Source: Bdellovibrio sp. ZAP7
GTDB taxonomy: Bacteria > Bdellovibrionota > FAC87 > UBA2466
Direction of reading: 5' to 3'
Assembly: GCA_945878405.1 (NCBI GenBank)
Contig: CAMCTJ010000004.1
Coordinates: 62,001-126,000 of the forward strand
Length of the DNA: 64,000 bases
Made by a program: the position numbers and the translations under genes. The notes below the pieces were generated by a model. That model searched no databases, was not told where the DNA came from, and worked only from the letters and a program-made list of their open reading frames with translations. Each line of letters opens with the position of its first letter. Within the stretch, counting starts at the first letter, position 1. Shown here one piece after another: positions 1 through 64,000 of this stretch.

Positions 1-208
1 GGATTTATTTCCTTGGGATTCAGAATGCGCCTAAAAAACCCATAATAGAATGGCGCCATTCCCAATTGCACCGAGTCCCCGAGCTGCTCTGCATGCTGCT
101 TTCCCATTTGGACATCAGTTCCCTCAACAAAAATCACCTGCGTTTTTCGATTGGGATAAGGATGACGGTTATTCGGAGAATTTTTCATGGCGTGGTATAC
201 TTTGCGTC

Positions 209-865
209 ATGGCTTATCAATTTGCATCTCATCAGAGAACCTTTCAACAAGCCATGCTCCATTTCCCCTGGCTTTTCATAGCCCAAATACCTGAAGGACT
301 TTTAAGCCTCATTCAAAAATACTTTGAAACTGAATGGGCCGATTCCCCCAAGCTTGCCTTCTTAATACTTTATCCTCTTTATTGCGCGTCAGCCGCAATT
401 TGTTCGGCAGCTACTTTCGTTATCATCAGAAGCCAATCGGAAACCCCAATATCTTTTCGATATCTTACCAAAGAACTCTTTCCCAAAATTAACTTTTTGA
501 TTCTTACTTCTTGGCTTCTGGGTCTAGTAATGATTCCGGCGACTCTATTATTTTTTCCCGGAATCTGGGTACTCAGCCAATATCTCTTTCTTCCCTTCTG
601 CATCGTAACAGCCCCGAAACAAAGCTGGTCATCTTATTTTAGTCTTTCAAAAAGTCTTGCAAGTACTCATCGCCAAGTTTGCTTACTGACAGCCTTCTTA
701 AGTTTTTATGTAACTCTTATGTCCTACTTTGGAATGGGGATTTTGTCCCATTGGGTAGATAGTTCTCTTCTACTTTTGGCCCTAGAGGCGATCTTGGGAA
801 TGCTGCTCTCCGTGGCTCTAACAACTTGGACAGCGACTCTTTATCTGGAGGTCTCACAGAAATGA
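209..865 (+). CDS. YciC/DUF975-like polytopic membrane protein
   Basis: A hydrophobic protein of about 218 residues with five or six likely membrane segments. The stretch with 'FFPGIWVLSQYLFLPF' followed by a polar Ser/Lys segment resembles the repeat of YciC/DUF975-type membrane proteins, where a Pro-Gly turn precedes a helix and then an amphipathic segment. The reading frame is open from position 50, but the first 50 or so codons of that longer form are compositionally odd (Pro- and His-rich) with no membrane segment, so I prefer the ATG at 209. No convincing ribosome binding site decides it. The stop overlaps the start of tldD as ATGA, implying translational coupling. The function is not known. 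Confidence 0.55.
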   Translation: MAYQFASHQRTFQQAMLHFPWLFIAQIPEGLLSLIQKYFETEWADSPKLAFLILYPLYCASAAICSAATFVIIRSQSETPISFRYLTKELFPKINFLILTSWLLGLVMIPATLLFFPGIWVLSQYLFLPFCIVTAPKQSWSSYFSLSKSLASTHRQVCLLTAFLSFYVTLMSYFGMGILSHWVDSSLLLLALEAILGMLLSVALTTWTATLYLEVSQK

Positions 866-2262
866 AACAACTCGCAGACACCCTCAGTTCAGTTCTTGAG
901 AAAGCACCTTGTTGGGCTGAAGCTAGATTTCACAGAAGACAGAGTCAGTCTTTGCAAGTTCAGAAAGGACTCGTTAAACAAGCCAAATCCAGTATCACCG
1001 CAGGAATTGGTATCAGATGTTTGGTAGATGGAGCGTGGGGGTTTTCATCTACTTCCCATTTATCTGCCTCTTCGATTGAACAAGCCCTGAAACGTGCATT
1101 TGAATGTGCCCGCTCGCTGAGCCAGGTAAAAAAATCAGCTGTTAAACAGTTACCGCAAATCGCATTGGCCAAGGGCGAGTTTGTTCTAAAGGGATACGAA
1201 GAACTCCAAAACATGTCCCTCGAGGAAAAAATGGCAGCCGTAATTAAGGCAGAGGCCCAGACAAGGGGCCGGTCTTCCCTGATCCAAACTTCAACATGCG
1301 GTTATAACGAACAATTTGAAGATAAAATTATCGTAACCACCGATGGGGCAAAGGCCATTTCTCGCCTTTGTCGGAATGAAATGCGCTTGTCGGCTATTGC
1401 GGCCGATCATGGAGAAATGTCTGAAGGCCAGCATACGGTGGGAAGAACTGGTGCTTGGAATTGTTTGTTTACCGAGCACTCCATCGATCAAATGGGCGAA
1501 GAAGCTGTAAAGTTGGCAGTTGAGCTGCTCAAGGCTCCCAAAATTCCTGGTGGACTGGCAACTTTGATTCTTTCTCCCGCCATGGTGGGACTTTTGTCTC
1601 ATGAGGCAATTGGCCACACCGTGGAAGCCGACTTTGTTTTATCTGGCTCAGTCGCCCAAGGAAAGCTGGGCCAGAGGGTAGCGAGTCCCTTAGTAAATCT
1701 CTGTGATGCGGGCTTCGTAGAAGGACAACCTTTCGCCGGAGGCGCCCTCTTAGTGGATGATGAAGGGGTGCCAACACAGAATACGATGATTATTAAAAAT
1801 GGGATTCTGGAATCTTACCTTCACAACCGGGAATCCGCTGCTGCATTTGGAGTCGCCCCGACGGGTAATGCGAGAGCATGGCTTTATCAAGATGAACCCC
1901 TGATTCGGATGCGAAATACGTTTGTTCTTCCAGGAAATCAAACCCTACAGGAAATTATAGAAAGTACTGAGGACGGTTATCTCATTGATTGCCCCTTGGG
2001 CGGTCAGGCAGATGCCACTGGTGAATTTATGTTCGGCGCTCAGAAAGTAATGAAGATTGAAAAAGGTAAAGTTACGAAACTGTTTCGCGGAGCAACTATT
2101 TCCGGACAAGCATTTGAAGTGTTGTCCTCGGTCGATGCCGTATCAAAAGAGTTTCTGTTGGATCTAGGAGCTGGATACTGTGGTAAGGGCCAACCTGCCA
2201 AAGTCGATGCGGGAGGCCCCTACATCCGATGCAAAGCCATGATTGGGGGAGTTCAGGAATAA
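862..2262 (+). CDS. tldD: TldD metalloprotease subunit
   Basis: TldD is the catalytic subunit of the TldD/TldE heterodimeric cytoplasmic zinc protease, known from microcin B17 maturation and CcdA degradation in E. coli. The predicted 466-residue protein carries the family HExxxH motif as HEAIGH at residues 247-252, and the C-terminal CGKGQP segment that supplies the cysteine region of the family. The start at 862 is chosen because GGAGGT lies at 847-852 and the ATG overlaps the preceding stop as ATGA; the frame is open further upstream to 826 but has no better site. The partner gene follows immediately at 2263. Confidence 0.93.
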   Translation: MKQLADTLSSVLEKAPCWAEARFHRRQSQSLQVQKGLVKQAKSSITAGIGIRCLVDGAWGFSSTSHLSASSIEQALKRAFECARSLSQVKKSAVKQLPQIALAKGEFVLKGYEELQNMSLEEKMAAVIKAEAQTRGRSSLIQTSTCGYNEQFEDKIIVTTDGAKAISRLCRNEMRLSAIAADHGEMSEGQHTVGRTGAWNCLFTEHSIDQMGEEAVKLAVELLKAPKIPGGLATLILSPAMVGLLSHEAIGHTVEADFVLSGSVAQGKLGQRVASPLVNLCDAGFVEGQPFAGGALLVDDEGVPTQNTMIIKNGILESYLHNRESAAAFGVAPTGNARAWLYQDEPLIRMRNTFVLPGNQTLQEIIESTEDGYLIDCPLGGQADATGEFMFGAQKVMKIEKGKVTKLFRGATISGQAFEVLSSVDAVSKEFLLDLGAGYCGKGQPAKVDAGGPYIRCKAMIGGVQE

Positions 2263-3651
2263 ATGGATGCCTTAAAAAAAGAACGAAGACAGTTAGAAGA
2301 AGCGGGAGCCCGCCTTATTTCGGAGGCTTGTAAAGCCGGAGCGGATTCAGCTGAGGTTTGTGGGAGTTTTGGACATAGAAATAAAATCACCTTAGAAAAA
2401 CAGGATTATCATTTAGCTTCTTCTGATGAAGGCTATCAATTGGGCCTCCGCGTTTTGAAAGGAGACCGTCAGGGGTTTACCTCTACGAATAGCTTAGAGC
2501 CCAAAGAACTCAAAGAAGTCGCTTTAAGAGCAGTTGAGATTGCTGGATTTTCCCCCGGCAATCCCTTTTTTTCTATCCAAGCTAATTCCCCGCAGAAATC
2601 TCAGCCCGGTCTAGCTCTTTGGGACCCAGCTTTGGCTCAAATTTCTCTCCAAACCCAAAAAGACTGGGTGGAATGGATGCGAAAGGAGTTTCTCAAAGAT
2701 AATCGCCTTCGTTTAAATGAAGGAAGCCTTGAAGTAGGCAAGAGTCTCAGCCTCTTAGTTAATTCGAAAGGCACCCATCACGTGGAATCTGAAACCAGTT
2801 GCGTATGGAGCTTGATGGGAATGGCTTCGGATAAAGATGTGTTAACGAGTTTTGATTATTTTAGTCACTTATCCCGCCAAGCGCTTGGGATCGGAGAAAT
2901 CATCATCAGAACGACTTTGCAGTTTAGAGAATCTCTCTTAAAGAATTTAAAAATTGGAGAGGCAAGAAGTTACCGAGGTCCAGTCCTTTTTTCACCGCGA
3001 GCGGTTTTAGATATTTTATTAGACTCTTTGATTTACCATCTAAATGGCAGAGTACTTCTAGATGGCAGTAGCCGTTGGAAACTCGAAGATAAAGAAAAGT
3101 CGCTGCTTAGTTCAGCAATTTCTCTCATTGATACTCCCTGGCTTTCTGACCGCTTTAGCTGCGGTCTTTTTGATCGAGAAGGGACCCCAACACAAGAATG
3201 TGAATTGTTCTCAGAGGGAAAATTAAAAAATTTTCTGCTGGATAATTACTCAGCAAAAGGACTTCACCAGACATCTAATGGACATGCAGTTGGAGGGGCT
3301 TCCAGTATCCCAACAGCGGGATCCCACAGCTTATGCCTCAGAGGCGGTAACAAATCTCTTTCGGCTCTTTTAAAAGCAGGAGATCCCTCTTCTCAGGGTA
3401 TTCTTTGGGTCAATCGTTACTCCGGCCAAACAGATCCCGTCACAGGGGACTTTTCTGGAATCGCCAAAGGCGGCGAATGGTGGGTTAACGGAGAGTTCAG
3501 GTACTGCGTGAAGGAAACTCTTGTTTCGGGAAACGTGTTTGATTGTCTCGGCGCGAGCCTTCTCGACCTGTCCTCAGAAACGGAAGTCATTGACTCTTCC
3601 GGAGAAAGTCCAAGCGCTTTGATTGATGGCATTTCAGTAACCACAGTTTAG
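2263..3651 (+). CDS. pmbA: TldE/PmbA protease partner subunit
   Basis: The 462-residue protein is the TldE (PmbA) subunit. It lacks the HExxxH motif, as expected for the non-catalytic partner, and keeps family blocks such as 'YSGQTDPVTGDFSG' and 'NGHAVGGASS' in the C-terminal half. The ATG follows the tldD stop with no gap, so the two subunits are probably made at matched levels from one transcript. Two hairpins lie between this stop and ffh, the second with a short T run, and they probably end the operon. Confidence 0.92.
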   Translation: MDALKKERRQLEEAGARLISEACKAGADSAEVCGSFGHRNKITLEKQDYHLASSDEGYQLGLRVLKGDRQGFTSTNSLEPKELKEVALRAVEIAGFSPGNPFFSIQANSPQKSQPGLALWDPALAQISLQTQKDWVEWMRKEFLKDNRLRLNEGSLEVGKSLSLLVNSKGTHHVESETSCVWSLMGMASDKDVLTSFDYFSHLSRQALGIGEIIIRTTLQFRESLLKNLKIGEARSYRGPVLFSPRAVLDILLDSLIYHLNGRVLLDGSSRWKLEDKEKSLLSSAISLIDTPWLSDRFSCGLFDREGTPTQECELFSEGKLKNFLLDNYSAKGLHQTSNGHAVGGASSIPTAGSHSLCLRGGNKSLSALLKAGDPSSQGILWVNRYSGQTDPVTGDFSGIAKGGEWWVNGEFRYCVKETLVSGNVFDCLGASLLDLSSETEVIDSSGESPSALIDGISVTTV

Positions 3652-3735
3652 ATAATAAAAACAGTCTGTTACAATTAAATGTCTCGGCGCGTAAAATCCA
3701 GTTGAATTTGGCGAGATATTTGGTAAATAACGCCT

Positions 3736-3764
3736 CACTTTGGTTCCCCCAAAAAACCAAAGTG
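3736..3764 (+). repeat. Inverted repeat after pmbA
   Basis: A perfect 10-bp inverted repeat, CACTTTGGTT at 3736-3745 and AACCAAAGTG at 3755-3764, with a 9-base loop. It could act as a terminator or 3' end stabiliser for the tldD-pmbA transcript, but only a short, interrupted T stretch follows. Confidence 0.5.
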
Positions 3765-3789
3765 GTTTCAACCCAAACCCAAATTAAAG

Positions 3790-3820
3790 GGCGTTCGAGA
3801 ACAAATCTCGGACGCCTTTT
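3790..3820 (+). terminator. Rho-independent terminator between pmbA and ffh
   Basis: The arm GGCGTTCGAGA (3790-3800) pairs with TCTCGGACGCC (3806-3816) through 11 pairs including one G-U, around the loop ACAAA, and is followed by TTTT. This placement separates tldD-pmbA from the ffh operon. Confidence 0.75.
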
Positions 3821-3880
3821 AAACTTTTAGGCGAATCAGATTTGCCGTTTTTCCTCCGGGCGTTTATTTTCTTTGATCTC

Positions 3881-5206
3881 ATGTTTGAATCGCTCACACA
3901 AAAACTTTTATCTTCTTTACGATCGATTGGTAGCCGAACTCGCTTAACAGAAGATGTTGTCGATGAAGTCTGTCGACAACTCAAAACAAGTCTTCTCGAA
4001 GCTGACGTAAATGTAAAAGTCGCAAAAGATTTCATCGACTCCGTTCGCAAAAAAGCCTTAGGAGTTGAAGTACAAAAAAGCCTTTCTCCAGAGCAACACT
4101 TCATCCGTATAGTTTACGAAGAGCTTTGCTCCATCATGGGAGGAAAGGCCACTCCCCTAAACTTCAGAGTCCGCCCACCGGCGGTAATTATGGTAGTTGG
4201 GTTGCAGGGGTCTGGAAAAACAACGAGTGTTGTTAAATTAGCCCGAAATATTCGAGAAGTTCACAAGAAGTCGCTCTTAGTTGCTTCCGTAGACGTTTAC
4301 CGACCCGCTGCAATCGAACAACTTGCGACCCAAATTATAGGCTTAGGGTACGATCACTTTGACAGCGCTGTCATGGAAGCCCGCCCTCGAGCGATTTTAG
4401 CCAAAGAAGAAGCCATTAAACAAAATGCGGAAGTGCTTCTAGTGGATACAGCGGGGCGCCTTCATGTCGATAAAGACATGATGTCTGAGATTCAAGAATT
4501 GGTCTCAGTTTTTTCGCCGATTGAAATCTTATTGGTAGTCGACTCCATGACCGGACAAGATGCGGTCAAAATCGCTACCTCTTTCCAAGAAGCTGTGCCG
4601 GTTACCGGCGTGGTACTAACCAAAATGGATGGGGATTCTAGAGGCGGAGCCGCTTTATCCATTCGAGCAGTCACCGGTTGCCCGATTAAATTCGTTGGAA
4701 CAGGAGAAAAATCTTCTGACTTTGAGTTATTTCACCCCGACCGAGTCGCTTCCCGAATTTTGGACATGGGTGACTTACTTTCTCTGGCGGAGAAAGCCGA
4801 GACCACTTTTGATAAGACCGAAACTATAAAAATTGCCAAAAAAATTAAGAAAAACGACTTCACTTTGGCTGATTTTTACTCCCAACTCCAACAGATCAAA
4901 AAGATGGGCAGTTTTGAAAACCTTCTCAAATTCCTTCCGGGGGCAACTGGTTTAAAGCAACAATTTCAGAATCTTACACCGCCAGACGCTGAGATTAAGC
5001 GAATTGAAGCGATTATCCAATCAATGACTCCGGACGAGCGAATCGACTACAACCTATTGGACGGGTCTCGCCGTCGGAGAATTGCGGCCGGAAGCGGAAC
5101 TCGGGTTGAAGATATTAATAAGCTCATGAAGCAGTTTCTTGAAGCTCGTAAGATGATGACTCGACTTACAAAATCGCCTATGGGCAAACGCCGAGGACTG
5201 TGGTAG
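3881..5206 (+). CDS. ffh: Signal recognition particle GTPase Ffh
   Basis: Ffh binds 4.5S RNA and signal sequences and delivers ribosomes to FtsY at the membrane. The 441-residue protein has the N-terminal helical domain, a P-loop around residues 107-114 (GLQGSGKTT), the DTAGR box at about 189-193, the TKMDG specificity motif, and a methionine-rich M domain at the C-terminus. The start at 3881 gives the family N-terminus MFESLTQKL; the frame stays open back to 3842 but that stretch is not conserved. No clear Shine-Dalgarno precedes the ATG. It leads the rpsP-khpA-rimM-trmD block. Confidence 0.95.
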   Translation: MFESLTQKLLSSLRSIGSRTRLTEDVVDEVCRQLKTSLLEADVNVKVAKDFIDSVRKKALGVEVQKSLSPEQHFIRIVYEELCSIMGGKATPLNFRVRPPAVIMVVGLQGSGKTTSVVKLARNIREVHKKSLLVASVDVYRPAAIEQLATQIIGLGYDHFDSAVMEARPRAILAKEEAIKQNAEVLLVDTAGRLHVDKDMMSEIQELVSVFSPIEILLVVDSMTGQDAVKIATSFQEAVPVTGVVLTKMDGDSRGGAALSIRAVTGCPIKFVGTGEKSSDFELFHPDRVASRILDMGDLLSLAEKAETTFDKTETIKIAKKIKKNDFTLADFYSQLQQIKKMGSFENLLKFLPGATGLKQQFQNLTPPDAEIKRIEAIIQSMTPDERIDYNLLDGSRRRRIAAGSGTRVEDINKLMKQFLEARKMMTRLTKSPMGKRRGLW

Positions 5207-5255
5207 GTAGTAGCCAAAGTAGTGGGCATGTAAGCTCAAGTGGAGGCAACTTTAA

Positions 5256-5621
5256 ATGGCGACAGTGATTCGTTTTTCAAGACATGGATGTAAGAAAAAA
5301 CCAATCTATCGAATTGTAGTGCAGCATAATCGCGCACCTCGAGATGGAAAGTTCATTGAACACATCGGAAATTTTAACCCAATTAAAGGTAGCGAAACTC
5401 TATTGGTTCATCGCGACCGATTGGAATACTGGCTGAGTGTTGGAGCCCAAATGTCTGATTCAGTTCGGACTACGTTGAAGCCCAAACTCAAGGAATGGCA
5501 AGCTTCTGCTCCAGCAGTTGAAAAAGCGCCTAAAGCTCCAAAAGAAAAAAAAGCTGCGGCTCCCAAAAAAGCTGCAGGAGCTTCAAAAAAAGCGGCTCCA
5601 AGGAAATCACCTGAAGCCTAA
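5256..5621 (+). CDS. rpsP: 30S ribosomal protein S16
   Basis: The first 80 residues match bS16, including the start MATVIRFSRHGCKKKP and the NFNPI and RLEYWLSVGAQ blocks. At 121 residues it is longer than the usual 80-90 because of a C-terminal Ala/Lys/Pro-rich basic tail, which is common in this group of bacteria and is probably disordered RNA-binding sequence. GGAGGC lies 10 bases upstream of the ATG. It is followed by khpA, rimM and trmD. Confidence 0.95.
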   Translation: MATVIRFSRHGCKKKPIYRIVVQHNRAPRDGKFIEHIGNFNPIKGSETLLVHRDRLEYWLSVGAQMSDSVRTTLKPKLKEWQASAPAVEKAPKAPKEKKAAAPKKAAGASKKAAPRKSPEA

Positions 5622-5636
5622 TCAGGAGGGATCTGA

Positions 5637-5897
5637 ATGGGTACACAATCAGATAAGCCAGAAGAACTAAGACATTTAGTAGAAATCATGGCCAAAGCGC
5701 TGGTTGATTATCCGGAGCAAGTTAACGTGGCCGAAATCGAAGGTGAGCAAACCACCGTTATCGAATTGAAAGTCGCTAAAGAGGACTTGGGTAAAATAAT
5801 CGGCAAAGAAGGCCGAACCGCTCGTTCTTTGAGAACTATTCTCGGAGCAGTCTCCACAAAATTGCGTAAACGCTCTGTTTTAGAAATTCTTGAGTAG
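5637..5897 (+). CDS. khpA: KhpA-type KH-domain RNA-binding protein
   Basis: An 86-residue single KH-domain protein with the GxxG loop present as GKEG within '[14 protein letters not shown]'. Proteins of this family (KhpA/YlqC) bind RNA, often with KhpB, and affect cell elongation and translation. AGGAGGG lies just upstream of the ATG. The gene sits in the conserved rpsP-khpA-rimM-trmD order, which supports the call more than the short sequence alone. Confidence 0.9.
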
Positions 5898-6426
5898 TTC
5901 CTCACTAAACCTAATTGAAATCGGAAAAATTTCACGCCTTCATGGCTATGAAGGTGCTGTGGTGGTCTTTACTTCCAGTGGAAAAGAATCCGCCTTGGGC
6001 GATGTAGCTACCGTTTGGATAGGCCCTTCGCCTGAAAAGGCATCTTCTTATTCGATTCATTCGGCTAGTTGGATGCCCAAAGGATGGAAAATCGAATTAA
6101 CGAACGTGGAATCGGAAGAAACAGCCAAAGCCTTGGTTGGAATGCGGGTTTTTGCAGAACGAGAATCTCTACCCTCTTTAGAACAAAATGAATTTTATGT
6201 ATCTGATTTGCTTGATTTGCCAGCCTATGATCGAGATACCGATAAACTCATAGGTCGTTTTGTAGCTCTTGAAGAGTCTTCATTAGATAAAAGCGTCAAA
6301 GCCAGTTGCTGGCTTTTCGAAACAAAAGATGGTCCATTGTCAGTACCCGCTGTTGCTCACTTTATTCACTCGGTCGACTTAAAGCAGAAAAAGATTTGGT
6401 TGCACAATTTACGGGATCTCCCGTGA
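5890..6426 (+). CDS. rimM: Ribosome maturation factor RimM
   Basis: RimM assists assembly of the 30S head region. The 178-residue protein begins with the family signature '[15 protein letters not shown]' and has the two-domain length expected (RimM N domain plus PRC barrel; '[13 protein letters not shown]' marks the second). The likely start is TTG at 5890, overlapping the last codons of khpA; no ATG or GTG is available before the conserved block. The stop overlaps the trmD GTG start. Confidence 0.9.
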
Positions 6427-7136
6427 ACCAAAGACATTTTCATTTTATCACTTTGTTTCCCGAGGTGATTGAAAGCTGGATGAATGCCAGCATCTTGGGC
6501 CGAGCAAAAGAAAAAGGCATCTTTAATTACTCGGTTTATCAACTTAGAGATTTTTCCCAAGACAAGTATCGCTCTGTAGACGATGTAGCCTACGGGGGCG
6601 GTGGAGGCATGGTACTCAAAGTAGAGTGCTTAGTCAGTGCCTTGGAACATATTCAATCTTTGCTCGACTCAGAAAAAAGTAGAGTTATTTATTTTTCACC
6701 TGCTGGTCGCACTCTTAGTCAAAAAACTTTAGACACGTATCTGAATGTTTCGACAGAAACACATCTGATTTTGGTGTGTGGTCATTATGAAGGAGTAGAC
6801 CAACGTTTCATTGATAGCTGGGTAGATGATGAAATATCGTTGGGAGATTTTGTTCTCACGGGTGGAGAGCTCCCTGCCCTTGCTTTTGCAGATTCACTTT
6901 GTCGTCACCTAGATGGAACGTTGAAAGAAAAGGAAGCCCATCAAAATGAATCGTTTTCTTTAAAACTCAAAGGAAAACGCCTTCTCGAATACCCTCACTA
7001 TACTCGCCCAGCGGAATTCCGAGGTTGCAAGGTTCCAGATGTTTTACTAAGCGGCGATCACCAGAAAATATCAGAATGGCGGCTTGAACAAGCACTCAAT
7101 CGAACCCGACTTTTGCGTCCGGATTTGTTGGACTAA
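6423..7136 (+). CDS. trmD: tRNA (guanine-N1-)-methyltransferase TrmD
   Basis: TrmD methylates G37 of tRNAs using SAM and is normally essential. The 237-residue protein has the knotted SPOUT core: 'VCGHYEGVDQRF' and 'SLGDFVLTGGELPALAF' are the SAM-binding and knot segments, and YGGGGGMV is the N-terminal substrate loop. The start is taken as GTG at 6423, overlapping the rimM stop (GTGA); the frame is open further upstream inside rimM but family homology begins here. rplS, the usual next gene, is absent, and the 3' end overlaps a minus-strand lipoprotein gene by 41 bases. Confidence 0.95.
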   Translation: MNQRHFHFITLFPEVIESWMNASILGRAKEKGIFNYSVYQLRDFSQDKYRSVDDVAYGGGGGMVLKVECLVSALEHIQSLLDSEKSRVIYFSPAGRTLSQKTLDTYLNVSTETHLILVCGHYEGVDQRFIDSWVDDEISLGDFVLTGGELPALAFADSLCRHLDGTLKEKEAHQNESFSLKLKGKRLLEYPHYTRPAEFRGCKVPDVLLSGDHQKISEWRLEQALNRTRLLRPDLLD

Positions 7137-7539
7137 GCGGCTGGATCAACGAAAGATAAATTTCTAGCGAGGTATCTTCCATCTTCCGACTTCCCGCCAA
7201 AAGAAGTGAAGGAGCCAAGTTGGTCGGCCGATCCCACACTTCAACAAAGACGGTAAGCGGTTTTTCCTCGTACCGCTCAAACACTGAAGCGGGAATATCA
7301 ATTTCAGTGGCGAAGTCCATCGGTAATCTCTGTGTCCAAATAACTTCATCTTCACTTCGAATGAACACTTCTAGAAAAAGCTGCTTTTTGACCAGCCGCT
7401 CTTGAAAAAGGGGGGTCTCCCTAAGGACCGCAGGAAAAAGAACCTGAATAATGGGATTTTCCGGGCTAGATTTTAATTGGCAGGCGCTGATTACTAATCC
7501 CAACACTAAAATTATCCAGTTCGGTGTTATCATTTTCAT
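7096..7539 (-). CDS. Small predicted lipoprotein, unknown function
   Basis: A 147-residue protein with an N-terminal hydrophobic segment ending in the lipobox LVISAC, so lipidation at the cysteine near residue 20 is likely. The rest is soluble, with beta-rich-looking hydrophobic alternation such as 'QLFLEVFIRSEDEVIW'. I do not recognise the family. Its coding end runs 41 bases into the 3' end of trmD on the opposite strand. The gene is transcribed away from the rpsA leader region. Confidence 0.7.
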   Translation of the reverse strand: MKMITPNWIILVLGLVISACQLKSSPENPIIQVLFPAVLRETPLFQERLVKKQLFLEVFIRSEDEVIWTQRLPMDFATEIDIPASVFERYEEKPLTVFVEVWDRPTNLAPSLLLAGSRKMEDTSLEIYLSLIQPLSPTNPDAKVGFD

Positions 7540-7867
7540 TGAACACTGAGCTGTTCAAATAAAGGACCGGTCATTTCAGGTTCAAGCAGGATCATCCGAT
7601 ACAAACTATTTGGAACCGGGGTTGGGAATCCGGTTCCCTATTCTCCCTTAAGCCCTGAAAATACTTCCTGAATCCCGCTTAAAATGGGAGTTGACAGGAA
7701 CTGTGAAGAATAGGACAAGAGGGGGATTATTTTCAGCGATATGGCTCACGGACATGTCGCCCAAATATAAGCTAAGTAGCTTATTTCACTGGCTTTAAAC
7801 TCGTGAGACAGACCAGAAAGCTTGGCCACTTGCTTTCTGCGGAACGAAAAGTTCGGAGTAAATCAGA
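7540..7867. other. Intergenic region / rpsA leader with several inverted repeats
   Basis: No gene is seen in these 328 bases. There are three notable inverted repeats: GGAACCGG/CCGGTTCC at 7612-7619 and 7630-7637; ATAAGCTA/TAGCTTAT at 7767-7774 and 7777-7784; and CAGAAAGC/GCTTTCTG at 7814-7821 and 7832-7839, the last only 28 bases before the rpsA start. A TTGACA at 7691 has no good partner -10 at normal spacing; TATAAG at 7766-7771 is a possible -10 without a good -35. S1 genes are often autoregulated through a structured leader, so the last hairpin is a candidate. Confidence 0.45.
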
Positions 7868-9763
7868 ATGTCCATGGAAAATCCCGGTGTGGGAGAACAA
7901 TTAGGAACACGAAATAAAACTAGAGCTGGAGTAACCCCAGAGACGAAGGGAAAAGGAATCTTGTTTCAACGCAAAAAATTAGCCGTTAAGGAATTACCTC
8001 AATTACCTACTGAGGATAAAGATTTAGAAGAAGGTGGAGAGCGCCTTCAAGAAGGTGGAAAAACCTTCTCTCAACTATTGGAAGAAACTTCCAAAGGACC
8101 TCGGTTCCAAGAAGGGGAAGTAGTTGAAGGAACCATCGTTAAGACCTCTAAAGATTTTGTAACAGTCGACATCGGATACAAGTCCGAAGGTCAAATCAAT
8201 GCTCAAGAGTTCCTGGATACTAAAGGGGAATTAGCCCTAAAAGCAGGAGAGCACGTTCTTGTTTACATCGAACGAGTGGAAGACGACGAAGGCAGACTTG
8301 TTCTTTCCAAAGAAAAAGCAGATGTATTGCGAGCTTGGGATGAAATTAGCGAAGCATGTGAAAAAGATGAATTGGTGGAAGGTACTGTCGTCGCTAAAGT
8401 TAAAGGTGGCTTGTCCGTAGATATCGGAGTGAAAGCTTTCTTACCTGGCTCTCAAATCGATATTCGCCCAACCAAGAACTTGGATCAGTACTTGGGCAAA
8501 ACCTATAAATTTAAGATCATTAAGTTCAATAAAAAGCGTGGCAACATCGTTCTTTCTCGCCGCCTCCTGATGATGGAAGAGCGCGCCCGCATGAAGGAAC
8601 AAACCTTGTCTCAAATCACTGAAGGCATGGTTGTTGAAGGAACCATCAAAAATCTGACCGAGTATGGTGCCTTTATTGACTTAGGTGGATTGGATGGATT
8701 GCTGCACATCACAGATATGTCTTGGGGCCGCATTAAACATCCTTCTGAAATCTTTAAAGTTGGGGACAAAATCAAAGTTAAAGTCCTCAAGTATGACGAA
8801 GAAAAAGAAAGAGTCAGTCTCGGATATAAACAACTTCTTCCAGATCCGTGGAATACGGTTCACGAACGCTACACTATTGGCATGCGCGTGAAAGGTCACA
8901 TCGTCAGTCTCACCGACTACGGTGCCTTTGTTGAATTAGAGCCCGGTGTAGAAGGCTTAGTCCACGTATCTGAAATGTCTTGGACCCAACGAGTAAAGCA
9001 TCCTTCGAAATTGGTAAATGAAGGGGATGTCGTTGAAGCTATCGTACTGGATATCGATACAGCAAACCGACGCATTTCAATGGGTATGAAGCAAATTGAG
9101 CCCAATCCCTGGGACATCATTGCTGAAAAATATCCTGCTGGAACTCGCTTGAAGGGCGTTGTGAAAAACACCACTGACTTTGGAATCTTCGTAGGAGTTC
9201 CAGAAGGTGTAGATGGTTTAATTCACGTTAGCGACTTGAGCTGGGATGCAAAACCAGTAGATCCCAATACTCTCTTTAAAAAGGGCGATGAAGTCGAGTG
9301 CGTTGTTCTCTCTATTGATAAAGCAGCTGAGAAATTCAGCTTGGGTATCAAACAGCTATCTAACGATCCGTGGCAATCAACTGCTGACAAATACCCTGTT
9401 GGCACCCGCTTAAAAGGCAAAGTCACTAAGATTGCTGACTTTGGAGCCTTCGTCGAAATTGAGCCAGGAATAGAAGGACTACTTCACGCTTCTGAACTTG
9501 AAGGCGATGGAAAACCAAAAGATCGATTGAAGGACATGGCGGAAGGCCAAGAGCTTGAGTGCATGGTCACTGCGATTGATATGAAAGAGCGTAAGTTCTC
9601 GCTATCAGTTCGAGCTTTGACTCGCGCAGAAGAACGCGAAAATATTCGCCAGTACTCTCAGCAGCAGTCACAAAGCTCTCGAGCCACTTTGGGAGATCTC
9701 TTAGCTGAGAAACTCAAAGGAAACTCTGAAGCAACCCCTGATTCTGGTGACGATAATAAGTGA
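7868..9763 (+). CDS. rpsA: 30S ribosomal protein S1
   Basis: The 631-residue protein contains six S1 (OB-fold) repeats beginning near residues 82, 168, 254, 341, 427 and 514. Repeats 3-6 carry the standard 'G.v.g.V...t.fGaFV.l..g..GLlH.Sel' pattern, for example 'LTEYGAFIDLGGLDGLLHITDMSW'-like blocks. S1 binds mRNA upstream of the ribosome binding site and helps unwind it on the 30S subunit. About 80 residues of charged sequence precede the first repeat, longer than in E. coli. GGAG lies 9 bases before the ATG. The stop overlaps sppA. Confidence 0.95.
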   Translation: MSMENPGVGEQLGTRNKTRAGVTPETKGKGILFQRKKLAVKELPQLPTEDKDLEEGGERLQEGGKTFSQLLEETSKGPRFQEGEVVEGTIVKTSKDFVTVDIGYKSEGQINAQEFLDTKGELALKAGEHVLVYIERVEDDEGRLVLSKEKADVLRAWDEISEACEKDELVEGTVVAKVKGGLSVDIGVKAFLPGSQIDIRPTKNLDQYLGKTYKFKIIKFNKKRGNIVLSRRLLMMEERARMKEQTLSQITEGMVVEGTIKNLTEYGAFIDLGGLDGLLHITDMSWGRIKHPSEIFKVGDKIKVKVLKYDEEKERVSLGYKQLLPDPWNTVHERYTIGMRVKGHIVSLTDYGAFVELEPGVEGLVHVSEMSWTQRVKHPSKLVNEGDVVEAIVLDIDTANRRISMGMKQIEPNPWDIIAEKYPAGTRLKGVVKNTTDFGIFVGVPEGVDGLIHVSDLSWDAKPVDPNTLFKKGDEVECVVLSIDKAAEKFSLGIKQLSNDPWQSTADKYPVGTRLKGKVTKIADFGAFVEIEPGIEGLLHASELEGDGKPKDRLKDMAEGQELECMVTAIDMKERKFSLSVRALTRAEERENIRQYSQQQSQSSRATLGDLLAEKLKGNSEATPDSGDDNK

Positions 9764-10692
9764 TGCAGGGACTTCTAAGATTCTGGGGCACAGCATTTTT
9801 GCTGTGCCTCACTCTTTTTTTTGCAGTCTCCACTGTCGCTATCATCTCTAACACTTGGTTTGGTGAAGCTCGTTTTTCTGGCGGTCCAGATCGAGTAGCT
9901 GTCATCGATCTCAAAGGCGTTATCTATAAGAGTGGTGCATTTACCCGAAAAGTCTCCCGCCTTTTAGAGGATGGTAAAGTCAAAGCTTTGGTCGTCCGGA
10001 TCAATTCCCCCGGGGGACTCGTTGGGCCTTCTCAGGAAATTTATCAAAGCTTAAGAAGAGCTAATGAAAAAATTCCCGTCATAGCTTCAATAGGTTCGTT
10101 AGGTGCTAGCGGCGGCTATTATGCTGCTTTAGGAGCTAGAAAAATTTTTGCTAACCCCGGTTCGCTCACAGCGAGCATCGGAGTTATCTCGGAGTTCGCC
10201 AATTTAGAAGGCTTATATCATTGGGCTAAGATAGAGCGCTTTGCTCTCAAATCGGGAAAACTCAAAGATGTGGGTTCCGAAACTCGCAAAATGACTTCTG
10301 AAGAGCGAGAGTTTTTGAGTGCAATGTTGAAAGATATTCATGACGAATTCAAATCGACTGTTCAAACTCAGAGAAAGCTTACCCCTGAAGAAACCGAAAA
10401 GTGGACTGATGGTCGAGTCATGACTGGTTCGCAAGCTTTTAAAGCGAAACTCATCGATTCTTTAGGTGGCATCGAAGATGCCTTAGTTGAGGCCAAAAAA
10501 GCTGCAAACCTCTCTGAAAAAGCCCCAGTTGAGTATCCAGAGGCACATAAAAAAGGCATCCTGAAAGAACTTCTCGGCTCTGATGATGATGACTTAGTAG
10601 CCGAGAGTTTTTTAGGTTCGATCAAGAGTTTTTTACAATCGCCAGTGGCTCAAACTAAATGGCGGATTCTTTTATTGGCCCCGCTCCAATAG
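9763..10692 (+). CDS. sppA: Signal peptide peptidase SppA (S49 family)
   Basis: A 309-residue membrane-anchored serine protease that clears cleaved signal peptides. One N-terminal membrane segment (LLCLTLFFAVSTVAII) is followed by the S49 domain. The nucleophile is in 'GSLGASGGYYAA' and the catalytic lysine is probably in 'KSGKLKDVGSE'. This is the short, single-domain SppA form. The ATG at 9763 shares a base with the rpsA stop (TGATG); a GTG three bases earlier is also possible. Co-transcription with rpsA is likely. Confidence 0.9.
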   Translation: MQGLLRFWGTAFLLCLTLFFAVSTVAIISNTWFGEARFSGGPDRVAVIDLKGVIYKSGAFTRKVSRLLEDGKVKALVVRINSPGGLVGPSQEIYQSLRRANEKIPVIASIGSLGASGGYYAALGARKIFANPGSLTASIGVISEFANLEGLYHWAKIERFALKSGKLKDVGSETRKMTSEEREFLSAMLKDIHDEFKSTVQTQRKLTPEETEKWTDGRVMTGSQAFKAKLIDSLGGIEDALVEAKKAANLSEKAPVEYPEAHKKGILKELLGSDDDDLVAESFLGSIKSFLQSPVAQTKWRILLLAPLQ

Positions 10693-10706
10693 ACTAAACT
10701 TCGTCT

Positions 10707-11546
10707 TTAAAACCGAAAGACTGCTTTCGCGTTATCGTGAAAAAAACCTGGCCAATCTTTCTCGGGAACGATTTTTTTCATTAAATCAATATACGGCTCC
10801 ATCTCTACCAGCGGCCAATCACTTCCAAAAAGAAACTTTTTTGGATTTTCTACATAGGAGTAAAACCACTTTACAGGTTTGATAACGAGCTCATCCAAAT
10901 CCTCTGGACTCAAATGGGAAATATCTCCCAACAACAAACCAGAGACGTCCACATACACATTGTCATTCTTGTAGACGACTTCAGCCGCAGAATTAAACCA
11001 AGGGTTTCCCATATGGGCGATCACAAACTTAACCTTTGGGTATTCAACGGCCACTTCGTCAATTTGAAGTGGGTCTGCAAACTTTACTTTAGCCATTTTG
11101 TCGTAAGTGTCCCCGGTGTGAAAAACCACGGGGAGTTGGTAGCGCTCTGCTAGGCGATAGAAGCCGCGATAGAATGGATCAGTTGCCCACTTAGGCACGT
11201 AGCCCAAGTAGACTTTAATGCATTGGAATCGTCCCTCTTTGATTCCCTTCTCAACTTTTTCTACTTTATCGTTTTCGTGAAGCCCCACACAAGTCATCCA
11301 CTTAATTGAACCCTTTCGATCAACGCTTACTTTGAAGTTCTCTTCATCCGTAAGATGAACGACTCCCCCCACAATATGATTTTTTTGAAACTTTTCTAAA
11401 AGAATCGGAGTGGGTTGGCTAAATGAATTCAGCTTTTTGGAATTAAAGTGCAGATGGGCATCGATGATTTGCGTGGGTCCAGACTTAATAGCCTTCTGAC
11501 TGCAAGAGCACAGGACAAAAGCAAGAGCGAAAAAAAGAATTTTCAT
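10707..11546 (-). CDS. Amidohydrolase-family lipoprotein (COG2159-like)
   Basis: A 279-residue predicted lipoprotein (lipobox LCSC near residue 14) with a metal-dependent hydrolase TIM-barrel. Metal-site motifs are visible in order: 'IIDAHLHF' (strand 1, HxH), 'VVFHTGD', 'FVIAHMGNPW' and 'FLFGSDWPLV' (the strand-8 Asp). The family includes decarboxylases and lactonases; the substrate cannot be read from sequence. A periplasmic or outer-membrane-anchored location is unusual for this superfamily. It runs convergently to sppA with a 14-base gap. Confidence 0.8.
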   Translation of the reverse strand: MKILFFALAFVLCSCSQKAIKSGPTQIIDAHLHFNSKKLNSFSQPTPILLEKFQKNHIVGGVVHLTDEENFKVSVDRKGSIKWMTCVGLHENDKVEKVEKGIKEGRFQCIKVYLGYVPKWATDPFYRGFYRLAERYQLPVVFHTGDTYDKMAKVKFADPLQIDEVAVEYPKVKFVIAHMGNPWFNSAAEVVYKNDNVYVDVSGLLLGDISHLSPEDLDELVIKPVKWFYSYVENPKKFLFGSDWPLVEMEPYIDLMKKIVPEKDWPGFFHDNAKAVFRF

Positions 11547-11577
11547 TCATAAAAAATACGGACGGAATCGCGGGGAG

Positions 11578-12435
11578 TCAATCATTCCCAAAGGTTTCTT
11601 CCTCCGACTCCTCGAGTATTTCTGGTTCCGGAAAGGATGGAGCTGGGGGTGTTGCGGGGGCTGGAGCGAGATCCCGAACTTCCCAGAGCTGTTCCTGAAG
11701 AGCTGTTTCATATTCTGTTTCATCCAGAAACTTCATCGAAAGCATGATTTTCAAAATTTTTTCTAATCGGCTTTGAGCCCACGGAGACAGCTTCTTATTC
11801 TTAAAATAGGAGTGATACTTTTTGGGAGATGGTAGGAGAAGAGCTAAGAATGCCCCTTGTTTGGCGGTTAGTTCTGCAGGGGAACGATTAAAATAATGAT
11901 TGGCAGCGTCTTTAATTCCATAAAGCCCAGGCCCCCACTCGGCCATATTTAAATAAAAAGCCAGTACCTCACTCTTCGATAAAACCTTTGCCATTTTTTG
12001 AGCCCAAAAAAACTCTTTAAATTTTCGCCAGAGAGTTTTTTCCTGTCCCAAATAAACATTCTTAATGACTTGCTGTGTTAACGTACTTGCTCCGCGGGCA
12101 AACCTTCCCGTCTCCAAATCCTTTTTGAGAGACTCGCGCAACTCGTGGTAATCCACCCCTTCATTGCTAAAAAAACTCGTATCCTCAGAGGAGACTACGG
12201 CCCCCATTGCTTGAACCGAAATTTGAGACAGAGGCACCCAGCGGGCAGTTTGAGGCCCAATCATCCTAAAACTTTTAACCTCGCCTGGAAGCTCAATGGG
12301 GATCTTCACTTGCCCACGAAGCTCAGTAAAATCCGGCACTTTAGTAAAAGTTTCGATAATCAGAGCCGCCCCCGCGGCAAGGAGAATAAAGCATGAGAAG
12401 AGAATAGCGAGAGTCAGGCGGCTGAGTTTTTCCAT
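11578..12435 (-). CDS. mtgA: Monofunctional peptidoglycan glycosyltransferase
   Basis: A 285-residue GT51 enzyme that polymerises lipid II into glycan strands. An N-terminal membrane anchor (LAILFSCFILLAAGAAL) is followed by the GT51 motifs: 'SSEDTSFFSNEGVD' with the catalytic Glu, 'RGASTLTQQVIKNVYL', and 'EVLAFYLNMAEWGPGLYGI'. There is no transpeptidase domain. The C-terminal tail is rich in Pro, Ala and Glu. It is divergent from uvrA. Confidence 0.92.
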   Translation of the reverse strand: MEKLSRLTLAILFSCFILLAAGAALIIETFTKVPDFTELRGQVKIPIELPGEVKSFRMIGPQTARWVPLSQISVQAMGAVVSSEDTSFFSNEGVDYHELRESLKKDLETGRFARGASTLTQQVIKNVYLGQEKTLWRKFKEFFWAQKMAKVLSKSEVLAFYLNMAEWGPGLYGIKDAANHYFNRSPAELTAKQGAFLALLLPSPKKYHSYFKNKKLSPWAQSRLEKILKIMLSMKFLDETEYETALQEQLWEVRDLAPAPATPPAPSFPEPEILEESEEETFGND

Positions 12436-12509
12436 CGTTTTTAAATTTGTAGGTTTGGAAACAAAATATTATCTTATCAGGATCTTCTTTTTTGGGGAAA
12501 AGGCTATTT

Positions 12510-15320
12510 ATGGATGTTGATCAGTTGATTCTTAAAGGGGTCAAACAAAACAATCTGAAAAACATCGATCTTAATGTGCCCCTGCACCAAGCCGTTATCA
12601 TTACCGGTCCCAGTGGTTCGGGCAAATCTTCTTTAGCCTTTGAAACCATTCATGCAGAGGGCCAGCGTCGCTATATGCAATCGCTCTCCACTTATGCCAG
12701 ACAATTCTTAGAAAAATTTAAAGCTCCACTGGCCGATAACATTCTTAATATTCCTCCCACCGTAGCTCTGGAACAAATCAATCCCGTTCGAAACTCCCGG
12801 GCAACAGTCGGGACTTCAACCGAGATCAATGACTATTTACGATTGTTATTTGAAAAGATTGGAACTCCCTACTGTGCAGCCTGTGGAGTTCCCATGGTCA
12901 CTTTGTCCTACGTGGATGAATTTGCAAGACTCTGTCGGGATTATCCCCAAAAAACACTCTTGATTGGTTTTGAACACACGATTGTAAAAGATGCTGAGTC
13001 CAGAAAAACCTTCTTGGAAGACATGTTGCGATCGGGTTACTCCAGAGTGATTATCGATGAATCAGTACAATCTCTTGAAAGTTTACTCACCCAAAAGAAA
13101 CTTCCGAAAAGTCCGTGGATTTTTGTCGTTGATCGACTGAAGCTTCCCAGTTCATCAGAATCGTCTCAGCTGACACGCTTTACCGAATCCATGAAGAACG
13201 CAATTGGACTCGGGCGAGGGATCGCACAGCTTCTTATTGAAAATGAGGGGAAGTACCAAACTCTTTCTTCTTTTACTCCCCTCACCCATTGCCCCAAATG
13301 TCATGCGTTTACTGCCCCCAAAAAGGCGGTTTCATTCTCTTTTAATAGCCCTCTCGGAGCTTGTGAAACCTGTAAAGGTTTTGGAAACACTCTGGAAGTA
13401 GATGAACAGCTAGTGGTTCCCGATGTTCGATTGTCCCTATCCCAAGGCGCAATTGATCCTTTCACCAAACCAAGTCTGAGACACTGGCAAAAAAAGCTTT
13501 TAGAATTTTGTAAATCAGACAAAATCGATACCGATCTCCCCTACAAAGACCTTCCGTTAGAAGCCAGAGCGAAAGTATTCAAAGGGCACAAAAAATTTAT
13601 CGGCGTAAAGGGCGTCTTTGATCTCTTGAATGAAGAAAAATACAAAATGCGAATCCGAGTGTTTGTGAGTCGCTACGTTTCACCCTTTGAATGTACTTCA
13701 TGCCATGGAAGCCGCCTGAACACTGCCGCTCTTAGCGTCAAGGTTTCAGATAAAAACCTAGCTCAATTATTTGAAATGACTGTTGGTGAATTATTAACAT
13801 TCTTTCAAAACCTGAAACTGCCCAAAAAAGAAGCCACCATTTGCGAAGATATTCTTCAACAGCTTCACAGAAGATTAACAACGCTCAATACAGTAGGCCT
13901 CGGTTATCTCACTCTTGCTCGCCAAACCCGGACTCTCTCTGGAGGAGAATACCAGCGAATTCTCCTAGGAACCCAACTCAGTCAGGGATTGACCGATACA
14001 CTCTATGTCTTAGACGAGCCCTCCATTGGGCTTCACCCCCAAGACACTCAGAAACTCCTGAGCGTCTTAGAAAACCTAAAAGACCAGGGAAACACACTCG
14101 TGATTGTTGAGCACGATCCTGAAGTGATCGAATGGGGAGATTTCATTGTAGATATCGGCCCCGGCTCGGGTAGCAAAGGGGGTTCACTCATGTTTTCTGG
14201 AACTAGAAAACAGTTTTTAGAACACCCAGGTTACACCGCCAAAGCCGTTAGAGACTGGAGAGAAGAATGTCGCGATTCACTTTTGAGAAAAGTTCCCCCG
14301 CGCCCCAGCGAATGGCTCGATATTCAAGGAGCGAGCGGCAACAACTTGAAAAACATTAATGTGAAAATCCCTCTTGGGTCACTAGTGGCGGTCACGGGGG
14401 TTTCTGGCTCGGGAAAAAGCACTCTCATTGTCGATACGGTTTACCAAGCTCTTACCAAGCTCTTCTTAGGCAAAAGCGATAAAATTGCTAAGTTTGAGTC
14501 CATGAGTGGTTTTGAACACCTTTCCGCTGTAGAACTGGTTGATCAAAGTCCTATTGGTAAGTCTTCTCGATCTAACCCCATAACGTTTATTAAGGGATAC
14601 GATGAAGTTCGAGCGCTCTTCGCTCAAACCCCAGATGCCCAGAGAAAAAAATTTGGTCCTGGTCACTTTTCGTTCAATGTGGCGTCAGGACGTTGTGAAA
14701 CTTGCGAAGGCGAAGGCCGCGTAAAGATTGACATGGTTTTTATGGAGGATGTCTGGGTTACTTGTCCTAACTGTGATGGAAAGAGATTTAAAAAGGCTGT
14801 TCTTGCGATTCGCTACAGAAACCGCAACATCGACGATATACTCAAAATGACCATTGATGAAGCTTACGAGTTTTTTATTGGAATCACGAGTCTTCGAACG
14901 AAACTGGCTTTGCTCCGAGAAGTCGGGCTTGGATATCTCCAACTCGGACAACCCGGATTTTCACTTTCAGGGGGCGAAGCTCAACGTTTAAAAATTGCGC
15001 GAGAACTAAACCAGGCCACCAGTACCAGCGGCTCCACGCTTTTCATTCTCGATGAACCTACAACTGGGCTACATTTTCATGAAATTTCTAAGCTGATTGG
15101 AGTTTTACGTCGACTTGTTGGCACTGGTCACTCGGTAATAGTGATTGAGCACAATTTGCAGTTAATTTGTGCAGCCGATTATCTCATTGATCTAGGACCA
15201 GACGGTGGTTCTGGAGGGGGAACTGTGGTCGCTGTAGGCACCCCCAAAGAATTGGCGCAAAAAAAATTGCCACAAACTGGAAAATATCTCTCTGAAATTC
15301 TGTACCAATCTGAATTGTGA
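12510..15320 (+). CDS. uvrA: Excinuclease ABC subunit A
   Basis: UvrA recognises bulky DNA lesions and loads UvrB in nucleotide excision repair. The 936-residue protein has two ABC ATPase modules: Walker A GPSGSGKSS near the N-terminus and GVSGSGKST in the second half, with signature motifs LSGGEYQR and LSGGEAQR and Walker B VLDEPSIGLH and ILDEPTTGLH. Zinc-binding cysteine pairs (CAAC, CETC...CTSC, CETC...CPNC) are present, and the length fits UvrA1 rather than shorter UvrA2. ATG at 12510 is chosen over an in-frame TTG at 12492 because the family start MDVDQLILKG follows it. Confidence 0.96.
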   Translation: MDVDQLILKGVKQNNLKNIDLNVPLHQAVIITGPSGSGKSSLAFETIHAEGQRRYMQSLSTYARQFLEKFKAPLADNILNIPPTVALEQINPVRNSRATVGTSTEINDYLRLLFEKIGTPYCAACGVPMVTLSYVDEFARLCRDYPQKTLLIGFEHTIVKDAESRKTFLEDMLRSGYSRVIIDESVQSLESLLTQKKLPKSPWIFVVDRLKLPSSSESSQLTRFTESMKNAIGLGRGIAQLLIENEGKYQTLSSFTPLTHCPKCHAFTAPKKAVSFSFNSPLGACETCKGFGNTLEVDEQLVVPDVRLSLSQGAIDPFTKPSLRHWQKKLLEFCKSDKIDTDLPYKDLPLEARAKVFKGHKKFIGVKGVFDLLNEEKYKMRIRVFVSRYVSPFECTSCHGSRLNTAALSVKVSDKNLAQLFEMTVGELLTFFQNLKLPKKEATICEDILQQLHRRLTTLNTVGLGYLTLARQTRTLSGGEYQRILLGTQLSQGLTDTLYVLDEPSIGLHPQDTQKLLSVLENLKDQGNTLVIVEHDPEVIEWGDFIVDIGPGSGSKGGSLMFSGTRKQFLEHPGYTAKAVRDWREECRDSLLRKVPPRPSEWLDIQGASGNNLKNINVKIPLGSLVAVTGVSGSGKSTLIVDTVYQALTKLFLGKSDKIAKFESMSGFEHLSAVELVDQSPIGKSSRSNPITFIKGYDEVRALFAQTPDAQRKKFGPGHFSFNVASGRCETCEGEGRVKIDMVFMEDVWVTCPNCDGKRFKKAVLAIRYRNRNIDDILKMTIDEAYEFFIGITSLRTKLALLREVGLGYLQLGQPGFSLSGGEAQRLKIARELNQATSTSGSTLFILDEPTTGLHFHEISKLIGVLRRLVGTGHSVIVIEHNLQLICAADYLIDLGPDGGSGGGTVVAVGTPKELAQKKLPQTGKYLSEILYQSEL

Positions 15321-15363
15321 AAATTTCTTCACAATAATTGACTGCACTCTGATCAGTCCGTCA

Positions 15364-15392
15364 TTGACACTGCGTGTTAATCTCTGTACACT
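15364..15392 (+). promoter_or_regulatory. Consensus-like sigma-70-type promoter for the sigma-54 activator gene
   Basis: TTGACA at 15364-15369 and TACACT at 15387-15392 are separated by exactly 17 bases. Transcription would start near 15400, giving a leader of about 115 bases before the gene at 15516, in which AGGAGG precedes the ATG. Confidence 0.7.
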
Positions 15393-15515
15393 GTTAATTG
15401 TTGGACGTTGAAGAAGCAGACAGTTCGCCCCTCACAAGATAGTTCGTACAAGAAGTACACAGTAACCCGCAAGAAAGCGATAGGGCCGTAAACGTTTTTT
15501 TATCAGGAGGTTGCT

Positions 15516-17090
15516 ATGATTAATTGGGATGAGTTTGAGCATATACACGTTATCCGCAAGTTACGTGAGGTCATTGGAAAGTGGTTTTCCATCGATGTAT
15601 TTTTCGCTGATGATAGAGGCAACCTTAAGCTTCTTGAAAAGGGTAAAAAATACGAATTCACAAATAAAGTTGTCGGCCTTCTTCTCCAGAGAGACGAAGG
15701 ATATGATGCTCTTTCTGAATTTGTGAGAGACACGGTAAACGAACTCAGAAGAACACAAGACAAGGAAATGGTTCGCCCCTTCTTACCGAACCTCCATACG
15801 TCTTCCTTTCCGATTGTAATCGACAATGAATTCATGGGTGGTGTGATTTGCGTGGGTTATTTACCCGAAGGTGCTACCGAAGCTCAACGCAAAGAGCTCG
15901 CCAAGGCTATGGCACAATTCAACCTCGCCAGCCAGGACGTTGATTATGCCGTTTCCAAATTAAGATCGATAGATAAGGAACAACAACCTTATTTCAATGA
16001 ACTCTCCGATCTCGTATCTAAGGAAATCAGCACTCTCCATAAAGAAATCAGTCTCAGAGATGATCGGATTCAAGAACTCAACAAAGAACTGGGCATTCGT
16101 TATAAGTACGACAACATGATCGGCAAATCAAAGCCCATGCAGGATGTGTACGGTCTCTTGGAGAAAATCAAAAACAGCGAAAGCACTTGCTTGATCCAAG
16201 GGGAGAACGGTACTGGTAAAGAACTCATTGCCAAAGCTATTCACTACAATAGCACGCGCAAAGAAAAAGTGTTTATTACCCAGAACTGCTCGGCCTTTAA
16301 TGACAACCTCCTGGATTCTGAACTGTTTGGACACGTAAAGGGTTCATTCACTGGAGCGATCAAGGATAAAAAGGGTCTGTTTGAAATGGCCGATTCAGGA
16401 ACCTTCTTCCTCGATGAAATTGGAGACACATCTCCAACCATGCAGGTGAAACTCTTGCGCGTTCTCCAAGAAGGAACCTTTATTCCAGTGGGTGCGACAG
16501 AGCCCCGCAAAGTAGATGTAAGAATCATCGCTGCTACGAATAAAGACCTCAAAGAAATGGTGGAAAAGGGTACCTTCCGAGAAGACCTTTATTACCGTAT
16601 CAACGTGATTAACATTACGGTACCTCCTCTTCGAGATCGAAAAGAGGATATTCCGATTCTCTGCGACCACTTCCTAGCCAAGAGTGCTGCAGAGAAGAAC
16701 ATCAAAGCTAAAGTACTCACCAAGAGAGCCCTGGAAAAAATATTCGACTATCCATGGCCCGGTAATATCCGTGAGTTAGAAAACGAAATGGAGCGTGTGA
16801 CCGTGTTGGCTGGCCCTGAAGGCAAGATCACGGTGGATATGCTCTCAGCAAGAATTCGTGACTTCGGAGAACGAAACAAAGTTCAGGGAGTTCGAATTCA
16901 AGGAAAACTTCGAGATGCGCTTGAAGAGCTAGAGCGAGAGATGATCCGCGAAGGCTTGAAACGAACGGGGTGGAACAAGTCGAGACTCGCAAAGGAACTG
17001 GGCATTTCCCGAGCTGGCTTGATCAACAAAGTAGAAAAATACAACCTCGACAAGCGTAAAATTGCCCGAAAACCTGACGGGACCTTCTAA
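15516..17090 (+). CDS. Sigma-54-dependent transcriptional activator (bEBP)
   Basis: A 524-residue enhancer-binding protein. Residues 1-180 form an unrecognised sensory region, possibly GAF-like, followed by a short coiled coil (about 165-195). The AAA+ domain has Walker A GENGTGKE at 229-236, the sigma-54 contact loop as GSFTGA at 276-281 (usual GAFTGA), Walker B 'GTFFLDEIGD' and arginine fingers in 'REDLYYRINV'. A Fis-type helix-turn-helix ends the protein ('WNKSRLAKELGISRAGL'). No receiver domain is present, so it is probably controlled by ligand or protein contact. AGGAGG sits 7 bases before the ATG. It is monocistronic, with its own promoter and terminator. Confidence 0.92.
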   Translation: MINWDEFEHIHVIRKLREVIGKWFSIDVFFADDRGNLKLLEKGKKYEFTNKVVGLLLQRDEGYDALSEFVRDTVNELRRTQDKEMVRPFLPNLHTSSFPIVIDNEFMGGVICVGYLPEGATEAQRKELAKAMAQFNLASQDVDYAVSKLRSIDKEQQPYFNELSDLVSKEISTLHKEISLRDDRIQELNKELGIRYKYDNMIGKSKPMQDVYGLLEKIKNSESTCLIQGENGTGKELIAKAIHYNSTRKEKVFITQNCSAFNDNLLDSELFGHVKGSFTGAIKDKKGLFEMADSGTFFLDEIGDTSPTMQVKLLRVLQEGTFIPVGATEPRKVDVRIIAATNKDLKEMVEKGTFREDLYYRINVINITVPPLRDRKEDIPILCDHFLAKSAAEKNIKAKVLTKRALEKIFDYPWPGNIRELENEMERVTVLAGPEGKITVDMLSARIRDFGERNKVQGVRIQGKLRDALEELEREMIREGLKRTGWNKSRLAKELGISRAGLINKVEKYNLDKRKIARKPDGTF

Positions 17091-17123
17091 AGAATTTCTC
17101 CTCTTTAGAGCCCGATAATAGAG

Positions 17124-17157
17124 ACGGCCAGTGGCATTACCACTGGCCGTTTTTTTT
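17124..17157 (+). terminator. Strong rho-independent terminator after the sigma-54 activator
   Basis: A perfect 11-bp stem, ACGGCCAGTGG at 17124-17134 with CCACTGGCCGT at 17140-17150, loop CATTA, followed by seven Ts at 17151-17157. Confidence 0.93.
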
Positions 17158-17166
17158 AGTTATAAT
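17137..17166 (+). promoter_or_regulatory. Possible promoter of the archease-like gene
   Basis: A perfect TATAAT at 17161-17166 lies 31 bases before the ATG of the next gene. With an 18-base spacer the -35 would be TTACCA at 17137-17142, inside the loop and descending arm of the preceding terminator, so terminator and promoter overlap. Confidence 0.45.
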
Positions 17167-17196
17167 ATTTCTTCTTGGGGATAAAGGGGGAAACAG

Positions 17197-17634
17197 ATGC
17201 GAGAGCGCGCTATTGATTATCAGTCTATTAATCAAAAGGCAGATCGGGGATTTCAATTGGAAGCGCCTTCACTAGAAAGGCTCTACATTGACTCTGCCTT
17301 GGCGATGACCGATCAACTGGTCAAATTAAACACGATCCAAAGCTGTGAACGATTTGAAATTTTAGTGGAGTCAAACTCAAGAGAGGGTTTACTTGCCCTG
17401 TGGTTAAACGAAATAGTTCAGCTCTTTGAAAAAAATAAATTTCTTCCCAGGCAGATATACTTTAGCCAATTCAATGGTACTAAAATCAAAGCTACTTTAA
17501 TGGGTGAGACCTATAATCCGATCAAACATGGACATATTACAAAATTAAAGTCTATTAGCCCTGAGAAATTAAAGTTAGGGATTTTGAATCAGGGGGAAAA
17601 CACTTTTTTTGCCCAGGTTTTACTCGATAGTTAA
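17197..17634 (+). CDS. Archease-like protein
   Basis: A 145-residue protein resembling the archease family (MTH1598/TM1083), whose members activate the RNA ligase RtcB. The diagnostic middle block is seen as 'EGLLALWLNEIVQLFEKN' (family LL..WLnel), followed by 'KIKATLMGETYNP..HGH' and a C-terminal 'FAQVLLDS' containing the position of the conserved metal-binding Asp. The N-terminal HTADIG motif of typical archeases is weak here ('KADRGFQLEAPS'). AGGGGG precedes the ATG. No rtcB is present in the window. The call is by motif only. Confidence 0.6.
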   Translation: MRERAIDYQSINQKADRGFQLEAPSLERLYIDSALAMTDQLVKLNTIQSCERFEILVESNSREGLLALWLNEIVQLFEKNKFLPRQIYFSQFNGTKIKATLMGETYNPIKHGHITKLKSISPEKLKLGILNQGENTFFAQVLLDS

Positions 17635-17636
17635 GC

Positions 17637-17933
17637 TCACCATTTAACATCGAGGCCAGTGAGTGAAGGCTTTTTCTGAGGGGGAGTTCTTTCTTCTATT
17701 TCTTCTATTTCTTCTTCTTCCATTTGTTGATCAAAAAACTGTTCTTCGGATATTGGTGAGAAATCATTGTCGTCTGTGAAGTTAAATTTATGTTCACATT
17801 TCTTACATTCTTGAATTTCCAATTCCGATTCGTTCAAAAATAGGCAATGGTGGCAGAGTCGAAAAAAAGTCTCCGGAACGTCCCGTTTTACCGGTCCGAG
17901 AAGTGCGGCACGATGATGGCGACCCTGTCTCAC
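17637..17933 (-). CDS. Small acidic zinc-ribbon-like protein
   Basis: A protein of about 98 residues with two CxxC knuckles, 'RLCHHCLF' and 'QECKKCEH', 14 residues apart, followed by a strongly acidic stretch (EEEEIEEIEE) and a basic end. It looks like a zinc-ribbon protein, perhaps a nucleic-acid or transcription-associated factor, but I cannot assign a family. The frame is open to 17960, but AGGAGG on the minus strand lies 6 bases before a GTG at 17933, which I take as the start. The gene converges on the archease-like gene with a 2-base gap. Confidence 0.65.
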   Translation of the reverse strand: MRQGRHHRAALLGPVKRDVPETFFRLCHHCLFLNESELEIQECKKCEHKFNFTDDNDFSPISEEQFFDQQMEEEEIEEIEERTPPQKKPSLTGLDVKW

Positions 17934-17972
17934 ATTCCACCTCCTATAGTTTGAGGGCACCTGTGCTTATTA

Positions 17973-18002
17973 AGTATATCTGTCCATGACTTTGTGAGTC
18001 AA
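17973..18002 (-). promoter_or_regulatory. Promoter of the zinc-ribbon gene
   Basis: On the minus strand TTGACT (18002-17997) and TATACT (17978-17973) are separated by 18 bases, about 40 bases before the proposed GTG start. Confidence 0.6.
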
Positions 18003-18040
18003 TCTTGTTGCGCTTTCCACACGACCAAGTATTTGAATCT

Positions 18041-18082
18041 AAAAATGAAAATCGGCCTTGCAAGACTTTGTCTGCAAGGCCG
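18041..18082 (-). terminator. Terminator-like hairpin, minus strand
   Basis: A perfect 10-bp stem CGGCCTTGCA/TGCAAGGCCG (18053-18062 and 18073-18082) with a 10-base loop. On the minus strand it is followed by ATTTTCATTTTT, so it probably ends the transcript of the coiled-coil gene that stops at 18272, some 190 bases upstream. Confidence 0.75.
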
Positions 18083-18127
18083 AGATTCTTATTTTGCGAG
18101 TTGTTGTGACCGCCCCACACTAGGCTT

Positions 18128-18240
18128 TGGGTCAGTCCAGGACCTTTGGCTCTACTACGCTTTCACTACCGCTACCGCTCAACTTCGGTAGAGCCCCACT
18201 CCACTTCTACTCAACTTTGTATTTAAGGTCCCTAGACCCA
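18128..18240 (-). ncRNA. Candidate structured 3' UTR or small RNA
   Basis: Between the stop at 18272 and the terminator lie nested complementary segments: 18128-18133 with 18235-18240 (6 bp), 18140-18146 with 18225-18231 (7 bp), and 18148-18155 with 18188-18195 (8 bp), plus an alternative inner hairpin 18172-18177 with 18186-18191 (6 bp) that excludes part of the third stem. No open frame of note covers it. It matches no RNA family I recognise; it may be a 3' UTR structure or a processed small RNA. Confidence 0.4.
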
Positions 18241-18271
18241 ATGCTTCTCCTATCAGGGGCGAAGCAAGTTC

Positions 18272-20020
18272 TTACTTTGCAAGAGCCGGTCTAACGTAGT
18301 TGCCATTAGCACCGGAGATTGCACCTCTTACTGGGCTCCGAGAAGCTCCTCGGTTTTGGATGCGGTTAATATTTGGAGTTCCAGCTCCAGCACCCATCAT
18401 CTGCATCTGAGCTTGCATTTGATTGTTGATGAGCTGCGTGACTGCAGTTTCATCTTCTTTCAAGCTGCTCATCTGAGTTTGCAACTTATTAGATGCGCTG
18501 TTCAGCTGATCTCGTTGTTTAGCCAACGCTTTAATTTGACCATTGGCTTGCTCAATCACTGTTTCAACTTGAGCATTGTACTGATTGTACTGTTGCTCAG
18601 CGTTGTTCAAGTCCATTTGAGCTTGCATCAGCGTGTTGTTCAGCTGATCTCGTTGGTCTGGAGATAGCATCTGCAACATTTGTCGTTGCTGATTGAGGTA
18701 GTTCGTCTTCGTGTCAACAGCTTGCTTGAGCTGAGCTAAGCGCTGTTTCACTGCAGGACTGAGAGCTGCACGACCACCATCTTTAAGCTCTTCCAATTTC
18801 TCGTCTAGCTGAGAAGCTTTGTCTTTAGCATTTTGTAAAGCAACCTGAGTGCGCTTTACATCAGAAGCTACTCGAGCTTTAGCCACTACCAAGTCTTGAA
18901 TAGTAGCCATTGGGCTGATTGACGAAGCGACTGGCTGGCGCATTTCGTTCGCAGACAGGATTTCTTGCGCGTCAGCAAGCTCCGGACGTCCACCCGATAC
19001 TCCAAGATCATAAGTCACAGGAACTTGGATTCCCGAGCTATTCTGCTGTGGGAAGAACGGAAGGTTATTCGCGTTCGGTAAAGGTTGATTAAAGTTGTTC
19101 AAGTTATTTGGGTTCACGCGTGCCTGTTGTGGGAAGAAGGGGAGCTGGTTGTTATTTTGTGCAGGAGCCACTTCTTCTTCGGCAGTACGCTTATTCTGAT
19201 CTTGAACTAAGCTTCCCAAGAGTCCATTAAGAACATCGGAAGCATCTTTCTCTTGCTCTTTTCGAGCGAGAGCAGACGGATCAAACTGATTTGCTTGCTC
19301 TTGAGCGGCAGTCAATGAAGACTGAGCTTCTAAAAGCTTTCTTTCAAGATCAGCTAATCGCGCTTGTTCTGCCAACCGTTTAGCTTCGTTATCTTTATTA
19401 ACTTTGTCTAAGAGATCTTTCTGGGTCTTTTCCAGAAGAGCTAATTGTTCTTTCTGTTGGGTTTTTAAGCTTTCACAAAGAGCTTGGAATTCTTTCTCGC
19501 TATCTTTTTCACCAACATCTGTCTTTTCTTCTTTCTTAGGCTGTATCAAAGTGACATTCAAAGCCTGGCGATCTTTTTCTGAAGCCAAGGACAGCTCAAG
19601 AAATTCATCTGAATCGATTTCAGCTTTGCTTGCTCTCTCGACAATTCTCAAAACAGCTTCTTTTTGTTTGTCTCCGCCAAACTTTGAAGATTCCACAGCT
19701 TTAAAAGCTTCTTTCAATTTATCTTTGAAATCCGCTACTGAGCTGTTCTTCTTAAAGGATTCCTGAAGAGCTTCGATTAACTGGATGGGTTGAGAAGCGA
19801 ACTTCTCGACAAACTTAGAAGCTTCAAATTTAGATAACCACTCGATAGCTTCCGTTTTGTCAGACTCTAAAAGACTCTCAAGCTTTAGGTCTTTCTTAGG
19901 ACCACTGATATACCAGAGATCCAAAGCAAAGAGACTTTGTGACGATAAACTCAGAGCCATCAGTGAAACGACTCCAATACGTCCAAATTGAGCCTTACGA
20001 TTATTTTTGTTCGATTTCAT
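18272..20020 (-). CDS. Secreted coiled-coil protein, Gln/Asn-rich
   Basis: A 582-residue protein with a signal peptide (basic start MKSNKNNRKAQF, hydrophobic core, probable cleavage after SLFA). Residues about 150-240 and 370-540 are predicted long coiled coils rich in Gln, Lys, Glu and Leu. Between them is a low-complexity Asn/Pro/Gln linker in which LPFFPQQ occurs twice. The C-terminus is basic (RGASRSPVRG). GGAG precedes the ATG at 20020; the frame stays open to 20098 but the signal peptide starts here. The architecture is similar to the gene at 40844-42316. A periplasmic or cell-surface structural role is possible; the function is unknown. Confidence 0.75.
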   Translation of the reverse strand: MKSNKNNRKAQFGRIGVVSLMALSLSSQSLFALDLWYISGPKKDLKLESLLESDKTEAIEWLSKFEASKFVEKFASQPIQLIEALQESFKKNSSVADFKDKLKEAFKAVESSKFGGDKQKEAVLRIVERASKAEIDSDEFLELSLASEKDRQALNVTLIQPKKEEKTDVGEKDSEKEFQALCESLKTQQKEQLALLEKTQKDLLDKVNKDNEAKRLAEQARLADLERKLLEAQSSLTAAQEQANQFDPSALARKEQEKDASDVLNGLLGSLVQDQNKRTAEEEVAPAQNNNQLPFFPQQARVNPNNLNNFNQPLPNANNLPFFPQQNSSGIQVPVTYDLGVSGGRPELADAQEILSANEMRQPVASSISPMATIQDLVVAKARVASDVKRTQVALQNAKDKASQLDEKLEELKDGGRAALSPAVKQRLAQLKQAVDTKTNYLNQQRQMLQMLSPDQRDQLNNTLMQAQMDLNNAEQQYNQYNAQVETVIEQANGQIKALAKQRDQLNSASNKLQTQMSSLKEDETAVTQLINNQMQAQMQMMGAGAGTPNINRIQNRGASRSPVRGAISGANGNYVRPALAK

Positions 20021-20459
20021 TTTCCGCTTCTCCTTCAACAAAACAAACATACAACTACAACTCGCTATATAAATTTTAAGGGCCCACACACCTAGCACAC
20101 GCTAGGGGCAGGAGATCCCGCTCCCAGCAGTCATGAGCAAGGGGTGTGCCACTAGCTTCAGAACTGCGTTCAAACCTTCCGAGTTGCCTAAATCGAGATG
20201 AGAACTGGTTTAATTCACCCATGCTTTAGGCGCATAAACTGTTTAGAAAAAAGCCAGCTCGCTCCAGGGTAAATCTGCAAGTATCGGTCTTTATGGTTAA
20301 ATTATCCTGTATAAAAAATTTCACCCTAGAGACAATCGAAAGCCTAAGAATGGCTTTTGGGATAATCAGAAATAGTTGCTCCAGCCATTGATTCGGTTTA
20401 GTTTTGGCAAGAGCGCGTTTTGTTACACACGTGTCTAATTGTTAAGGAGTGTATTCTAT
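20021..20459. other. Divergent intergenic region between coiled-coil gene and folE
   Basis: No gene is seen in these 439 bases. TATATA at 20066-20071 could serve the minus-strand coiled-coil gene. Just upstream of it is a perfect 6-bp hairpin, CCTAGC-ACAC-GCTAGG at 20091-20106. On the folE side AAGGAG at 20444-20449 is the ribosome binding site; no clear -35/-10 pair is visible. Confidence 0.4.
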
Positions 20460-21032
20460 ATGGTTACAAGAGAATTAGAGAAAAGCCCGGAGTTACTGCA
20501 GAACCTAAAGGACCTGCTCACAGCCGTTGGAGAAGATCCCGAACGAGACGGCCTTCAAAAGACTCCTTATCGCTTTCTAAAAGCCTTTGATTTCCTCACC
20601 CATGGCTACGCGAAGGACCCGAACGCCCTTATTAATGGGGCTCTTTTCGATGCCCCCTATTCCGAAATGGTGATTGTAAAGGACATTGAACTGTATAGCG
20701 TGTGTGAACACCACCTTCTCCCCTTCTTCGGAAAGTGTCATGTGGGATACATTCCCAACGGCAAAGTAATTGGTCTTTCCAAAATCCCTCGAATTGTGGA
20801 TGCCTTTGCACGTCGACTTCAGGTTCAAGAGCGCCTGACTAGCCAAATATCCGAATGTTTAATGACCCACCTCAAACCTCAAGGAGTAGGGGTTGTGATT
20901 GAAGCTAACCACCTCTGTATGATGATGAGAGGAGTAGAAAAACAGAATGCCTTTGCCCAGACCAGCTCACTCCAGGGGGTTTTTCAAAAGCAGGAAACTC
21001 GAACCGAGTTCTTTAAGCTACTTAAGGGTTGA
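20460..21032 (+). CDS. folE: GTP cyclohydrolase I
   Basis: FolE converts GTP to 7,8-dihydroneopterin triphosphate at the start of folate synthesis. The 190-residue protein has the zinc-binding '[10 protein letters not shown]' (Cys at about 82) and '[11 protein letters not shown]' second Cys, plus '[12 protein letters not shown]', all expected of the type IA enzyme. The start at 20460 is set by AAGGAG ten bases upstream; the frame is open to 20439 but without support. It is probably monocistronic or read into yceD. Confidence 0.95.
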
Positions 21033-21105
21033 TTATTATTAGGTTTTTAGAAGGTCCTATTTCCTTGTCCCATTTAAAGGGATTTATGGTAGGTTTTGGG
21101 GCTTT

Positions 21106-21648
21106 ATGAAGTTAGTGATTTCACAGCTGAAAGACGGGGAGAATCCACTTTCTTTTGATTCTGAAAAAGACCCAGAGTTGAAAGCCGTCGCCCGGGATTT
21201 AGGTACCGAGGGATTTAAGATCCTAAGCGCGCTTAAGTTTCAGGGAATTCTGCACAAACACGAACCCGATTATTACCTCAATGGAAACCTTGATTGGAAC
21301 GTAGAACAAGTATGTTCACGGTGTGCAGAAACCTTTTCCTCTCCCCTTCATTACGATTTTCAACTGGCCCTGGCTCACTCAGGAGCCCACAAAAAAGCAA
21401 AAAACGCAGATCTCGTTGCTGAAGAAAGTGAAGATTTGGATTTGGTTTTTTTTGAAGGAAATGAACTCGACTTAAAACCTCTACTTCATGAACAGTTTGT
21501 GCTGAGTCTCCCTTTCAAATCCCTTTGTAAGGAAACCTGCAAGGGAGTTTGCCAGCATTGTGGAATAAATTTGAACCGTCAGGAATGTAAGTGTGTAAAT
21601 ATTCCAAAGGAAAATCCCTTTTTGGTTCTAAAAACAATCACACTTTAA
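21106..21648 (+). CDS. yceD: YceD/DUF177 protein
   Basis: A 180-residue DUF177 protein. It has cysteine pairs 'VCSRCAETF' in the middle and 'CKGVCQHCGINLN..EC.C' at the C-terminus, typical of the family, which is linked to 23S rRNA or ribosome biogenesis and nearly always precedes rpmF. The next gene here is rpmF, which supports the call. An acidic segment (EESEDLDL) separates the two halves. Confidence 0.88.
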   Translation: MKLVISQLKDGENPLSFDSEKDPELKAVARDLGTEGFKILSALKFQGILHKHEPDYYLNGNLDWNVEQVCSRCAETFSSPLHYDFQLALAHSGAHKKAKNADLVAEESEDLDLVFFEGNELDLKPLLHEQFVLSLPFKSLCKETCKGVCQHCGINLNRQECKCVNIPKENPFLVLKTITL

Positions 21649-21661
21649 ATCGGAGGATACC

Positions 21662-21841
21662 GTGGCAGTACCCAAAAAACGCACTTCTCATAGCAGAAAA
21701 GGAAAACGTCGTTCTCATTTAGCGCTGAAGAAAACTTCTTTGTCTAAATGTCCGGAATGCGGAGAGCCAACTCTCCCACACCGAGTTTGCCCTAGCTGTA
21801 ATAGATATAAAGGCAAACTGATTCTCCCCTTAGAAGACTAG
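21662..21841 (+). CDS. rpmF: 50S ribosomal protein L32
   Basis: A 59-residue protein starting with GTG, translating as (M)AVPKKRTSHSRKGKRRSH and ending with a four-cysteine zinc ribbon (CPECGEP...CPSCNRYKG). This is bL32 of the zinc-binding type. GGAGG lies 6-7 bases before the GTG. The gene sits between yceD and plsX, the usual arrangement. Confidence 0.95.
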   Translation: MAVPKKRTSHSRKGKRRSHLALKKTSLSKCPECGEPTLPHRVCPSCNRYKGKLILPLED

Positions 21842-21848
21842 ACATCTC

Positions 21849-22901
21849 ATGGGCCATTCACAAAATGGCGTAAGAGTAGTTCTGGATGCGATGGGTGGAG
21901 ACTACGGCCCTGAAGTCAATTTTCATGGGGCTCTTCTCGCTCTTTCCTCGTCTAAAGATCTCTCTTTGCTTTTGGTGGGCGACGAAAAGGCTTTAACTTC
22001 ACTCATGAAGAAGAAGCGCTACCGAGCTCTGCTAAAAAGTGCTCAGTCGAGACTCACGCTAGTCCATGCTGATGAGGTCATTGGCATGGAGGATTCTGCT
22101 TCGACCGCAGTCCGTAAAAAAATAAACTCGAGCATTCATGTAGGCCTGCGACTCGTGAAAGAACAAAAAGCGGATGCTTTTGTTTCTATGGGGCATAGCG
22201 GAGCCATCATGGTTGCCTCGATGATGGTCTTGGGAAGACTACCTGAGATTGATCGACCAGCCATTATTGTCAAAGTGCCCACTCACTTGGGATTTGTTTT
22301 TCTTCTCGATGCTGGTGCAAATGTCGATTGCAAACCTATTCAGTTAGTGCGTTTTGCGGAGATGGGTCGGATTTATCTGGAGTCTATCGAAAAAATAAAA
22401 TCTCCCAAAATAGGACTTCTTTCGAATGGAACCGAAAGCCATAAAGGAAATGAACTCACTCGTGGAACTCATGAGCTCATGGAAAAGGTCTCATTTCCCA
22501 ATTACTCGGGTTATGTAGAGGGCTATGACGTTTTTAATCACAAAGTAGACTTGGTGGTGTGTGACGGATTTGTTGGAAATGTCACTTTGAAAGTCGTCGA
22601 AGGTTTCGCTAATATGGTGGTCTTGTGGTTTCACCGAGCCATCCGAAAGGACATCAAAAGCTTAGTGGGCCTGGTTCTGATGAAAAAATTAATTACTAAA
22701 TTTAAAAGCCAATTCCATTATCAATCTCATGGGGCAGCTCCTCTTTTGGGCAGTGATGGCGTTGTGTTTATTGGACATGGAAAATCCAAAGAAAAAGCCA
22801 TTTGTAATGGCATACTGGCTGCCGCTGTCGCTGCAAAACAAAACTTAATTGAGAACATCAGAACTCAACTGGAAAAACCTCTACCTTTAACAACTCCATG
22901 A
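21849..22901 (+). CDS. plsX: Phosphate acyltransferase PlsX
   Basis: PlsX converts acyl-ACP to acyl-phosphate for PlsY in phospholipid synthesis. The 350-residue protein starts with the family block 'VVLDAMGGDYGPEVN' and has 'GHSGAIMVASMMVLGRL', 'LLDAGANVDCKP' and 'VVCDGFVGNVTLK', all conserved. The start lies 8 bases after the rpmF stop, and its stop overlaps the fabH start (ATGA). Confidence 0.95.
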   Translation: MGHSQNGVRVVLDAMGGDYGPEVNFHGALLALSSSKDLSLLLVGDEKALTSLMKKKRYRALLKSAQSRLTLVHADEVIGMEDSASTAVRKKINSSIHVGLRLVKEQKADAFVSMGHSGAIMVASMMVLGRLPEIDRPAIIVKVPTHLGFVFLLDAGANVDCKPIQLVRFAEMGRIYLESIEKIKSPKIGLLSNGTESHKGNELTRGTHELMEKVSFPNYSGYVEGYDVFNHKVDLVVCDGFVGNVTLKVVEGFANMVVLWFHRAIRKDIKSLVGLVLMKKLITKFKSQFHYQSHGAAPLLGSDGVVFIGHGKSKEKAICNGILAAAVAAKQNLIENIRTQLEKPLPLTTP

Positions 22902-23890
22902 CTTATTTTTCAAAATTGATCGGAACAGGATCTGCATTTCCTGAAAAAATAATGACCAATGCTGAATTTGAAGCATTTGTTGAAACCTCAGATGAATGGA
23001 TTCGCACCCGCACAGGAATACAAACGAGAAGAATCGCAAACCTTCAAAAAGGGGAATCCACCAGCACGATAGCCATAGCGGCCTCGAGAAAAGCATTGGA
23101 AATGGCCGGGATATCTGCTGATAAGTTAGATTTAATCGTTGTTGGGACAGTAACTGCCGACAGTGTCATGCCTACAACGGGAAATTTGGTTCAAGCAGCT
23201 CTCGGAGCCACTCGGGCTTTTTCATTTGATCTTCAGGCTGCCTGTTCAGGTTTCCTTTACGGTTTATCCATTGCTGACCAATTCATTCGCACAGGCGCAG
23301 TTGAGACAGCCCTAGTCATTGGTGCTGAAACCTTATCTACTTTGGTCAACTGGCAAGATCGAGGTACTTGTGTGTTATTTGGGGATGCAGCGGGGGCTGC
23401 CATCATTACCCGTACCACCGATCCCAAACATTCTATTTTGGGAACACGACTTTATTCGGATGGAACCAAGGGAGATATTTTAAAAATCCCTCATGGAGGT
23501 TCTAAAATCCCCCATTATCTTCCTGAATACCAACACAAGAATCACACTATTCATATGCAAGGGCAGGAAGTCTTCAAGCTCGCGGTGAGAAGCATGATTG
23601 ATTCTTCATTAGCATTACTTTCTGAACATGATTTAACCCCAAGCGACGTTGACTTCTTTTTGTTTCACCAGGCGAACGTTCGTATTTTAGAAATGTGTAT
23701 GAAGAGTCTGGGAGTTCCACGAGAGAAAACGTGGATAAATTTAGATAAGTATGGAAATACTTCAGCTGCTACTCTTCCCGTATGCCTCGACGAGGCGATG
23801 CGACAGGGCGCGATCGAAACGGGAAATAAAGTACTTCTGACTACCTTCGGTGGTGGAGTTACTTGGGCCAGTGGTTTAATTCAAATTTAA
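22898..23890 (+). CDS. fabH: 3-oxoacyl-ACP synthase III
   Basis: FabH condenses acetyl-CoA (or another primer) with malonyl-ACP to start fatty acid synthesis. The 330-residue protein carries the catalytic triad Cys116 (AACSGF), His257 (FHQAN) and Asn287 (YGNTSA), and the 'TSDEWIRTRTGI' N-terminal block. It overlaps plsX by four bases and is followed by fabD after 11 bases. Confidence 0.96.
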   Translation: MTYFSKLIGTGSAFPEKIMTNAEFEAFVETSDEWIRTRTGIQTRRIANLQKGESTSTIAIAASRKALEMAGISADKLDLIVVGTVTADSVMPTTGNLVQAALGATRAFSFDLQAACSGFLYGLSIADQFIRTGAVETALVIGAETLSTLVNWQDRGTCVLFGDAAGAAIITRTTDPKHSILGTRLYSDGTKGDILKIPHGGSKIPHYLPEYQHKNHTIHMQGQEVFKLAVRSMIDSSLALLSEHDLTPSDVDFFLFHQANVRILEMCMKSLGVPREKTWINLDKYGNTSAATLPVCLDEAMRQGAIETGNKVLLTTFGGGVTWASGLIQI

Positions 23891-23901
23891 GGGAGTCAAC
23901 G

Positions 23902-24873
23902 ATGGCAATGGATTCTTCATTTGCAGCTCTTTTTCCCGGACAAGGCTCTCAATATCCGGGTATGTCCAAAGTACTACGAGAACAGTTTCCTTGGGTAAAA
24001 GTGTTCTTCGAGGAAGCCAATGACCTCCTAAAAGTAGATCTCCTCAAATTATGTGAAGAAGGTCCCTCTGACGAACTTCAGCTAACCAAAAATGCTCAAC
24101 CCGCTATTTTAGTGACCTCGGTTGCTTGGTTTGAAGTTTTAAAGAAAAACCTCGGTTTCAGACCTGCTGCAGCTGCCGGACATTCCTTGGGTGAATACTC
24201 TGCACTGACAGCGGCAGAAGCTTTGTCCTTAGGCGACGCCGTTAAACTGGTAAGAAAACGAGGCGAGTTAATGCAAGAAGCTGTTCCTCGAGGTGTTGGC
24301 AAAATGACCGCAGTCATTGGTCTTGAAGATTCTGTCATTAAGGATATTTGTGAAGCCGCTAGCTCTGGCGCCTCCTCGCTTGTGGTGCCAGCCAATTTCA
24401 ATGCCCCTTCGCAAGTGGTCGTTGCGGGACATGCAACTGCAGTCGATCGTTTCTCTGAACTCGCAAGCGGTGCCACGCAGCCGCAATGGAAAGCTCGTAA
24501 ATTAATCCCTCTTAATGTCAGTGCTCCATTCCATTGTCCGCTCATGACCCCCATGGCGAACACCTTTTTACCCTTCTTAGAACAAGTTCAGTGGAACGAT
24601 CCCCGTTTTCCCATTGTTTCTAATTTGGATTCAAATCTACGCACTTCGGGAAATCTCACTACGGTATTAAAAGATCAAATCGATCACCCTGTACTCTGGA
24701 CCTCTTGTGTTCAAACGCTTGAGCGACACGAGATGAAGCAATATATCGAATTGGGCCCCAGTCGGGTTTTGACCGGGCTAGTAAAGAGAATTGTGGACGG
24801 GGCAACTACTCACACGATTGATTCTTTAGAAGATTTTAAGAAATTGGAAACTGTTCTCAAGGAGTCGCACTAA
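23902..24873 (+). CDS. fabD: Malonyl-CoA:ACP transacylase
   Basis: FabD loads malonyl groups on ACP. The 323-residue protein has FPGQGSQYPGM at the N-terminus, the nucleophile Ser95 in GHSLGEY, and the downstream 'NVSAPFHCPLM' containing the catalytic His. The start at 23902 follows AGGGAG at a good distance; the frame is open upstream into fabH without homology. The stop overlaps fabG (TAATG). Confidence 0.95.
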   Translation: MAMDSSFAALFPGQGSQYPGMSKVLREQFPWVKVFFEEANDLLKVDLLKLCEEGPSDELQLTKNAQPAILVTSVAWFEVLKKNLGFRPAAAAGHSLGEYSALTAAEALSLGDAVKLVRKRGELMQEAVPRGVGKMTAVIGLEDSVIKDICEAASSGASSLVVPANFNAPSQVVVAGHATAVDRFSELASGATQPQWKARKLIPLNVSAPFHCPLMTPMANTFLPFLEQVQWNDPRFPIVSNLDSNLRTSGNLTTVLKDQIDHPVLWTSCVQTLERHEMKQYIELGPSRVLTGLVKRIVDGATTHTIDSLEDFKKLETVLKESH

Positions 24874-25616
24874 TGTTACTAAAAGGCGAAATCGCTTTGG
24901 TTACTGGGGGTTCTCGTGGAATTGGTCGGGCATGCTCCCTTGCTTTGGCTAAAGAAGGAGCCGAAGTCATCGTGAATTATGTTTCCAATGAATCTGCGGC
25001 TCAAAATGTCTGTAATGAAATTAAGAGTTTTGGCGGCACCGCTTCGGCGATCAAGTTCGACATTGGCAATCCCACAGAAACTCAAGAAGCGCTTCAAGCT
25101 CTTTTAAAAGAAAAGAAAACTATTTCTATTTTAGTAAACAATGCAGGGATCACTTGTGACGGCCTGATGATGCGTTTTCCCGTTTCGGATTGGGATTCCG
25201 TCATTAACACAAATCTCAGAGGTGCTTTCATCACTTCTCAAGCGGTTATTCGCTCTATGATGAAAGAGAGAAAAGGTTCTATCATCCATATGAGTTCGAT
25301 TGTGGGCATCATGGGCAACGCCGGCCAAGCAGCTTATTGCGCGGCAAAGGCTGGTCTGATTGGCTTAACCAAGTCTATGGCCAAGGAATTAGCTACTAGA
25401 AATATTCGAGTGAATGCTGTGGCCCCGGGATATATTGAGACCGACATGACGGGCATTTTAACTCCCGAGCAAAAAGAAGGAATCCTAAAGTCCATTCCCT
25501 TAGGACGAGTGGGAAAACCCGAAGAAATTGCTGATGCAGTTGTTTTTCTTGCCTCCGAAAGAGCAAGCTACATCACTGGACAAGTTCTCGCCGTAGATGG
25601 CGGAATGGGAATGTAA
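24873..25616 (+). CDS. fabG: 3-oxoacyl-ACP reductase
   Basis: A 247-residue short-chain dehydrogenase with the NADPH motif 'VTGGSRGIGRA', NNAG, catalytic Ser in 'MSSIVG', and Tyr155/Lys159 (YCAAK). The C-terminus 'ITGQVLAVDGGMGM' is the standard FabG end. It is the last gene of the plsX-fabH-fabD-fabG run. acpP and fabF, which usually follow, are not in the window; a minus-strand gene ends 8 bases downstream. Confidence 0.95.
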   Translation: MLLKGEIALVTGGSRGIGRACSLALAKEGAEVIVNYVSNESAAQNVCNEIKSFGGTASAIKFDIGNPTETQEALQALLKEKKTISILVNNAGITCDGLMMRFPVSDWDSVINTNLRGAFITSQAVIRSMMKERKGSIIHMSSIVGIMGNAGQAAYCAAKAGLIGLTKSMAKELATRNIRVNAVAPGYIETDMTGILTPEQKEGILKSIPLGRVGKPEEIADAVVFLASERASYITGQVLAVDGGMGM

Positions 25617-25624
25617 TCGGTTAC

Positions 25625-26488
25625 TTACTTTAAAGATCCGTAAATCTCTAAGTCGCTTGCAAAACCCATCACGTAGAACCGAATAGCTACCGCTCTAAAT
25701 GGAAATTTATACTCTGTAATGAACGCAACAGCATCACCATTTTCGAATGATGTGGGCGCAAAGTACATTACTTTTCCTGTATCCAAAAGCACTTCAATTT
25801 TGGAAAGCGTTACCGCCTCTCCGCTTCTTTTGCGAATCACCAAAGACTTCATAGCTCTTTTTTGAAGCGGCAGTTTTACTTCTGCAAACGTATTCACCAA
25901 AGCTCCCGTATGAACCCAAAACGTAGGGGTGTTTTCATCGGGCGTTTTTGTTTCCAATTCTTTGCTGAAGGAGCAATAGGAAATATTCTCGGTGCCCTTA
26001 GTTGTTTTTCGAGCTACTTGCATTAAGTAGGTTCGAGTAAATTCTGTCTCCGTAATTCGGACGGATCGGATAATGGTTCCGCCACTTGCAAGTTCAAAAG
26101 TGTTAGTTAAAGAATCATTGGAAATGACTGTAGGGGTCCACTGTTCTTTCTGAATCCAATTCATATAAGGCCCATACTGATTCAGTTGTTCAGCTGAAAA
26201 GCCCATGAAGAAATCTGACTCTTTTCTCTTTTCCCAGAAGTACGTTTGACTCAGTTTTTCAGTATTTGAGCTGTTTTCTAAAATTGCTTTGTTGACATAA
26301 ACTGCCGGCCAAAGGGTTTCTGGCTCGTGAGAATGAATGCAATGACCCGCCCAAGTGCCCAGAGCTTCTTTATGGGGAGGCAAACTTGATTTTTGAAACT
26401 CTTCTTGAAGACTCTCAAAAGAAGTTGGAGCCGCAAAAGCGGACACCCCTAACATTAAAGTCACGATGGTTAGAAAAATTCGAATCAT
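25625..26488 (-). CDS. Secreted protein of unknown function
   Basis: A 287-residue protein with a clear signal peptide (MIRIFLTIVTLMLGVSAFA, cleavage before APTS). The mature part begins with a segment containing 'GTWAGHCIHSHEPETLWPA' and ends with a beta-rich domain ('SKIEVLLDTGKVMYFAP', 'IRFYVMGFASDLEIYG'). I recognise no catalytic motif. The start at 26488 is set by AGGAGG; the frame is open further upstream to 26533. It converges on fabG with no visible terminator between them. Confidence 0.7.
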   Translation of the reverse strand: MIRIFLTIVTLMLGVSAFAAPTSFESLQEEFQKSSLPPHKEALGTWAGHCIHSHEPETLWPAVYVNKAILENSSNTEKLSQTYFWEKRKESDFFMGFSAEQLNQYGPYMNWIQKEQWTPTVISNDSLTNTFELASGGTIIRSVRITETEFTRTYLMQVARKTTKGTENISYCSFSKELETKTPDENTPTFWVHTGALVNTFAEVKLPLQKRAMKSLVIRKRSGEAVTLSKIEVLLDTGKVMYFAPTSFENGDAVAFITEYKFPFRAVAIRFYVMGFASDLEIYGSLK

Positions 26489-26561
26489 GAGAGTCCTCCT
26501 GGGGAAATCAACTAAGTGCGACTCTAGCCGCATTTAGCCGAAAACTCATGACGCTGCTTGT

Positions 26562-27170
26562 TTATCTTTTTTGAGCTAGTGCATGCACCAGGTGCGAACC
26601 ACCTTCAGCGATTTCCTTGTAATACAGGACGTGAAGGTCTTTCAGATGTCCCAAGAGCTCGTTGGGCTTAAAACACTGATCCAAATCTAAATAGGGATTT
26701 GGTTGGTTTCTCTTGAACTGTTCGACTGTGTACCCCTCAATGAGGACTGTCCCACCGGCCATTAAGCCCCTTTTTAACTCACTAAAGAAACGAGAAGCTG
26801 GCTTATAGTAGGCCATCACAATTGTATTAAATTTCATGAGGGGCATCAGATAAAAATCAAGATTTTGGACTTTGGCATCTACTTGAACTTTTTTGTCTGT
26901 AGCCATTTTCTTGGCCTTCTCAATCGCTTTAGCCGAGCAATCCAGTCCTTCTACTTTAAATCCATTTTCGGCGAGGAAAACAGCATTTCTTCCCTCTCCC
27001 ATAGCAACGTCCAAAGCGGTTCCCTTGGATAACTGTCCTAAAAAAGTCTTCAAAAAATCTGAAGGCTCTTTACCAAATAAATAATCGGGATTTTGATAAC
27101 GCTCCTCCCAAAGCTGGGCAGCGTTCTTTTTATTGGGATCGATTTCTGGGTATTGAATATCGTCGAACAT
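26562..27170 (-). CDS. SAM-dependent methyltransferase (TehB-like)
   Basis: A 202-residue class I methyltransferase. Motif I is 'ALDVAMGEGRNAVFLAE' and the following acidic residue is in 'VEGLDCSAKAI'. The N-terminal 'WEERYQNPDYLFGKEPSDFL' is typical of the TehB/thiopurine methyltransferase-like group often linked to tellurite or thiol detoxification. The substrate is not known. It is divergent from the glycosyltransferase gene. Confidence 0.8.
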   Translation of the reverse strand: MFDDIQYPEIDPNKKNAAQLWEERYQNPDYLFGKEPSDFLKTFLGQLSKGTALDVAMGEGRNAVFLAENGFKVEGLDCSAKAIEKAKKMATDKKVQVDAKVQNLDFYLMPLMKFNTIVMAYYKPASRFFSELKRGLMAGGTVLIEGYTVEQFKRNQPNPYLDLDQCFKPNELLGHLKDLHVLYYKEIAEGGSHLVHALAQKR

Positions 27171-27251
27171 GGCGTCACTAGACCAAAGACTCTGGATTTT
27201 TTCAATTCTTTTTTATTTGGTTCTATCGCTTCAAAGCGCTACGCTTATGTC

Positions 27252-28475
27252 ATGCGAATTCTTTGCCTCCAACAGTCATCTATTTTTGAAACTTACGGGG
27301 GGATTGAGTATTACCTCCACGATTTGTTGACCATCACTTCGGAGATTCTGGGTCCCTCCTCAGTCATAAGTTTTGTTCCAAAGCGCTCCGATTCTTTTAA
27401 ATTAACCCAAACCAACTACGAAGTTGTTCCTGTCGAATATAAAAACCAAGGCCTTTTAAAAAAGTTAGAAAACCGATTGTCTCCTACTCTTCTTCAAGCA
27501 GCCCTTAGAAAGAGCAAAGAACTAAAGCCAGATATTATTATCGTAGGGCACGTTTCCCTAGCTCCACTTGGCATGGCCCTGTCTAAAATTCTGGATATTC
27601 CTTATTGGACGATAGCCTATGGTTTAGAAGTCTGGGGCGGCACAAATCTGGTCGATGAATTTGCGTTGAGAAGCTCTCAGAAAATCATTTCCATTTCACA
27701 TTGGACTAAGAACATTCTCGTTGCTCGAGGCTTTCGAGAAAACAAAATTGAAATTGTTCATCCTTGTCTGCAACCCGGACTCGAAAACAAATCTCCAAAA
27801 TTACATTTTACTCCAGCAAAAGCCCCACTCCAGCTTTTGACAGTTTCCCGACTCGATCCTCAAGAACGGTACAAAGGACATGATCATGTTCTTTCAGCTA
27901 TGGGGTTAATTAAACAAACTCGCCCTGAAGCGCTTCCGCACTATACGATTCAAGGTCATGGCGATGATCGAAGTCGCTTGGAACAACTTGTATTTTTGGG
28001 TGGACTACAAAAACACGTAACTTTTCTAGATAAGTTAACTTCTCGAGAAGACCTCGACACGCTTTATAGACAAAGTGATGTTTTTATCATGCCCTCTCGT
28101 TTTGGATGTTGGGATGGAAGATGGCGAGGCGAAGGATTTGGAATCGTTTATGTCGAAGCAGGGGCCTTGGGGATACCGAGTATCGCTTATGACTGCGGGG
28201 GAGTCACGGATATCATCCAATCAGGAAAAAACGGAATTCTCGTAAAACCAAATGACATCCAACAACTGAGTCAAACCCTACTGGAGTTACATGATCATCG
28301 AGAACGTATTTCAGTGTTGGGGAGACAGGCGAGAGAAACTGCTTTAACTCGGTTCTCTCGAACTGCCATTAAGTCTGAAATAGAAAAAGCTTTCGGATCA
28401 AGCCAAAGCATCACGGAAGTCAGACCAAGTTCCAATCCCATTGATGTTTCGCACATTGTGGATTCTATCTCTTAA
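27252..28475 (+). CDS. GT4-family glycosyltransferase
   Basis: A 407-residue GT-B glycosyltransferase. The N-terminal domain starts 'MRILCLQQSSIFETYGGIEYY' minus the last residues, and the C-terminal domain has the E-x7-E motif in 'EGFGIVYVEAGALGIPSIAY' with 'CGGVTDII', typical of GT4 retaining enzymes acting on surface polysaccharide. The start at 27252 is chosen by homology; the frame is open to 27093 across the divergent methyltransferase gene, which is implausible. Its last 78 bases overlap the minus-strand gene at 28398-29744. Confidence 0.85.
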   Translation: MRILCLQQSSIFETYGGIEYYLHDLLTITSEILGPSSVISFVPKRSDSFKLTQTNYEVVPVEYKNQGLLKKLENRLSPTLLQAALRKSKELKPDIIIVGHVSLAPLGMALSKILDIPYWTIAYGLEVWGGTNLVDEFALRSSQKIISISHWTKNILVARGFRENKIEIVHPCLQPGLENKSPKLHFTPAKAPLQLLTVSRLDPQERYKGHDHVLSAMGLIKQTRPEALPHYTIQGHGDDRSRLEQLVFLGGLQKHVTFLDKLTSREDLDTLYRQSDVFIMPSRFGCWDGRWRGEGFGIVYVEAGALGIPSIAYDCGGVTDIIQSGKNGILVKPNDIQQLSQTLLELHDHRERISVLGRQARETALTRFSRTAIKSEIEKAFGSSQSITEVRPSSNPIDVSHIVDSIS

Positions 28476-29744
28476 TGGGATTTGAACTTTTACGACTGTT
28501 CTGATTTGCGTTGGCAGGTAGGGGTTGTTTACGGAAAGAATAGACGCTTCTTCCTGACCATCTCGATAGTAATCTCTCCACTGAGATAACTTTCTCGAAT
28601 ACGATTCGAGTGACAGAATGTCTTTGAGATTTATTTTGGAACATCTATAGATCCAATGAATCCACCACATATTCATTTGGGATGAAATGGAATCCGCCTT
28701 ATCACGCCTTAACACGGGAGTACCCGTTAACTGTTCCTCGGGTTTGAGTGCTTCTAAAATCTTGCAGAAGAGTTGATCCAGAGCTTCTTTAATATCGGTA
28801 TGGGCCGAAAAAACAAAAACGGGTTTTTCATCTGTTCGCTGCCTGGAGACTGCAACTAGGCCGACTACCCATGCTTGCATACTATTGGGATAAAACAACA
28901 GATGGAGATCATATTGCTGCAAGAGGAAGAAAGGGGCTTTGGAACGGATGTACTCGTTCGCACCCACAATCAACATGGGGTTTTTCATTGAATGCGCATA
29001 ACGACGAAGAGTTGTTGCTTTTGCCAAGTCAATAAGCGCATTGAGAGTGGCCTCTTCTCGGTTTGGCCCTGCTCCCATCGCACTTAAAACATTTTCGGAA
29101 GATTGATCGCGCTTCATCAATTCAAAATCCCCTGTTTGGAGCACTTCGGAAGCAATGAGCTCTCCTCGACGAACTCGGAGGGGAAGATCAGCTTCGATCG
29201 CTTTCTTCATCCATTCATCAACTGCTTTTTTTCGAGACACTTCCTTGTCTCGTTCCACTGCAAAGATCGTGAGTGTTTTTTCCGATAAAGGACAATCTCC
29301 CGTCACACGGGTAAGCCAGAGATTTCCATCTGGAGTTCCAAAACGGGTGCAATAGATTTGAGTGAGAGGGGAAAAAGCATAATTAATATTTTTAGCGATT
29401 GAGGTCGGAGCGATATAATTTATTTTTTCACAAGAACATCGTGGGTGTGGAAACACTAAAGCGTCCATTCGAATTGCAGTACCATCTCGAGAAATTTCGT
29501 ACATCACGTGGGCTGAGTTTTCAGCCAATACATCAGCAATGAGATCTCTACGAATCGTTAAATCGGCTAAGGTTGCATGCTCAGCCCAAACATTTCTTTG
29601 TTTGAGCCAAAGCAACACGCAGTTGGCACAAGGAGCGCCTTTTTCTGGATCCATTGCCGATCCCAAAATAAATCCATCTCGGACTTTCAGCACATAAGGC
29701 TTGAGGGTTGTTGGTCGTTTCCAGAAATCTCCACGTAGCACCAC
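28398..29744 (-). CDS. Divergent TOMM cyclodehydratase-like (E1-like zinc motif plus YcaO-like) protein
   Basis: A 448-residue protein. The N-terminal part has cysteine pairs at 39/42 (GAPCANCVL, next to 'FILGSAMDPEKG') and 103/105 (FPHPRCSC), a pattern like the zinc-binding end of the E1-like partner in thiazole/oxazole (TOMM) synthesis. From about residue 165 a region with 'MGAGPNREEATLNALIDL' resembles the YcaO 'G.g.s...A..sAl.E' helix, but the ATP/Mg-binding glutamates of that helix are absent (ALIDLAKAT). It may thus be a non-catalytic relative. GTG at 29744 follows GGAGAG. The C-terminal coding region overlaps the convergent glycosyltransferase gene by 78 bases. No precursor peptide was seen nearby. 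Family assignment is tentative. Confidence 0.5.
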   Translation of the reverse strand: MVLRGDFWKRPTTLKPYVLKVRDGFILGSAMDPEKGAPCANCVLLWLKQRNVWAEHATLADLTIRRDLIADVLAENSAHVMYEISRDGTAIRMDALVFPHPRCSCEKINYIAPTSIAKNINYAFSPLTQIYCTRFGTPDGNLWLTRVTGDCPLSEKTLTIFAVERDKEVSRKKAVDEWMKKAIEADLPLRVRRGELIASEVLQTGDFELMKRDQSSENVLSAMGAGPNREEATLNALIDLAKATTLRRYAHSMKNPMLIVGANEYIRSKAPFFLLQQYDLHLLFYPNSMQAWVVGLVAVSRQRTDEKPVFVFSAHTDIKEALDQLFCKILEALKPEEQLTGTPVLRRDKADSISSQMNMWWIHWIYRCSKINLKDILSLESYSRKLSQWRDYYRDGQEEASILSVNNPYLPTQIRTVVKVQIPLRDRIHNVRNINGIGTWSDFRDALA

Positions 29745-29783
29745 GTTCAGCTCTCCTCGCGAGGGGTCTTAAAGTTTGGGCGC

Positions 29784-29812
29784 ATTATAGGGAGAGAGTC
29801 GATCCGAAACAA
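29784..29812 (-). promoter_or_regulatory. Promoter of the TOMM-like gene
   Basis: On the minus strand TTGTTT (29812-29807) and a perfect TATAAT (29789-29784) are 17 bases apart, 40 bases before the GTG start. This suggests transcription separate from der-era-rnc upstream. Confidence 0.6.
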
Positions 29813-29868
29813 GAGACATTTTGCGGCGCTGCGTTACCGTTACGCAACAATTTAAGTTTATGTTTTTA

Positions 29869-31152
29869 TTATCTTTTTTCTTCGCCAGCTCGGAAGCGTA
29901 ATCGAATGGGCTGACTCTTAAAGCCTAAGCGATTCTTGATCTGATTTTCCAAATAACGTTGATAACTTTCTGGCAAATTTCCTTTACGGTTCATAAAGAA
30001 AATAAACGTCGGCGGACTCGTCCTAACCTGGCTTGCATACAGAATGTTAAAATTTCCATTCCCGGCAGCTGGTGGTGGGTTACGACTAATCACATCTTTA
30101 ACAAATCGATTGAGATCGGATGTTTTGATTCTTTTCTGGCCCTGATCATAGAGTTTCACAACCCAAGGCATGAGTCGATCAACGTTCCATCCAGTTTTGG
30201 CGCTCATAGGCTGGGTCTTAAACTGCTTCAAATAACGAGCAAAGTCTGAATCTTTTACGAACTGGCGTCTTTGTTCTCCAGATAATTTATCCCAGAAATT
30301 AAGCAAGATCACGGTAGGCTTCTTTTCTCGCTCAAGGAGAGACAGGAGTCGCATATCTTGATCAGTAATGGCTTCACTACAATTAATGAGCAGAAACACC
30401 ACGTCCGCTTCTTTCAAAGCTCGGGTTGAAGCGTGAATAGAGAACTGCTCTAACGACTCTTTACGGCTCCTCGGTCTTCTGATTCCCGCTGTGTCCATCA
30501 AGCGAACGGTCTTGCCCCCCACCTCTATTTCAAAGCTAACGGGATCTCGAGTTGTGTGCGGGGTGGCGCTCACGCGCGAAACTCTTTTGCGACAGAGCTT
30601 GTTCATCAGTGTTGATTTTCCCGCATTGGGCCTTCCAATCAGAGCCAATTGAATAGGCTTCTGACTTTCATCCTGAGAGGTCTCTAAGGAAACACCGGCT
30701 TGTTTACAACACCACTCTTTTAAAACATCCAGACCTCGACGGTGGGCAGCGGATACCTCAACTACCTCTTCAATTCCAAGCTCCGCAAAATCCTCTGTTC
30801 GACTTACATTATCATTTTCACACTTGTTGATAACTAACAGGGTCGGCTTCTTGTTTTTTACGATTTCCTGATGAAGCCATTTATCAAAAGGGGTCATCCC
30901 CGATTGGGCGTCTACAACAAATAAAAACACATCTGCGGCACTGATTATTTCCTTCAGGGCTTCTGCGTCTCCCTCATCGAAAATTCCTTGGCTATCTAGC
31001 AACATCAAAGAAGCCCATCGAACTTTTTCACGAACAAGATCCAGGGTAGTTCCAGGACGGTCCAAGACGATAGTTCGACGATAACCTAACAAAGCGTTGT
31101 AGAGGCTCGATTTACCAACATTCGGTCTACCGATAAGTGCAAAAGACTTCAT
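29869..31152 (-). CDS. der: Ribosome-associated GTPase Der (EngA)
   Basis: Der has two tandem GTPase domains and acts in 50S assembly. The 427-residue protein shows G1 motifs GRPNVGKS (first) and GRPNAGKS (second), DTAGI in the second domain, and NKCE/NFWD-like G4 motifs, then the C-terminal KH-like domain. The first domain has DSQGI in place of DTPG/DTAG. The start at 31152 overlaps the era stop (ATGA); upstream in-frame sequence lies within era and is not conserved. Confidence 0.93.
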   Translation of the reverse strand: MKSFALIGRPNVGKSSLYNALLGYRRTIVLDRPGTTLDLVREKVRWASLMLLDSQGIFDEGDAEALKEIISAADVFLFVVDAQSGMTPFDKWLHQEIVKNKKPTLLVINKCENDNVSRTEDFAELGIEEVVEVSAAHRRGLDVLKEWCCKQAGVSLETSQDESQKPIQLALIGRPNAGKSTLMNKLCRKRVSRVSATPHTTRDPVSFEIEVGGKTVRLMDTAGIRRPRSRKESLEQFSIHASTRALKEADVVFLLINCSEAITDQDMRLLSLLEREKKPTVILLNFWDKLSGEQRRQFVKDSDFARYLKQFKTQPMSAKTGWNVDRLMPWVVKLYDQGQKRIKTSDLNRFVKDVISRNPPPAAGNGNFNILYASQVRTSPPTFIFFMNRKGNLPESYQRYLENQIKNRLGFKSQPIRLRFRAGEEKR

Positions 31153-32060
31153 TGGTCCAACTCCAAGTAACGATTCACAAAACGAGAATCTTCTTTCCAT
31201 TTCTTTTGAACGTGCACATGTAGCTTTAAACAAATTTGTTTTCCTAAGAAGGCTTCCATCTCTTTTCTGGCCTCGATACCGATTTTTTTCAGCATCTCAC
31301 CCTTCTTTCCGATTAAAATTCCCTTTTTTGATTCTGAATCAACGTGAATTTTCGCTAAAATCGTAGGCATTCTTGGTCCTTCCGATTCATCAATCTCAAT
31401 CCAAGATGAATAGGGCACTTCTTCATGAGTGGCTTGATAGATCTTCTCTCGAACAAATTCAGCTAAGTGAAACTGAGGATTCCTATCGCTAATAGCGGTT
31501 CGAGGATACAGTTCCTCCCCTTCCGGCAATACCTGATTCGCAATTTGAACGAGTCGATCCATTCCATTTCCTTTTTTTGCAGAAACAGGAATGATTTCTT
31601 TAAAGATTCCCAATTCCCAAAGCGACTGGATGAGCGGCAGCAGTTGGGTCTTTTCAACTTTGTCCACTTTGTTGAGAACGCAAAAGCTAAGCTCTGCCTT
31701 TTTCAGTTGGCTGATTTTTGTCTTAAGTTTCATTACCTGCTGAAACACTCTCGGATTTGAAGCATCGAAAACCCACATCACAGCATCACATCCAGCGGCT
31801 TTTTGATCTGCAACATTGTTGAGCAATCTGGCCACTCTATCTGGATGTTTTTGATATCCCGGAGTATCAGTAAAAACTAACTGTCCGGAATCCAAGTTCA
31901 AAATACCACTCACGCCATGGTAGGTGGTTTGAACTTTTTGGGAAACAATACTAACTTTTCTTCCCACCAACGCGTTCAACAAAGTGGATTTTCCGGAATT
32001 AGTAGGCCCTACTATTCCCATAAAACCACAGACTCTTTTTTTGTCTTTTTTTAAACTCAT
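31149..32060 (-). CDS. era: GTPase Era
   Basis: Era binds the 3' end of 16S rRNA and helps 30S maturation. The 303-residue protein has G1 GPTNSGKST, G3 DTPGY, G4 NKVD and a C-terminal KH domain with 'KKGILIGKKGEMLKKIG'. The switch region reads QTTYHG where most Era proteins have QTTRHR. It overlaps rnc upstream and der downstream, each as ATGA. Confidence 0.93.
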   Translation of the reverse strand: MSLKKDKKRVCGFMGIVGPTNSGKSTLLNALVGRKVSIVSQKVQTTYHGVSGILNLDSGQLVFTDTPGYQKHPDRVARLLNNVADQKAAGCDAVMWVFDASNPRVFQQVMKLKTKISQLKKAELSFCVLNKVDKVEKTQLLPLIQSLWELGIFKEIIPVSAKKGNGMDRLVQIANQVLPEGEELYPRTAISDRNPQFHLAEFVREKIYQATHEEVPYSSWIEIDESEGPRMPTILAKIHVDSESKKGILIGKKGEMLKKIGIEARKEMEAFLGKQICLKLHVHVQKKWKEDSRFVNRYLELDQ

Positions 32061-32791
32061 AATCCGTATGTCTCCAAAGCAGTTTGAGCAGCTCGTTGCT
32101 CAGCTTCTTTTTTACTTCGCCCTTCTCCTTGGGCAATCACCTGACCAGCTATTTCTATTTCTACCCGAAAGTTTTTTTCGTGCTCCAATCCCCAAACATC
32201 AACCACTCGGTAAAGCGGGGTTGTTCCATTCCTAGATTGAGTCACTTCTTGAAGAAAAGTTTTTTGATCTAACTCTTTTCGATAAGTCACATCATCTGCT
32301 GAAAGCGAATCGAGAGAGGATTTGTAAACCGTTAATAAAAAGTTACGTGCTTTCTCAAGACCGCCATCTAAATAAAGAGCCCCTACGACGGACTCAAACA
32401 CCCCCGCTAAGATGCTTTTTTTATCAGCCCCGCCACTTCTTTGCTCGCCCTTACCCAGAAGTATCCAGGAACCCATTCCAGCCTCTTTAGATAGATCCGC
32501 TAGACTTTTTCTACTAACGAGCTGGCTTCTCCAACGAGAGAGTTGCCCTTCGGGAGAATTAGGAAACTGACACCAAAGTCTCTCGCCTATCACAAGGCCA
32601 ATCACTGCATCCCCAAGAAACTCTAAACGTTCGTTATCGGTATCGATTCCTTGTTCATTTCGAAAAGAGGAATGGGTTAAAGCTTCAATCAATAAAGCCT
32701 TGTTCGAAAAAGCATGTTCCAGCTTGGCTTCAACCTGAAGGAGACGCTCTTTTAAAGAATCCAGTTTATTTTGATCACTGACAGAACCCAG
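32057..32791 (-). CDS. rnc: Ribonuclease III, probable non-canonical start
   Basis: RNase III cuts double-stranded RNA in rRNA processing. The protein has the signature 'NERLEFLGDAVIGLV' with catalytic acidic residues and a C-terminal dsRNA-binding domain ending in 'GEGRSKKEAEQRAAQTAL'. The first ATG/GTG/TTG codon in frame is TTG at 32692, which would drop part of helix 1. The conserved N-terminus (LLQVEAKLEHAFSNKALLIEAL) minus two residues is encoded upstream in the same frame, and the only plausible start there is CTG at 32791, with GAGG 5 bases before it. This gives 244 residues. The stop overlaps era. Confidence 0.8.
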   Translation of the reverse strand: MGSVSDQNKLDSLKERLLQVEAKLEHAFSNKALLIEALTHSSFRNEQGIDTDNERLEFLGDAVIGLVIGERLWCQFPNSPEGQLSRWRSQLVSRKSLADLSKEAGMGSWILLGKGEQRSGGADKKSILAGVFESVVGALYLDGGLEKARNFLLTVYKSSLDSLSADDVTYRKELDQKTFLQEVTQSRNGTTPLYRVVDVWGLEHEKNFRVEIEIAGQVIAQGEGRSKKEAEQRAAQTALETYGL

Positions 32792-32818
32792 AGGAACCTC
32801 ATTGTTCGTGACCCCTGG

Positions 32819-32851
32819 ATTATCTGGGTTTTTTAAAAAAGCCCGGATAAT
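32819..32851. repeat. Long imperfect palindrome between rnc and the M20 gene
   Basis: ATTATCTGGG-TTTTTT pairs with AAAAAAGCCC-GGATAAT around the centre at about 32834, with one G-U and one bulge. It lies in the rnc leader and the upstream region of the divergent operon, so it could be an operator, attenuator or bidirectional transcription barrier. Confidence 0.55.
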
Positions 32852-33044
32852 TCAATGGTCAAATCTCTAAAGGGTGCACTTCTAGCAAAAACGGAGAACT
32901 AACTCAAGGGGTGATCGTTTTTTATCATTATTTTCAGTCAGTTATACCGCAGTTAAAAAGCTTTTGTTTAGGGTGTTCTGATTGACACTAATGGTGGCTC
33001 GGAGCTACTGTTTTGAAGTTTTTACACAGACCACAAGGACCAGA

Positions 33045-34340
33045 ATGAAGCTTCCACCCATCGAGTGGATCGAAAAAATGATCCGCATCAGCTCGACTAC
33101 TCATCAGAGTAATGAGGAATTGGTCCGTTTTCTCGTGCCCCTTCTAACTGAGACTGGTTTAAAAGTAGAAGAACAGCTAGTGATCGAAAATGGGGTCCGT
33201 TTTAAAAACCTCATCGCCTATAGCCACACCCTAGACGCTCCGGATCTTTTGGCTCTTAACACCCATTTGGATACCGTTGACCCTGGAGAGCCTACTCAAT
33301 GGACAAAAACTGAAGGAAACCCATTTCAAGCAACTCGACTGAGAGATCGAATTTATGGCCTGGGAACAGCAGATGTAAAATTAGATTTCTTGTGTAAAAT
33401 TTGGGCCGCCCGCCTCGCTAAGCCTTGGAAGCGCCCTTTTGCCCTCATAGGCACTTACGGCGAAGAGCGAGGATTAATTGGAATCCAGGAACTATTCAAA
33501 CTTAAAAAATTTAAACCCAAATATGCCTTGGTCGGGGAACCCTCCAATCTTGAATTGATTTATGCCCACAAAGGTCACTTAATTTTTACAGTAGCTGTTC
33601 CGCTCCTTCTTGATCGCCAACAATCTCAGGTAACAAAAAAGAGATGGAAGGGAGTTTCTGCGCATAGCTCAACTCCTGATTTAGGCGATAATGCACTTGT
33701 AAAAGGATTAACGGATATTTTCAAAAGGGGCTACGGAATTACCCATCTTGCTTCGGGTACTAACTTCAACAAAATACCGGACAGTTGTGAGGCTTCAGTA
33801 GTTGCAGATCAAAATGAAACAACCCGAATGATATTTAAACTGATTCAGTTTCTAGATGATTTACGACATGATTTTAAATCACGAAAAGACCCGCGTTTTT
33901 CTCCTTCGACTTCTTGTTTAAGTCTGAATCAGGCGATCACCCGTTCGGAACATATTGAGTTTGTATTTGATGTTCGGACTTTGCCCGATGTAAATCACGA
34001 GCGATTAGAAAAGAAAGTTCGTGAGGGGATTGCAAAGTTTGGTGCCAAGGTGACCCACGTTACTTCTGACGCTTCTTTACGGGGACAGAAGAACAGTCGT
34101 TTTTTAGTACAGGCATCTCGAACGCTTAAGGCCTGCGGAGTTAAACCAGTGCTCAAAACCAAGGCTACTTCAACAGAAGCGGCCATTTATCAAGCTCACG
34201 GGGCAAGTGCCATTGTATTTGGTCCAGGAATTAGCGTAGGAAATGCTCACCGACCGAATGAATATAATTCTTTTAAGCAGATGGAGATCGCAACTCGTTT
34301 TTATACACAATTTCTAAAGACTCCGTGGGTGGAAGTATGA
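33045..34340 (+). CDS. M20-family metallopeptidase / N-acyl-amino-acid hydrolase
   Basis: A 431-residue member of the ArgE/DapE/ACY1 group. Active-site residues are present: His74 and Asp76 (THLDTVD), bridging Asp110 (GTADVKLD), catalytic Glu140 with Glu141 (YGEERG), GEPS, and a late His in 'GNAHRPNEY'. So it should be an active dizinc deacylase. The start at 33045 follows AAGGA; the frame is open to 32982. It is coupled to an arginine succinyltransferase-like gene and an AstD-like gene, suggesting an acylated amino acid substrate rather than diaminopimelate, but this is inference. Confidence 0.85.
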   Translation: MKLPPIEWIEKMIRISSTTHQSNEELVRFLVPLLTETGLKVEEQLVIENGVRFKNLIAYSHTLDAPDLLALNTHLDTVDPGEPTQWTKTEGNPFQATRLRDRIYGLGTADVKLDFLCKIWAARLAKPWKRPFALIGTYGEERGLIGIQELFKLKKFKPKYALVGEPSNLELIYAHKGHLIFTVAVPLLLDRQQSQVTKKRWKGVSAHSSTPDLGDNALVKGLTDIFKRGYGITHLASGTNFNKIPDSCEASVVADQNETTRMIFKLIQFLDDLRHDFKSRKDPRFSPSTSCLSLNQAITRSEHIEFVFDVRTLPDVNHERLEKKVREGIAKFGAKVTHVTSDASLRGQKNSRFLVQASRTLKACGVKPVLKTKATSTEAAIYQAHGASAIVFGPGISVGNAHRPNEYNSFKQMEIATRFYTQFLKTPWVEV

Positions 34341-35371
34341 TCGATGCCGATTTTCTCATTAGAAGTGTTAGAGAATCTGACCTAGAAGATCTGGAGCGTC
34401 TGAGCGAGCTCGTATACTTTATCAACTTACCCAGCAACCGAGATCTCCTGAAAGAAAAAATTCGAAAGTCCGTTGATTCGTTTAATGGTCAGATTCAAGA
34501 TAAATTTGAACGGGAATATATTTTCGTTTTGGTTGACCAAAAATCTTCAAGAGTAATTGGCACCTCAATGATCATTGCTCGACATGGTAGCCCTGATATT
34601 CCCCATATGTATTTTGAGCTTAAAGAGAAACAGAAATACAGTGAAACCATCCATGCTGGATTTATTCACAAAGTGCTCAGCCTCAAGTTTGATTCGGATG
34701 GTCCCACTGAAATTGGTGGATTGGTGATTGACCCGAGCTATCGCGGTCATAAACTTAAGCTGGGAAGAATTCTCTCTTTCTGTCGCTTTTCCTTTATGAA
34801 AATGAAGCGTCGATGGTTCAAAGATCGTGTGCTGTCGGAGCTCATGCCCCCCTTGTCAGAAAGTGGAGAAAGCTTGCTTTGGGAGGCTCTCGGGAGAAGA
34901 TTCACAAACCTTTCGTATCAAGATGCCGATCTCCTCTCACGGAAAAACAAGGAATTTATCACGTCTCTATTTCCCAAAGGAGATATTTACACTGTACTTT
35001 TGTCTGGTGAGGCCAGGGACGCCATTGGCAAGGTAGGCCCCGATACGGAACCCGTAAAACATATGCTGGAAAAAATCGGTTTCAAATGGCGTGAGCATAT
35101 CGACCCCTTTGATGGAGGTCCACACTACTGGGCCGATACCGATAAAATCACTTTAGTTAACCACACAAAGAAATATCACGCCCATCGAGACGCCCTCAAA
35201 AGCAGAACCGGTGAACGGGCGCTGGTCAGCATTTTTAAAGACGGTGAGTTCCGTTGCATGCAATCTCCCTTTGAACTTACAAGAGGCAAGGTACAATTAC
35301 CAAAAGCAGTTTTGGAATTAATGGAATTAACGGGGAGCGAAGAGGTTTTCCTTCTTCCTTTGGAATCATGA
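34337..35371 (+). CDS. astA: Arginine N-succinyltransferase-family protein
   Basis: A 344-residue protein of the AstA/AruF GNAT-like family, which succinylates arginine (or ornithine) with succinyl-CoA in the AST catabolic pathway. Family blocks seen include 'IRSVRESDLEDLERLSE', 'LPSNRDLL', 'TEIGGLVIDPSYRGHKLKLG', 'LSELMPP', 'DIYTVLL' and 'HIDPFDGGPHY'. Some positions differ from the strongest consensus (ELMPP for EMRG), so the acceptor could differ. The start overlaps the M20 stop (ATGA) and the stop overlaps the AstD-like gene. Confidence 0.82.
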   Translation: MIDADFLIRSVRESDLEDLERLSELVYFINLPSNRDLLKEKIRKSVDSFNGQIQDKFEREYIFVLVDQKSSRVIGTSMIIARHGSPDIPHMYFELKEKQKYSETIHAGFIHKVLSLKFDSDGPTEIGGLVIDPSYRGHKLKLGRILSFCRFSFMKMKRRWFKDRVLSELMPPLSESGESLLWEALGRRFTNLSYQDADLLSRKNKEFITSLFPKGDIYTVLLSGEARDAIGKVGPDTEPVKHMLEKIGFKWREHIDPFDGGPHYWADTDKITLVNHTKKYHAHRDALKSRTGERALVSIFKDGEFRCMQSPFELTRGKVQLPKAVLELMELTGSEEVFLLPLES

Positions 35372-36888
35372 CCACTCAACGTATTTACCTAGGAAATTAT
35401 TGGGGGGGCCATTTCGTTAAGGTCACCGATCCGAATGGGGTCATCCTCAGTCGAAATCCAGGAAATCTCGAAGAAAAGGCAGTTGAATTCCCCTTTGCCA
35501 ACAGTCATGTAGATGAAGCGATTCAGGCAGCAAAAAGAAGCCTGCCCATTTGGCGAAGGCTAACGGCTGCCGAAAGATTTTCTCACTTGAATCGCTATAG
35601 AGAAATTTTATCCCAACGAGCTGAGAGTCTGGCTTTGTTGGATAGTTTTGAAATTGGAAAGCCCCTTTGGGAATCCCGCTTGGAAATTGCTGATAGCCTA
35701 CGAGTGATTGATCACTTTTTACAACTGGGGAGTCAAACCACGTTAGAGACCAAGATTCCAGAAGCAAAACCGGGACTTGACGGAATGGTGAGGCACCATC
35801 CTATTGGGGTCATTGCAGTGGTCTCCCAGTCTGTGATGCCAATGGTCTCTATCCATCATCACTTTATTCCAGCTTTATTGAATGGAAACACGGTGGTTGT
35901 TAAAACAACAAAGTTTGCACCTGCTTTGGGTCAAGCTATTGCAGAGTGCGCACACGCAGCAGGACTGCCTGCCGGATCATTTAATTTTTTGCAGGGAGAT
36001 GGGGATATCGCCCGGCGACTCACAGGTCACCCTGAAGTAGATGGGGTCTTTTTCACTGGAACTCCGGAGACAACTATCGCCATAAAAAAGCAACTCTTGA
36101 ATGATTATTGGAAAATTCAAGTCATTCAAAGTGGTGGCAAGAACGCCTCGGTTGTTTGGGACGATTGCAATTATGATCTGACCTTAAAGAGTCTCCTCTT
36201 GTCGGCTTTTTCGGCATCAGGACAACGCTACACAAGCACCAGCCGAATCATTGTTCATAAAAAGCTTTACGAAAAACTACTCAAAGACTTTCACTCCCTT
36301 TGTAAGAAAATCCCCATTGGTTATGGACTGACCTCTACCTCCCCTGTCCCGTTGATGGGGCCCTTAGTAAGTGAACGCTTAGTAGAGGATTACGTTCGTT
36401 ATCAAGGCATTGCAGTGAGAGAGGGATGTGAGGAGATCATGCGCGGAAAGCCGCTCGAAAGAAATCCGAAGGGTTACTATGTTTCCCCATCGATTTACGC
36501 GATTTCCAAAGCTGATCCCAAGAGTGTTTATCAAAACTCAGAATTCTTTGGTCCTCAAGTTGCATTTTATCCGGTGTCGGATCTTGATGAAGCAATCGAG
36601 ATCACAAACCAAACCCAGTTTGGTTTGGTTGCTTCGTTATTTTCTTCCAATGTAAAACACTTTGAGCATTTTGCTCACGAGGCCAAAGTGGGGATCTGTC
36701 ATTGGAATCTCCCTTCGACTCAAGTCAGCTATAAATTGCCTTTTGTCGGTTTGCGAAAAAGTGGAAATATGCGTCCGATGGGCTCTTTCGCTGGCTACCA
36801 ATGCACATACCCAGTCAGTAGCCTCATTCTTCCTCCGGATTCGGTTGACACTTTTAAATTTCCTCAAGCTCTTACAGATTGGTTATGA
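35368..36888 (+). CDS. AstD-like aldehyde dehydrogenase, catalytic residues replaced
   Basis: A 506-residue aldehyde-dehydrogenase-fold protein closest by eye to succinylglutamate-semialdehyde dehydrogenase (AstD); it starts 'IYLGNYWGGHFV'. The NAD-binding 'FFTGTPET' is present. The catalytic cysteine motif GQRC reads GQRY (Tyr288, codon TAC at 36229), and the general-base motif LEMGGKN reads IQSGGKN (Gln254, codon CAA at 36127). The 34-residue spacing between the two equals that in active ALDHs, so the alignment is secure. It is probably not an active dehydrogenase. It overlaps astA upstream and ruvX downstream (ATGA), and the frame is intact throughout. Confidence 0.85.
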   Translation: MTTQRIYLGNYWGGHFVKVTDPNGVILSRNPGNLEEKAVEFPFANSHVDEAIQAAKRSLPIWRRLTAAERFSHLNRYREILSQRAESLALLDSFEIGKPLWESRLEIADSLRVIDHFLQLGSQTTLETKIPEAKPGLDGMVRHHPIGVIAVVSQSVMPMVSIHHHFIPALLNGNTVVVKTTKFAPALGQAIAECAHAAGLPAGSFNFLQGDGDIARRLTGHPEVDGVFFTGTPETTIAIKKQLLNDYWKIQVIQSGGKNASVVWDDCNYDLTLKSLLLSAFSASGQRYTSTSRIIVHKKLYEKLLKDFHSLCKKIPIGYGLTSTSPVPLMGPLVSERLVEDYVRYQGIAVREGCEEIMRGKPLERNPKGYYVSPSIYAISKADPKSVYQNSEFFGPQVAFYPVSDLDEAIEITNQTQFGLVASLFSSNVKHFEHFAHEAKVGICHWNLPSTQVSYKLPFVGLRKSGNMRPMGSFAGYQCTYPVSSLILPPDSVDTFKFPQALTDWL

Positions 36889-37349
36889 ACGAAACACCCA
36901 CTCGAATTATGGCACTTGATATTGGCTCGAAACGCACCGGCGTTGCACTCTCAGATGAGACGCGGCTTTTTGCAAGCCCACTCGTGACCGTGGAAGAAAC
37001 ACAAATCAAACCCTGGTTAGTAAAAATACAAAAGCTTGTTGAAGAACATGAGGTAGCGGAAGTACTCGTGGGATTGCCCTTGAATCAGTTCGGTGAAGAG
37101 GGCAAAGATGCTCTGAACATCAGAAGATATATTGCAGCGTTGCAAGGGGGCCTTAAGATCCCTGTGGTAGAATGGGACGAACGTTTTACAACGGTTCAGG
37201 CGGAGCGCACACTGTTAGAAGCCGATCTCTCTAGAAAAAACAGAAAAAAAGTGATCGATCAGGTAGCCGCTTGTATTATTCTTCAAGGTTACTTAGACAG
37301 TTTAAAGTTCAATCAAAATCTGGAAACATCCTCGTGGGACAACGACTAA
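36885..37349 (+). CDS. ruvX: RuvX/YqgF Holliday-junction-resolvase-like / pre-16S nuclease
   Basis: A 154-residue RNase H-fold protein with the N-terminal 'MALDIGSKRTGVALSD' (catalytic Asp), 'EVLVGLPLN' and 'VVEWDERFTT' motifs, and Asp in 'KVIDQVAACIIL'. Family members process the 5' end of 16S rRNA. The ATG at 36885 overlaps the previous stop. The next gene, mltG, begins within its last 16 bases, the common yqgF-mltG pairing. Confidence 0.92.
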   Translation: MNETPTRIMALDIGSKRTGVALSDETRLFASPLVTVEETQIKPWLVKIQKLVEEHEVAEVLVGLPLNQFGEEGKDALNIRRYIAALQGGLKIPVVEWDERFTTVQAERTLLEADLSRKNRKKVIDQVAACIILQGYLDSLKFNQNLETSSWDND

Positions 37350-38350
37350 ATACACATGGCTCTTTGAAATCAGCTCTAGCAGGACTTACTGCAATTGGCG
37401 GCTTGGCTTGTTTAGGGATGCTCCTTTTTCTTCTAAAAGGTAGCCCAAGTTCAGCAACGAAAGACATCCTCATCCCGAGAGGATTATCGTTAAAAGCAGT
37501 TTCTGAACTCTTAGCCAAAGAAGGGGTTGTCCAGCATCCCATTATTTTTCAAAATCTGCTGCGTTTCACTCGAGGCAGTAAAAAAGTGAGAGCAGGTGAA
37601 TTTCGCTTTCGGCCAGGAGCCAATTTATTAAATACGCTCAAAGTGCTTTATCAGTCGGACCCAATTACCCATTCCATTACCGTGCCGGAAGGTTGGAATG
37701 TGAGACAGATAGCGGCTTTGATTCAAGAAAAAGAACTCGGCCGTTCGGATCGATTTATTCAGTTAGCTCTTTCCCCCCAGTCAGCAAAGAAATATCAGCT
37801 CTCAACTCCCCACCTCGAGGGGTTTCTCTATCCCGACACTTATCTTTTTTCCCGAGTGGATGGCGAAGAAAAAATGTTGGAAACAATGGTGAATCGTTTT
37901 TTTCAAGAGTACAACGCACGATTCAAAAGCAGAATCCCGGCGTCCGGCATGACTTTAGAAAAGGTTATCACTTTGGCCTCTATTGTTGAAAAGGAAACTG
38001 GAAAAGCAGGCGAACGGCCACTGATTGCCTCCGTTTTCTTTAATCGCTTGAAAAAAGGAATGCGGCTACAGAGTGATCCCACTACTATTTATGGGATTGC
38101 TAATTTTAACGGCAATATCACCAAAGCAGATCTCCAACGGTGGACTCCCTATAACACCTATACGATTTCTGGCCTACCGCCTGGCCCCATTGCAAGTCCG
38201 GGGGGAGATGCCATTGAGGCGGTTCTAAAACCAGAATCCAGCGACTATCTGTACTTTGTAAGCGACAATAATGGCTCTCACTTTTTCACAAAAACGTATC
38301 AAGATCATTTACGGTTGGTTCGCAATTATCAAATACGCCGTCAAAACTAG
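37334..38350 (+). CDS. mltG: Endolytic murein transglycosylase MltG
   Basis: MltG cuts nascent peptidoglycan strands and acts as a terminase. The 338-residue protein has an N-terminal membrane anchor (AIGGLACLGMLLFLL), LysM-like 'GLSLKAVSELLAKEGVV', the catalytic Glu around 219-221 (IVEKETG), 'RLQSDPTTIYG' and 'NTYTISGLPPGPIASPG'. The start is taken as GTG at 37334, within the end of ruvX; the frame continues further upstream to 37271 inside ruvX without membrane or family features. Confidence 0.92.
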   Translation: MGQRLNTHGSLKSALAGLTAIGGLACLGMLLFLLKGSPSSATKDILIPRGLSLKAVSELLAKEGVVQHPIIFQNLLRFTRGSKKVRAGEFRFRPGANLLNTLKVLYQSDPITHSITVPEGWNVRQIAALIQEKELGRSDRFIQLALSPQSAKKYQLSTPHLEGFLYPDTYLFSRVDGEEKMLETMVNRFFQEYNARFKSRIPASGMTLEKVITLASIVEKETGKAGERPLIASVFFNRLKKGMRLQSDPTTIYGIANFNGNITKADLQRWTPYNTYTISGLPPGPIASPGGDAIEAVLKPESSDYLYFVSDNNGSHFFTKTYQDHLRLVRNYQIRRQN

Positions 38351-38359
38351 GAGGAAACG

Positions 38360-38839
38360 ATGAGTTCAGTCCAGACCACTCAAACCCCGGATGATTATTC
38401 CGTACTCATGACTGAACTGGTTCTTCCCCAACACACCAATGCTCTGGGAGCCATTTTCGGAGGCGTCGTCATGGGCTGGGTCGACATCGCAGGGGCGATT
38501 GCAGCTATGAGATTTGCAAGACGTCCCGTCGTGACAGTCTCCATCGATTCTCTCCACTTTATTGTGCCCATTAAAACGGGAAATACAGTTCTTACAAAAG
38601 CCAGAGTGACTTGGGCAGGAACAACCTCTATTGAAGTAGAAATTTTAGTAGAAGCTGAGAACAGCATCACTGGAGTCGTAAAAAAGGCGACTCATGCCTT
38701 TTTAACTTATGTAGCGGTTGATGATAATGGAGACCCTACTCCCGTCCCTAAATTCGTTCCCAAAACGCCCGAAGAAGAAAAACGGTACTTGGAAGCTGTT
38801 GAGAGAAGAAAACACCGCCTGAGATCTGGCAAAAACTAG
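38360..38839 (+). CDS. Acyl-CoA thioesterase, hotdog fold (YciA-like)
   Basis: A 159-residue hotdog thioesterase with 'NALGAIFGGVVMGWVDIAGA' (family N..G..fGG..m.wmD), 'SIDSLHFIVPI' and 'ATHAFLTYVAVD'. Such enzymes hydrolyse short to medium acyl-CoAs. AGGAGG lies just ahead of the ATG and overlaps the mltG stop region. The charged tail (EEEKRYLEAVERRKHRLR) is typical of BACH-like members. It overlaps the next minus-strand gene by four bases. Confidence 0.9.
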   Translation: MSSVQTTQTPDDYSVLMTELVLPQHTNALGAIFGGVVMGWVDIAGAIAAMRFARRPVVTVSIDSLHFIVPIKTGNTVLTKARVTWAGTTSIEVEILVEAENSITGVVKKATHAFLTYVAVDDNGDPTPVPKFVPKTPEEEKRYLEAVERRKHRLRSGKN

Positions 38840-39222
38840 TTTTGAGTTGCTTTTTTGATGTAGGCTACAATTTCAGCCAGAGAGTTGGCGGCTGTAAAAA
38901 CTTCTTTTACTCCGATCTTTTTCAGAGCTTGAGCATCGCTTTCGGGAATTACGCCTCCCCCTAAAACTTGAATATCTTCTGCTTTTCTCTCCTTCAGCAA
39001 TTGAAGGATTTCTGGAAATACCCTCTGGTGGGCTCCCGAGAGAATGCTGACACAAATGACTTTTACATCTTCTTGAATAGCCGAATTCACAATCATTTGA
39101 GGAGTCTGGTGCAAGCCGGTGTAGATAACTTCCATTCCAGCATCCCGCAGAGCATGGGCCAGAACCTTAGCTCCTCGATCGTGGCCATCCAGCCCTGGTT
39201 TTGCAACTAAAACCCGGATCAT
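38836..39222 (-). CDS. Stand-alone cobalamin-binding domain protein
   Basis: A 128-residue B12-binding domain with the DxHxxG motif as 'KPGLDGHDRGAKVLA', then 'SILSGAH' and 'GGGVIP', matching the small subunit or C-terminal domain of methylmalonyl-CoA mutase-type enzymes. A catalytic barrel subunit is not in the window, so its partner mutase must be elsewhere. The ATG overlaps the stop of the gene at 39222-39839 (TGATG). It is in an operon with a 3-hydroxyacyl-CoA dehydrogenase. Confidence 0.88.
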   Translation of the reverse strand: MIRVLVAKPGLDGHDRGAKVLAHALRDAGMEVIYTGLHQTPQMIVNSAIQEDVKVICVSILSGAHQRVFPEILQLLKERKAEDIQVLGGGVIPESDAQALKKIGVKEVFTAANSLAEIVAYIKKATQN

Positions 39223-39839
39223 CAGTGCTCCGTTTGTCCTTGCTTCCACTTTTTAGGGAAAATACAGACGACTTGTTTTTTTGCTTCAATGAATTGACGA
39301 ATATGCTGGTGAATTGCAGCCATATTTTCTTCTGTTGCTGGAGCAGCTGCTAATTCAAGGAACCGAACAGCAAACCGGTAGTTCTCAGCCACTATTTTTC
39401 TGGTGAAACTTCGCCAAGGAAGAGCCGGATATTTGGTAATTCGCTGATCACTTGCAGCGGTTAACCATTCCTTTGCCCATTTCAATTCAATTTTTGCTTC
39501 GTTTTTCAAAATGTCTTGGAATTCCTGGGGAATCCAATCCCCACACACTTCCAAAAAGTTTTGAAGAGTGAGCTGATCCCAATCGCGCAAAACTCCAAAC
39601 AGGTAAAGAATTTCCTCGTCCTGCAGACTCTCATTGGATTTCTGGAGAGCTAATAGGGCAGAAACATTGGCCGATCGCAAAGAACAAATAGCTGCTTCGA
39701 TTTTATCCCAGTTTTCTAATGAAGCATGGATTCCAACCAAAGGCGCTTTTTGTTTTTCAAGCTCTGAAACCTGTTGCTCGATTTCACTTGCTCCAACTGC
39801 TTTATCTACATTTAACTCAGGCAATCCCTCAATAAACAT
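39222..39839 (-). CDS. Unknown protein between B12-binding and 3-hydroxyacyl-CoA dehydrogenase genes
   Basis: A 205-residue, mostly helical protein (from [13 protein letters not shown]) with no motif I recognise. The start at 39839 has AGGGGGG just upstream and lies within the last codons of the dehydrogenase gene in another frame; a longer form from 39884 is possible. Its place between a B12-binding protein and an acyl-CoA enzyme suggests a role with the mutase system, for instance as a partner or chaperone, but that is only context. Confidence 0.65.
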
Positions 39840-40689
39840 AGACCCCCCTATTGGTTTTTCGTCCTTTCCACCCTGCTTCGACATATTTTCGAAGGAGCGG
39901 TGCTGGACGATATTTAGTATCACCCAAATCACGATGGAGTACTTCCATCACAAAAAGACAAACGTCCAACCCTACGAAATCTGCAAGTTCTAAAGGACCC
40001 ATGGGAAAATTACAGCCAAGCTTCATCGCTGTGTCGATATCTTTTGCTGAAGCAAGCCCTTCTTGCAAAGCAAAGAAAGCTTCATTGATCATGGGCATCA
40101 GCACTCGATTCACCGCAAACCCAGGAGAATCTTTTGCTTCGATAAAAACCTTTCCCATTTTTTCTGCGACTTGCCTGACCACTTGAAAACATTTATCGCT
40201 TGTAGCAAGGCCCCGAATTCCCTCAACCAAAGTCATCAAGGGCACAGGGTTCATAAAATGCATGCCCGCCACAAGTTCTGGTCTTTTCGTATGGCTTGCC
40301 ACTTCCGTTACCGAAATAGAGGAAGTGTTGGTGGCAATGACTACCCCGGGAGAAAGGATTCGATCGAGATCAGAGAACAACTTAAACTTAATGTCTCTAT
40401 TTTCAGTCGCTGCCTCAATAACGAACTGACAGGACTTTAAATCTGAAATTTGAGTGGTGGAATTGAGCCTCTTTAAAATCGCCTCGGGGGATTCTTTGAG
40501 TTTTCCTTTTTCTGAGAGTTTGGAAAGACTTTTTGAAATCGTTTGAAGAGCTTTATCTAGCTGTTCTTTTGAAATATCAAAAATAAGGACTTGGTAACCA
40601 GCACTGGCCGCAACCTGAGCAATCCCATTACCCATAGTCCCTGAACCAATTACCCCGATTTTTTCAATGTGAGCCACGATGTCTGACAC
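39829..40689 (-). CDS. hbd: 3-hydroxybutyryl-CoA dehydrogenase
   Basis: A 286-residue 3-hydroxyacyl-CoA dehydrogenase with the NAD motif '[13 protein letters not shown]', catalytic '[10 protein letters not shown]' (His) and '[11 protein letters not shown]', and the C-terminal '[15 protein letters not shown]'. It interconverts 3-hydroxy- and 3-oxoacyl-CoA, probably four-carbon substrates. The start is GTG at 40689, with GGAGGT 8 bases upstream. It leads a minus-strand operon with an unknown protein and a B12-binding protein. Confidence 0.9.
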
Positions 40690-40767
40690 GATGTAGCACC
40701 TCCACTTGGCTTTTGACCTAGTAAAAGTACCAATGCCCGTGAAGGCCGTCAAACCGCTGGAACCAGT

Positions 40768-40811
40768 AAAAACACTTTGGCCCTGAGGACTCTAGAATCC
40801 ACAGGGCCAAA
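40768..40811 (-). terminator. Terminator of the second coiled-coil gene
   Basis: TTTGGCCCTG (40776-40785) pairs perfectly with CAGGGCCAAA (40802-40811) over a 16-base loop. On the minus strand it is followed by GTGTTTTT. Confidence 0.8.
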
Positions 40812-40843
40812 CTAAGAGGTTATCTCAAATCCCGAGCCGTCGT

Positions 40844-42316
40844 TTAGCGACGAATCGTGTGGTTTGGGTTAAACGGTGCCGTAGGTCCAAATGAAGTTCC
40901 TGAGTTTCGAGGAACGGTTGGGACCGTTGAGGCATTGAGACCGTTATTCAAGCTGCCATTATTACCGTTTGTGCTGCTCTGCGCTCTTTGAACTAAACTC
41001 TGGCGAATCTTGCTAGCAGTATCACAACCTTCCATTAGGGGTTGTAATGCAGGTCCAATTTGAGCTTGTAGATTTCTTACTGCATCCATCACGCCCACTG
41101 CTTCAACCAGCATTTTGCTTGGGTTTTTCGTGCTGCGAACCGCTCTTAAACGGTTAGGTAAATCTGTATTAAAGAATCCGCCAATCGTTCCCTGTAAGTT
41201 AGTTGCGATATCAGGGCAAGAGGTTGTGTAATCGCCTCGGAAGAAACCCATGCTATTAGCGCGTTGCTCTTGTGCTTGAGCATCTAGAGCTGCAACACGA
41301 CTTCCCACTCGGTTGATCAGGGTTCGTCTGGTGTTATCAATTTCTTGGAAGATGCCATCTGTTTCTTGAACGCAATTCTGTAACAGCTGAGAAGTAGATT
41401 GCTGGGCAACCATCATCATCATTTGTTGTTGTTGCTCGATACCCCGTGCAAACTCATCACCTAATTGTTGAACTCGGCTATCGTTATCTCGAATCTGGAA
41501 TAACTGCTCTGTGAAAGCTTGGAACTTGCCCACCAAGTCTGACTCCGCTTTCTTGAACTGAGATTTTGCTTCTGGGTTCTTTCTCTTCAATTTAGCTAAA
41601 CGAGATTCGATAGAATCTAAGCTGTCTAATTTTTCAAGCTCTTCAGGTTGAAGCGTTTGAGCGTCAAGCTCTTCGTTCTTAGCATTCAGCTCTTTTAAGT
41701 TGGAAATGAGCTCCAAAATCTTTTTTCGCTCTAAATTCTTAGCTTCGTCTGTTTTTTCTTCGAGTAAAGTCTGTGCTTTTCTTCTTAAGTAATCGACTTT
41801 ATCAGTACCAAAAGTTTGGGCGATTTGAAGTAAAGGACTAAAATCTACTCCGTTTTGACAAGAATTCGCTAAAGAACTTACATCGAAATCTGAAGGGTTA
41901 ATAAAAGCGCCAGAAGAAGAGAGCTGACTTGCGAGCCCTTGTGCTTCGTCTAACTTCACTGTGCGATCAGTAACTGCTTTTTTAATGAAAGCATCCATGG
42001 CAGGTCCCATGGCATTTACTTTTTTCAATTTCTTATGCCAGTTTTGAAGTTTCTGTTCTTCTTGGAAAAGTTCTTTCTTAGCGCCCGTGAGAACTTCATC
42101 TCCGATTTGGGTCAGCTCGGAACTAGCAGCAGCATTCAGGCTGTCCGCTGTATAAGCAGGATTAGCGCCTTTAAGAGCGACATCTACTTTAGATAAGTCC
42201 TTCTTAAAGCCGGCATTATAGTCATCGTAGCTCTCAGCACGGCTAATTCCTGAAAGGATAACCCCTGCGCTCAGTGCTACTGCAAAAACTGATTTACGAA
42301 CTACTAGCTTTTTCAT
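40844..42316 (-). CDS. Second secreted coiled-coil protein
   Basis: A 490-residue protein with a signal peptide (MKKLVVRKSVFAVALSAG, probable cleavage after SRA). Residues about 60-120 and 170-330 look like coiled coils, with a Gln/Met run (QQQQMMMM) around 290, and the tail is Asn/Ser/Thr-rich. Four cysteines are spread through the mature part and could form disulphides. GGAG precedes the ATG at 42316. Layout resembles the gene at 18272-20020, though sequence identity is not obvious by eye. A strong terminator follows. Confidence 0.75.
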   Translation of the reverse strand: MKKLVVRKSVFAVALSAGVILSGISRAESYDDYNAGFKKDLSKVDVALKGANPAYTADSLNAAASSELTQIGDEVLTGAKKELFQEEQKLQNWHKKLKKVNAMGPAMDAFIKKAVTDRTVKLDEAQGLASQLSSSGAFINPSDFDVSSLANSCQNGVDFSPLLQIAQTFGTDKVDYLRRKAQTLLEEKTDEAKNLERKKILELISNLKELNAKNEELDAQTLQPEELEKLDSLDSIESRLAKLKRKNPEAKSQFKKAESDLVGKFQAFTEQLFQIRDNDSRVQQLGDEFARGIEQQQQMMMMVAQQSTSQLLQNCVQETDGIFQEIDNTRRTLINRVGSRVAALDAQAQEQRANSMGFFRGDYTTSCPDIATNLQGTIGGFFNTDLPNRLRAVRSTKNPSKMLVEAVGVMDAVRNLQAQIGPALQPLMEGCDTASKIRQSLVQRAQSSTNGNNGSLNNGLNASTVPTVPRNSGTSFGPTAPFNPNHTIRR

Positions 42317-42616
42317 CAGACAACTCCACGAAAACAACATTCCACATACAAACTCAAAGACTACAGAGACCAGCTCTCAACCCAGAGAACGGCTCAGGGG
42401 CAGAATGTGCAAGCAGTCTGCCAAGGTAGGCACTTAAACTTTTCGGCTGGTGTTTCGCGAGAGGCGTGGGGTCTGTGCCGAAACACGCTTGGCCCCAAAT
42501 TACATTCCATAATTATTCCAGAATGTTACAAAGTGTAGAACTTTTTTATAGAGTGAAGATGCCTTAGACAGTGGGGAAAAGAACCATTATTTGGTAGCTA
42601 GGTGGAAGGAGAATGG
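42317..42616. other. Intergenic region upstream of second coiled-coil gene
   Basis: No gene is seen. A perfect 8-bp inverted repeat GTGTTTCG/CGAAACAC spans 42450-42486 and has no T run, so an mRNA-stabilising or regulatory role is as likely as termination. Confidence 0.4.
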
Positions 42617-45600
42617 TCAGGGAGGAGAGACGGTTACGTAGTCATCCGAGAAGTTTAAATTGATGTTTCCGTAGTAGTCGGGACTGCTACCAGAAGCAGG
42701 GGCCAAAGGAGCACTGGTGTAATTCACGTTACACCCTCCCGTGTAGCGGGGTCCGCCATATGATTCAACCGAAACAGTGTATGTATAGCTTCCAGCGGAG
42801 CAGGCTCCAACAACGTTAATGGTTAGGCCACCACTTTCGCCGGTATCGAAATCTGCAGAACAAAAAGTTGCAGAAGTATTCCAAGGGGATCCCCCATGGG
42901 GGCTGTGAGAAAGCCAGATCTGTTCATTAATGGCCCCATCACAGAAACAGCCTGCTCGGCCATGATCCGAATTATATTTTGCAAGGTTAAAGTCTACATA
43001 AAAACTATACGGCCAATTAACTGAGGAATTACAGTTAGCAGAGAAACCACTACTTCCCCCACCGCCGCCACCACCTCCTGGCGGATCAGGGGGCGGATCA
43101 GGGGGCGGAGACGAAACTCCATGCGAAGGGAGAACGCAGCGAACGTAACTCCAATTGCTACTACTGTAGGAAACATATGAAGTATCAGAACCGTACCAAT
43201 TCCAATAACTATTATAATCCAAGTTGTAGGCAGAGGCCGTCCAATTCATGTCGTCACCAGAACTGGGAACTCCGTTAGTCCCTGCCCAAGTTGGGTGCGA
43301 AGACAGGCTGCCTCCGTTAGAAGTGAGATCACCAGTCGGTTTAAAATTATTACCTGAATAGAAATCATCCCACATGACGATATTTTCGGTTGTTTCGTAG
43401 ATGGTGGGTAATCGCATCCGCTTATCTGCACAGGTTTTGATATTCCCTTCGTAATAAGATGAATTCGTTCCTCGTCCTGTGCTTGCGCTATCCCAGGATG
43501 TAATCCAATCCTCTGCCTCGACATTATTGCTGGATCCCCCGTTACTAGGGCTTGCAGCATCAATGGTCTGCCAATCGTTTCCGGTATCATAGTAAAGGCA
43601 TCGATTCGTTACAGCCATGTTGTCGTAATTTAAAAACACATTCGGCGGACATACCCGTCCACCAATGGCTTGGATGACGCTGGTATCTGTTAAGTCCCCA
43701 TCAAAGGCAGTACCTGCCCTGTTGAGCTTTTGTTGCCAACCGTTTGCCACAAGACCACTGGAATTCAAAACTCGATCGCCGCACTTTTCTTTCCAAATTT
43801 TAAAGTCGCCAGTGCTATTGGCGTATTTAAGAATCATTAGAACATCATCGGGGCCCTGTCGTTCGGTATCAATTGCAAGACTTTGTGCTCCGTCATAGCA
43901 ATCGCCGTTACACGAAGCGACTGAAGCATCTGTGCTTTGGCAAGATCCCCCGCTTGCATTCACCGTCAACGTCGCACTACTCGAATTGTCATTCGTAGCT
44001 CCACCCGTTGCACTCACTACCACTCGATAGACATCGCCGTTGTCATCGGCATTGGTGAGGTTTGAGAGACTTAAAGTAGAGCTGGTGGCTCCACTGATAT
44101 TGGTCCCATTACTGACAGTTTGAAAGATTCCCGTGCCCCCTTCTTGCTTCTCCCATTGATAGGAAGGAGTTCCACCATTGGTAACACTCGCAGAGACACT
44201 GAAGCTTGCACTGCCGCCACTTGCTGTTTGATTTGTCGGCTGGGTTCCAATCGTGATGACAGACTTTAAACTGCCGTTCGTGTAAGTCTGACCACTATAG
44301 GTTCCGTTTCCTGAGCTATCGAGGGTCGTTGCTGTGCCACTTAAGTAATAAGTCCCCGTTCCGACACAGTAGCCATCCCCTGAAGAATCCATACCGGAGC
44401 ACGCCACCCCACCAACGTAATACATCGATTCATCTACACACCATCCCGTGGAAGCACATGGATTTACGGTGAGCAATACCAAATTTGAATACACATCGTC
44501 CGCCCCGCCAGGAGCACTCACCTTTACACGATAGTGTTTTCCACTGTCTGCGAGTGTAATATTTTGAATAGTGAGTGTGTCGCTTCTTGAACCTGTGTAT
44601 TTTCCTTCGTCAAAACCATCGTAAACATCGCTAAACTGTCCCTCCGCTACTTCCAAAGCCCATTGATAAGTAGGCGTATCTTCATTCGTTACACTAGCAC
44701 TCACACTGAAAGTTACCGGCCCTCCATTTGATGTTTGATTCGAGGGCTGGGTGTGGATCCTGATGACCGGGGTACTGTCACTTCCACCAAAATTGCACGT
44801 GTCCCCGTAGTTGATATTGTTATACACACCGCACTCACAGCCTCCCTGATTCAAACAAGTGCCCGATTGGTTACAAATAGATGAGGCGGACGAGTTACTG
44901 TTGCATGAACTTGGAGCACATACGGTGTCCGAATAAAACGTACTGGTTAAACCATTGTTGACGTGTAACGTTCCAGTTGGGGCTGTTTGACTGGTGAGAA
45001 TGTCCTGAATCACTGGCTCTGTGAGGCTGACAGAGTGGTCGTAAAACTTGAAGTTTTTGAATGCATGATAGTTATTTAGACCCCCGATGTATCCTCCAAT
45101 ACCAAAGTTGAGACCAGACTTATCTCGAGAGTTGTAGGACGAATCAGTGAAGTCCGCTTTTATAGCCCCATCAAGATAGACTTGAATGCGATCGGCATTA
45201 ACTACGATCTTGGCATGTCGCCACTGACCATCGTCAAAATCTACGCCAGAGGCAGATGTGTCTAGAGTGTTATTGTAGCCATCCCAATAAGTGTAAATGT
45301 TGTTCCCCAGGAACTCATCAAAAACGACTCGATAAGCGTCCTGATCAGAGTTGGGACCTTTTCCAGTAGGAAAACTATCATTGTCCGTTCCCGGAGTGGG
45401 AGCTGTGGTACCCTTGGCGTACCAATAAAAGTAAACACCATCTGCACCATTTCCTCCCCACGCCTTTAGATCAAATTCTGCAGTAAATGCAGTAGGGAAT
45501 GAACTTCTCGAATAGTTAATTCGGTTGCTACTATGGAGGGTTTGATTATAAACGTACTTATCAAGACATCCGCTCGAGCTTCCGCTGTTGATCACACAGC

Positions 45601-46714
45601 TTGAGCTGCAACCATCGCTATCATTGTCATTTCCGTCATCGCATTGTTCTGGATTTTCTAAACTATTATTTCCGCACGTTTGCGTATCGCAAACATCGCC
45701 AACTCCATCGCTGTCTAAATCTGCTTGGTCGACATTTGAGTTGTTCGGGCAGTTGTCGCTAGAATCTGCAACAGTGTCGCCATCGGTATCGAGTCCGGAG
45801 CAATCGGCTAAGCAGCCAGTGCCATCGCACACTTCGCCACCTTCTTGAACTCCGTTTCCGCACGTTGGTGTATCGCAAACATCGCCAACTCCATCGCTGT
45901 CTAAATCTGCTTGGTCGACATTTGAGTTGTTCGGGCAGTTGTCGCTAGAATCTGCAACAGTGTCGCCATCGGTATCAGAACAAATCTCATGGTTATCTAT
46001 TTGTCCATCACAGTTGTTATCTACTGAGTCGCTGCAGGTTTCGGAAGCGCCTGGGTTTATGTTGCCATCGGAATCGTTGCAATCAGAGCTCTCGGGGAAG
46101 TGATCACCATCGTTGTCGGTACCGGTTAAGCACGCACCTGTTCCGTCATCGTAGTGCCCCGCAGAGCAGGTACTCACGTTAAGAGCTACACTGACTGAAT
46201 ACACATCGTCCGCACCCCCCGTAGCTCTCATCACACATCGATACACATCGCCGTCGTCGTCGGCACGATTAAGATTGGAGAGGACCAATGTTTCACTGGT
46301 GGCACCACTAATATTTTCGTCATCGCTTAAATTGAGAAATTCTTCCGTCCCACCGTCTTGCCTCTGCCACTGATACGAGAGAAGCGCGCTATTGGATACA
46401 ATCGCTAAAACGCTAAACGTTGCACTGCCGCCAGAGGCAGTTTGATTGGACGGTGGAGCATCTACCGAAATAACCGACTTTATAACCCCTGCAGTGTACG
46501 TCTCATCGTTCCAAGTTCCGGCGCCCGAGCTATCGAGATCCGTAGCCACTCCGTCTTTGTAATACTTTGAGTTTTCCGCGCACCAACCATTTGCAGAACA
46601 ATTGACAATGGCACCAGCATTTTGCCCGTCATCGACAGAAGAACGAATTTTAGGAGAACAACTTGCGAGAAAAAACTGAACCAGTAGGGACAGAGTTATC
46701 CCCACAGTTTTCAT
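42617..46714 (-). CDS. Giant mosaic surface lipoprotein (Ig-like, thrombospondin type 3, LamG-like, DUF1566-like)
   Basis: A 1365-residue protein with signal sequence and lipobox LASC. In order it has: an Ig-like repeat (about 60-165), Ca-binding thrombospondin type 3 repeats with DxDxDG motifs (about 195-330, one unit nearly exactly duplicated), a Cys-rich 'CDDGNDNDSDGCSSSC' repeat, a LamG-like domain (about 385-560), two more Ig-like repeats with TNQTASGGSA-type motifs, a DUF1566/C-lectin-like domain ('MRLPTIYETTEN' to 'NWSYVRCVLP'), a Pro/Gly linker (PPPDPPPDPPGGGGGGGG), and a terminal Cys-containing domain. It is probably an outer-membrane, surface-exposed adhesin. The start at 46714 is chosen by the signal sequence; the frame opens at 46744. 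Confidence 0.8.
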   Translation of the reverse strand: MKTVGITLSLLVQFFLASCSPKIRSSVDDGQNAGAIVNCSANGWCAENSKYYKDGVATDLDSSGAGTWNDETYTAGVIKSVISVDAPPSNQTASGGSATFSVLAIVSNSALLSYQWQRQDGGTEEFLNLSDDENISGATSETLVLSNLNRADDDGDVYRCVMRATGGADDVYSVSVALNVSTCSAGHYDDGTGACLTGTDNDGDHFPESSDCNDSDGNINPGASETCSDSVDNNCDGQIDNHEICSDTDGDTVADSSDNCPNNSNVDQADLDSDGVGDVCDTPTCGNGVQEGGEVCDGTGCLADCSGLDTDGDTVADSSDNCPNNSNVDQADLDSDGVGDVCDTQTCGNNSLENPEQCDDGNDNDSDGCSSSCVINSGSSSGCLDKYVYNQTLHSSNRINYSRSSFPTAFTAEFDLKAWGGNGADGVYFYWYAKGTTAPTPGTDNDSFPTGKGPNSDQDAYRVVFDEFLGNNIYTYWDGYNNTLDTSASGVDFDDGQWRHAKIVVNADRIQVYLDGAIKADFTDSSYNSRDKSGLNFGIGGYIGGLNNYHAFKNFKFYDHSVSLTEPVIQDILTSQTAPTGTLHVNNGLTSTFYSDTVCAPSSCNSNSSASSICNQSGTCLNQGGCECGVYNNINYGDTCNFGGSDSTPVIRIHTQPSNQTSNGGPVTFSVSASVTNEDTPTYQWALEVAEGQFSDVYDGFDEGKYTGSRSDTLTIQNITLADSGKHYRVKVSAPGGADDVYSNLVLLTVNPCASTGWCVDESMYYVGGVACSGMDSSGDGYCVGTGTYYLSGTATTLDSSGNGTYSGQTYTNGSLKSVITIGTQPTNQTASGGSASFSVSASVTNGGTPSYQWEKQEGGTGIFQTVSNGTNISGATSSTLSLSNLTNADDNGDVYRVVVSATGGATNDNSSSATLTVNASGGSCQSTDASVASCNGDCYDGAQSLAIDTERQGPDDVLMILKYANSTGDFKIWKEKCGDRVLNSSGLVANGWQQKLNRAGTAFDGDLTDTSVIQAIGGRVCPPNVFLNYDNMAVTNRCLYYDTGNDWQTIDAASPSNGGSSNNVEAEDWITSWDSASTGRGTNSSYYEGNIKTCADKRMRLPTIYETTENIVMWDDFYSGNNFKPTGDLTSNGGSLSSHPTWAGTNGVPSSGDDMNWTASAYNLDYNSYWNWYGSDTSYVSYSSSNWSYVRCVLPSHGVSSPPPDPPPDPPGGGGGGGGSSGFSANCNSSVNWPYSFYVDFNLAKYNSDHGRAGCFCDGAINEQIWLSHSPHGGSPWNTSATFCSADFDTGESGGLTINVVGACSAGSYTYTVSVESYGGPRYTGGCNVNYTSAPLAPASGSSPDYYGNINLNFSDDYVTVSPP
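45669..45976 (-). repeat. Direct repeat inside the lipoprotein gene
   Basis: Positions 45685-45790 and 45871-45976 are identical over 106 bases, offset 186 bases (62 codons); the match extends to 45669 and 45855 with two mismatches. It encodes repeated thrombospondin type 3 units. Confidence 0.9.
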
Positions 46715-46748
46715 ATTTAGGCTGAGAGCAACGTTCCGCATCATAACT

Positions 46749-46754
46749 ATTATA
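46749..46754 (-). promoter_or_regulatory. Possible -10 of the giant lipoprotein gene
   Basis: A perfect TATAAT on the minus strand lies 35 bases before the ATG at 46714; the -35 region is weak (ACGTTT at 17 bases). Confidence 0.4.
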
Positions 46755-46882
46755 TCGGTTTTCCAAGGCGGAAACGTAATTGTGAAGAAAACTCCACTGG
46801 ATCTTTTTTGTTCGTCTTATCAAATACTTAAGATTTAGTACTTCAGGTGAAATATGAAGACATTATGAAGATTTTCTTAAAT

Positions 46883-47563
46883 TTATGGGAAATCAATATT
46901 TAAGATAAATCGCTGAAAGATTTGAGGAAGAACCGCGAGTACTGACTTTTTCAGCTCAAGGTTCGACTTTTTTAAAACACCCACCACTAATTCTTCAGTA
47001 AGCTCAGCTAAATAAGTTTCAGCTAAAGGCGCGTAGCTCAAGTGCCATCGCTCAGGGCTCACGCCTCCGCGATCGGTTGAATAGGGTCTGAAAAACCCAA
47101 ACCGACTCATATTTTTGTCCAACCAATCATGCAAATCGAAAAACGGACCCCCCACCTCAAACTCTTCAGCAATTAATTGAACAGTTGTGTTGGGTCCTAA
47201 TTTCGAAGCATCAATTATATCTAAATCAGTGCCCCAGTGATGACGGCTGGTAGCTGGTAAGGCGGACCATCGCAGGATTGCATAAATGATTTCTTCCTCA
47301 GTTAAGCCTTTTTGAGAAATCGGCAGATTGTGAGAGTCCAAGATCGGGCGTTTCCCTGTCACTTTCTCATTCCAAATTTCACACTGGCGTTGAAAACTTC
47401 GATACCCACTGCAGACCTGAAGTTGATAGCCTTCTTTCGCAGCCTCATCCGTCATGGCTTTGAGAGGTTTTTCTACCTCTCGATGGACTCTCTGATTGTT
47501 CAAAAACTCAACGGTATGAGAATCCGTTAGCCCAGTTAAAAGTTCTAAATTAGATTTCGCCAT
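46883..47563 (-). CDS. VanY-type (M15) D-Ala-D-Ala or L,D-carboxypeptidase
   Basis: A 226-residue M15B peptidase with 'VCSGYRSFQRQ', zinc ligands in 'SRHHWGTDLDI' and 'PERWHLSYAPL'. These enzymes trim peptidoglycan stem peptides. No signal peptide or membrane segment is visible at the N-terminus (MAKSNLELLTGLTD), unusual for an enzyme of the wall, so a cytoplasmic precursor-recycling role or non-classical export is possible. Its start overlaps the upstream SDR gene by 14 bases, so it is the last gene of the lipid operon. Confidence 0.85.
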   Translation of the reverse strand: MAKSNLELLTGLTDSHTVEFLNNQRVHREVEKPLKAMTDEAAKEGYQLQVCSGYRSFQRQCEIWNEKVTGKRPILDSHNLPISQKGLTEEEIIYAILRWSALPATSRHHWGTDLDIIDASKLGPNTTVQLIAEEFEVGGPFFDLHDWLDKNMSRFGFFRPYSTDRGGVSPERWHLSYAPLAETYLAELTEELVVGVLKKSNLELKKSVLAVLPQIFQRFILNIDFP

Positions 47564-48554
47564 TTTTCACATACCAGGCATAAGTATCTTGTAAGGTCTC
47601 CAAGAGCCCCTCTCCTGCAGACCAAGAAAATTCTTCAGCAAATTTCTTAGAGGAAACTACCCATCGATCAGGCCAGATCTCTTTCGCTCTGTCTCCACTT
47701 AAAGAAGGAACAGCAGCTCTCCAAGCCGGAACAGCATCCACCGCTTTCGCAACTACTTTTAGAAGGGGCTGAGGAACTTTTACTAAGAGTCCCTTCTTTT
47801 CTGCTGCTTTTGCGGCCGTTGTTAAAAGCATCTCATCGGTGATGACTTCATCAGAAGCTACAAAGTAACTCTTGGACTGGGACTCTTGCGATTTGTTTGA
47901 AGTTCCCAGTCCTTTTTGAATTGCTTCCACTAAGTCAGTTACAGCAACAAAACTATAATACTTTGGATTAAATCCAGGCTTGAATAGCACGCGGCCTTTG
48001 ACCATTTTAAAAAGCGGTAAAGTAGCACTATCTCTTGCGCCAAGAATCATCGGTGGTCGAAGACAAATGTAATCTCGTTGACCAAATTCCTTTTCAAGCC
48101 GATTTTCCATTTCTAACTTTGATCGGCCATACCAAGTGATTGGATTCTCGGTATCTTCTTCTGTCTTTAAAAGCTGTCCCGATTGACAAGGTCCACTAGC
48201 AGCTTGGGAGGACAAAACCACAGCTCTTTTAAAAGAAACACTCCTGAAAAGCCGAAGAGTGCCCTCCACATTCGTTTCAAAGAACTCATCTTTTTCTCGG
48301 GCAAAGAGAAGGCCTGCGCAATGAACTAAATAATCTACTTCTATCCCCTCGAGCCCCTGCCAACTCGGCGCTCCGGTCTCAAGAATCTTCAGTTTAGAAT
48401 CTGAAGAAGAAAGTCCCTCTCGAGCCAATTGAGATTCGAGTTTTTTTCGAGATCTGACAGGTAAAATGAGCTGAGAGTATTTAGGATCTTGGTGGAGCTT
48501 CAACACCAGATTTCTGCCAACAAACCCACTGGCTCCAGTAATCAGCGCTTTCAT
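47550..48554 (-). CDS. NAD-dependent SDR reductase, probable ceramide reductase (CerR-like)
   Basis: A 334-residue extended SDR with NAD motif 'ITGASGFVGRNL', active-site 'YGRSK' and 'VVLSSQAASGP'. In Caulobacter and other sphingolipid makers a member of this family (CerR) reduces the 3-keto group and is encoded with Spt and a GNAT acyltransferase. The same trio occurs here in one operon with 4-base to 110-base overlaps. On its own the sequence would only be called an epimerase/dehydratase; the specific role rests on context. Confidence 0.7.
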   Translation of the reverse strand: MKALITGASGFVGRNLVLKLHQDPKYSQLILPVRSRKKLESQLAREGLSSSDSKLKILETGAPSWQGLEGIEVDYLVHCAGLLFAREKDEFFETNVEGTLRLFRSVSFKRAVVLSSQAASGPCQSGQLLKTEEDTENPITWYGRSKLEMENRLEKEFGQRDYICLRPPMILGARDSATLPLFKMVKGRVLFKPGFNPKYYSFVAVTDLVEAIQKGLGTSNKSQESQSKSYFVASDEVITDEMLLTTAAKAAEKKGLLVKVPQPLLKVVAKAVDAVPAWRAAVPSLSGDRAKEIWPDRWVVSSKKFAEEFSWSAGEGLLETLQDTYAWYVKNGEI

Positions 48555-49663
48555 AAAGCCTTCTCAAAAATTCGGTAGTTCTTGTAACGTCTGGCGCCCA
48601 TGAGTTCTAAGCTTCGAATCATCGGTAGATTACTCTCCTCAATCCATGAGAGCTCGCCCCCTACCAACTTATTTTTACTTCTTTGGATACTCTCAAAATA
48701 AAAAACGGCAGGAATCCCCAGATTTTCATATTCTGGTTTCACTCCTAGAAGAGCTAATCGAGCTTCAGATGCTTTCCCCATCTTTAACGACCAAACAAAA
48801 CTTAATACCCGCAACAACCCACGATGCTTTTTTGCTCGAAGCATGAATTCGTTGATATTGGGAAGAACCATCGAAAACCCAATAGCTTTACCCTCTTTTT
48901 CGGCAATCATAACCAGTTCTGGCTGAACAATTTGCTTTAAATCTTCACTCGCAAATTGAAGCTCCTCATAGGTAATGGGGACAAAGCCCCAGTTTCTTTT
49001 AATGGTGCTATTGTAAAGGTCTTCAATGATTTTTAACTCGTCGTCCATTCGACTTAAATCAATATTCCGGAATTGGATTCCACTTCTCTTTTTCACTCGC
49101 TCCACAACTCTCTCAATTTTTTCCGGAATTCCAATATCTGATCGAAGATAATAAGCATGAAGATCGCGAACTCGACTGAGACCTAGTTGTTGATAAACCG
49201 TTTCGTAATAGGGAGGATTGTAAGGCATCATGATCATGGGAGGCAGATCGAATCCCTCTACAAGTAAACCGCACTCATCATTTGAACTGGGGCTGTAAGG
49301 GCCTCTCAGAGCAGTTAATCCTTCTTTTCGGAGAATAGCCGAAGCCTCAGAAATCAAAGCTTGAGCGACTTCTGGGTCATCGACGAAATCGAAAAATCCG
49401 AAAAACCCAACTTTGTCTTGGTAGTACCGATTGTGTGCTTCATTAACAATCGCAGCAATTCGTCCAACTGGTTGACCGTCTTTGAAAGCAATCAAGGGAA
49501 ACAGCTTACCGCGTTTTAGAAAAGGGGCACCGGGTTTGAACAGTTTTACGATACTACCGGGGAACGGGGGCACCCATTGCGGATCCTGTTGATGTATCTT
49601 CTCCGGCAGACTTTCGAAGACCTTCAACATCTTGGAGTTGGACGCTGCTGAAATCGTAACCAT
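48551..49663 (-). CDS. GNAT N-acyltransferase, probable bacterial ceramide synthase (bCerS-like)
   Basis: A 370-residue protein of the YghO-like GNAT group. The opening 'FESLPEKIHQQDPQWVPPF' and 'GPYSPSSNDECGLLVEGFD' are typical, with a C-terminal GNAT fold ('ARLALLGVKPEYENLGI'). The bacterial ceramide synthase of Caulobacter belongs to this kind of GNAT-fold protein and is encoded next to spt. The start at 49663 lies 110 bases inside the spt 3' end; the opening beta strand (VTISAA) is part of the fold, so a later start at 49630 is less likely. Confidence 0.72.
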   Translation of the reverse strand: MVTISAASNSKMLKVFESLPEKIHQQDPQWVPPFPGSIVKLFKPGAPFLKRGKLFPLIAFKDGQPVGRIAAIVNEAHNRYYQDKVGFFGFFDFVDDPEVAQALISEASAILRKEGLTALRGPYSPSSNDECGLLVEGFDLPPMIMMPYNPPYYETVYQQLGLSRVRDLHAYYLRSDIGIPEKIERVVERVKKRSGIQFRNIDLSRMDDELKIIEDLYNSTIKRNWGFVPITYEELQFASEDLKQIVQPELVMIAEKEGKAIGFSMVLPNINEFMLRAKKHRGLLRVLSFVWSLKMGKASEARLALLGVKPEYENLGIPAVFYFESIQRSKNKLVGGELSWIEESNLPMIRSLELMGARRYKNYRIFEKAL

Positions 49664-50894
49664 TCTTTTTTGTACTCCCTGTATAGGCGGCTTCTTCGAA
49701 AACCCCTAACTCACGGCCCAACCGACCAAATGTCTCAAGAACGTAATCAAGTTCTGAGTCAGTGTGGGTTGTCATGTAACTTGTTCGGATGATGGCTTCT
49801 CCATACCGAACCGCTGGGAAAACTGCAGGGGTTGCAAAGATACCGGCCTCATATAATTTTTGCGCAAAAATAAAGGCTTTTACTTCGCTTCCAATCAAAA
49901 TTGGGACAATTGGGGTTTGGGTTGTACCAATTCTGAAACCTAAACTCTTGAAGCCCTCATGCATTTTTCGGGTGTTTTTCCAGAGGGATTCCATCAGTTC
50001 TGGCTCTTGCTTTAGAATTTGAAGTGCTTTCAGAACTCCGCCGGCCACTGCGGGGGCCAAAGAGGCAGTGAACATAAAGCAGCGAGCTTTGTGTTTCAGA
50101 TAATCAATGACGTAATCCGGACCAGCAATAAATCCCCCCATGGATCCCAAACTCTTTGAGAATGTTCCCATGGTTAAATCTACATCTTGATTCATCCCGA
50201 AATGGTGGACAGTTCCTTCCCCTTTAGGTCCTAAAACCCCAAGAGAATGGGCTTCATCCACATAAATCCGGCAACCATATTCTTTCGCAACTTTTGCCAT
50301 CGCAGGAAGATCCACGATGTCACCAGACATGCTAAAAACACCATCCACAATCAAAAGTTTTCCAGCAGTGGAAGGAAGCCTTTCGAGGCGTCGTCTCAGA
50401 GCATCAGCCGAGTTATGAGCAAAAGGAATTGTTTTCGCAGCTGATTGCTTACATCCATCCAAAATACTAGCGTGGTTCTCGCGATCGCAGAGGATGGCAT
50501 CGCCATCTTCCAAAAGGGTAGCGAGTACGCCTTGGTTTACAAAAAATCCTGTAGAAAACAAAAGAACCGCTTCTTTTTGCACGAACAGTGCTAACTCTTC
50601 TTCGAGTTGTTCGTGAAGGCGAATATTTCCATTTAAAAATCGGGATCCTGTACAGCCAGAACCGTATTTTCTGGCAGCATCACAGGCAGCTTCAATGACC
50701 CGAGGATCCTGGGCTAGTCCTAAGTAGTTGTTAGAACCGATCATGATCTTCGTTTGCCCGTGGCAAACGACTTCATTACCGCGCGTTTCCTCAATAGAAC
50801 GAAAGTAAGGGTACACTCCTAATTGTCTGACTTTATTCGCCTCTTCAAAAGTGGTGCACTTTTGAAAAATATCTTTGGGGCTACCTTGATCCAT
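49554..50894 (-). CDS. spt: Serine palmitoyltransferase (alpha-oxoamine synthase family)
   Basis: A 446-residue PLP enzyme of the AOS family, with 'GSNNYLGLAQDPRV', 'GSGCTGSRFLNGNIRLHEQLE', 'VDEAHSLGVLG' (Asp and His of the PLP site) and the lysine in 'GTFSKSLGSMGG' near residue 245. AOS members also include BioF and Kbl; the linked GNAT and SDR genes and the 'FTASLAP' region favour serine palmitoyltransferase. It condenses serine with an acyl thioester to 3-oxo-sphinganine. The C-terminal 50 residues extend beyond the usual fold and overlap the next gene. GGAG precedes the ATG. Confidence 0.82.
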   Translation of the reverse strand: MDQGSPKDIFQKCTTFEEANKVRQLGVYPYFRSIEETRGNEVVCHGQTKIMIGSNNYLGLAQDPRVIEAACDAARKYGSGCTGSRFLNGNIRLHEQLEEELALFVQKEAVLLFSTGFFVNQGVLATLLEDGDAILCDRENHASILDGCKQSAAKTIPFAHNSADALRRRLERLPSTAGKLLIVDGVFSMSGDIVDLPAMAKVAKEYGCRIYVDEAHSLGVLGPKGEGTVHHFGMNQDVDLTMGTFSKSLGSMGGFIAGPDYVIDYLKHKARCFMFTASLAPAVAGGVLKALQILKQEPELMESLWKNTRKMHEGFKSLGFRIGTTQTPIVPILIGSEVKAFIFAQKLYEAGIFATPAVFPAVRYGEAIIRTSYMTTHTDSELDYVLETFGRLGRELGVFEEAAYTGSTKKNGYDFSSVQLQDVEGLRKSAGEDTSTGSAMGAPVPR

Positions 50895-50959
50895 TTTTTC
50901 TCCTCGCTTCCCCTATTTTAACGCTTAGCTACAACTAGGATCTTACAAAAGGAAAATCC

Positions 50960-50982
50960 TGTCAATTCAACGGCTTATTGAA
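50960..50982 (-). promoter_or_regulatory. Possible promoter -35 and adjacent operator of the ceramide-type operon
   Basis: On the minus strand TTGACA (50965-50960) directly follows a short inverted repeat TTCAA-N7-TTGAA (50966-50982). The -10 region is poor (GATCCT at 17 bases). A second short repeat TGAA-N5-TTCA lies at 50997-51009. The divergent TetR product is the obvious candidate to bind here. Confidence 0.4.
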
Positions 50983-51107
50983 CCATATTTTATTTTTGAA
51001 TGCCGTTCATTTTCCTGGCTGGTTTAACGCCCTTGCCAGACTTGCCTGACCTGTATCAGACTGATGGGCCGATTTATCATATTCCGGCCTGTGATAGCGA
51101 GGAAAAA

Positions 51108-51827
51108 ATGGGAATCAAAGAACGGAAAGAGCGAGAGAAAAAACAAAGAGCGAATGATATTTTGGAGGCTGCAAGACAGCTATTTGAAAGAAAAGGCTTT
51201 TTAAATACCCCCCTTCAAGATGTGGCCAAAGAAGCTGAAATCAGTGTTGGCCTGATTTATCGCTATTTTCAATCCAAGGAAGATATTTTTGCCTCCCTGG
51301 CGCTAAAGGGCGCTGAACAGTATGACAAGCAACTAGAGGCTCTTTTAAAAAAGGCCAAGGGAGCTAAAAATCGGGCACAAGTTTCTGAGCTCCTCTATGA
51401 AATCGCGGAGTCGTTTTTTGCATTCTACGGTCCTTACGGGGAATACTTCGATATGCTTCTTTATTCCTATAAAGGAATGAAAGAAGTCCAGATCCAAGCC
51501 ACCACGCTCACGCGCCTTATGAGCGTCACTCTTTCGAGTTTGGACAAGTTAAAAACGTTCGTTCATCGGTCGCCCTATTTAAAAGCTCGAAATGAAGATG
51601 AAGCATTAAGAACGGTTTTCTTATTATGGGGGCTGTTACTAGGCTGTCATAAATTGTTTGATTCTTCGGGACGTGGGCATTTGTTCGCCTTTCAAAAAGA
51701 TACGTTCATTAAAGAAATGATTGATCAGGTCTTGGTGGGTATCGGTGGGGGTACAGTTGAGGGCAAGGAGCCCTTGCGCAAAATTCCCCTCTCGCCTCGC
51801 GAATTACAGTTCCAGGACTCTTTGTGA
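51108..51827 (+). CDS. TetR-family regulator
   Basis: A 239-residue TetR protein. The N-terminal helix-turn-helix is seen in 'ANDILEAARQLFERKGFLNT' through 'ISVGLIYRYFQSKEDIF'. The ligand domain has no recognised specificity. The start at 51108 follows GAGGA; the frame is open to 51000 but those residues are not TetR-like. It is divergent from spt and heads a run with GDPD, HAD and unknown genes, each overlapping by four bases. Control of lipid genes on one or both sides is plausible. Confidence 0.88.
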   Translation: MGIKERKEREKKQRANDILEAARQLFERKGFLNTPLQDVAKEAEISVGLIYRYFQSKEDIFASLALKGAEQYDKQLEALLKKAKGAKNRAQVSELLYEIAESFFAFYGPYGEYFDMLLYSYKGMKEVQIQATTLTRLMSVTLSSLDKLKTFVHRSPYLKARNEDEALRTVFLLWGLLLGCHKLFDSSGRGHLFAFQKDTFIKEMIDQVLVGIGGGTVEGKEPLRKIPLSPRELQFQDSL

Positions 51828-52714
51828 AATCACTTTTTTATTTAGCTTTTCTCTTAATCGCAATTACAGGCTGCAGCTCATCTTCTCTAAAACCTCAAGC
51901 CGCAACAAAACATGTTCAAGTTCATGGCCATCGTGGCTCCCGGGGTACCCACCCCGAAAATACCCTCTCTGCTTTCGAAGAAGCTGTCTCAAGCGGGGCG
52001 GATTGGGTTGAATTGGATTTAGTTCTTTCAAAAGACGACGTGCCAGTGATTTCTCATGATGCGACTATTTCCGTAGATCTCTGTCTAGATGCTCGCAAAA
52101 AGCCGCTCTCACGAGTGATCCCTATAAAAACTCAGACTGTTAAGCAACTAAAGACTTATGACTGCGGAAGTGTTCCGAATCCTGTTTTTCCAGATCAAAA
52201 GCCTGTTCTCGGCCAGACTTTTGTAACCTTAGAGGAAGTTTTAGTCTGGGCCAAAAACCTTCCGGAAAAGAAAGTTCGTTTTAATATCGAGACAAAAACC
52301 AGCGCTTCCCAAAAACAATTTGAACCAAACCCAAGAAAATTTGTTGATTCCATTATCCGGCTGCTGCGAAAATACCACCAAATTGAAAACAGCATTTTGC
52401 AAAGTTTCGATTTTCGAACTCTAACGGAAGCACGAAAAATGGAACCTAATTTAAAACTATCGGCTCTTTTTGGTAAGCCGGAACCTATTTGCAAGACAAC
52501 TAAGGACCTGGGGGCGGTCATTGCGTCTCCTAATCTATCTCTTGTTACAAAAGATATGGTTAAAGAGTGCCATTCCCTAGGAGTCGAAATTCATCCCTGG
52601 ACTCTAAACCAAGAATCAGAATGGAAGAGCGCCATTTCCATGGGAGTCGATGGAATCATCACCGATTACCCCCGCAAACTGACCCATTTTTTAATTTCGA
52701 GTGCTCAACGATGA
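51824..52714 (+). CDS. Glycerophosphodiester phosphodiesterase lipoprotein
   Basis: A 296-residue GDPD with a lipobox (ITGC near residue 17), so it is anchored outside the cytoplasm. Catalytic motifs are 'HGHRGSRGTHPENT' (His, Arg, Glu, Asn) and 'VELDLVLSKDDVPVISHD' (Glu, Asp, His). It releases glycerol-3-phosphate or similar from phosphodiesters. The start is GTG at 51824, overlapping the TetR stop (GTGA). Confidence 0.9.
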   Translation: MKSLFYLAFLLIAITGCSSSSLKPQAATKHVQVHGHRGSRGTHPENTLSAFEEAVSSGADWVELDLVLSKDDVPVISHDATISVDLCLDARKKPLSRVIPIKTQTVKQLKTYDCGSVPNPVFPDQKPVLGQTFVTLEEVLVWAKNLPEKKVRFNIETKTSASQKQFEPNPRKFVDSIIRLLRKYHQIENSILQSFDFRTLTEARKMEPNLKLSALFGKPEPICKTTKDLGAVIASPNLSLVTKDMVKECHSLGVEIHPWTLNQESEWKSAISMGVDGIITDYPRKLTHFLISSAQR

Positions 52715-53499
52715 AACCTCTTCCGATTTCCCAATTACCAGTTCAGGACATTAAAGCGGTCTTTTCAGATCTCGACGATACCTTAACGGATGAGTCTTTG
52801 CTGCTTCCTCAAACACTTCAGTCCCTTCACGAACTTCACCACCACGGCTTCAAACTAGTTATCGTTTCGGGGCGCCCCGCTGGCTGGGCCGATTCCTTGA
52901 TGCGACTCATTCCCCTCGATGCCCTAATTTTTGAAAACGGAGCTGGAATGATGTGGAGAGAGGGCAAAAAAGTTCGGACGCATTGTCTTGCAGAAAACAA
53001 TAATCTGGAGGACCAAAAAAAACTTCTTCACCAAGTTTTTGAACAAATTAAAGTTCACATTCCCGAAGCAAAACTAGCAACGGATCAACCCTATCGACTC
53101 TTTGACTACGCTTTGGATTTTAACGAAGAACCTCCACTGTTAAATCCGGAACAGATTGATTGGATGATGGAGTTTCTAGAAAAGCAGCCGGAAATCACAG
53201 CTAAGTTAAGTTCTATCCACATCAACTACTGGGTGGGAAAACACACAAAGCTAACAGCATGCGAGTTTTGGCTGAATCGTTTTGGAAGTTCACTTTCAAT
53301 TACTCCCCATTCAATTGTATATACTGGGGACTCCCCCAATGATGAACCACTGTTTGGATTCTTCCCCAATAGTGTCGGAGTGGCGAACGTTATCCGCTTT
53401 CTTCCTAAGATGAAGTCTCCTCCGAAATACATAACGGTGTCTGAGGGAGGCAAGGGATTTCAAGAGCTGGCTCGGTTGTTGTTGAAGGAACATTCATGA
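52711..53499 (+). CDS. HAD-superfamily phosphatase (Cof/MPGP-like)
   Basis: A 262-residue HAD hydrolase of the C2 cap class: motif I 'FSDLDDTLTDES', motif II 'VIVSGRPAG' and motif IV 'VYTGDSPNDEPLF'. It resembles sugar-phosphate or mannosyl-3-phosphoglycerate phosphatases; the substrate is not known. The ATG at 52711 overlaps the GDPD stop; the frame opens earlier, inside GDPD, without homology. It may process a product released by the upstream GDPD, but they are on different sides of the membrane. Confidence 0.85.
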   Translation: MKPLPISQLPVQDIKAVFSDLDDTLTDESLLLPQTLQSLHELHHHGFKLVIVSGRPAGWADSLMRLIPLDALIFENGAGMMWREGKKVRTHCLAENNNLEDQKKLLHQVFEQIKVHIPEAKLATDQPYRLFDYALDFNEEPPLLNPEQIDWMMEFLEKQPEITAKLSSIHINYWVGKHTKLTACEFWLNRFGSSLSITPHSIVYTGDSPNDEPLFGFFPNSVGVANVIRFLPKMKSPPKYITVSEGGKGFQELARLLLKEHS

Positions 53500-54074
53500 G
53501 TAGAGCCCGCGCTAAAAGCAGAATGAAATTGATTTCGGGGGGAAAGCAACTCTGCCTGATCAGAGATACTGAAGAGGTTTTGAAATTTTTTGAGTTTACC
53601 GCCAAAACAGGATCCGAGGCAGCCTCAGTCATCGAGGCAAGACGAGAAGCTTGCTCTTGGTGTTTTTCGCTCCTGAAAGAAGAAGAGGATCACCTGACCT
53701 GGATCCTCGAAAACTTAGCGGTTATTTTATCCAGACAAACTGAAATTACCGGAGAAAAGCTTGAATCTCTGTCAAAACTAGTGGTCGATGCTTTGGAAGA
53801 TTATCAGTCGTGGAGTTCGGACCCTTTTGGCTGGGAACGAAAGCACGCTAATCCGCCCGCTCAACCCACTAAGGAAGTTTCGGTTTCTTCAAAAGACCTG
53901 GGAAGAACTCTAACTTTTCCTGTTCGCGCAGACTTATGTATTGAAGTGAAGATGCCAGAAGGTGGAATTTCTACTGAAGACTTTTTAAGGCTGGGGCTAT
54001 TTTTATATCCCTACTGCAATAACCTGGACTTAACCAAAACCTTCTCTTGGCTTAGCCTTACTGAGAAAAATTAG
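53496..54074 (+). CDS. Unknown cytoplasmic protein in TetR-GDPD-HAD operon
   Basis: A 192-residue protein with no recognised motif or membrane segment. Residues 30-110 look helical and charged ('ASVIEARREACSWCFSLLKEEED'-like region), followed by a Pro-rich turn and a beta segment. It overlaps the HAD gene by ATGA and the minus-strand PilZ gene by four bases. The tight coupling supports a real gene. Confidence 0.65.
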   Translation: MSRARAKSRMKLISGGKQLCLIRDTEEVLKFFEFTAKTGSEAASVIEARREACSWCFSLLKEEEDHLTWILENLAVILSRQTEITGEKLESLSKLVVDALEDYQSWSSDPFGWERKHANPPAQPTKEVSVSSKDLGRTLTFPVRADLCIEVKMPEGGISTEDFLRLGLFLYPYCNNLDLTKTFSWLSLTEKN

Positions 54075-54541
54075 AACCAGATCATCGGTGGATGGCTGTC
54101 TTGACAAGCAATTTCCGCATACTTGTACATGAACGACACCAACTGGTTGATGACTTCGTAGGACTTTGTATTTTTGTCCAGTTCACATCCGTACTCCAAC
54201 CCTGATCTTCCATTTTCATCAAATGGGATGGCTCTCTTAATTTCGACAACCACTCTTAAATAGGTGTTGGGAGTAAAATAGAACCGAAGGGCAATTTTCT
54301 GAGCTGCTTTAAAGGGATTTTCAGGATGTTCTTCTCTAAACCGTAATCCCGAGTAACTGACATCCACCACTTCAACATGGGTTAACCCATCTTTCTCGGC
54401 AAAGCTATAAACACCGAGCACTCGATTGAAGATAACACGTTCGTATTCACGACGTTTCTCTTCGTTCTTATTCTTCCGGTAGCTATTAAGATCAATAATA
54501 CGTTCTTTTCCGCCCTTACCGGGAGATTTTCGTTTATCCAT
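54071..54541 (-). CDS. PilZ-domain c-di-GMP-binding protein
   Basis: A 156-residue protein with a PilZ domain: the arginine motif in 'EKRREYERV' and the D/NxSxxG motif as 'VVDVSYSGLRF'. Such proteins respond to cyclic di-GMP and affect motility or surface polymers. The basic N-terminal 30 residues (KRKSPGKGGKERI) precede the domain. The ATG at 54541 is followed by the standard fold length. Confidence 0.82.
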   Translation of the reverse strand: MDKRKSPGKGGKERIIDLNSYRKNKNEEKRREYERVIFNRVLGVYSFAEKDGLTHVEVVDVSYSGLRFREEHPENPFKAAQKIALRFYFTPNTYLRVVVEIKRAIPFDENGRSGLEYGCELDKNTKSYEVINQLVSFMYKYAEIACQDSHPPMIWF

Positions 54542-54628
54542 TTTTTTTCCGAGTTTTAGTGTTGGATTTTTACTGACAGGAACAAGATCAATTATAGCAT
54601 GGAGCTTGCGCTCGATGCACCGCCATAT

Positions 54629-55594
54629 TTAAGACACTGGGCGCTGGCTTTTTTCTTTAAAAAACTCGACTGTCCTTTGAAGGCCACTTTCAAGATCGAC
54701 TTGGGGCTGCCAATCGAGAACTTTCTTGGCCAAACTGATATCGGGTCGGCGCGTCTTGGGATCGTCTTGCGGGAGTGGCCGATATTCAAGTGTCGACCGA
54801 CTGTGACAAAGATTTATAATCTTCTGCGCAAATTGACTAATAGTCATTTCAATAGGATTCCCCAGATTAATCGGCCGGGTGTAATCGCTGTGTAGTGCTC
54901 TCATTAATCCTTCGACGAGATCTGCCACATAACAAAAACTTCTCGTTTGTGAACCATCTCCATAGACAGTGACCGGCTCATGGGCCAAAGCCTGCATACA
55001 AAAATTGGGAACTACTCTGCCATCATCTACTCGCATACGAGGACCATAGGTATTAAAGATCCGAACAATACGAGTGGGTAATCCATAAACACGATGGTAG
55101 GCCATGGTGAGAGCTTCCATATACCGTTTGGATTCATCGTAACAACCGCGAGGCCCAATGGGATTGACGTTTCCCCAGTAACTTTCCTCTTGAGGATGCT
55201 GGAGAGGATCTCCATAAACCTCGGAAGTCGAGGCAACAAGAATGGGACACTTTTTTTCCAGAGCCAACTTGAGAATGTTATCGCTCCCGATAGCTCCCAC
55301 ATGGAGAGTTTCAATAGGCAATTTGGCATAATCAACAGGACTTGCCGGACTGGCCATATGAAAGATCCCTGTTAGATTTCCGGAGATCTTCAGGGAATGA
55401 ATAATATCCTGTTCAATTAAGCTAAAACGACTGTTTCCCAAAAGTTGTTTCACATTTTCAGGACGACCCGTGATGAAATTATCGACTGCAATGACTTCAC
55501 ATTCATTTTCAATGAGTCTTTCACACAAATGAGAGCCGATAAACCCAGCTCCTCCCGAAACTAAATAGCGTCCTTTAGGATATTGTTTTTTCAT
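54629..55594 (-). CDS. uxs: UDP-glucuronate decarboxylase (UDP-xylose synthase)
   Basis: A 321-residue extended SDR closely fitting Uxs: '[17 protein letters not shown]', '[12 protein letters not shown]', '[11 protein letters not shown]', 'STSEVYGDP' and active site 'YDESKRY' with '[18 protein letters not shown]'. It makes UDP-xylose from UDP-glucuronate. It overlaps the UDP-glucose dehydrogenase gene by ATGA, so two consecutive steps from UDP-glucose are encoded together. Confidence 0.92.
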
Positions 55595-56898
55595 GCGGGA
55601 TCGACTTGTCCAATGCAGTAATATTTCAAGCCTTGGTTTTCAAGACTCGAACGATTGTAAAGATTTCTCCCATCAAAAACGACGGGGTTTTTCAACTCTC
55701 TCTTAATCATCTCAAAATCCGGTGTTCTAAACTCATTCCACTCAGTCAAAATAGCGAGCGCATCTGAGCCAGATAGAACATCGTAGGCGTGCTCGACCAA
55801 TTCAACCTGATCTTTAAAAAAGTTTTTAGCTTCATGACGAGCAACCGGATCGTATGCCTTAACCTTACAACCTAATTTTAAAAGTTCATTAATGAGACTC
55901 ACGGCCGGGGCCTCTCTCATGTCATCGGTTTCGGGTTTGAAGGCTAGCCCCCACACAGCTACTGTTTTTCCGGAGAGTGCACTTCCAAAATATTTTCTCA
56001 TTTTTTCGAGAAGAACCAGCTTTTGCTTTTCATTGACTGAATGAACAGCGCGGAACATATCTAGTCCTAGCCCGTACTCTTTCCCTAGGTGAATTAATCC
56101 CTGAACGTCTTTAGGAAAACAGGAACCTCCATAGCCACAACCGGGATATAAAAACTTGGAACCAATGCGACTATCAGTAACCAAGACTTTTCGAACTTCT
56201 TGAATGTTCCCACCAACTCTTTCACAGAGATTAGCCATCTCATTTATAAAAGAAATCTTAGTCGCTAGAAAAGCATTAGCAGCATACTTAGCAAGCTCAG
56301 CAGATCGATTATCCATGAAAAAAATGGGATTGCCCGAACGAATATAAGGCGCATACAAATCAGCCATCACTTGTTTAGCCCATTCGGATTGCGTCCCCAC
56401 AACCACCCGCTCAGGTTTCATAAAATCATTAACGGCGGTTCCCTCTTTTAAAAACTCAGGGTTTGAAACCACTTCAACTTGATGAGAGACCCCCTTCAAA
56501 ACCTCCCTGACTTTGTCAGCGGTGCCCACAGGAACAGTACTCTTCAGAACAACTACGGTACTGCCTTTGACATTCTCCCGAATCATTTTGGCAGCAGAAA
56601 GCACATAGGTTAGGTCCAAAGCGCCGCTTTCGGTCGTGGGTGTTCCCACCGCAATAAAAACCACCTGGCTCTTACTAATCGAAGTTGAAATGTCAGTTGT
56701 GAAAGAAAGTCGGTTCGCCTTACGATTTCTCGAAACTAATTCATCTAGTCCCGGTTCATAGATGGGTATCTGACCAGCCAGCAGTTTTTCAACTTTGCGG
56801 GAATCAACATCGGCACAAACGACATGATTACCCGAGTCAGAAAAACAAGCTCCGGCAACTAATCCGACATAACCGGTACCCAGAACGCATATTCTCAT
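55591..56898 (-). CDS. ugd: UDP-glucose 6-dehydrogenase
   Basis: A 435-residue enzyme with NAD motif '[16 protein letters not shown]', catalytic cysteine in '[14 protein letters not shown]', '[15 protein letters not shown]' and '[16 protein letters not shown]'. It oxidises UDP-glucose to UDP-glucuronate, the substrate of the next gene. It is divergent from the flippase-like gene. Confidence 0.95.
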
Positions 56899-57036
56899 TG
56901 GATTTGCTCCCTGAAGGGATGAAAGTATATGAAATTAATGGAGATTAGTTTTCATCTCTTTTTTATTGTGAGAAACTACATCTAATTTTAGACTGGGCCG
57001 ATTTTCAAGTCAATTTGTTGAAACTGCGAAGGAATT

Positions 57037-58017
57037 ATGCCCCTAAATCAGAAGCTTAAGCTCGCCTTAAAAACCCTTCTCGGACTGGGACTCGTCGTAT
57101 GGGTGTTAAAGGGTAAGATGGTTGATTTCTCGTTACTTAAGAATCTGATTTTGAATCCTCTAAATTTATTAGTAGCCCTTTTGTTTTTAGGTGCGTCTGC
57201 ATTTTTGTGCACTTCCCGGTGGCTGATTCTTGTTAGGGGCCAGGGACTTCAGCTTTCTTTTCGAGATTTATTTTCTCTCAACATGATTGGGAGTTTTTTT
57301 AACACTTTTATGCCAGGCTCTGTGGGGGGAGATTTGATCAAGGCTTGGTATATTGCAGGAAAGCAACCCGGTAAGCGCACTGAGGCAGTTTTTACTGTGC
57401 TTTTGGATAGAGTATTAGGACTTTCGGTAATTATTTTTTATGCAGCATTTACTTTGATTATCTTTTCACACTGGCTTAACGGACGAGCCGAGCTAAAAGC
57501 TATCGCTATTTGTGTGTGGAGTTTTACCCTTTTTTCAATTGTGGCTGGTCTTCTTTTCTTTTGTACAAACTTTTTTAAAAGCTCTTTTTCCGAAAAACTT
57601 ATGTTTTATCTGAGACGCTCTAAAAAACTTTCCAAGATTTTAGACGCTACTTTTCTCTATCAAGATCAACCAAAGAAAATTTTAAAAGCGGTTTTGTTAT
57701 CTGCCCTTTCTATTTTCGTTTCTATTTACTTTCACTTTATTCAAGGCCAATCGATCAATGCTCCCTTATCCCTGGTTCAATATTTTGCCATTGTTCCTTT
57801 GGCTATGATTGCTTCGGCAGTGCCTCTTCTTCCGGGAGGAATCGGAACTGGGCAAGTTGCGTTCTTCACACTTTTTAAATGGAATGGAATTAGCAATCCA
57901 GAACTCGGAGGCACTCTGTGCACGCTGGTACAGATTTACTCTATTTTATTCAACTGTCTCGGTTACTTCTTTTATCTTCAGTATAAAAAACGCCCTGTCT
58001 TGGATGCTTCAATATGA
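57037..58017 (+). CDS. Flippase-like membrane protein (LPG synthase transmembrane domain family)
   Basis: A 326-residue membrane protein with about eight segments and the family signature 'NMIGSFFNTFMPGSVGGDLIKAW' minus its ends, plus 'PLLPGGIGTGQVAFF'. This is the AglD/MprF-N-like family (UPF0104), thought to flip lipid-linked groups. It stands beside sugar-nucleotide and envelope genes, so transport of a lipid-linked sugar is plausible. The stop overlaps recO (ATGA). Confidence 0.85.
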   Translation: MPLNQKLKLALKTLLGLGLVVWVLKGKMVDFSLLKNLILNPLNLLVALLFLGASAFLCTSRWLILVRGQGLQLSFRDLFSLNMIGSFFNTFMPGSVGGDLIKAWYIAGKQPGKRTEAVFTVLLDRVLGLSVIIFYAAFTLIIFSHWLNGRAELKAIAICVWSFTLFSIVAGLLFFCTNFFKSSFSEKLMFYLRRSKKLSKILDATFLYQDQPKKILKAVLLSALSIFVSIYFHFIQGQSINAPLSLVQYFAIVPLAMIASAVPLLPGGIGTGQVAFFTLFKWNGISNPELGGTLCTLVQIYSILFNCLGYFFYLQYKKRPVLDASI

Positions 58018-58742
58018 GACATGCTTCAAAGGCCATTGTTCTATCGGTAGAAAAATTTGGTGAAGCAGATTGCTATGTACGTTTTCTGACTCAAAAATGG
58101 GGAGTGATTTCTACTCTAGCTAAATCGGCCCGAAAAAGTAAAAAACGCTACGTAGGTGGCTTAGACCTTTTCTGTCATGATGAAATTTTTTTGAGAGGCG
58201 ATCCTAAAGATAGACCTTACCTACTTGAACTTAATGTTATTAATTCATTTCCTGGAATTCGAGAGGAGCTGGATAAGGTCATGATGGCGGGAAAGGTCGT
58301 CCAATGGATTAGAAAGTTAGCCGATGTCCCCACCCCAATGCCCCAACTTTACAGTCTCTTGGGCCAGACTCTTTCTCTGATTGAGCAGGAATCCAAAATC
58401 GAGCGCCTGGAACTTTTAACTTTGGTATTTAAATTAAAACTTCTTTGTTTCCTGGGGCTAAGTCCTCAAGTAGACAAATGCACTCGGTGTGAAGGCCCCC
58501 TAGACCCAACAACAATCTTTGATCTGAGCTCCGGAGGAGCTGTTTGCAGTCAGTGTCCTAAGGATGTCTCAACTCATAATCTTTATTTGGAAACAGAGCA
58601 AAGACTGCTTCTCCGAAATGCTGAACAACTCAAGCTTTCCACTTGGAATAGCTTTAATACAAATCCCTTACAGATTCCTTCCCTGACCCGTCTTCTGACA
58701 CAGTTTGCCTCATTTCATACCCACATTAAGTTGCCTAATTGA
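58014..58742 (+). CDS. recO: DNA repair protein RecO
   Basis: A 242-residue RecO, which loads RecA with RecR on SSB-coated DNA. The N-terminal OB fold ('AIVLSVEKFGEADCYVRFLT') is followed by helices and a zinc finger with 'KCTRCEGPL' and 'VCSQCP'. Its start overlaps the upstream membrane gene by four bases. Confidence 0.9.
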   Translation: MRHASKAIVLSVEKFGEADCYVRFLTQKWGVISTLAKSARKSKKRYVGGLDLFCHDEIFLRGDPKDRPYLLELNVINSFPGIREELDKVMMAGKVVQWIRKLADVPTPMPQLYSLLGQTLSLIEQESKIERLELLTLVFKLKLLCFLGLSPQVDKCTRCEGPLDPTTIFDLSSGGAVCSQCPKDVSTHNLYLETEQRLLLRNAEQLKLSTWNSFNTNPLQIPSLTRLLTQFASFHTHIKLPN

Positions 58743-59047
58743 GTGTCACTTTTTAAGACAGGTGTTCACTGTCGCGATACAAGCCCTAACCAATTGAAAC
58801 TACGTTATTATTAACGATCCCGATTCAAATTATCGACACTCGGGTTCTTAGGTTATCCAAAAAGACGAAATTTCAATTCCTCTCCGACTAGGCCCCAACT
58901 CTTTAGATTACTTTGAGAAACTCCCCCTTCGAAAAGTTGGCCAAGTTCTTGCTGTATTCTCTATGTAGACAAGACAAGAGACGCAACGTGAAACAGCAAC
59001 TGAGAGACAACTTGATTACAAAATTTACTAGCAACGGAGATAGCATC
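58743..59047. other. Intergenic region before small secreted protein gene
   Basis: No gene or clear promoter pair is visible. The frame of the next gene is open back to 58913, but that stretch is not protein-like and precedes the signal peptide. Confidence 0.5.
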
Positions 59048-59323
59048 ATGAAACGCAATTCAAAAATCTTTTTTATGATTCTCTTTTTAGCTTCAGTGGG
59101 CAGAGCTCAAGTGGTTCTGCCCCCAAGCTCAGAGTATAACGATCCGTACAACTACTATAGAGACTGTGTTTCCAATAATGGAGAGGAAGGCGAAACGATT
59201 TGTGAGCAACAAACTGGTTCTCTTTTTCCAGAAGAAGATTCTAAACCAGTAGAAGAGCCCACGGCACAAGTGGAAGAATCCCCTTTCGATCCTTTCTCCA
59301 TGGCAATAGCAGCTGGTGAATAA
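59048..59323 (+). CDS. Small secreted acidic protein
   Basis: A 91-residue protein with a signal peptide (MKRNSKIFFMILFLASVGRA, cleavage before QVV). The mature part is acidic and Pro-rich, with two cysteines (CVSNNGEEGETIC) that may form a disulphide. GGAG precedes the ATG. The family and function are unknown. It converges on ccsA, separated by 5 bases. Confidence 0.65.
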   Translation: MKRNSKIFFMILFLASVGRAQVVLPPSSEYNDPYNYYRDCVSNNGEEGETICEQQTGSLFPEEDSKPVEEPTAQVEESPFDPFSMAIAAGE

Positions 59324-59328
59324 TCGCC

Positions 59329-61017
59329 TTAAATTCCAGTTCTGGGTGCAATGAACTGGTTGCCGGGTTTCCCTGCTTTAACAAAACGCATGTAGGAAAA
59401 TACAACCAAGGCGACTTGGATAATCAAATATCCGATAACATAACTGAGTCCCCCAGATCCGAATCCGTAAGAGTGGAGTCCCACGCCCAAGACAAAGTTA
59501 ACTCCGTACCAAGCCATCACTACCCCTAAAAAGGATAGAACAGTAGCAGCCACAAATCCAAATCCCTTCAGCCAGCCGGTGAATCTGCCATGAAGAACAG
59601 CAATGTAAAAAAGAAGTGCGATGAGCGCCCATACTTCTTTTGGATCCCATCCCCAAAACCGACCCCAGGAATAATCTGCCCAAACTCCGCCTAGGATGGT
59701 TCCCGCAGCCAGTAAAATCACTCCGATCTGCATAGCTCGATACATAAAGATGATGTTTTGCTGGATCACCTCTACATTTTTCGGTTTAAAAATATAGAGC
59801 CCCAGATTCAAGTTCCCAAGACAGGTGGATACTGCAAAAGCAGCATAGCTCAGAGTAATACAAAGAACGTGAATCGTTAGCCAAAAGTTACTTCGCAAAA
59901 CAGGAACCAAGGGATGAATGCCGGGGTCCAAAACCGAAGGAAGATTGTCGGCTAATACTAAACCCGCAATTGAAAAAACCACTGAAGCCGTGGGGATCAC
60001 CAGATTCTTATAAGCAAGCCAAATGATCAGGGAAAATAAAACACATCCCCAGGTCACCCACACGACTGATTCATACATGTTTGTTACGGGAGGTCTTCCG
60101 GAAATCCAAGCCCGCAAGAGAAACCCATAAGTGTGAATTAAAAAACCGACCAGAAGACAAACTGCTCCGATTTGGTTCAAGCGGATATTTTTTGCTACTA
60201 AACCCGCCACCAAAAAGATTAAAGCAATTGTATAAACCACCCAAGCCCAGCGGAAGGGTCTGAACTGGTTGTAATGAATTTCCCGACTGAGCTCTGAAGT
60301 GGAAGGATACTGTCCCTGGGCTAAATCTTGGCGAAGGGCTCTTTCAACTTCGAGACTACTGCTATTCCACTGACTTGCATCTTTATTCAAATAAGCATCG
60401 ACCATTTTTCTCAAGGTCAGCGCAAATTCGTCCCGTTTATCTGAAGCATAAGGAAGACTTCCACCGTCTGTCAGAGCGGATAGAGGGAACCACGTTTCTT
60501 GTTGGCTTTTTGGATTAGGAAGAATGATGAGTGCACTCCCACCCACAATGGCTTCCAAAAGACCTTTTTTATTTTGAAGCTCAATAGCCTTTTTTTCTAA
60601 AGTACTTAATCGTTCTTTTCGAGACTCCTTCTGACTAGCCTCCCGTAAAATCTTATCTAATCCCGTGAGACTATCCATCTCTGAGGGTCGAAAATACTGT
60701 CGTTTTACCTCGAGTCCTAGAGCCTCTTTTAGGGGTTTATAGTCGATTCTAATAAACTCTTCGTCTTGCCATTCTTTATCTAAAGAAATCAACCAACCAA
60801 AAGTCACTTCGGAAGCACTGAGCCCCTTCCACTGATTTTTTCCGGTAATATAGACCATACTCTCGCGTGCAAAAGTATCGTAGGGTTTTACGCGACCTCG
60901 ATCTTGGATGGCCCAGGAACGGATAGAATCCCATGAAAATCCTTCTCTTTTTTGAGGCGATGCCAGGCAATCATTTATCGAAAATAACAAAGCCATTATA
61001 ATCATGACTTGCTTCAT
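59329..61017 (-). CDS. ccsA: System II cytochrome c biogenesis protein CcsA
   Basis: A 562-residue protein. The N-terminal half is a signal-anchored periplasmic domain; the C-terminal half has about eight membrane segments with the haem-handling WWD motif 'WGRFWGWDPKEVWALI' and conserved histidines ('TIHVLCITLSYAAFA', 'VLHGRFTGW'). With ResB it attaches haem to apocytochrome c. It overlaps resB by four bases. The length is more like the long CcsA of epsilon- and delta-type bacteria. Confidence 0.9.
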   Translation of the reverse strand: MKQVMIIMALLFSINDCLASPQKREGFSWDSIRSWAIQDRGRVKPYDTFARESMVYITGKNQWKGLSASEVTFGWLISLDKEWQDEEFIRIDYKPLKEALGLEVKRQYFRPSEMDSLTGLDKILREASQKESRKERLSTLEKKAIELQNKKGLLEAIVGGSALIILPNPKSQQETWFPLSALTDGGSLPYASDKRDEFALTLRKMVDAYLNKDASQWNSSSLEVERALRQDLAQGQYPSTSELSREIHYNQFRPFRWAWVVYTIALIFLVAGLVAKNIRLNQIGAVCLLVGFLIHTYGFLLRAWISGRPPVTNMYESVVWVTWGCVLFSLIIWLAYKNLVIPTASVVFSIAGLVLADNLPSVLDPGIHPLVPVLRSNFWLTIHVLCITLSYAAFAVSTCLGNLNLGLYIFKPKNVEVIQQNIIFMYRAMQIGVILLAAGTILGGVWADYSWGRFWGWDPKEVWALIALLFYIAVLHGRFTGWLKGFGFVAATVLSFLGVVMAWYGVNFVLGVGLHSYGFGSGGLSYVIGYLIIQVALVVFSYMRFVKAGKPGNQFIAPRTGI

Positions 61018-62825
61018 ACGGCCTCCTTGTGGCTTCCAGTTAACATTTTAAGATAATGGGGATTCATATAAAACATGAGAGCTATTCCCAAAGTCATGAT
61101 GAGAGAACCCAAATACTTGAGCACCCTTCCCGGATCATGATTTACAGCAAACACAGACACTGCAGGTTGTCCTGGAGAGAGCTGATAGCTTGCTTGATAA
61201 AAATAGTAGCCACCATACTTCAGCGGCTCATTCATACTGATCATAGCTTTTTTATCCGCATTTGCTTTTGGATCTTTCACCGTTACGTCACTAATAAAAC
61301 TTGCAGCCGTATTGGTTCCCGGGTTAGTTCCCATGGAAAATTTATCTAAGTAGAGACTGAAGGGTAACTGTAACTTGTCTCTGCTATATTCAATGATAAG
61401 GTCCATCGTCCCCACTGCCAGACCTTTACCGGCACCTTCCAAAAGCCAGAAGGAGGGCCTATCCCCCACTTTTACTCTGATAGCTGTCAGAAAAGGTTCA
61501 TCGGCTCCCTGAAGCACGTCTACTGAGCGAGGTTCTTCGTCAAACACCGCCGAAGGAAGCCACTCTTTGAGTTCCAGTTCTATATCCATCCAACCAGTAG
61601 GGATCTTTTTCCCGGGAACCAATTCACCCTGACTGTTCAGTGCACCCGAGCTCGCCAGCACTCGGTAAAGAATTTTTGAGTTGTCTGCAGTTTGGGCTAA
61701 ATACAATCTGCCTCGAGACTTTCCTACTCCCATTAGCTGGGAGGGCTCCTCTGATTTCTGCATTCCAAAGGTTACCCCCAAAGTCTTCTCGGCCGATTTT
61801 TTTCCACCATGAAGCGTAGTGAATTCAGGAAATAGTGCGAAGACAGTATGCTTTTCCACACTTTGTGGGTTTTTAGAATCTCGGACCAGTAATTCAACCG
61901 CTGGATTTACTGGCTCAGTGCTTTTACTGATAAGTTTTTTACCTTCAACTACGGCGTAGGGAAGATACCGCTCAACCTTTACCTCCAAATCAATATCTTT
62001 TACGGCTCTCCAACTTCCAATTAGATCAGTAATTTTCAGAGCAAACCTTTGGCCATTTCTCTCAACAAGTAATCTTCCTTTATCGACGTTATTAACTTTG
62101 TTTTCGGGTTTTGTTTGAAAGAATCGGCTTTCATCGTCTTTATGAATTAATTTTTGAAAAGTTACTATTGCCGGACCTAAGTTCAGTTCCGACTTTTCAT
62201 TTTTAGCGTCTAGCCTCAACCATTCCTCAATCTGAAAACGCGAATTTGTTAACCCCACTTTTACCGCCGGAAGCCCCACTCCTGGTATGGGACTCAGAAT
62301 CATCTTTGTTTCTGGAATGGCTCTAGGAATCACCTTATCAATGATCAAGTCCTCTCCACCAGCAAGCTTCACTTTGAGAATTTCTCCTTCTTTGGTTCGG
62401 TGGAACTCAGGAACCGAAAAACTCTCTACTTTTCCTGTTTTTTGGTCGCGCAAAATAAGTTTCAAATCATTCAAAACAATTTCAGAGCTCTGTTTTTTCT
62501 CAGGAATGGGCATATTTCCATCCATCCCAAATTGTTGGGTGACGAAAGCGCCTACTAAAATAATGATAATTCCCAGGTGAGTGATCACAAATCCTGCTTG
62601 CCGCAACTTCCAGGGAAAGCGGGACATCGCAGCACAAAAAACATTGAGCCCTAAAAGAAAAAGGACTCCTCCAAACCACCACCGTTGATAGACTACAATC
62701 TGAGAGCCCCGCATCCCATAGTAACTTCCCATGATGGTGGCGAAAGCTAAAACAGCAGATAAAAGAAGAATCGAAATAACCGCCAATTTTACCGATGAAA
62801 AATATTTAAAAAGGCCCTTAACCAT
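61014..62825 (-). CDS. resB: System II cytochrome c biogenesis protein ResB/CcsB
   Basis: A 603-residue ResB-like protein: N-terminal membrane segments ('LAVISILLLSAVLAFATIMG', 'HLGIIIILVGAFV'), a large periplasmic domain, and a C-terminal segment ('YLGSLIMTLGIALMFYM'), with 'EPLKYGGYYFYQASYQ' typical of the family. It carries haem with CcsA. It starts within the last 8 bases of ygfZ and is co-transcribed with it and ccsA. Confidence 0.9.
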   Translation of the reverse strand: MVKGLFKYFSSVKLAVISILLLSAVLAFATIMGSYYGMRGSQIVVYQRWWFGGVLFLLGLNVFCAAMSRFPWKLRQAGFVITHLGIIIILVGAFVTQQFGMDGNMPIPEKKQSSEIVLNDLKLILRDQKTGKVESFSVPEFHRTKEGEILKVKLAGGEDLIIDKVIPRAIPETKMILSPIPGVGLPAVKVGLTNSRFQIEEWLRLDAKNEKSELNLGPAIVTFQKLIHKDDESRFFQTKPENKVNNVDKGRLLVERNGQRFALKITDLIGSWRAVKDIDLEVKVERYLPYAVVEGKKLISKSTEPVNPAVELLVRDSKNPQSVEKHTVFALFPEFTTLHGGKKSAEKTLGVTFGMQKSEEPSQLMGVGKSRGRLYLAQTADNSKILYRVLASSGALNSQGELVPGKKIPTGWMDIELELKEWLPSAVFDEEPRSVDVLQGADEPFLTAIRVKVGDRPSFWLLEGAGKGLAVGTMDLIIEYSRDKLQLPFSLYLDKFSMGTNPGTNTAASFISDVTVKDPKANADKKAMISMNEPLKYGGYYFYQASYQLSPGQPAVSVFAVNHDPGRVLKYLGSLIMTLGIALMFYMNPHYLKMLTGSHKEAV

Positions 62826-63819
62826 TTGGCACCTCTCCTGGGACCGGATCCCATTTAATTTTTAGGCCGATGTCTGTTCGATACTCAGCCGTACTTTCCC
62901 AAAAAGCTTTCCGCACATACGCTAAACCAAAACCAGGGTCTTCTAGTTTGGGGTTAGCCATCAGCGACTTCAAAGTCCCAACCACAGTACCATCATCTTG
63001 CTTAATCTCCTGCTCTTGGGGTACAGACTCAAGGCCCTGCCCTTCGATTTTTACTCGCATGAGCTTTCGATTAACCTGGCCATAAGTGAAAATTCTCTCC
63101 ACGACTTCTTGGCCGGGATAGCAACCTTTGTTTCGGGTAACAAAATCATCTAATCCAGCCTCTAATACAAGATCGGCTGGCCCTACTTCCCACCCCATCC
63201 ACGGAAGCCCCGCTTGAATGCGAAAATAATGAAAAAGGCGCATCCCTAAAAATGCAAGTCCTTGCTTATGAAGCTCAAGAATCACTTTACCATACTCATC
63301 CCGCGGCAAGAGCGCATAAGAGAGGTTTTTCTCTCTGGAACTTTGCCAACTCTGTTTGAGCAGATTTTCCTTTGATCTCCACAGCCCAATCAAAGCAAGC
63401 TCGGATGTACGATCTTTAATTTCAATCTTTTCCTGAAAATGGAACATTTCAAGATGGGTTAAGGCATTTTCAGTCTGATTTGGGCTAACGATAAATAAAA
63501 ACCGATTGGCTTCAACAAGAAGAAAAGTTCCCACTGAGATGAGGGTTCCCTTTCCAGTTAGAAAGGCCCCTGAAGCACTCAAGCCAATGCTCAAGGACTT
63601 CACGTTCGCAGTGCTCATTCTCTGCAGGTAATCTAAAGAATCGGGGCCGGCTATCTCAATGACTCCCCAATTGCTCAGGTCGAAAAAACCTCCCTGCTCC
63701 GAGTTTTCAAAATCTTTTGAAAATGTTTCTACTTCGTAGGCAATAGTTTCGCCATGAAACTCGATTATTTTTTTTACGGGAAACAGTTTTTTTTCAATAG
63801 TTATCGGGATGACTTGCAT
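62818..63819 (-). CDS. ygfZ: YgfZ/GcvT-family folate-binding Fe-S assembly protein
   Basis: A protein of about 333 residues with the hallmark motif KGCYPGQEVVERI (K-G-C-Y-x-G-Q-E), the GcvT-like 'GVIEIAGPDSLDYLQRMSTANV' region and a C-terminal barrel. It supports repair or assembly of Fe-S enzymes such as MiaB. The ATG at 63819 is preferred; GTG at 63828 is in frame. The start lies inside the 3' end of the DUF971 gene. Confidence 0.88.
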   Translation of the reverse strand: MQVIPITIEKKLFPVKKIIEFHGETIAYEVETFSKDFENSEQGGFFDLSNWGVIEIAGPDSLDYLQRMSTANVKSLSIGLSASGAFLTGKGTLISVGTFLLVEANRFLFIVSPNQTENALTHLEMFHFQEKIEIKDRTSELALIGLWRSKENLLKQSWQSSREKNLSYALLPRDEYGKVILELHKQGLAFLGMRLFHYFRIQAGLPWMGWEVGPADLVLEAGLDDFVTRNKGCYPGQEVVERIFTYGQVNRKLMRVKIEGQGLESVPQEQEIKQDDGTVVGTLKSLMANPKLEDPGFGLAYVRKAFWESTAEYRTDIGLKIKWDPVPGEVPNG

Positions 63820-64000
63820 AGGGGACACTCACAGAGAGCTCGTAGATGCTCAAAGGTATAAAATCCCGTATCATGGCCATCGCTCCATTCTACCTTCAGA
63901 GCATAGCGACCAACAGACTCGATTTTTCGGGGCTTGATATCTGAGGGAACCGCTTCTTCTGTTAGAATCTGTTCTCGGGTCCACTCATCGACACAGTTTG
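63801..64000 (-). CDS. DUF971 protein, 5' part outside window
   Basis: The last 65 codons of a minus-strand gene run in from the right edge. The translated stretch has 'LKVEWSDGHDTGFYTFEHL' and ends 'RALCECPLCKSS', the pattern of the DUF971 domain (also the N-terminal domain of gamma-butyrobetaine hydroxylase), often linked with Fe-S proteins. The start is not in the window. It overlaps ygfZ. Confidence 0.8.
   Translation of the reverse strand, partial: NCVDEWTREQILTEEAVPSDIKPRKIESVGRYALKVEWSDGHDTGFYTFEHLRALCECPLCKSSR

Follow-up and report, generated by a model that had tools for sequence, protein, structure and literature searches.

Retained AstD-like aldehyde dehydrogenases that appear to have lost their active sites in several lineages of Bdellovibrionota

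What keeps a full-length aldehyde dehydrogenase (ALDH) gene intact when its product has apparently lost the residues of catalysis? The question is raised by an open reading frame at positions 35368–36888 (forward strand) of the window, by which we mean the whole 64,000-nucleotide stretch of DNA analysed, from Bdellovibrio sp. ZAP7. The frame starts with ATG and runs for 506 codons with no internal stop, and its product scored 324 bits against the Pfam model Aldedh (PF00171, gathering score 23), placing it in the ALDH superfamily. Its best NCBIfam matches were the AstD models, with no ALDH16 model among the matches listed, and the scores of 281 bits for TIGR03240 (cut-off 579, thus about half) and 298 bits for NF006992 (cut-off 514) lay below the AstD thresholds, as did those of the canonical Bdellovibrio orthologue (434 and 453 bits). 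An AlphaFold2 model, confident throughout with a pLDDT of 92.4, adopted the ALDH fold, and a Foldseek comparison gave TM scores of 0.89–0.92 to solved AstDs, of which 3ju8 and 4kna are the closest homologues, with about 30% identity and a gene that likewise lies beside AstA.

The first-pass annotation had described an AstD-like ALDH with Tyr288 (in GQRY) at the position of the nucleophilic Cys and Gln254 (in IQSGGKN) at that of the general-base Glu, and this description held: codon 254 (36127–36129) is CAA and codon 288 (36229–36231) is TAC, opposite the Glu and Cys carried by the solved AstDs 4kna and 5u0l and by all canonical orthologues, with the normal spacing of 34 residues, which is also that between Glu268 and Cys302 of ALDH2. 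The losses extend further, as residues 154–158 (35827–35841) read QSVMP instead of P-F-N-F-P, with Val156 in place of the oxyanion Asn, and residues 179–182 (35902–35913) read KTTK instead of K-P-S-E, with Lys182 in place of the Glu that contacts the NAD ribose. The alignment is ungapped at the catalytic positions and agrees with the solved AstDs, which argues against a chance or misaligned assignment, and a sequencing error at 36127 or 36229, the artefact considered at the outset, is excluded by the same residues in independently assembled sister species. Nor does a second AstD stand in elsewhere in the genome, the other four ALDHs being only 24–28% identical and not AstD-like orthologues. 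With Tyr288, Gln254 and Val156 where a catalytic ALDH has Cys, Glu and Asn, the residues indicate that the window protein is a catalytically dead AstD-like ALDH, and no NAD-dependent oxidation of N-succinylglutamate semialdehyde would be predicted for it.

The window comes from a small class within Bdellovibrionota that is represented by metagenome assemblies, and we analysed 15 of its species; 14 gave readable orthologues, the fifteenth being a fragment at a contig end. IQSGGKN and GQRY are common to two sister species of the window's genus (64–71% identity, assembled independently), but the Tyr/Gln pair is fixed within this genus only and is not a feature of all relatives: position 288 elsewhere in the class is Ser, Arg, Tyr or Cys, and the 254/288 pairs across the genera are Q/Y, N/Y, V/S, D/R, E/R and E/C. 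GQRY recurs in a genome of another family (G014), there with Asn at the Glu site, and six members of one genus (g6) together with G006 retain both Cys and Glu. The oxyanion Asn is gone in every member with a readable site (the truncated copy of G005 has IQP for NFP), the Glu of KPSE is lost and the aldehyde anchor loop is altered throughout the class, and FTGS has become YHGP in g6. The initial view of two single, conserved substitutions is thus accurate within the genus, whereas across the class the aligned residues point to erosion of the whole NAD/aldehyde pocket, different in each genus. Canonical AstD orthologues have 124 columns with conservation of 97% or more, and most of the class has lost 35 of these; the corresponding losses in the other proteins of the cluster are 2 of 51 for AstA, 1 of 16 for M20 and 0 of 41 for MltG. 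By contrast, 83 loci from other parts of the phylum (some representing one organism in two collections) are canonical, and the Bdellovibrio bacteriovorus type (locus L100) has NFP, KPSE/D, Glu and Cys intact and a class-III aminotransferase gene as neighbour.

These AstD orthologues of the phylum usually lie in a cluster of class-III aminotransferase, M20, AstA, AstD and MltG, the M20-AstA-AstD part of which is kept in order in both the class and the phylum. In the window, ATGA stop-start overlaps chain an ArgE/DapE-type M20 deacylase (32982–34340, exact start uncertain), an AstA-type N-succinyltransferase (34337–35371, probable start ATG 34337), AstD and RuvX/YqgF (36885–37349, start ATG 36885), followed by the endolytic transglycosylase MltG (37271–38350), all on the forward strand. 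MltG, the most frequent downstream neighbour of this AstD family, adjoins AstD in the class and in family f3 and not in family f8. The M20 protein retains its metal ligands and AstA 49 of 51 phylum-conserved columns, bearing out the earlier impression of an active-looking deacylase and an AstA-type transferase. AstB was not found in the window genome and its class-III aminotransferases are distant paralogues only, leaving the genome without the AstB and AstC-type aminotransferase that mark the AST pathway. In those class genomes that were tested no ArgC match exceeded the cut-off, which makes a role of M20 and AstA in arginine biosynthesis look unlikely. We also considered whether AstA itself is dead, as the His of QVHP in the Pseudomonas alpha chain 1yle corresponds to the Gly of KVGP in the window; almost all of the phylum has Gly, Ser or Ala in this column, even where the cluster is intact, so that it does not set the class apart, and this branch of AstA may accordingly use a different catalytic arrangement.

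The surroundings of AstD vary. A GT9 (heptosyltransferase-like) gene lies between AstD and RuvX/MltG in several genera of the class (L037, L038, L039, L041, L042, L043, L045 and L046) and is absent from the window's genus. Most of g6 has at least one reversed gene of about 225 codons splitting AstA from AstD (L038:5871-6551, L041:5982-6656, L042:6802-7491), and the one tested, that of L038, had no NCBIfam match. In f8, six loci (L228, L225, L226, L227, L229 and L222) have lost AstA from the cluster with M20 and AstD still adjacent, and L228 additionally keeps the aminotransferase, so the surviving subset of the cluster differs by lineage.

To place these losses against neutral decay we compared substitution rates. 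Because synonymous sites within the genus are saturated (pS 0.78–0.86), ordinary dN/dS is not computable there, and dN was compared with that of neighbouring genes. AstD (0.22–0.30) evolves much like Era (0.19–0.21), Der (0.20–0.24) and MltG (0.25–0.27) and 2–3 times faster than AstA (0.10–0.12), although between two canonical Bdellovibrio loci AstD is the slower of the two. AstD is by these comparisons relaxed relative to AstA and far from neutral. Its nonsynonymous divergence reaches about one-fourth of the saturated synonymous value, a close pair of g6 gives an omega of 0.08 at a dS of 0.20, and wherever a class member has the complete gene its frame of about 500 codons is intact. The relaxed selection that would have spoken against retention applies to the pocket and not to the rest of the protein. 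With its catalytic motif gone, its fold retained and purifying selection acting on it, AstD is a pseudoenzyme kept by selection rather than a decaying gene, as the first-pass annotation had proposed, here from an intact frame in three species, a housekeeping-like dN and a pLDDT of 92.

Related losses of the AstD active site occur in at least three other families. Family f3 has Gly and Ser at the Glu and Cys sites and keeps PFN, KPSE and EIFGP; in f16 (G052) Trp takes the place of Glu and the Asn is missing; and in f8, G041 has Tyr and Ala at the two catalytic sites while Gln or Asn replaces Glu in G060, G188, G115, G094 and G145. In the tree the window's class forms one clade (support 99) and f3 a separate supported clade, and the fewest changes required are four at the Cys site and seven at the Glu site, with the placement of G052, G145 and G041 unsure on very long branches. 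The lineages seem to stand at different stages: the oxyanion and NAD sites probably went first in the class and the base first in parts of f8, and f3 has lost its nucleophile and base with the oxyanion Asn retained. Separately, L182 and L184 of family f9 carry another AstD-like copy, one with intact catalytic residues, other neighbouring genes and no MRGK element (described below).

The disarmed proteins co-occur with loss of the cluster aminotransferase. In a profile search that separated its orthologues (at least 414 bits) from paralogues (at most 182 bits), no orthologue was found in the 15 class genomes, f3, f16 and seven f8 genomes. Of the 29 genomes without the aminotransferase 25 have an eroded AstD, as against 1 of the 33 in which it is present (Fisher P = 4e-12, a value that ignores kinship), and three of three phylogenetically independent pairs are concordant, too few for significance (P = 0.25). 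Four genomes that lack the aminotransferase have an intact N/E/C triad (G033, G035, G139 and G050), which may represent early stages or gaps in metagenome assemblies, and G041 is the opposite exception, having the aminotransferase and a dead AstD.

As the pocket eroded, constraint shifted to another part of the protein. Residues 341–376 (36388–36495, forward strand) form a family-specific element, RYQGIAVREGCEEIMRGK...GYYVSPSI, with the pattern ...RxxGIAxREG..E..MRGK..., which is undiminished in all disarmed copies, is shared with the canonical Bdellovibrionota orthologues and is absent from the aligned stretch of proteobacterial AstDs. Identity within the class is 0.85 at residues 341–360, compared with 0.75 outside it, and falls in much of the pocket from about 0.8 to 0.5–0.6. 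When eroded proteins of several families are taken together as a panel, identity drops from 0.72 to 0.40 at residues 145–190 (NAD/oxyanion) and from 0.76 to 0.42 in the anchor loop, and that of residues 341–376 holds (0.60 versus 0.58); these segments were picked after viewing the alignments, making the comparison a descriptive one. K313, R351, R359 and K361 are present in 17 of 17 eroded proteins. We regard 341–376 as a candidate binding site, most likely for an anionic ligand or for a partner protein, though its conservation could instead be structural, reflecting folding or a tetramer contact.

Taking these observations together, we favour, with a probability of about 0.6, the reading that AstD was formerly a bifunctional enzyme that lost catalysis with its substrate and was kept for a second, non-catalytic function. 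As AstB is absent, a plausible ancestral route, modelled on the known chemistry of AST, a pathway of arginine breakdown, would begin with AstA succinylating ornithine, with the product then transaminated by the adjacent class-III enzyme to succinylglutamate semialdehyde, oxidised by AstD and desuccinylated by M20, so that the original aldehyde would probably have been N-succinylglutamate semialdehyde derived from succinylornithine. Once the aminotransferase was lost, the aldehyde would no longer have been made and the NAD/aldehyde pocket would have drifted, in the class probably through the oxyanion Asn and the NAD Glu and then variously through Cys and Glu by genus, while the fold and residues 341–376, together with K313, would have stayed under selection as carriers of the second role. 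Residual or changed chemistry is possible in g6 and G006, where Cys and Glu are kept.

Other explanations were weighed against this reading. The chained overlaps and the conserved M20-AstA-AstD order suggest that the dead AstD might complex with AstA and/or M20, stabilising or regulating them as an operon scaffold or allosteric subunit, which the high conservation of both partners in the class while AstD catalysis goes would fit. Disarmed AstD persists, however, in f3, which has no AstA, M20 or aminotransferase, and in AstA-less f8 genomes, and reversed genes part AstA from AstD in most of g6. Because AstD outlasts AstA, or AstA and M20 together, a scaffold for these partners is not general, making the scaffold role raised by the first-pass annotation doubtful as a general role and, as the explanation here, unlikely. 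The pocket might otherwise be rebuilt rather than dead, for example for NAD-independent hydrolysis, isomerisation or the binding of a non-aldehyde, and the new residues fixed in the class (Y77, F94, H163, Y425, H445 and Q478), along with the Cys and Glu of g6 and G006, are consistent with an altered enzyme. The residues at 254 and 288 nevertheless vary among genera of one class such that no single new chemistry fits, and identity falls sharply across the pocket, so we judge this quite improbable.

A sensor that binds NAD(H) or an aldehyde with no turnover, the other role suggested at first, finds some basis in the cofactor contacts Lys179 and Glu392–Phe394 still present in the window protein, and in f3, which lost Cys and Glu but kept PFN, KPSE and EIFGP. 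Against it, KPSE has given way to other residues in the window's class, no oxyanion Asn is left there and g6 has YHGP for FTGS; with these NAD-contact residues lost, a sensor matches f3 better than the window's class and seems very unlikely here. Slow decay, in which a useless gene stays intact by chance or through translational coupling to the downstream RuvX/MltG, could draw on the overlap of the AstD stop codon with RuvX and on the rate of AstD relative to AstA in the genus. The intact frames throughout the class, the low nonsynonymous divergence and omega, and the invariance of R351, R359 and K361 in every eroded protein all oppose it, and we give it very little credence.

ALDH domains without catalysis have precedents. 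Luo and colleagues in 2016 reportedly described a bacterial, non-catalytic ALDH superfamily domain of unknown function in PutA with a structural role; that domain is fused within PutA, whereas the window AstD is a free-standing, full-length former enzyme. Human ALDH16A1, a pseudo-ALDH, has the fold and lacks the catalytic residues, and it is proposed to work by binding proteins (PMC10650815, PMC8160307). Pseudo-ALDHs as such are thus already known, and it has likewise been proposed in print that pseudoenzymes can reveal moonlighting by their active homologues (PMC10211241). ALDH16A1, however, is an animal protein of another ALDH family, and the loss seen here is recent and recurs, in graded form, within a single orthologous group; in the searchable literature we found neither an AstD-family pseudoenzyme nor such recurrence described.

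Pseudoenzymes are usually ancient single cases, but here several changes at different stages fall within one orthologous group, accompanied by a likely cause, the loss of the enzyme that supplies the substrate. An enzyme outliving its chemistry through a second function thereby becomes testable, and candidate residues are indicated. More tentatively, and at less than even odds, all Bdellovibrionota AstD-like proteins, active ones too, may have a second function in residues 341–376, independent of catalysis and of AstA/M20. If so, the repeated losses of the aminotransferase would amount to separate natural experiments that leave the second function alone, and the disarmed proteins would expose a hidden function of an active enzyme in predators such as Bdellovibrio, predicting that this second function exists in culturable Bdellovibrio.
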